From: Candidatus Fermentibacterota bacterium
GTDB taxonomy: Bacteria > JAFGKV01
Length of the DNA stretch: 20,766 bases
Assembly: GCA_030620115.1 (NCBI GenBank)
Contig: JAUXFG010000063.1
Location: 1 to 20,766 of the forward strand
Direction: 5' to 3'
Shown: one piece after another, positions 1 to 20,766 of the stretch
Numbering within the stretch: the stretch's first letter is position 1
Layout: the number at the start of each line of letters is the position of its first letter
Translations under genes and position numbers: made by a program
The notes under the pieces: model-generated
Databases searched by the model: none
Seen by the model: only the letters and a program-made list of their open reading frames with translations
What the model was told of the DNA's origin: nothing

Positions 1-981
1 AACCGCATCTGTAGAGCAGAATTGGATGAGAACTGGCAATGGCATGGGCATGAGACGATCTATGAGGGCCGTAGGCCGCTGGGCCATCTGGTTCCTCGAA
101 TGACGGTCAATGGCGATTTATGGCTCCTCTTCGACGAAGTGCACGAGCCTGATTCGGTTTATGTTAAGGCACTCATCAGGTTTTCAACCACGGATTCCTG
201 GGTTGGCCCCTGTACGCTGCTCCGATTGGCAGGCGAAGCGTCTCAAGCGAACCTGGATTTCAGTTATTGGCATGCTCCTTGGGATGACATCCTCGTACTC
301 AGTTGGGTGGAGAATCAGGTTTTTGGAGACACGTTGGTTTCTTGTACGGGCTCGGCTATCGCCTTTCTGCCAGAGGAGGACGAATGGCCGCAGGAGGAAT
401 ACGCTCATTTCAATTATGTCTCAAACACGCTGTTTGGAGAAGTCGGGTGCGTGGTCGTACCGCTTCCGCACTATCTCTGTGCGGTGGACAACTCCGGTGT
501 ACAACGTCTACTCATGCACAATGAGGACTCATATCCTGGTTATGACATCGAGATAACAACAACCGACAATTCGATTGCTGAACTGGCTCTATCTGGTGTG
601 AATCAGTTCCATTCGGTCGGCGCGTGGACAGAGGATGACGGGCTCCAATCCGATCTATTTGTCGCCTTTTTCTGGTTTTTGGTCGGCTCTGCGGAACATG
701 GTCCGCAGCCATCCGATCAGTTCCTGTATCTCTATCCTGCGTATCCGAATCCCGTGAACCAATCGACTACCATCACCTATGTGCTGGCGAATCCTCAGAA
801 CATCGATCTTGGGCTGTATGATTCGTTGGGCCGCAGAGTGAAACAGATCGCGGTCGGATGGCATCCGGAAGGAACATATCGGATTCCGATATCAGCCCGT
901 GACATTCCGCAGGGAGCATACTATTGTACACTCTCGTCGGAGCATGGGAAGATAGCAAGAATACTCGTCGTGAACCGATAG
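1..981 (+). CDS. Secreted/surface protein with C-terminal sorting (T9SS type A-like) domain, 5' truncated
   Basis: The frame is open to the left window edge, so this is the C-terminal 326 residues of a longer protein. A TTG at 22 is the first start-like codon but need not be the real start. The body is acidic and rich in aromatic residues, and I recognise no enzyme motif in it. The last ~85 residues match the pattern of type IX secretion/FlgD-Ig-like C-terminal domains: YPAYPNPVNQST, then LYDSLGRRV, then GTYRIPI, QGAYYCTL and a final ILVVNR. In the Bacteroidetes/FCB group such domains direct export through the outer membrane and surface anchoring or release. The protein is therefore probably secreted; its signal peptide would lie upstream of the window. 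No transmembrane segment is visible. It ends 76 nt before the ABC ATPase gene. Confidence is high for the C-terminal domain and low for any function of the body. Confidence 0.8.
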   Translation, partial: NRICRAELDENWQWHGHETIYEGRRPLGHLVPRMTVNGDLWLLFDEVHEPDSVYVKALIRFSTTDSWVGPCTLLRLAGEASQANLDFSYWHAPWDDILVLSWVENQVFGDTLVSCTGSAIAFLPEEDEWPQEEYAHFNYVSNTLFGEVGCVVVPLPHYLCAVDNSGVQRLLMHNEDSYPGYDIEITTTDNSIAELALSGVNQFHSVGAWTEDDGLQSDLFVAFFWFLVGSAEHGPQPSDQFLYLYPAYPNPVNQSTTITYVLANPQNIDLGLYDSLGRRVKQIAVGWHPEGTYRIPISARDIPQGAYYCTLSSEHGKIARILVVNR

Positions 982-1057
982 CATCAAGTGACCCCATGAG
1001 GAGATGAAGACAAGGTCTATTCCGGGTCAGCTTCAGTAAACGATGTGAGAGGAATGA

Positions 1058-2050
1058 ATGATCAGCTCTGAGGATTCGACACTAGTGACTCGATGCTTTT
1101 CCCGTTCGGAGGAGATTGTCGGCACGCTCCACGAGGTAACAAAGGCTTTTGGAACCGTAACCGCCTTGCGGGAGGTCACGCTTGCCTTGCGCAAGGGGTC
1201 TGTCACCGCTTGCGTGGGGCCGAATGGTGCAGGCAAGACCACGATGGTTCGTCTCTTCCTGGGGCTATTGAGACCATCGGCAGGAGACGTCTCTGTCTTC
1301 GGCATGGATCCCACTCAAGATGGCTTCTCAAGGCGCGGCGACTTCGGAGTACTTCTCGAGAATCATGGACTATATGAGTCTTTGCCGGTTGCCTACAACC
1401 TGGAGCTTTATGCGCGTCTCTATGGGTTGCCTTCAGGGAGACGACGTAGGATGATCGAAGATGCCCTTTCGTTGGTAGGAATGAGTGAGAGCGTCGGCAA
1501 GAAGGTAAGGCAATTGTCAAAGGGAATGAAACAGCGCGTGGCTCTGGCACGCGCCATTCTGACCGACCCGGAGCTCCTTTTCCTAGATGAACCAACGTCT
1601 GGTCTTGATCCTGAAGGCGCCGAGATGATACTCGATCTTCTTGGCCAGATCGTTCAGCAGCGGGAAATGACGATTCTTGTTACGTCTCACAACCTTCCTG
1701 AAATCGAACGATTTTGCTCTGATGTTGTCTTCCTTCGAAATGGGAGCATCCTTGAGCATGGGACCTTGTCCGAGCTGCGGCGCCGTTATGCCAAACCGAC
1801 TGGTTACTTCCGATTTGCCTCCTCAGAAGACTATCGAAAGGCGATGGAGGTCTTCCGCACGACCAATCTTCCGGTAGTCGAAAGCGATCCTAGTGGCCTG
1901 ACTCATGTCGCCGCATATTCCTTTGGATCCGGGGAGAGCTCCCACATAACCGAGGCTCTCGGACGTTCAGGCGTTTTTCCAACAGAGGTGAGGGTACAGG
2001 AGAGTAGCCTTCTTGAGATGTACAAAAGAATCATGAGCATGGACCAATGA
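1058..2050 (+). CDS. ABC transporter ATP-binding protein (ABC-2 exporter type)
   Basis: This is the cytoplasmic ATPase subunit of an exporter. Residues ~22-240 hold a full nucleotide-binding domain: Walker A GPNGAGKTT (54-62), signature LSKGMKQR (153-160), Walker B LLFLDEP (173-179), D-loop SGLDP (181-185) and H-loop His211. The Q-loop position reads LLENHGLY, with Glu where Gln is usual, a variation seen in drug/lipid-exporter-like ATPases. The ~90-residue C-terminal extension (from about 240) fits the regulatory tail of CcmA/NatA/DrrA-type proteins. The start is ATG 1058, preceded by a GAGAGG ribosome-binding site 5 nt upstream. The stop overlaps the permease start by 4 nt (ATGA), so the two subunits are translationally coupled. 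The substrate cannot be told from sequence. Confidence 0.95.
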   Translation: MISSEDSTLVTRCFSRSEEIVGTLHEVTKAFGTVTALREVTLALRKGSVTACVGPNGAGKTTMVRLFLGLLRPSAGDVSVFGMDPTQDGFSRRGDFGVLLENHGLYESLPVAYNLELYARLYGLPSGRRRRMIEDALSLVGMSESVGKKVRQLSKGMKQRVALARAILTDPELLFLDEPTSGLDPEGAEMILDLLGQIVQQREMTILVTSHNLPEIERFCSDVVFLRNGSILEHGTLSELRRRYAKPTGYFRFASSEDYRKAMEVFRTTNLPVVESDPSGLTHVAAYSFGSGESSHITEALGRSGVFPTEVRVQESSLLEMYKRIMSMDQ

Positions 2051-2781
2051 TGAGGAGAACAGAAGGCTACGGGGTTATGGTGTGGAAGGAGCTTTCCGCA
2101 CTTCGTTTGCGACCGGAGCTTTGCATGTATATCGTCGTCGCGGCCGTGATAGCAATCATTTTCTGGATAGGGGCTGCGGCGAAACTCTCCGCAAGGGTTC
2201 CCATCGGCGATCCGAACAGAGAAGTGATATTCCAATTACTTGTCAATATGATCGCACGAAGCGCACCCTTTCCCATGGCCATGCTCTTGGCTTATCAGTT
2301 GCAGGAGGAGATTTTTCTGCACGAGAAGCTGACAAGGACAATCGAGACGCTTCTCTCATCGCCCATTACTCCACTGGCGGTATGGCTTGGAAAAGTCAGT
2401 ACGGTTTTCTTAGTTACCTGGATCCCCACATTTGCCATGTGCACAACTGCTATTGTATTGATAGGGCTAAGATACATGAACATGATCATCATGCCCGACG
2501 CGGTCGCATTGTTTGGCCTATTGGCAGGTTGCCCCATAATGTTTATGTTCTGGCTCCTTTTGTCGAATCTCATGGTGTTGGTACTCCGCGAGCCCAGATT
2601 CCTGCCTTTTGTGAGTTTTGCTATCCTGTCTGCTACGCTGTACCGATCTGTCAAAACCTTTCAATCTCATTCCACCCAAGACCTGGATTTATTGCTCTAC
2701 ATTGTCGGAGTGCTTGGATGCGTTTTGGTGATACTGATTGGGCTGCGCGTTCTGACCAGAGAGAGGATCGTCTCGTCATGA
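2047..2781 (+). CDS. ABC-2 type transporter permease
   Basis: This 244-residue membrane protein has about six hydrophobic segments, near residues 27-45, 62-84, 113-137, 150-175, 180-200 and 215-236, the usual topology of an ABC-2 exporter permease. Between segments 2 and 3 lies a charged stretch (EEIFLHEKLTRTIETLLSSPIT). Its E-K-x(2)-R-T-x-E-x-L-L-x-S-P-x-T pattern is typical of ABC-2 permeases, where the coupling helix contacts the ATPase. The gene starts within the stop of the ATPase gene (ATGA at 2047-2050), so the two form one transporter, probably as a dimer of each subunit. The protein is slightly shorter than many family members but appears complete. The cargo is unknown; the sorting-domain protein upstream and the metallopeptidase downstream hint at envelope or secretion functions but prove nothing. 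Confidence 0.9.
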   Translation: MMRRTEGYGVMVWKELSALRLRPELCMYIVVAAVIAIIFWIGAAAKLSARVPIGDPNREVIFQLLVNMIARSAPFPMAMLLAYQLQEEIFLHEKLTRTIETLLSSPITPLAVWLGKVSTVFLVTWIPTFAMCTTAIVLIGLRYMNMIIMPDAVALFGLLAGCPIMFMFWLLLSNLMVLVLREPRFLPFVSFAILSATLYRSVKTFQSHSTQDLDLLLYIVGVLGCVLVILIGLRVLTRERIVSS

Positions 2782-3023
2782 GGCAGAGCCGCGTGGCCAC
2801 GGCGGCTGCCCTTTCCGGACTTCTCACCAATTCCGCGTCGGCCGCGGGATTTCGTTACGCTCCGTCGGCCTCCTCGATCCGCCGGCTGACGGACAGAGGA
2901 TACGCCTGTGGCTTCCAGCTCGTAGAGGGTCCTCGGTCGTCCCGCACCCAACGCTTTGGGTGCGGGACAGCCACAGCCATCTCTTCTGTCTCGCTACGAA
3001 AGCCGGTGGGAAGTCCGGGATAA
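2778..3023 (+). CDS. Doubtful small ORF with signal-peptide-like N-terminus
   Basis: An 81-residue ORF starts at an ATGA overlap with the permease stop and has AGAGGA about 10 nt upstream. Its first ~23 residues (basic MRQSR, then VATAAALSGLL, then SASA) loosely resemble a signal peptide. The rest is rich in Arg, Ser and Gly with no family resemblance, and the ORF is spanned by a perfect hairpin (2939-2968). It ends at a TAA only 18 nt before, and in the same frame as, the start of the metallopeptidase. It could therefore be a short leader gene, the detached signal-peptide end of that peptidase, or plain noncoding GC-rich DNA. I lean towards noncoding or degenerate. Confidence 0.22.
   Translation: MRQSRVATAAALSGLLTNSASAAGFRYAPSASSIRRLTDRGYACGFQLVEGPRSSRTQRFGCGTATAISSVSLRKPVGSPG
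2939..2968. repeat. Perfect 13-bp inverted repeat (hairpin) with 4-nt loop
   Basis: The arms GTCCCGCACCCAA (2939-2951) and TTGGGTGCGGGAC (2956-2968) are exactly complementary around the loop CGCT. No T-run follows on the plus strand (ACAGCC) and no clean A-run precedes it, so it is not a standard intrinsic terminator. It sits between the transporter operon and the metallopeptidase gene. It may be a REP-like dispersed hairpin, an RNA processing or stability element, or a protein-binding site. Confidence 0.75.
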
Positions 3024-3041
3024 ACCGCGAAAGGATCTAGA

Positions 3042-3803
3042 ATGTGGCAGGAGCTGCGCTCATCTCACTATCTTTTTCACTATCATGAGGGGGCGCTCAC
3101 AGGAGTCGATATCAATCAGATAGTGACCACACAGGAGAGCTGTCATAGGCACATCTGTGCAGTGTTGCAGGTTGAGATGGACATCCCGATTCAATATTTC
3201 CTCTATGACAATCCGGAGGAGGTCGGGAGACGATATCCCGCTATAAAAGGATACGGTGATACCGAGCCGACCAACGGATTTGCCCACGAACCCGATCAAA
3301 TCCACGCCGTTTACAACAGGGAAGTGAAATGCATCGGGTTTCACGAAGATGCCCACCTGATTTCGAACCGTACGATGGGTAAGCCGGAGCAGTCTCTGCT
3401 GCGTGAGGGACTGGCGATGTGGTTTGACAAGACATGGTGGGGGTTTCCCAATGAGGCCTGGGCCCTCGTCTATGCCCAGGATAGCCTCTGGCCCGGGCTC
3501 GGGAATCTTGCTTCGAACGAGCGATTCAGTGAGTATTCTGATATCGTCACTTATCCGATCGCCGGTGCTTTCGTTGAGTTCATCATCATGCGTTTTGGAT
3601 TGGGACGATTCAAGGAACTCTATGGGAATGCCGGTGATTGCCTCGAAAGCTCCTTCAGAGATCAATTCGGGGTCTCTCTTCACGAGTTCGAGGAACAAAT
3701 GCTCCAGACCATCGCCGAGATCGGATGGGACGAGGAATTACTCAGGAGGATCAGAAGCCATCTGAAACAGCATCATATACTGAAGACGGACGGGTGTGCA
3801 TAG
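3042..3803 (+). CDS. Gluzincin-like HExxH metallopeptidase (peptidase MA-like)
   Basis: The 253-residue protein carries HEDAH at residues 101-105 and LLREGLAMWFD with Glu122 seventeen residues later. This is the HExxH...E zinc site of gluzincins, and the E-G-L-A-x-W/Y context resembles peptidase MA-like proteins. His101 and His105 would bind zinc, Glu102 would act as general base and Glu122 as third ligand. The N-terminus (ELRSSHYLFHYHEG...) matches the strand that usually begins the mature domain in such proteins. The start ATG 3042 has AAAGGA 6 nt upstream, a good ribosome-binding site, yet no signal peptide follows, which is unusual for this mostly extracytoplasmic group. An in-frame ORF with a signal-like N-terminus ends just upstream at a single TAA. 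The substrate is unknown. No second gene follows on this strand. Confidence 0.75.
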   Translation: MWQELRSSHYLFHYHEGALTGVDINQIVTTQESCHRHICAVLQVEMDIPIQYFLYDNPEEVGRRYPAIKGYGDTEPTNGFAHEPDQIHAVYNREVKCIGFHEDAHLISNRTMGKPEQSLLREGLAMWFDKTWWGFPNEAWALVYAQDSLWPGLGNLASNERFSEYSDIVTYPIAGAFVEFIIMRFGLGRFKELYGNAGDCLESSFRDQFGVSLHEFEEQMLQTIAEIGWDEELLRRIRSHLKQHHILKTDGCA

Positions 3804-3854
3804 CCATCTTTGGTGTAGAACGCGCATTGTCCCGGCCGTGAATCCGTGTTGGAA

Positions 3855-3892
3855 TAAATCTCTAGTAAATCCATGGATTTACTAGAGATTTA
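3855..3892. repeat. 38-bp perfect palindrome
   Basis: Two 19-bp arms, TAAATCTCTAGTAAATCCA and its exact reverse complement, meet with no spacer at a central CCATGG. The palindrome lies 52 nt after the metallopeptidase stop and upstream of the 3' end of the convergent minus-strand genes. The half-site TGGATTTACTARAGATTT recurs at 3996-4013. The length and perfection rule out chance. Possibilities are a dimeric or tetrameric regulator operator, abutted ends of a mobile element, or a cruciform-forming site; the AT-rich stem could also act as a bidirectional terminator. Confidence 0.85.
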
Positions 3893-3995
3893 GCGAACAA
3901 CGATTTTGATGTTCGGGGGATACGTGATCTCCATCAAATAGAGCTTTTCTGATGACCATCACGATCATTCAGGTCTATCCCGCAATTCTCACCAA

Positions 3996-4013
3996 TGGAT
4001 TTACTAAAGATTT
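3996..4013 (+). repeat. Third copy of the palindrome half-site
   Basis: TGGATTTACTAAAGATTT matches 17 of 18 bases of the right arm of the palindrome at 3874-3891 (A for G at one position), in the same orientation and 122 bp away. It lies just beyond the 3' end of the small minus-strand ORF at 4038-4253. The 103-bp segment between the palindrome and this copy holds no recognisable gene. Confidence 0.7.
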
Positions 4014-4037
4014 CGTTCAGGTCGCAGATCCCCCATG

Positions 4038-4253
4038 TCATTGCAGTCCCTCGGCGTAGCCTCTGCCGTAGCCGGGCCGGATGGTCGGATTGTTCACGCC
4101 AGGGATTGGTGGCCGCAGCATATCCGCCACAGAATCCTGCAAATGATCCAAGGTCAAGGGCTGATCCTGAAGTCCGACCCCAATAGATCCAACATCCCTG
4201 AGCGTAACCTCGTGGTCGTTGTACTTCCATACGCCGTCAAACCAATATACCAT
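4038..4253 (-). CDS. Small hypothetical protein, 71 aa
   Basis: This ORF lies 24 nt downstream of, and on the same strand as, the secreted protein gene at 4278-5360. It has a good ribosome-binding site (GGAG, 5 nt before the ATG). Its composition is balanced and protein-like, starting MVYWFDGVWKYNDHEV and continuing with LTLDHLQDSVADMLRPP. The end is a Gly/Tyr-rich tail (GYGRGYAEG). There is no signal peptide and no transmembrane segment. I do not recognise a family. Spacing and strand suggest a two-gene operon with the secreted protein. The overlapping plus-strand ORFs look like shadows. It could also be a decayed 3' fragment of something larger. Confidence 0.45.
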   Translation of the reverse strand: MVYWFDGVWKYNDHEVTLRDVGSIGVGLQDQPLTLDHLQDSVADMLRPPIPGVNNPTIRPGYGRGYAEGLQ

Positions 4254-4277
4254 TCGGTCTCCATGGCTCCGGCCTGA

Positions 4278-5360
4278 TCAATCCATGGAGCCTTGGCGAC
4301 CTCCGGGCTGCTCCTTGATCAGCGATCGTATCTTGGGCACATGCCGAAGTAGGTCTTCGTCTCCCGGGTTCTCTTTCAACAAGACCTCCAACTTCTGTTC
4401 CACCTCAACCCACTCGCGTTTCCCATCAAGAGCCTCCTGAACATAAAGGAATATCCGGCCTGAAGGGCTAGTTTGTGTTTTTAGCGCGTCATAAAAGAGC
4501 GTGGCAAGAGTCCCATCCTTCAGATACTGAATCACTAAGTCCACAGCCTTCTCAGTACTCCCGCATTGGGGCTGCATTCCCCATATTCTCGCGTGCCTCC
4601 CAACGAAATCGGCCGCATCAAGGAGAGATCCGTTTGTTCTCTCAGATAGATTCTCGGCTACGAATGCCAACTTCCTCCTACCTGATTCATCCAGCGTTGG
4701 TACTATCGAATCAATGATGGCTTTCGCCTCCGCCGGCACACTGCGTAATCCTTGACCCGCCGCTTGAAGCTCCTCCTTGAAATTCCTCTTGGCTTGAGTT
4801 TTGAGCTTCTTATACAGGGATCCGGTGACGAGTTCCTCGGGATTTAGTGGATTCGCGTTCCAGAACTCCGCGACTTCACCAGCTGGGAACCAATAGTCTC
4901 CACTGGTTATGCTGGGTCGCCCGTAACGATGCGGTTTTTCGACAAATACATAGCAGAAAACCGGAGCGTCGTACTTAACCCTTCGCACCTCGACTGCCAT
5001 GACAGCCTCGAGCGAATCATCTGGCCCCAGAGTAAAATCCATTGCCTGGTCGCCCAGCAATGTGTAAGCGTCGGAGCACAACCACACTAGCCTCACCTTT
5101 ACGGCAATAGGGGGTTTCTCCAGGAATCGAGTCTTGATGCGCCACTGATAGACCTCGCCTTTTGTCATGATTTCGGGAGCGTCCATCTCAATGTGAGCGA
5201 ACAAGCACTCTTCCCATATATCGGAAAGACAGCTCCCCGCCCCGTGTCTATCTGCCCACCTTCCCCAGTCTTCGGCTCTTGTTTGCGTCGGCAGCAGGAG
5301 GACAGCCATCAACACTGAGGTGAGTAAAAAAACCTCGAAGTTCTTGCTGTTCATTGTCAT
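4278..5360 (-). CDS. Secreted protein of unknown function
   Basis: I chose the ATG whose complement is at 5358-5360, since AAAGGAG lies 8 nt upstream and the protein then begins with a clean Sec signal peptide: MTMNSKN, a hydrophobic core FLLTSVLMAVLLL, and a cleavage site near TRA/EDW at residue ~29. The frame is open 21 codons further upstream but without a better start. The mature part (~330 aa) begins with a Cys-containing segment (GSCLSDIWEEC), followed by a strand-rich region to about residue 165. The C-terminal half is largely helical and charged (KKLKTQAKRNFKEEL, EQKLEVLLKENPGDEDLL), possibly TPR-like at the end. I recognise no catalytic motif. It probably acts in the periplasm or outside the cell. 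The small ORF at 4038-4253 follows on the same strand. Confidence 0.75.
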   Translation of the reverse strand: MTMNSKNFEVFLLTSVLMAVLLLPTQTRAEDWGRWADRHGAGSCLSDIWEECLFAHIEMDAPEIMTKGEVYQWRIKTRFLEKPPIAVKVRLVWLCSDAYTLLGDQAMDFTLGPDDSLEAVMAVEVRRVKYDAPVFCYVFVEKPHRYGRPSITSGDYWFPAGEVAEFWNANPLNPEELVTGSLYKKLKTQAKRNFKEELQAAGQGLRSVPAEAKAIIDSIVPTLDESGRRKLAFVAENLSERTNGSLLDAADFVGRHARIWGMQPQCGSTEKAVDLVIQYLKDGTLATLFYDALKTQTSPSGRIFLYVQEALDGKREWVEVEQKLEVLLKENPGDEDLLRHVPKIRSLIKEQPGGRQGSMD

Positions 5361-5810
5361 CTCGCAAGCTCCTTTGCTGTGCGTCTGTTCCTTCATACGA
5401 CAGATCAATATAATGCTCCCCAAAGGTGAGTTGCGGGCTAAATCCCTGCTTCTTTTGCAACGACCTCTGATGCTCTTTGGGGATCAGCGCACCATTGCAC
5501 CTTCAACAAAGCCATCGATGGCACGGCATATCGGGCCTCACCACGATCAAAGATCAAAGATTTGTCCCGAAGCCCTCCTTTCCCAAGCGACCAAAGCCCC
5601 AAGCCTGATCCCGGATCTGACTACAGAGCAAAAAGAAAGGGCGCTTGTCGGACTCCTTGCTACACAAGGCGAAACCCGGCTCATAATCCACCAAATTGTT
5701 GCGCCACGGCACGTCCCCCCCATGCCCATGGCCACGGCAATTCGTTGAGAATTCTACGCTTTGTGAGCGGTGCATTCACACGAGACCAGTAGTGGATGCA
5801 AAGAAATCAG
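5361..5810. other. Spacer without a convincing gene
   Basis: This is the start-to-start side of a divergent pair (secreted protein on minus, RNA-binding protein on plus). I see only short ORFs without ribosome-binding sites. One of 73 codons (minus, 5554-5775) has a protein-like look (PWRNNLVDYEPGFALCSKE) but no start signal; it may be a remnant. A 7-bp tandem repeat (GATCAAA twice, 5545-5558) is present. No tRNA or other RNA gene was recognised. The promoter of the minus-strand gene should lie here; a TATATT about 50 nt upstream of its start lacks a good -35 box. Confidence 0.5.
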
Positions 5811-5838
5811 TTGCATACTCCTCAGTTCGCAGTATAGT
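5811..5838 (+). promoter_or_regulatory. Candidate sigma70-type promoter of the RNA-binding protein gene
   Basis: TTGCAT (5811-5816) and TATAGT (5833-5838) are separated by 16 bp, close to the TTGACA/TATAAT consensus. Transcription would start near 5845, giving an untranslated leader of about 140 nt before the ATG at 5983. Whether this organism uses such boxes is assumed, not shown. Confidence 0.4.
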
Positions 5839-5844
5839 AGTCTA

Positions 5845-5982
5845 TGCTAGCCAAGCGAAGACGATCACGGTCAGTTCGTGTTTGAGCCATTGCCGCAGAC
5901 AGCCAATGGCCGGCCGATGGCCGCAGCATGTCGGCACCTGATCGTGGCCTTCCTAGTGCAGTAGAAAGCGAGAAACGGACGT
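5845..5982 (+). promoter_or_regulatory. Long, possibly structured 5' leader of the RRM protein gene
   Basis: The predicted leader contains several complementary segments: GCCATTG (5886-5892) with CAATGGC (5904-5910), a GGCCGATGGCC element just after, and ACGATCA (5861-5867) with TGATCGT (5939-5945), which would enclose the others. The ribosome-binding site is weak (ACGGA, 3 nt before ATG). Long structured leaders are typical of temperature-regulated RNA-chaperone genes, so control at the RNA level is a reasonable guess only. Confidence 0.35.
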
Positions 5983-6345
5983 ATGGGAAAGAAGCTCTTT
6001 GTAGGCAATCTGGCGAATGAGACAACAGAAGACGAGCTTCAGGCTCTCTTCGAAGCGGTGGGACCGGTAAGCAATTGCGAGTTTGTAATAGACAAGTATT
6101 CTGGCGAATTTCGCGGATTCGCGTTTGTTGAGATGACCACCGATGAAGACGCCGAGAGGGCGGTTCAAGAATGCAATGGGAAGGAATTCGGAGGCCGGAA
6201 TTTGGTGGTCAACGAGGCTCGGCCGCGTGTGGAACGTGCGCCTACTACCGGTTTCGGAGGACGGGGGCAGAAGAAACGCCGTTCTGGGAAAGGCAGCCGC
6301 CGCGGCCTACGCAGCGCCAAGCGTGCTCGAAAAGCTTCCTGGTAA
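5983..6345 (+). CDS. RNA-binding protein with RRM domain and basic tail
   Basis: The 120-residue protein opens with a single RNA recognition motif (residues ~3-80). RNP2 is LFVGNL (5-10) and RNP1 is RGFAFVEM (44-51), with the aromatic residues Phe6, Phe46 and Phe48 that stack on RNA bases. After the domain comes a Gly/Lys/Arg-rich tail (from ~82, e.g. FGGRGQKKRR, SGKGSRRGLR), which likely adds non-specific RNA affinity. The length and plan match bacterial RRM proteins of the cyanobacterial Rbp type, many of which are cold-induced RNA chaperones. The tail is more Lys/Arg-rich than the usual RGG tail. It has its own candidate promoter and a long leader. The gene ends 42 nt before the exonuclease III gene, which may be co-transcribed. 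Confidence 0.92.
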   Translation: MGKKLFVGNLANETTEDELQALFEAVGPVSNCEFVIDKYSGEFRGFAFVEMTTDEDAERAVQECNGKEFGGRNLVVNEARPRVERAPTTGFGGRGQKKRRSGKGSRRGLRSAKRARKASW

Positions 6346-6387
6346 CCGATTTTCGAATCCAAATTTGAGTTTCGAGTTTCAGGGGAA

Positions 6388-7221
6388 ATGATTCTGATGA
6401 GATTATTGTCTTGGAATGTGAATGGTATTCGAGCGGTGGAACGGAAGGGTTTCCTCCAGTGGCTCGATGATGACGCGCCGGATATTCTTTGTGTGCAGGA
6501 GACAAAGGCCCAACCGGATCAGCTTTCATCGGCAGTCAGGATGCCGGAGAGCCATCAAGCAATCTGGGCCAGCGCTGAACGAAAGGGTTACAGCGGCGTT
6601 GCCGCATTTGCGCGCCCTCAGCCCATCGCCGAGGAGGTGGGCCTCGGGATCGAGCAGTTTGATGCTGAGGGGAGAACGCTCATCCTGGACTTCGGGTCTT
6701 TTGTGCTATTCAATCTTTACGTTCCCAATGGTCAACGGGATAAGAGGCGTGTGCCATTCAAGCTTGAATTCTGCGAGGCCTTCCTCCTAAAGGCAGAGGA
6801 GATTCGGAGGTCGGGCAAGGGTGTCGTGGCCTGCGGGGACTTCAATACCGCCCATAAGGAGGTTGACCTCGCACGGCCTGCGGAGAACGTCGACAACACC
6901 GGATTTCTTCCGGAAGAACGTGCCTGGATCGATCGCTTCATAACAAGAGGCTATGTTGATACCTTTCGTCATCTCAATCAGGAGCCGAACCACTATACAT
7001 GGTGGGACTATAAGACATTTGCGCGGCGAAGAAACATTGGATGGCGGCTGGACTATTTTTTTGTAAGCGAGGATCTCCTTCCCTTTGTGACGAATGCGTT
7101 TATCATGCCAGAGGTGATGGGTTCCGATCACTGCCCTGTAGGAATCGAGTTTTCAGACGAAGCATTCTCGGAATCTAGCACGTCAGATGAAAGGCGCCCG
7201 CCACCGGCCCGCCTTTTGTGA
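6388..7221 (+). CDS. xthA: Exodeoxyribonuclease III (AP endonuclease)
   Basis: This is a base-excision-repair enzyme that cuts DNA 5' of abasic sites and trims 3' ends, Mg-dependent. All family motifs are present: WNVNGIRA (9-16), QETK with the metal-binding Glu38, the YVPNG motif with Tyr111, GDFNTAH with Asp151 and Asn153, LDYFF with Asp222, and the terminal GSDHCPV with the Asp247-His248 pair. The family core ends at GIEF (~255); about 22 extra Ser/Arg/Pro-rich residues follow, encoded where the gene overlaps the converging Mth938-like gene. ATG 6388 lies only 2-3 nt after AGGGGA, so ATG 6397 (MRLLSWNVNG, spacing ~11) is at least as likely and fits the family N-terminus better. The protein is cytoplasmic. 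Confidence 0.95.
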   Translation: MILMRLLSWNVNGIRAVERKGFLQWLDDDAPDILCVQETKAQPDQLSSAVRMPESHQAIWASAERKGYSGVAAFARPQPIAEEVGLGIEQFDAEGRTLILDFGSFVLFNLYVPNGQRDKRRVPFKLEFCEAFLLKAEEIRRSGKGVVACGDFNTAHKEVDLARPAENVDNTGFLPEERAWIDRFITRGYVDTFRHLNQEPNHYTWWDYKTFARRRNIGWRLDYFFVSEDLLPFVTNAFIMPEVMGSDHCPVGIEFSDEAFSESSTSDERRPPPARLL

Positions 7222-7516
7222 TCAGATTGTTGAAGGACGAACAGGCTGCGGAGGTCGCATAGGCATACAGCACAATGCCGCGGGCGCACAGGCTTTCTTC
7301 GAGCCCTCGGTCGAGCTTCATCAGGCCAAATTGACCAGTCCCCACCACAAGAATGGATGGGAAATCGTGGAAGTAGGGCTCCAGGTCGACAAGCTGAAGA
7401 AGATGACCTTTTCTGCGCCACCAATCAGTCACCACTCGATCCGGCAGGATAATCAGATCCGATCGAAAGGTTTTCCCATCCACCACCATTTGTCCAAATT
7501 TATACGAGTCTATCAT
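7175..7516 (-). CDS. Mth938-like domain protein (DUF498/AAMDC family)
   Basis: The 113-residue protein matches the Mth938-like fold throughout: YKFGQMVVDGKTFRSDLIIL at the start, then WWRRKGH, then LVVGTGQFGLMKL, a conserved Ala/Cys-Ser-Phe-Asn segment, and a terminal VAGAFHLTC. Related proteins include human AAMDC and the NDUFAF3 complex I assembly factor; the biochemical role in bacteria is not established. The start ATG (complement 7514-7516) has AAGG about 5 nt upstream. The 3' end overlaps the 3' end of the exonuclease gene by 47 nt on the opposite strand. It is divergent from the adenosine deaminase operon. It is complete and cytoplasmic. Confidence 0.87.
   Translation of the reverse strand: MIDSYKFGQMVVDGKTFRSDLIILPDRVVTDWWRRKGHLLQLVDLEPYFHDFPSILVVGTGQFGLMKLDRGLEESLCARGIVLYAYATSAACSSFNNLITKGGPVAGAFHLTC
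7190..7217. terminator. Possible bidirectional terminator hairpin within overlapping gene ends
   Basis: AAAGGCG (7190-7196) and CGCCTTT (7210-7216) can pair around a 13-nt GC-rich loop, with an extra T at 7217. The A/T ends on both sides would give short U-tracts on either strand. It lies inside the coding ends of both convergent genes, where a shared terminator would be expected. The U-tract is short, so this is tentative. Confidence 0.35.
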
Positions 7517-7590
7517 GCGTGCCTTCTGTTGGCCAAAAGCGTGCGATTCGCAGAGAAATCAATTCTTCTGCCTTTTTCATTCGAAGCGTG

Positions 7591-7615
7591 CGAATTCCCG
7601 CCGGGGCGGGGTTCG
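7591..7615. repeat. GC-rich inverted repeat
   Basis: CCCGCC (7597-7602) and GGCGGG (7605-7610) form a perfect 6-bp stem with a GG loop. It is extended by CGAA (7591-7594) against TTCG (7612-7615) across a small bulge. No U-tract follows in either direction. It lies directly upstream of the octamer array at 7633. Confidence 0.55.
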
Positions 7616-7632
7616 GATCTCTGGTGAAGCCA

Positions 7633-7664
7633 GAACCTCTGAACCCTTGAACGCGTGAACGGTT
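7633..7664 (+). repeat. Array of four degenerate octamers, GAACNNNT
   Basis: Four consecutive 8-bp units each begin GAAC and end in T, with three variable bases between. The unit starts are 7633, 7641, 7649 and 7657. The constant and variable positions are strictly in register over 32 bp. Confidence 0.7.
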
Positions 7665-7928
7665 ACCACTTTCTGTGCATACTTCAAAGCAGAGGACGCC
7701 GCCATGTCAAGTACCCTTGTTGACAGGTGTTCTGGCGACAGTTTCTTCCTATGGGAAAAGGACTGCGCTGCTCTGCTCATAATGCCCTATTGTGGAGAAT
7801 TCGATCTCCGTATCCCATGACAAAGGGCCGCGTCGATCAATTGCGTAGCGCCAATGGCGGCAGAGCAGAAATAGAGAATGCGCTCGCTTCTCGGGCCGCG
7901 AAGAAACCCAGCTACACTCGGAGGCACA

Positions 7929-9029
7929 TTGAATTTCGAATCAATCCCTTTCGGTGATCTGCCCAAAGCACTGCTGCATGAGCATCTCGATGGAGGCCTG
8001 AGGCCGTCTACTGTCATCGAGTTGGCCGGAGAGATCGGCTATGCGTTGCCTACCGACGATCCCATACAACTTGCCGCATGGTTTCAGCGCGGTGCTGCTC
8101 GGAAGAGCCTTCCGCTTTATCTGGAAGGCTTTGCCCATACATGTGCCCTCATGCAAACGAGAGACAACCTCTACCGAGTGGCCTACGAGATGATGGAGGA
8201 CATGCGTGACGATAATGTGATGTATATCGAAACGCGTTTTGCGCCTATGTTTCATCTTGAGGGAGGGCTGAAGCCACAGGAGGTGGTGGAGGCTGTCTTG
8301 GCTGGTCTTGAGGCGGGGAGGAGGGATTTCGGTGTTGAGTTTGGCCTGATTCTATGCTCCCTGAGACATATGAAGACTTCACGCGCAATGGCCGAGCTGG
8401 CCGTGGGATACCGCGATAATGGCGTAGTGGGTTTCGATCTGGCAGGAGAGGAAAGCGGCTATCCGCCCAAGGATCACCTGCGCGCGTTTCATTACATCCA
8501 GCGGGAGAATTTCAACATCACCATCCACGCGGGGGAGGGTTTCGGCAAGGACTCCATTTGGCAGGCTATCCAGTTCTGTGGAGCACACCGCATCGGTCAT
8601 GGCGTACGGCTCATCGAAGACATGACCATAGAAGAGGGCAGGGTGGTTGCCATGGGAAGGCTCGCGCAGTATGTGCTCGACAAGCGCATTCCCATGGAAA
8701 TTTGTCTTTCGAGCAATATCCACACCGGCACCATCCCTGAGATGAAGCTCCATCCTTTTCCCATATTCCACCTGTTCAACTTCCGGACCACACTGAACAC
8801 GGATAACAGGCTTATGTCGGGCACCACGCTCACCAAGGAATTTCAGATCGCCCATGATCTATTCGGACTCACGTTCGATGACTTCGAGAAGTTAACGATC
8901 AATGCCATGAAGAGCGCCTTCATTCCCTACCGGGATAGGTTGCGGGTGATCTATGAAGTGCTGAAGCCGGGGTATGCCAGAATACGGAGGAAATGGATGG
9001 ATGCACGCCGAGGGTTTGTCCATCAATGA
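7929..9029 (+). CDS. add: Adenosine deaminase
   Basis: The enzyme hydrolyses adenosine to inosine in purine salvage and is cytoplasmic and zinc-dependent. Metal and catalytic motifs are all visible: HEH in LLHEHLDGGLRP (His17, His19), HAGEGFG (His200, Glu203), RIGHG (His224) and NTDN (Asp292). The NTDNRLMSGTTLTKE stretch is typical of true adenosine deaminases. I chose the TTG at 7929 because GGAGG lies 4 nt upstream and the protein then begins MNFESIPFGDLPKALLHEHL, like the family; an in-frame ATG at 7878 would add 17 atypical residues and has no good ribosome-binding site. At 366 aa the length is normal. It is first in a tight operon, and its stop overlaps the next start by 4 nt. Confidence 0.92.
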   Translation: MNFESIPFGDLPKALLHEHLDGGLRPSTVIELAGEIGYALPTDDPIQLAAWFQRGAARKSLPLYLEGFAHTCALMQTRDNLYRVAYEMMEDMRDDNVMYIETRFAPMFHLEGGLKPQEVVEAVLAGLEAGRRDFGVEFGLILCSLRHMKTSRAMAELAVGYRDNGVVGFDLAGEESGYPPKDHLRAFHYIQRENFNITIHAGEGFGKDSIWQAIQFCGAHRIGHGVRLIEDMTIEEGRVVAMGRLAQYVLDKRIPMEICLSSNIHTGTIPEMKLHPFPIFHLFNFRTTLNTDNRLMSGTTLTKEFQIAHDLFGLTFDDFEKLTINAMKSAFIPYRDRLRVIYEVLKPGYARIRRKWMDARRGFVHQ

Positions 9030-10402
9030 GTTGGGACTTTCCTGGCATGATGCTCGGGATCAGCGGGGCCAGAGGGGTGGTCGGTCAGGGGCTTACCCCC
9101 GAGGTGGCTGCCCGGCTCTCGGCTGCATTTGGTTCGCTCACAGAAAGAGGCGACATGCTCCTGGCGCGTGATTCGCGACCCACGGGGGAAGCGCTTCTCC
9201 AGGCGGCGGCGGCCGGGCTCTCCTCTGTGGGCTGTACACCCAGGATGGCAGGATTGCTTACCGCTCCAGGCGCTCAGGTGGCGGTAGAGGAGATGGGACT
9301 CGCGGGTGGGATCATGGTGACCGCGAGCCACAATCCCCCGGAGTGGAATGGACTGAAGTTCATTGGGCCTGATGGTGCGTTCATTTCGGAGGACAAGGCA
9401 AGGCGTCTCTATGAGGAGGCGCGTGGCGACAGCCTCTCCCGCGCTCCTTGGGACCAATGGGCGTCTCCAGTAGCGACGCCACAGGGAACCAGGCTGCATA
9501 TGGAGAGAATCGTACAATCACCCCTGGTTGACGCCGTAGCGGTTCGAAAGAAGATGTTTCGCGTGGTTGTGGACTGCAATCACGGTGCTTTTGGCCCGCT
9601 CATGAGACAACTGGGGGCGTATCTGGATCTGGATCTCGTGCTCTTGGGGGAAGAAGCCACAGGGCGCTTTGCACATGGTGCGGAGCCCTGCCAGGAGAAT
9701 CTCCATGGTCTGGGCAAAGCGGTTCGGGAAGCGTCCGCCCATCTTGGCGCGGCGGTAGATCCCGACGGCGATCGTCTTGTTTTCTGCACACGGGACGGCT
9801 TCGTGCTGCCCGAAGAGGCGACATTGCCCATAGTTGCAATGGCCGTGCTTGCACAGACTCCCGGATCAATTGTCACCAACCTCTCCACCAGCAGCATGGT
9901 GGACTCGGTTGGTCGTATCTTCGGAATCGAGGTAAAAAGAACTCCCGTGGGGGAGGCTCATGTGGTGGCGCAGATGAAACTGGATGGCGCTGTTCTTGGA
10001 GGGGAGGGCAACGGTGGCGTGATTTTTCCTTCCATCCATTATGGCAGAGATGCCGCGGCAGGGCTGGCAGTCTTGCTGACCCACCTGGCCCGTGCCGATG
10101 CCACGCTGGAGGCTCTTTGGCAAGAACTTCCTTCGTACCATATGACCAAGCGCAAGATGAGCGCGGGAAGCATCGCCATGGATGAAGCGATCGCGAGCCT
10201 TCAGAAGTCTTTCCCCAAGGCGGACGTCGATCTCCGCGACGGCGTCAAGATTTCCACGGGGGATGGATGGGTGCACCTGCGGCCGTCAAATACCGAACCG
10301 GTAATGCGGATCGTTGCTGAAGCCAAAAGCGAAGAACTGGTGGAGGAGCTCATCCGGACTGTCAAGGATGTGGTCTTCGGCCAGGGCGTGAAGAAGGGGT
10401 AG
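9026..10402 (+). CDS. glmM: Phosphohexomutase, probably phosphoglucosamine mutase
   Basis: This is an alpha-D-phosphohexomutase with all four family loops in order: the active-site serine loop TASHNPPEWNG (Ser101), the metal-binding DPDGDR (245-250), the sugar-binding loop GGEGNGG (325-331) and the phosphate-binding RPSNTEP (419-425). The family converts hexose-6-P to hexose-1-P. The GISGARG N-terminus and GEGNGG sugar loop do not settle the substrate, and phosphomannomutase or phosphoglucomutase activity is possible. The immediate neighbour glmS argues for glucosamine-6-P to glucosamine-1-P. I start it at ATG 9026, which overlaps the add stop (ATGA), not at the in-frame ATG 8993, because coupling by 4-nt overlap is the rule here. 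Length 458 aa is normal; glmS follows after 4 nt. Confidence 0.9.
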   Translation: MSWDFPGMMLGISGARGVVGQGLTPEVAARLSAAFGSLTERGDMLLARDSRPTGEALLQAAAAGLSSVGCTPRMAGLLTAPGAQVAVEEMGLAGGIMVTASHNPPEWNGLKFIGPDGAFISEDKARRLYEEARGDSLSRAPWDQWASPVATPQGTRLHMERIVQSPLVDAVAVRKKMFRVVVDCNHGAFGPLMRQLGAYLDLDLVLLGEEATGRFAHGAEPCQENLHGLGKAVREASAHLGAAVDPDGDRLVFCTRDGFVLPEEATLPIVAMAVLAQTPGSIVTNLSTSSMVDSVGRIFGIEVKRTPVGEAHVVAQMKLDGAVLGGEGNGGVIFPSIHYGRDAAAGLAVLLTHLARADATLEALWQELPSYHMTKRKMSAGSIAMDEAIASLQKSFPKADVDLRDGVKISTGDGWVHLRPSNTEPVMRIVAEAKSEELVEELIRTVKDVVFGQGVKKG

Positions 10403-10406
10403 GAGC

Positions 10407-12230
10407 ATGTGTGGAATTGTGGGATATGTGGGATCAAAGCCTGTCCTGCCAATCCTGCTCGCAGGATTGAATCGGCTCGAGTACCGAGGATATGATTCGG
10501 CCGGTATTGCGGTGTTGGAGGAGGATCAACTTGCCGTCTACAAGGAGGTGGGAAAGCTCAGCGAGCTCCGGGAGATGCTCTCCATGGTCGAGCTCACGGG
10601 AACCATCGGCATAGGTCATACGAGGTGGGCAACCCACGGAGAACCCAGTAGGATCAACGCCCATCCCCATGTGGGTGGCAATGGCTCCTTGGCCATTGTG
10701 CACAACGGAATCGTTGAGAACTACGAACAGATCAAACGCGATCTCATCGAACGAGGACATGTTTTCCAGTCCGATACGGACACCGAGGTTCTCGCCCACC
10801 TCATCGAGGAGTACCTCGAGGATGATCTCGCCAAGGCGGTGGCCCAGGCGGTGAGCCGAATACAAGGCGCCTATGGAATCTGTGTGATTTCGTCTCGCGA
10901 TCCCGGCAAGATTGTGGCTGCGAGAAATGGCAGTCCCTTGGTGGTGGGCATCGGAGAGGGAGAGCATTTCATCGCCAGTGATGTCCCTGCATTGGCGCCG
11001 TATACCCAAAGAGTCGTTTTTCTTGAAGACGGCGACATAGTGCTCATCACACCTACTGAGATACAGACCGTGTCGGGGCGGCCCGAGCTGGCCAAGCTGG
11101 TCCATCAGGTGGAATGGGAGCCCCAACAGGCAGAGAAGGGGAAATTTCCCCATTTCATGCTCAAGGAGATATTCGAAGAGCCTGATACAGTATCCCGGGT
11201 GATCAAAGGACGTTTGATCGAGTCAGAGGGCGATGCCCATCTCGGCGGTCTCAACATGAGCCCCAAAGAGCTCCTCAACGTTGACAGGATCGTCATCCTT
11301 GCCTGTGGAACTTCATGGCACGCGGGGCTTATTGGCGAGTATATGCTCGAGGAGATGGCCCGGATTCCTGTGGAAGTGGAGTATGCCTCCGAATTCCGAT
11401 ACCGGAATCCCGTCATGAGACCAGGCGATCTGGTGATCGCCGTCAGCCAGTCGGGGGAGACAAAAGACACCGTTGCCGCGGTCCTTGAGGCGAAGCGTCG
11501 AGGCTGTCGCGTTCTTGGCATCGTGAATGCGGTGGGCACGAGTCTGCCCCGGCTCACCGATGGTGGTGTGTACCTTCGGGCGGGGCCGGAGATCGGTGTT
11601 GCCTCCACCAAGGCATTTGTCGGCACGCTGGCGGTGTTTTTTATGCTCGCCTTGCATATGGGTCGTCAACGGAACACCTCCAATGCGCAGGGCCGTCGAA
11701 TGGTGAGAGCATTGCGGCAGATCCCGGATCAGATGCAACAGGTTCTCGAGAAAGAAGGCGAGATAGAGGCTCTTGCCCAGTTTTTTGCCCGCGCCGGGAA
11801 TGCGCTGTACCTGGGTCGCGGTGTCAGCTTCCCTCTGGCACTAGAGGGCGCTCTGAAGCTGAAGGAGATCAGCTATATCCATGCCGAGGGATATCCCGCG
11901 GCAGAGATGAAGCACGGCCCCATTGCGTTGATCGATGAGAATATGCCGGTGGTTGTTGTTGCCCCTCAGGATTCCGTGTACGAAAAGGTGGTGAGCAATA
12001 TCGAGGAGATCAAGGCCCGTCATGGGAAGGTCATTGCCGTAGCCACTGAGGGTGATGCCGAAATCGCCAACAGGGCCGATCATGTAATCTACATACCGGA
12101 GACCCTGGAGGCTCTCACCCCCCTCCTCTCAGTGGTGCCCTTGCAACTGCTCGCGTATCATATCGCGGTTCGGCGTGGATGTAGTGTTGACCAGCCCAAG
12201 AATCTCGCCAAGAGCGTGACTGTGGAATGA
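10407..12230 (+). CDS. glmS: Glutamine-fructose-6-phosphate aminotransferase (isomerizing)
   Basis: The enzyme makes glucosamine-6-phosphate from fructose-6-P and glutamine, the first committed step to UDP-GlcNAc. The N-terminal glutaminase domain starts with the nucleophile Cys2 (MCGIVGYVG) and has HTRWATHG (71-78) and VHNGIVENY (98-106). The two sugar-isomerase (SIS) domains show CGTSWHAG (300-307), SQSGET (347-352) and the C-terminal KNLAKSVTVE tail. At 607 aa it is full length. The start ATG follows the mutase stop by 4 nt; AAGGGG about 7 nt upstream is the likely ribosome-binding site. No room exists for a glmS ribozyme in that gap, so control must lie at the operon promoter or in the protein. 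The stop overlaps the udk start (ATGA). Confidence 0.98.
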   Translation: MCGIVGYVGSKPVLPILLAGLNRLEYRGYDSAGIAVLEEDQLAVYKEVGKLSELREMLSMVELTGTIGIGHTRWATHGEPSRINAHPHVGGNGSLAIVHNGIVENYEQIKRDLIERGHVFQSDTDTEVLAHLIEEYLEDDLAKAVAQAVSRIQGAYGICVISSRDPGKIVAARNGSPLVVGIGEGEHFIASDVPALAPYTQRVVFLEDGDIVLITPTEIQTVSGRPELAKLVHQVEWEPQQAEKGKFPHFMLKEIFEEPDTVSRVIKGRLIESEGDAHLGGLNMSPKELLNVDRIVILACGTSWHAGLIGEYMLEEMARIPVEVEYASEFRYRNPVMRPGDLVIAVSQSGETKDTVAAVLEAKRRGCRVLGIVNAVGTSLPRLTDGGVYLRAGPEIGVASTKAFVGTLAVFFMLALHMGRQRNTSNAQGRRMVRALRQIPDQMQQVLEKEGEIEALAQFFARAGNALYLGRGVSFPLALEGALKLKEISYIHAEGYPAAEMKHGPIALIDENMPVVVVAPQDSVYEKVVSNIEEIKARHGKVIAVATEGDAEIANRADHVIYIPETLEALTPLLSVVPLQLLAYHIAVRRGCSVDQPKNLAKSVTVE

Positions 12231-12904
12231 CTTCCACGAAGCATATTCGACCGGCAGTGATAGGCATTGCCGGGGGAACCGGATCCGGCAAGACCACGGT
12301 GGCCGAGTTCATTGCAGAACGCTTCCCTGAGGGAACGGTGGCGTTGATAGGGCATGACAGTTACTATCATGATCATAGCCACCTCTCGCCCGAAGAACGG
12401 GCGCTCATCAACTATGATCATCCTGACGCCTTTGATTCCGATCTGCTGGTCAGGCAGCTCAAGGAACTCATGGATAGGCGTGCAGTTGAGCGGCCTGTGT
12501 ACGACTATGTTACACACTCTCGACAGCCCCGCGGCATACTGACTCGTCCGGCACAGATCATCCTCATTGAGGGCATCCTCGTTCTCGAGAACAAGCAGCT
12601 TCGGGAACTGATGGATATCAAGCTCTTCATTGATACAGATAATGATGAGCGATTCATCCGCCGTATGCTGCGAGATACTCATCAGCGAGGGCGTGATCTC
12701 GACTCGGTAGTCACGCAGTACATGAACACGGTCAAGCCGATGCATCTCGACTTTGTTGAACCATCCAAACGATATGCCGATGTGATCATACCGGGGGGCG
12801 CCCATAACTCCGTGGCAATGGATCTGGTGATCACGAAGATTCGCGCCCTGCTTCAGGACATGGCTGAGAGGGATGGCGAAGCTGCCGTTCCAAGTCCCAG
12901 CTGA
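12227..12904 (+). CDS. udk: Uridine kinase
   Basis: This P-loop kinase phosphorylates uridine (and cytidine) to the monophosphate in pyrimidine salvage. The Walker A motif GGTGSGKTT is at residues 16-24. The DSYYHD segment, the NYDHPDAFD motif, the PVYDYVTHSR motif and the IEGILVLEN strand are all typical of Udk. The R-x(2)-R-D-x(3)-RGRD lid region is also present. At 225 aa it is full length and cytoplasmic. It starts inside the glmS stop (4-nt overlap), so its expression is tied to amino-sugar synthesis; UMP made here could be converted to the UTP needed for UDP-GlcNAc. The last ~12 residues are a variable tail. It is the last gene of the operon, and I see no clear terminator after it. Confidence 0.95.
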   Translation: MTSTKHIRPAVIGIAGGTGSGKTTVAEFIAERFPEGTVALIGHDSYYHDHSHLSPEERALINYDHPDAFDSDLLVRQLKELMDRRAVERPVYDYVTHSRQPRGILTRPAQIILIEGILVLENKQLRELMDIKLFIDTDNDERFIRRMLRDTHQRGRDLDSVVTQYMNTVKPMHLDFVEPSKRYADVIIPGGAHNSVAMDLVITKIRALLQDMAERDGEAAVPSPS

Positions 12905-12998
12905 TCACGCTTGCCTGCGCTCTTGGGTGGAACCATCGGAGATTCAACAACTCCTTGTCGCTATACCTTCTGTGCCCCCTCGCGCTTTGATCTCCCTC

Positions 12999-13018
12999 AT
13001 GGAATGATGGAATGATGG
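12999..13018 (+). repeat. Short octamer array, ATGGAATG units
   Basis: Two perfect copies of ATGGAATG (12999-13006 and 13007-13014) are followed by a partial third (ATGG). It lies in the 263-bp spacer between uridine kinase and the first glycan gene, facing a complementary array at 13073-13104. Confidence 0.75.
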
Positions 13019-13072
13019 TCACCGTTCGCGGGTTTAGAGGGTTATGGTTCACCGGAAATCTGACCAACCTGG

Positions 13073-13104
13073 TATTCCACTATTCCATCACCCCATCACC
13101 TCAT
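13073..13104 (+). repeat. Octamer array in inverted orientation
   Basis: Four degenerate 8-bp units (starts 13073, 13081, 13089 and 13097) follow the pattern YAYYYCAY. The first two, TATTCCAC and TATTCCAT, are near-exact reverse complements of the ATGGAATG units at 12999. The two arrays could form a stem of about 16 bp with G-U pairs and one mismatch, looping out ~58 nt. The rest of this spacer (12905-13167) shows no gene; the promoter of the glycan block may lie here. Confidence 0.6.
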
Positions 13105-13167
13105 TTGCGAAGCGAAGCGGGGCCAAGCCCATCATGCCTCCACTTCAGGCCGCGCTGATTCTTCGCC

Positions 13168-14685
13168 ATGCCGTATTCAACTGGACACAGCAGACCAAAA
13201 TGCGTTTCGTCTTGGAGGTTGTTTCTCGGTTTTCTGTTGCTCTATGTAGCTTTTGCCGGCGGTCATCTCTACACCGCGGACGATTGGAGTCGCTTCTATG
13301 CCGCCCGTGGTTTCTTGACGGAGCTGCGTCCCGTTGTTCCCGACAAACCACACGTATACGGCGTTTCGGGGCGAGACGGCCTGCGGGTCAGCCATTTTTC
13401 CCCTGGTCTCTCCTTGGTGAGCCTACCCCTTCTGTTTTGTGGTCACCTGGCTGGGACGATCACGCCGCAGCACCAAGAGCTGATTGAGCGGATAGGCGTC
13501 TCATTCTTGAACCAGATCGTTATGGCAGGGCTTCTGGTGCTTCTCTTCCGGCTCATGCGGCGAGCAGGCGTGGCTCCAAAACACAGCTTACTTCTGACGC
13601 TGTTGGCGGCAGTGGGCTCTCTGGCGTTCCCTTACGCGAAGCATTTCTGGGCGGAACCACTGCAGACAGCGCTGCTCTTGGGAGCACTTCTCACTCTGGA
13701 GCGTTTGGATGGCGGCTTTGGAAAACCCTTTCGCTATGCGTTTTTCTCCGCTCACCTCTCTTTGGCCTTTGCAGTGAAATACGAGAGCGTCATCCCCATC
13801 GCCATCCTGGGCACCTACATGATGATCAGGCATTTCCCTCGCGGAGCAAACCGCACGATAGCCTTTGCCGTTCCATGGCTTTTCGTGGCCGTGCTCTGTG
13901 GCGGCTACAATTTATGGCGGTTTGGATCCATACTGGATTTCGGATACCATGGGCTCATCGTATCGTCGACAACAGCCGGCACTGAGTTCTCTCTCGCCGC
14001 AGCCGTACCGGCGCCGGATCGAGTGGTGCGGCGTCTTGCTTTGCTGCTTTTCTCACCTGGTCAGGGCCTCTGCGTTTTTGTGCCCACCACAGTGCTTGCC
14101 ATCATCTATTCCCTCAAGGGCCGTGCTCCGACGATACTGCGCCTTAGCTATGGATGTGCGTTCGGGCTTCTTGGGTTCTATGCACTCCTTGACAGGTCAT
14201 CAACATGGTGTTGGGGGCCGCGATATCTTTTCCCTTCCATGATCCTTTGGTGGCCGGCGCTGGGTTTTATCCGCGGGAGAGCTGCCAAGACAATTCTTCC
14301 TGTCCTCGGGACAGTAGCTCTCTGTTTTGCGCTCTTGGGAGTGCTCATCAACTTCCACGACGGCATCGAGGAGATACGGGCGGAACGGGGATTCACCGGC
14401 TGGGAGTGGGTTCAAGGCGTACAGAATGATCCGGCGCTCAGTCCGCTGTGGTGGCATGCGAAGCTCCTTCCATTGTACATTGGCAGGACATTTCATCCGG
14501 TGGAGACCAAGGAAGAACACGGGGAAAGCCCGGTGTTCTGGCGGCATCGACGCCTGGATATCCTCTGGTTGGCACTCTGGGTCGGAGGCTGGTCTCCTGC
14601 GATTCTTCTTGTCCCCGTGGTGGCTATTGGGATGGCCTTAAGGCAGTTGAGATTGGCCTGGCATGAAGCGGAGCAGCTCACATGA
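13168..14685 (+). CDS. Multi-pass membrane protein, GT-C glycosyltransferase-like
   Basis: The 505-residue integral membrane protein has about ten hydrophobic segments from residue ~16 to ~490. Right after the first segment comes YTADDWSRFYAARGFL with Asp38-Asp39, the place where GT-C enzymes (PMT/ArnT/arabinosyltransferase type) keep the acidic catalytic motif in the first extracytoplasmic loop. These enzymes transfer sugars from polyprenyl-phosphate donors outside the cytoplasmic membrane. A His/Ser/Pro segment (VSHFSPGLSL) follows in the same loop. The extracytoplasmic C-terminal part is short. The start ATG 13168 has no clear ribosome-binding site, but no better in-frame start exists before the first helix. 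The stop overlaps the next gene (ATGA). The sugar and acceptor are unknown. Confidence 0.75.
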   Translation: MPYSTGHSRPKCVSSWRLFLGFLLLYVAFAGGHLYTADDWSRFYAARGFLTELRPVVPDKPHVYGVSGRDGLRVSHFSPGLSLVSLPLLFCGHLAGTITPQHQELIERIGVSFLNQIVMAGLLVLLFRLMRRAGVAPKHSLLLTLLAAVGSLAFPYAKHFWAEPLQTALLLGALLTLERLDGGFGKPFRYAFFSAHLSLAFAVKYESVIPIAILGTYMMIRHFPRGANRTIAFAVPWLFVAVLCGGYNLWRFGSILDFGYHGLIVSSTTAGTEFSLAAAVPAPDRVVRRLALLLFSPGQGLCVFVPTTVLAIIYSLKGRAPTILRLSYGCAFGLLGFYALLDRSSTWCWGPRYLFPSMILWWPALGFIRGRAAKTILPVLGTVALCFALLGVLINFHDGIEEIRAERGFTGWEWVQGVQNDPALSPLWWHAKLLPLYIGRTFHPVETKEEHGESPVFWRHRRLDILWLALWVGGWSPAILLVPVVAIGMALRQLRLAWHEAEQLT

Positions 14686-16217
14686 GGCGTAGGACAAGTC
14701 AACGAACCTTCCTCGTGCTCATTATCATCTCATGTATTGGTCTGTGTATTCACGCGATGCTCTTCCACCGATACACGGTGGATGATGCGTATATCAGCTT
14801 TCGCTATGCGCGCCATCTTGCCGAGGGACACGGACTTGTCTTCAACACCGGTGAACGCGTTGAAGGATATACCAACTTCCTCTGGACTCTGGTCCATTCG
14901 CTTTGCATTGGGGCGGGATTTCGCCCCGAGCTATTCGCCAAAGCGCTTGCATTGGTGTCCGCAGTGGGCACTCTTTTTTTGATCCTTTTGCTCGGTAATC
15001 TCTGGGGTCATGGGAGGTCGGCGGTGGCCACCTCGGGGGCTTTCCTATGGGTGGTTTCCGGGGCGGTAGCCGTGGCCGCCATGGCGGGCCTGGAGACTCA
15101 TTTGTTCACTTTACTGGTCACTCTGGGAGTCATACTCTACTCATGGCCCATTCAATCCGACAGGGTATTGGGTGGTTCCCTGGTAGCATTCAGCGTGGCG
15201 ACGCTGGTGAGACCCGAAGGGTTGTTTTTTCTCGCCGTGACTCTTGGTCACTTCTACACATATCGCTCAACCAGGCGACATGTGCTCTGGCCCCTGCTTC
15301 TGCCGGCGCTCGTTCTGATCCCGCATTTCGCCTGGAAGACGCTCTACTACGGTTCGCCATTTCCTAATACCCTTACTGCGAAAACCGGCGGAGGGTTCCA
15401 CCAGTTGGAGAGGGGATTCGGCTATGTCAAAGGCTTCGTCAACGAGTACGGCAAACCGGCCCTCTACCTGCTGGCAGCCATTCCTTTTATTCGGATGCCG
15501 CTTGGAAGACAGAGATCCTACGCGTTTGCGCTGATCGCGAGCTATGTTGCTTATGTCATGCTCGCCGGAGGGGACTGGATTCCCCACTATCGTTTTCTCA
15601 TTCCCATCATGCCCCTGATCTACGTTTCCGTGCAGGACGGTCTGGTCTTCCTGTGGCGAAATCTCCCAGGATACGGCCGTGGGAAGCGCCGGTGGCCTGT
15701 CGTAGTGTTCTCGTTGTTCCTGGCCGTCATACTCTTTGATATCGCCAACCAGTCCTACTATCTCCGGCTGCATACGGAGATGTGGGCCGACGGGTATAGT
15801 TCTGCGCATGCACGTGTGGGGCATTGGCTGAGAGCCAATGCCCAGGAGGATGATACTGTTGCTCTCATGGATGTCGGACTCATTGGCTACCTCTCGAAGA
15901 TCAGGATCCTGGACATCACTGGTTTGACCGATCCCCACATTGCCGCAGCCCCCGGAGGTTTCCTCAAGAAAGAGTATCCCCTTGATTACCTTTTCCAGCG
16001 CGATCCGACGTATGTGGTACTCGTGAGCGCAGCCGACTATCCGGATCAACCCTTTGGCAGTAGTTTCCCCATCGACCGGGCGATTTTCCAAGACCCACGT
16101 TTTCTTGAACAGTACGAGTTTCTTTTCAGCCATGATGCCTACGTGACGCGAACCCCCCACATATCCGGATACTACCTCTTGGTGTTCCAAAAAAAGGCTC
16201 ATCGTCATCATGCCTGA
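14682..16217 (+). CDS. GT-C family membrane glycosyltransferase
   Basis: The 511-residue protein begins with a membrane segment (10-28), then YTVDDAYISFRYARHLAEGH with Asp34-Asp35, followed by GLVFNTGERVEGYTNFLWT. This DDAY...RYA...GLVFN.GERVEGYTNFLW block is characteristic of bacterial GT-C transferases such as the AftB-type arabinofuranosyltransferases, which use polyprenyl-phosphate sugars on the outer face of the cytoplasmic membrane. About ten further membrane segments end near residue 360. The ~140-residue soluble tail contains DVGLIGYLSKIRILDITGLTD, also typical of the group. The start is coupled by ATGA overlap to the preceding membrane protein, so the two probably act in one pathway. 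The exact sugar is unknown. Confidence 0.85.
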   Translation: MRRRTSQRTFLVLIIISCIGLCIHAMLFHRYTVDDAYISFRYARHLAEGHGLVFNTGERVEGYTNFLWTLVHSLCIGAGFRPELFAKALALVSAVGTLFLILLLGNLWGHGRSAVATSGAFLWVVSGAVAVAAMAGLETHLFTLLVTLGVILYSWPIQSDRVLGGSLVAFSVATLVRPEGLFFLAVTLGHFYTYRSTRRHVLWPLLLPALVLIPHFAWKTLYYGSPFPNTLTAKTGGGFHQLERGFGYVKGFVNEYGKPALYLLAAIPFIRMPLGRQRSYAFALIASYVAYVMLAGGDWIPHYRFLIPIMPLIYVSVQDGLVFLWRNLPGYGRGKRRWPVVVFSLFLAVILFDIANQSYYLRLHTEMWADGYSSAHARVGHWLRANAQEDDTVALMDVGLIGYLSKIRILDITGLTDPHIAAAPGGFLKKEYPLDYLFQRDPTYVVLVSAADYPDQPFGSSFPIDRAIFQDPRFLEQYEFLFSHDAYVTRTPHISGYYLLVFQKKAHRHHA

Positions 16218-16292
16218 TTTCGATGGCGATTCCGATGATGTGGTGGATAGGAGAATAGCCCCGGATGTTACGTTTCACTATTCGTCCATATA

Positions 16293-17735
16293 ATGGCATC
16301 TGATCATCTTCACGGCGATCTCTTCCACCGGTCTGTGCGGGGGGCGCAGATCATCATGGTCGTCTCCGCCTTGTCGTCTCTGGTACAACTTGTGGCTCAA
16401 GTGGCACTCATGCGGTTGCTTGATCCAGAGGTTTTTGGGGCTGCCGCGTACATCGCCATCATTGTGGGCCTTATGCGGCTGCTCACCCTGCAGTCATCCA
16501 AGATCATCATCCAGAGGAGAGGCGATATCGATCGTCTCGTCGATAGCGCATTCGGTGCCGAGCTCCTGGTGTCCGCATGTGCGTTTATGGTATGCGTGGT
16601 TTTCGCGGGCTCCCTCATGCGAGGGTCAGGAGAATGGTACTTCCAGCGCGAGCTTCAGGTGGCCGCATTGGGTGTACTCGCCGGGCCGCTCACCCTGCCA
16701 AAAGTACTCCTGGAGAAGCGCCTCGAATTCGCCAAGGCGAATCTGGTGAACTTAGGGGGGATCTTGGTTGCCATTGCAGTGCAGATAGGGCTTGCACTGG
16801 CGGGGATGGGGCTTTGGGCACTGATCATTGGAACCCTCGCAGGGCAACTCACGAGCAGTGTCATGGCCTGGTTATTTGCGCCGTACAGGCCCAGGCCACG
16901 GTTCGAGCCGAGTGTGGTGAAAGAGATCTCGGTCTTCGGTCTTCCGTTGGCACTGAGCGCGGCCCTGGCCTATTTCTACTGGAACATCGATGATCTTTTG
17001 GTGAAGTGGATGATGGGCACCGCCACCCTCGGTTTCTATTCCAAAGCATTCAGACTGCCTCACTTCGGGTTCAGGGCTCAGGCGAGTCTGAGTACATTAG
17101 TATTTCCCGCGTTTTCTTCCATCACTGAGAAAGATCAGCTCCGCAGGGCGTATGGGCACACCTTGAAGTATTCCGCGTATCTCCTGTTGCTCCCGGTGGT
17201 GATGGTGCTTGCTCATGGGAAAGAGATTGTCTTCATCTTGTTTGGAGAGAAGTGGCTCCCCATCTCGGTTCCGTTCAAAATATTCACGCTCCTGGTCGGG
17301 GTACGCGGCATTTTCAATCACTGGGTCGATCTCTACGTATCCCGCGGCAAGACCAGATTGGTGACGTGGCTTGCCGTGGCGAACTCGGCGCTCATCGTTG
17401 GTTTGGGCTACTTCGGAATCCGCATGGCGGGCATTGTGGGCATGTCTGTCGCCGTATTCGTGACGGTCTGTGCGACCATCCTTGTTGCGGTGATCTGGGT
17501 GCACAGGGAGTACCCGGTGAATTTTTTCAGGCTTCTTGGTCCGTCGGTGCTTTCCGGGATTGCCGCCTACTGCGTTGCCTTGATCATGAAGCCGTTGCTC
17601 ACCTATGGGCTCATCGGCCTTAGTGGATCTTTGGCGGTGATGGCGCTTGTATATGTCATGGGGCATCTTCTCTTGGACGGTGCTGCGGTGCTGGCTCTAT
17701 GGCGCGCGGCGTGGGCGGGGTTCGGCCGGTCATGA
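16293..17735 (+). CDS. Wzx/MATE-type polysaccharide flippase
   Basis: The 480-residue protein has 12 or more hydrophobic segments and the profile of the oligosaccharide flippases of the MOP superfamily. N-terminal RGAQIIMVVSALSSLVQLV leads into LLDPEVFGAAAYIAIIVGL, the family's L-x-P-E-x-F/Y-G signature, and the middle has FYSKAFRLPHFGFRA and VFPAFSSI. Such proteins move lipid-linked glycan units from the inner to the outer face of the cytoplasmic membrane. ATG 16293 is the only start after the in-frame stop at 16248, and there is no clear ribosome-binding site; translation may depend on reinitiation after the 76-nt gap from the GT-C gene. The stop overlaps the radical SAM start by 4 nt. Confidence 0.88.
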   Translation: MASDHLHGDLFHRSVRGAQIIMVVSALSSLVQLVAQVALMRLLDPEVFGAAAYIAIIVGLMRLLTLQSSKIIIQRRGDIDRLVDSAFGAELLVSACAFMVCVVFAGSLMRGSGEWYFQRELQVAALGVLAGPLTLPKVLLEKRLEFAKANLVNLGGILVAIAVQIGLALAGMGLWALIIGTLAGQLTSSVMAWLFAPYRPRPRFEPSVVKEISVFGLPLALSAALAYFYWNIDDLLVKWMMGTATLGFYSKAFRLPHFGFRAQASLSTLVFPAFSSITEKDQLRRAYGHTLKYSAYLLLLPVVMVLAHGKEIVFILFGEKWLPISVPFKIFTLLVGVRGIFNHWVDLYVSRGKTRLVTWLAVANSALIVGLGYFGIRMAGIVGMSVAVFVTVCATILVAVIWVHREYPVNFFRLLGPSVLSGIAAYCVALIMKPLLTYGLIGLSGSLAVMALVYVMGHLLLDGAAVLALWRAAWAGFGRS

Positions 17736-18763
17736 TACGGGATGGCCTCTGGTCCGGCGCGCTTCATCTCGCCTGCGGTTTGTCGGAGCGGTTGCCTGCA
17801 GCCGGAAGAAGCCGCACGATCCTGGAGGCTGTTCGTAAATCGCTCTCCATTGTTCCTGAGCTTCCGACATGGGTGCAGATCGAGACCACGAACCGCTGTA
17901 ACTTCTCTTGCGAAATGTGCCCGAGGAATCTTCTCCAGTTGCCCGATGCTGACATGGATCGTGACACCTTCGAGTTTGTCCTGTCCCGGCTGGGTCTGCA
18001 GCCTGGAAGTCTCATCACACTATTCGGCCTCGGCGAGCCCCTCATCCATCCCGACATATTCTGGATGGTTCGGCAGGTGAGGGAGCGCGGCCTTGTTGCG
18101 GGGTTCACTACGAATGGTGTGCTTATGACCAAGAAGAAACAGAAAAGGATCCTTGACTCAGGGTTGGAGTATCTCCGCATTTCCATTGACGATGACGGCT
18201 TGGGTGATGCAGCCGACAAGCTTCATTCGGCCAGCATCAAAGTGATGGAACGGAGCGAAGAGCTGGTTCGACTCAGAGGAGATGCTCAAGAGCCGGAAAT
18301 TCTCTGGAATGTGGTTGCCTCGACATACTCGGCGCCATCGATACCTGGGCTCATTACCAAGGCGGCGGCCGTGGGGATTGACGGCGTGAACATCATCAAT
18401 CTCGTGCCCAGGTTTTCGAATCTGGCGCCGCTCCCCGAGGACAGAAGGGTCGCCCTGTTTCAAGAATGGCACACTATGGGGCAAAAAAAGGGTGTCCGGA
18501 TCCAGAGCACATTTGGCGATAGATTTGGTTTGGCGCGATTCTTCTACGGCGGGGGACACGAATGCCCGCAGCTTCTGAACTACGCGTATGTGACCATGGA
18601 CGGGAAGATTTCCCCCTGCTGTCACCTGCCCAGGGTGATCTTTGGGGATCTTCGAGAGCAGACGCTCGACAAGATATGGCACGGCGAGAAGTTTCGAAGG
18701 TTCCGGAAGCAGTATCGTACCATGCCCACGTGCAAAGACTGCAGGCTGCTGCTCTGGAAATGA
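17732..18763 (+). CDS. Radical SAM protein with SPASM-like C-terminal cluster
   Basis: The 343-residue cytoplasmic protein binds a [4Fe-4S] cluster through Cys56, Cys60 and Cys63 (RCNFSCEMC, the CxxxCxxC motif) for S-adenosylmethionine cleavage. FGLGEPLIHPDI is the GGEP-type SAM-binding motif. A cysteine-rich C-terminus (Cys278, Cys296-Cys297, Cys334 and Cys337, with ISPCCHLPR and CKDC) fits a SPASM/twitch auxiliary cluster. Such proteins modify peptides or act as sugar or alcohol dehydrogenases; no precursor peptide gene is visible here. I chose ATG 17732 (ATGA overlap with the flippase) over the in-frame ATG 17699. The stop overlaps the next membrane protein in the same way, so it is coupled on both sides to glycan-assembly genes. 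The substrate may be a sugar, lipid carrier or peptide; unknown. Confidence 0.88.
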   Translation: MIRDGLWSGALHLACGLSERLPAAGRSRTILEAVRKSLSIVPELPTWVQIETTNRCNFSCEMCPRNLLQLPDADMDRDTFEFVLSRLGLQPGSLITLFGLGEPLIHPDIFWMVRQVRERGLVAGFTTNGVLMTKKKQKRILDSGLEYLRISIDDDGLGDAADKLHSASIKVMERSEELVRLRGDAQEPEILWNVVASTYSAPSIPGLITKAAAVGIDGVNIINLVPRFSNLAPLPEDRRVALFQEWHTMGQKKGVRIQSTFGDRFGLARFFYGGGHECPQLLNYAYVTMDGKISPCCHLPRVIFGDLREQTLDKIWHGEKFRRFRKQYRTMPTCKDCRLLLWK

Positions 18764-20634
18764 GCCGTTTCCGCGCATTCGCACTCCTCTGGCTCGCGCT
18801 CGTCTCCAGCCTCTTCGGTCTGATTCTTCTCGCTGACGCGCTCTCCATGCCTAGGGGGATGGGGGGAGAGGCATGTCTTCTGCCTGGTGGTTTGTCTGGA
18901 TCGGGCGACGCCGGGCATATGCTGGTGGCAGCACTGGGGCTCCTTCACTTCTTGGTGATTCCCGGATGGCTTCTTCTTGGGCTTGCAGAACTCCCAAGAG
19001 GCGCAAGGTTGGCGTTGTCGTGCGGTGTGTGGATTGCGGTCTGGATAGGTCTACAGACCTTGTTTCATCTCATAGGCGTGGAGTTGAACAGGTGGACGGT
19101 TGGGGTGGCCATCGCGGTGGTGGACATGCTGCTTCTGGCCATGATCTGGCGGCGGAAGAAATCCTTCGAATCCTTGTCTCCCCGAGCAGAGGACGTTACC
19201 GCATTGGTCACCGGCCTGTTGTTCATTCTCCTCTTGGGCACGGGGAAGCTCGTGCACCAGAATCTCTCCGGCGATGGCGTGGAGGCCTACAGCTTTGGCG
19301 CCAGTCTGCTGCGGGGACCGCTGCCGACTTGGGATCTCGAGAATGGCACGTGGGGATTCTACCCATCCTTTTTCAGCTTTGCATACCCATTGCAGCTTTC
19401 GATGTTGTTCATTGGTCCATGTGAAGCCGCCGCACGGCTTCCGATCTTTGTGTTTGGGCTTTGTCTTGCGAGTCTCCTTGTCAGTATCGCGCGCTCGACC
19501 TCGGGGCGGCTTGCGGCTGTTCTGGGCACTCTGCTGCTGGTGACAACCTCTGGATGGAACTACAGCTACGATCCGTATTTCGCCGATCTTGCTGAGCCCA
19601 CATGCACTGACCTCTTTTTTGCGCTTTGTTTTTTGGGAGCAGTATGGGGGTGGGAGAATGGCAGGCGTTGGGTGTTTTTTGTCTTTGGATTCCTGGCTGC
19701 ATGCGCTCAGCCGGCCGGTGCACCCTTTCTGATCCTTCTTCTCGGCCTCGTCTTCGTGCTTGACCCGGAGCATAGGCGAAGCACAATTCTGTCTCTCATG
19801 GCATTTCTCGTCTTTCTCGGAGCCATGGCTCTTCTTGCCTCTTGGCTCAATCCGCTCGCACCGAACAAATTCTCGGGCATGGTGTTTTTGACGTACCATA
19901 CCAGGGAGCTTCTTACCCATATGGGGATCCGGCAGCTTGCGGCCCAAGTATGGGCGCTTCTCGTCCAATCGGGAGGTGCTCCGGTTCTATTTGCCGCATG
20001 CCTTTTTCGAATGCCGAAGAGCGGGATTCGGCGAGCGGTTCTCCTGACGCTCGTGCTCTATGCAGCAGCGGTTCTTTTGTCGCCAAGGAGGCATCCACAC
20101 TACCTCACCCCGGTGGTGGCCATGGGGTTCTATGTGCTGCCCAGGCCCCTCCCACGTCGGATGGCCATGGTTTGGTTGATCGTCATGGCGTTTTTGCTCG
20201 TGCTGGTTTTCCCTCGGCCAATCACCGAGCCTGATCAGCGCACAAGAGAGTTCGGGGCCGCTACCGTCATGGTCTTCCCCACGGAGCGGGAGGCGGTGGA
20301 CAATGCAGATCTCCTCTACAGCGTGCTCACCATCCCTCCCTGGCGTGACGAGGCCCACTGGGGTCCCGGGAAACATGCATGGGTGCTGTACGGCCGGAGA
20401 TTTTCGAGCCTGCCCAATGAGCCTCCGGAAGGGACTCATCTGCTCTTTTCTTCCGACCCTGTTGCCTGGTCCGGATTCAGCCTGGTAACCGACAATGGAA
20501 CCAGCTTTCTCTATGAGCGACCTCCCGGCTGGCTCCAAGAACAGGGAAAGACCGGCCCCTGCACCACGTGCTGGGCCCCCGCCCTGAAGATTCCCCACGC
20601 CCTATGGGACCCCCTCTCCCGTTGGCGCAGCTAG
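18760..20634 (+). CDS. Large multi-pass membrane protein, possible GT-C glycosyltransferase
   Basis: The start is ATG 18760, overlapping the radical SAM stop (ATGA), not the in-frame ATG 18562. The 624-residue protein begins with a membrane anchor (7-27). About 12 further hydrophobic segments run to residue ~500, and a ~110-residue soluble tail follows. An acidic motif in NLSGDGVEAYSFG (Asp172, Glu175) sits in an outer loop after a membrane segment, as in GT-C enzymes, but it lies further from the N-terminus than usual because about four helices come first. YDPYFADLAEPTCTDLFFA also resembles GT-C/DUF2029-type membrane proteins. A role in glycan transfer, ligation or polymerisation is inferred from context. 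The extreme C-terminus (CTTCWAPALKIP) has a CxxC pair. Confidence 0.7.
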   Translation: MSRFRAFALLWLALVSSLFGLILLADALSMPRGMGGEACLLPGGLSGSGDAGHMLVAALGLLHFLVIPGWLLLGLAELPRGARLALSCGVWIAVWIGLQTLFHLIGVELNRWTVGVAIAVVDMLLLAMIWRRKKSFESLSPRAEDVTALVTGLLFILLLGTGKLVHQNLSGDGVEAYSFGASLLRGPLPTWDLENGTWGFYPSFFSFAYPLQLSMLFIGPCEAAARLPIFVFGLCLASLLVSIARSTSGRLAAVLGTLLLVTTSGWNYSYDPYFADLAEPTCTDLFFALCFLGAVWGWENGRRWVFFVFGFLAACAQPAGAPFLILLLGLVFVLDPEHRRSTILSLMAFLVFLGAMALLASWLNPLAPNKFSGMVFLTYHTRELLTHMGIRQLAAQVWALLVQSGGAPVLFAACLFRMPKSGIRRAVLLTLVLYAAAVLLSPRRHPHYLTPVVAMGFYVLPRPLPRRMAMVWLIVMAFLLVLVFPRPITEPDQRTREFGAATVMVFPTEREAVDNADLLYSVLTIPPWRDEAHWGPGKHAWVLYGRRFSSLPNEPPEGTHLLFSSDPVAWSGFSLVTDNGTSFLYERPPGWLQEQGKTGPCTTCWAPALKIPHALWDPLSRWRS

Positions 20635-20636
20635 CA

Positions 20637-20654
20637 CTCCGTCTCGGAGGTTTT
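20637..20654 (+). terminator. Weak candidate intrinsic terminator
   Basis: CTCCG (20637-20641) and CGGAG (20645-20649) form a 5-bp stem with a TCT loop, followed by GTTTT. It lies 3 nt after the last glycan-block stop. The stem is short, so termination may be partial. Confidence 0.3.
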
Positions 20655-20695
20655 GTCCTCTGTTTTGGCAATTCAAAATGAGACGGTATTAGGAG

Positions 20696-20766
20696 ATGAT
20701 GAGACATCTCCGGATTCTGCGACACGGGCGCGGGTGGGTGACATTGCCGGCTGCTGTGAAGGATGT
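20696..20766 (+). CDS. Start of an unidentified gene, cut by window end
   Basis: Tandem ATGs at 20696 and 20699 are directly preceded by AGGAG (20691-20695), and the frame stays open to the window edge. The visible part reads MMRHLRILRHGRGWVTLP with a basic N-terminus. At 23 codons, no family can be named. The second ATG has the better spacing (3 nt). It may continue the glycan block, since it follows on the same strand after 61 nt. Confidence 0.45.
   Translation, partial: MMRHLRILRHGRGWVTLPAAVKD

Follow-up and report, generated by a model that had tools for sequence, protein, structure and literature searches.

A twitch-type radical SAM gene in a conserved flippase operon of Candidatus Fermentibacterota suggests a radical step in the synthesis of an exported glycan

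In Candidatus Fermentibacterota, a radical SAM gene lies between a polysaccharide flippase gene and a gene for a large membrane protein, overlapping both, and this order is preserved in all three genomes sampled from the phylum. By our estimate, there is an about even chance that the encoded protein is a radical oxidoreductase that works in the cytosol and modifies a sugar, linked to a nucleotide or a lipid, ahead of its export. Twitch/SPASM radical SAM proteins are encoded by some 165,000 genes, and the superfamily is mostly uncharacterised (PMC9012708). Members that have been studied act mostly on peptides, cofactors or antibiotics. Searches of the open-access literature for radical SAM in connection with flippases, nucleotide sugars, O-antigen or surface polysaccharide turned up no account of a system of this kind. 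A radical enzyme tied by gene overlaps into the glycan operon of a rare lineage suggests an uncharacterised radical step in the synthesis of an unusual surface sugar, and the idea of an undescribed pathway is plausible. Moreover, its conserved place among flippase and membrane protein genes, together with comparable surroundings of relatives in unrelated genomes, defines a set of partners with which one can ask whether bacteria use radical chemistry in building their surface sugars.

Organization and conservation of the operon

The window, that is, the whole 20,766-nt stretch of DNA analysed here, is one complete contig (C158) of a 4.1 Mb assembly in 296 contigs. All evidence on the operon comes from three draft genomes (MAGs) of the phylum: that of the window, G001 and G002. 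The features relevant to this study are the following.

8993..10402, + strand: GlmM-like phosphohexomutase; conserved upstream neighbour
10407..12230, + strand: GlmS-like glucosamine-6-phosphate synthase; conserved upstream neighbour
12227..12904, + strand: uridine kinase family protein; conserved upstream neighbour
13168..14685, + strand: membrane protein weakly related to LA_3751/LA_3752 putative glycosyltransferases; match below cut-off
14682..16217, + strand: GT-C membrane glycosyltransferase homologue, AftB-related (PDB 9dlf, E 2.9e-14)
16293..17735, + strand: MOP-superfamily polysaccharide flippase (Polysacc_synt_3); its stop overlaps the radical SAM start by ATGA
17732..18763, + strand: radical SAM protein, 343 aa; CX3CX2C and a predicted twitch-type auxiliary-cluster tail
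18760..20634, + strand: polytopic membrane protein, 624 aa, with a soluble C-terminal part; possibly of GT-C-like topology
17732..17735, + strand: ATGA overlap of flippase and radical SAM genes; conserved in 3/3 genomes
18760..18763, + strand: ATGA overlap of radical SAM and membrane protein genes; a 10-nt overlap in G001 and G002

In G001, the phosphohexomutase, GlmS, uridine kinase, two GT-C-like proteins, flippase, radical SAM protein and membrane protein are encoded in the same order, with per-gene identities of 41–73%. The G002 contig begins at the first GT-C-like gene and is identical in order from there on. Since the flippase, radical SAM and membrane protein genes follow the two GT-C-like genes in both genomes despite different outer surroundings on the three contigs, their order is not due to chance, nor is it unique to the window's genome, as the preliminary description had allowed it might be. 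The radical SAM gene is under purifying selection between G001 and G002 (dN 0.21, dS 1.77, dN/dS near 0.12). When short patterns from the most conserved peptides were searched for in some 85,000 species genomes, a method that may miss members of intermediate similarity, the only close homologues to come up were those of G001 and G002, on JAFGKV010000212 (‘Candidatus Fermentibacteria’) and JALOPK010000058 (‘Candidatus Eisenbacteria’), respectively. The radical SAM profile had no other match above 180 bits in 386 genomes.

Direct reading places 4-nt ATGA overlaps on both sides of the radical SAM gene, exactly as first described: at 17732–17735 the TGA stop of the flippase overlaps the radical SAM ATG, and at 18760–18763 the radical SAM TGA overlaps the ATG of the membrane protein. 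The former is kept in all three genomes. The latter junction is ATGA in the window and a 10-nt overlap (ATGGCGTTGA / GTGGCGCTGA) in G001 and G002, and both flanks of the gene overlap their neighbours throughout. It had been proposed that these overlaps fix the ratio of the three proteins. However, ATGA overlaps are routine in the window (also at 2047, 12227 and 14682) and thus indicate an operon rather than a fixed ratio; furthermore, the second one is not conserved.

The linkage of the GlmM-like mutase, GlmS and uridine kinase genes (8993–12904) to the glycan genes is found in G001 too, hinting that the glycan of this operon uses glucosamine or UDP-GlcNAc. Each phylum genome has about seven flippases, and the operon is therefore one of several glycan loci. 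In a second conserved locus (G000:C184:16000-35834, with counterparts in relatives), a radical SAM/SPASM paralogue is found together with a membrane protein, two GT2-like proteins and long proteins resembling B12-binding radical SAM enzymes.

Flippase and membrane proteins

The flippase matches Polysacc_synt_3 at E 4.8e-50 (170.9 bits, gathering cut-off 23) and belongs to the MOP (Wzx-like) flippases. The protein encoded at 14682–16217 is a GT-C member by its match to the AftB structure 9dlf but, at 43.9 bits where the AftB equivalog family requires 1050, falls outside that family. Its upstream neighbour, at 13168–14685, shows the weak likeness to LA_3751/LA_3752 given above.

The protein encoded last, at 18760–20634, had been called GT-C-like. 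It has no Pfam or NCBIfam family and no PDB sequence match, and its clear orthologues are in the same phylum only. The model obtained from a three-sequence alignment is poor (pLDDT 41), with ArnT, ALG9 and PglB among the highest-probability fold matches at E of about 1–2. One PMT_2-like protein is hit by its family profile at E 2.3e-4; in profile comparisons, no significant match emerged to the flippase, to PMT_2 proteins or to either of the upstream GT-C-like families. Given these results a GT-C-like topology is at most suggested, and the protein is best described as a polytopic membrane protein, possibly a GT-C enzyme.

The operon resembles Wzx/TuaB-type glycan export clusters in that a flippase and glycosyltransferases share one operon. 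It differs from them in that the flippase is joined only by membrane-type glycosyltransferase genes and the radical SAM gene; the operon, as seen in the window, lacks a priming enzyme, a recognised polymerase and any glycosyltransferase of the cytosolic type.

Domains and cysteine pattern of the radical SAM protein

The protein is a member of the radical SAM superfamily (Radical_SAM PF04055, E 1.9e-8), with CX3CX2C at C56/C60/C63, and of the SPASM/twitch group through a C-terminal auxiliary-cluster domain (SPASM PF13186, E 7.3e-17). Its tail cysteines are C278-X17-C296-C297-X36-C334-X2-C337, with none beyond C337. A full SPASM domain, with two auxiliary clusters, has seven or more tail cysteines, and here there are five. 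The pattern instead corresponds to that of the BtrN-type twitch, namely, four cysteines in a C-X17-C ... CX2C layout and one predicted auxiliary cluster; the C-X17-C pairs with that of BtrN in the alignment, and the same tail recurs in most relatives. Judged by its sequence, the tail is thus a predicted one-cluster twitch (half-SPASM), so that the initial designation as a radical SAM/SPASM enzyme stands for the radical SAM and SPASM/twitch domains but not for a full SPASM.

The radical SAM gene of G002 lacks 31 residues, in frame, spanning the central auxiliary-cluster cysteines (JALOPK010000058, around 5460–5490; the YAYVTMDG..PCCHLP part of the twitch domain). This is either an assembly fault or a sign that the auxiliary cluster is dispensable there. 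An amphipathic N-terminal helix was considered as a membrane anchor and rejected, its maximal hydrophobic moment not exceeding that of shuffled sequences (p 0.06–0.17).

Genomic neighbourhoods of distant relatives

At large, the family is common: a seven-sequence profile finds relatives (E <1e-30) in 185 of 372 genomes, the distant ones at 25–35% identity. We counted up to two genes on either side of 39 relatives and compared them with a control of 121 proteins from 18 stretches, mostly of the same genomes. Group-1 and group-2 glycosyltransferases make up 18 of 137 neighbours against 7 of 121 in this small control (one-sided p 0.036), a modest enrichment. Methyltransferases number 10 against 3 and other radical SAM proteins 11 against 0. 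Pooling glycosyltransferases with methyltransferases gives p 0.004, a value to be discounted as picked post hoc, with counts that assume no protein in both families.

Of the 30 genomes in which flippases were searched for, four have a relative no more than 3 kb from one: G286 and G149 (of the same family), G047 and G219. In G286, from an unrelated lineage, the run (C266 1324–6439) comprises, in order, a flippase, a second radical SAM protein, a twitch radical SAM protein and a group-1 glycosyltransferase; the pairing at G149:C74 resembles it. In G047 (C113 2602–8474), a flippase is followed by two radical SAM/SPASM proteins, a GT2 and a sugar-type oxidoreductase (Gfo/Idh/MocA), and this run would serve well as a model for studying radical chemistry on sugars. 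The exact flippase–radical SAM–membrane protein order was not found outside the phylum in the neighbourhoods of the relatives. That order is therefore lineage-specific, whereas the association of flippase, radical SAM and glycosyltransferase genes is not, because such combinations occur elsewhere in other orders.

Proposed role and alternatives

We propose that the operon serves to build or complete a glycan for export, which could be a surface polysaccharide, a lipoglycan or the glycan of a glycoprotein. The radical SAM protein would be a cytosolic, oxygen-sensitive enzyme of the twitch type. Its C56/C60/C63 cluster would reductively cleave SAM to the 5'-deoxyadenosyl radical, which would abstract a hydrogen atom from the sugar ring, and the second electron would pass to the single auxiliary cluster (C278, C296 or C297, C334 and C337). 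The net outcome would be oxidation of a nucleotide- or polyprenyl-linked sugar, that is, dehydrogenation, or epimerisation through a ketone. The flippase would then carry the product across the membrane, and the GT-C enzymes would use it outside. We infer the substrate class, the oxidoreductase chemistry and the position of the step ahead of flipping. As an iron-sulfur enzyme the radical SAM protein must reside in the cytosol, whereas GT-C enzymes work on the outer side and the flippase links the two compartments; the simplest scheme therefore has the radical step precede flipping, with a sugar bound to a nucleotide or a lipid as its substrate. The AftB-like GT-C protein and the flippase in the same operon count in favour of a sugar. 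The glycan role suggested earlier is partly supported: relatives in other lineages recur beside flippases and glycosyltransferases, but the GT-C identity of the last protein is not borne out.

Ring oxidation or epimerisation appears the most likely chemistry because of the twitch tail and the similarity to BtrN, DesII and BlsE. Among solved structures, the family profile matches BtrN best (E 6.1e-25), with PqqE effectively tied; BtrN is a twitch dehydrogenase of 2-deoxy-scyllo-inosamine (PMC9012708). Like the protein studied here, BtrN has the CX3CX2C core and a one-cluster twitch tail of the same layout, but it is shorter by some 70–90 residues, belongs to an aminoglycoside pathway and is only about 20% identical in sequence.

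The nearest alternative keeps the same sugar class and changes the chemistry to deamination or decarboxylation of a nucleotide sugar; we regard it as unlikely. Its basis is the predicted structure (pLDDT 71), for which the top Foldseek matches are DesII and BlsE, enzymes of radical sugar chemistry that act on a deoxysugar nucleotide and cytosylglucuronate, respectively. However, both belong to antibiotic pathways, the matches have TM-scores of 0.56–0.58 at about 17% identity, and the BlsE NCBIfam model is absent among the best 25 matches of the protein. Moreover, VIA-align Z-scores of 19–21 for SuiB, TigE, SkfB, BlsE, DesII and PqqE are near ties, so that, for this model, fold matches fail to separate sugar enzymes from peptide maturases, and the BtrN-like four-ligand tail would suit a two-electron oxidation at least equally well. 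A more specific and still less probable version of the oxidation proposed above is that the enzyme might be a dehydrogenase or epimerase whose direct substrate is a polyprenyl-linked sugar, met at the inner membrane face prior to its transfer by the flippase, the product passing to the AftB-like GT-C enzymes. By analogy, it would be an anaerobic counterpart of DprE1. Oxidation of the DprE1 type acts on a lipid-linked pentose.

It is also improbable that the radical SAM gene is a passenger, co-transcribed with glycan genes and unrelated to them in role. Short overlaps alone are no proof of shared function, all the more as ATGA junctions are routine here, yet the order is kept across two genera while the outer surroundings changed, and the flippase or glycosyltransferase context recurs among relatives.

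Little probability attaches to a maturase of a ribosomal (RiPP-type) peptide with its precursor elsewhere. SPASM/twitch homology and the good alignment of the model with SuiB, SkfB and TigE speak for it. However, the protein reaches no curated maturase cut-off in NCBIfam and scores far under every one of them; its best match, TIGR04317, gives 138.6 bits over most of its length against a cut-off of 380. By these scores the protein belongs to no known peptide-maturase family; membership in such a clade, with a precursor gene just beyond the window, was one of two findings that the preliminary description had named as overturning its proposal. Furthermore, reviewed RiPP maturases are mostly described as SPASM enzymes (PMC9012708), whereas the tail here would be a twitch. 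As noted at the outset, no precursor gene is visible: neither the gaps of the operon nor, in G002, the region downstream holds a small ORF that is conserved, and the contigs of the window and G001 end just behind the operon. The missing precursor weakens the peptide reading, with the downstream region seen in G002 only.

Modification of a lipid carrier or other membrane lipid instead of a sugar, in the manner of HpnH or Tes, is about as improbable as a peptide substrate. The neighbours are the kinds of membrane protein that handle lipid-linked substrates and there are weak matches to the HpnH and Tes models, but these fall far under cut-off and the N-terminal extension is not significantly amphipathic.

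The least likely reading is maturation of a metalloenzyme such as a tungsten aldehyde oxidoreductase (AOR), the function of TIGR04317. Score and location, rather than gene content, tell against it. Although no other curated family scores higher, the protein attains under 40% of the TIGR04317 cut-off, and relatives found in other settings reach the same scores, so that TIGR04317 is only the nearest named family. AOR genes occur in all three genomes, none of which has a TIGR04317 member above cut-off, but they lie on other contigs and not beside the radical SAM gene. An attempt to rule out a tungsten-cofactor role by the absence of AOR had failed on their presence in 3/3 genomes.

Other observations

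Tungsten-type aldehyde ferredoxin oxidoreductase genes are found at G000:C278:5580-6644 and G000:C198:22775-24061. Elsewhere in the window, the protein encoded at 22–981 carries a C-terminal sorting domain for type IX secretion (Por_Secre_tail), and positions 5983–6345 encode a small bacterial RRM RNA-binding protein whose tail is basic and rich in Arg, Lys and Gly.
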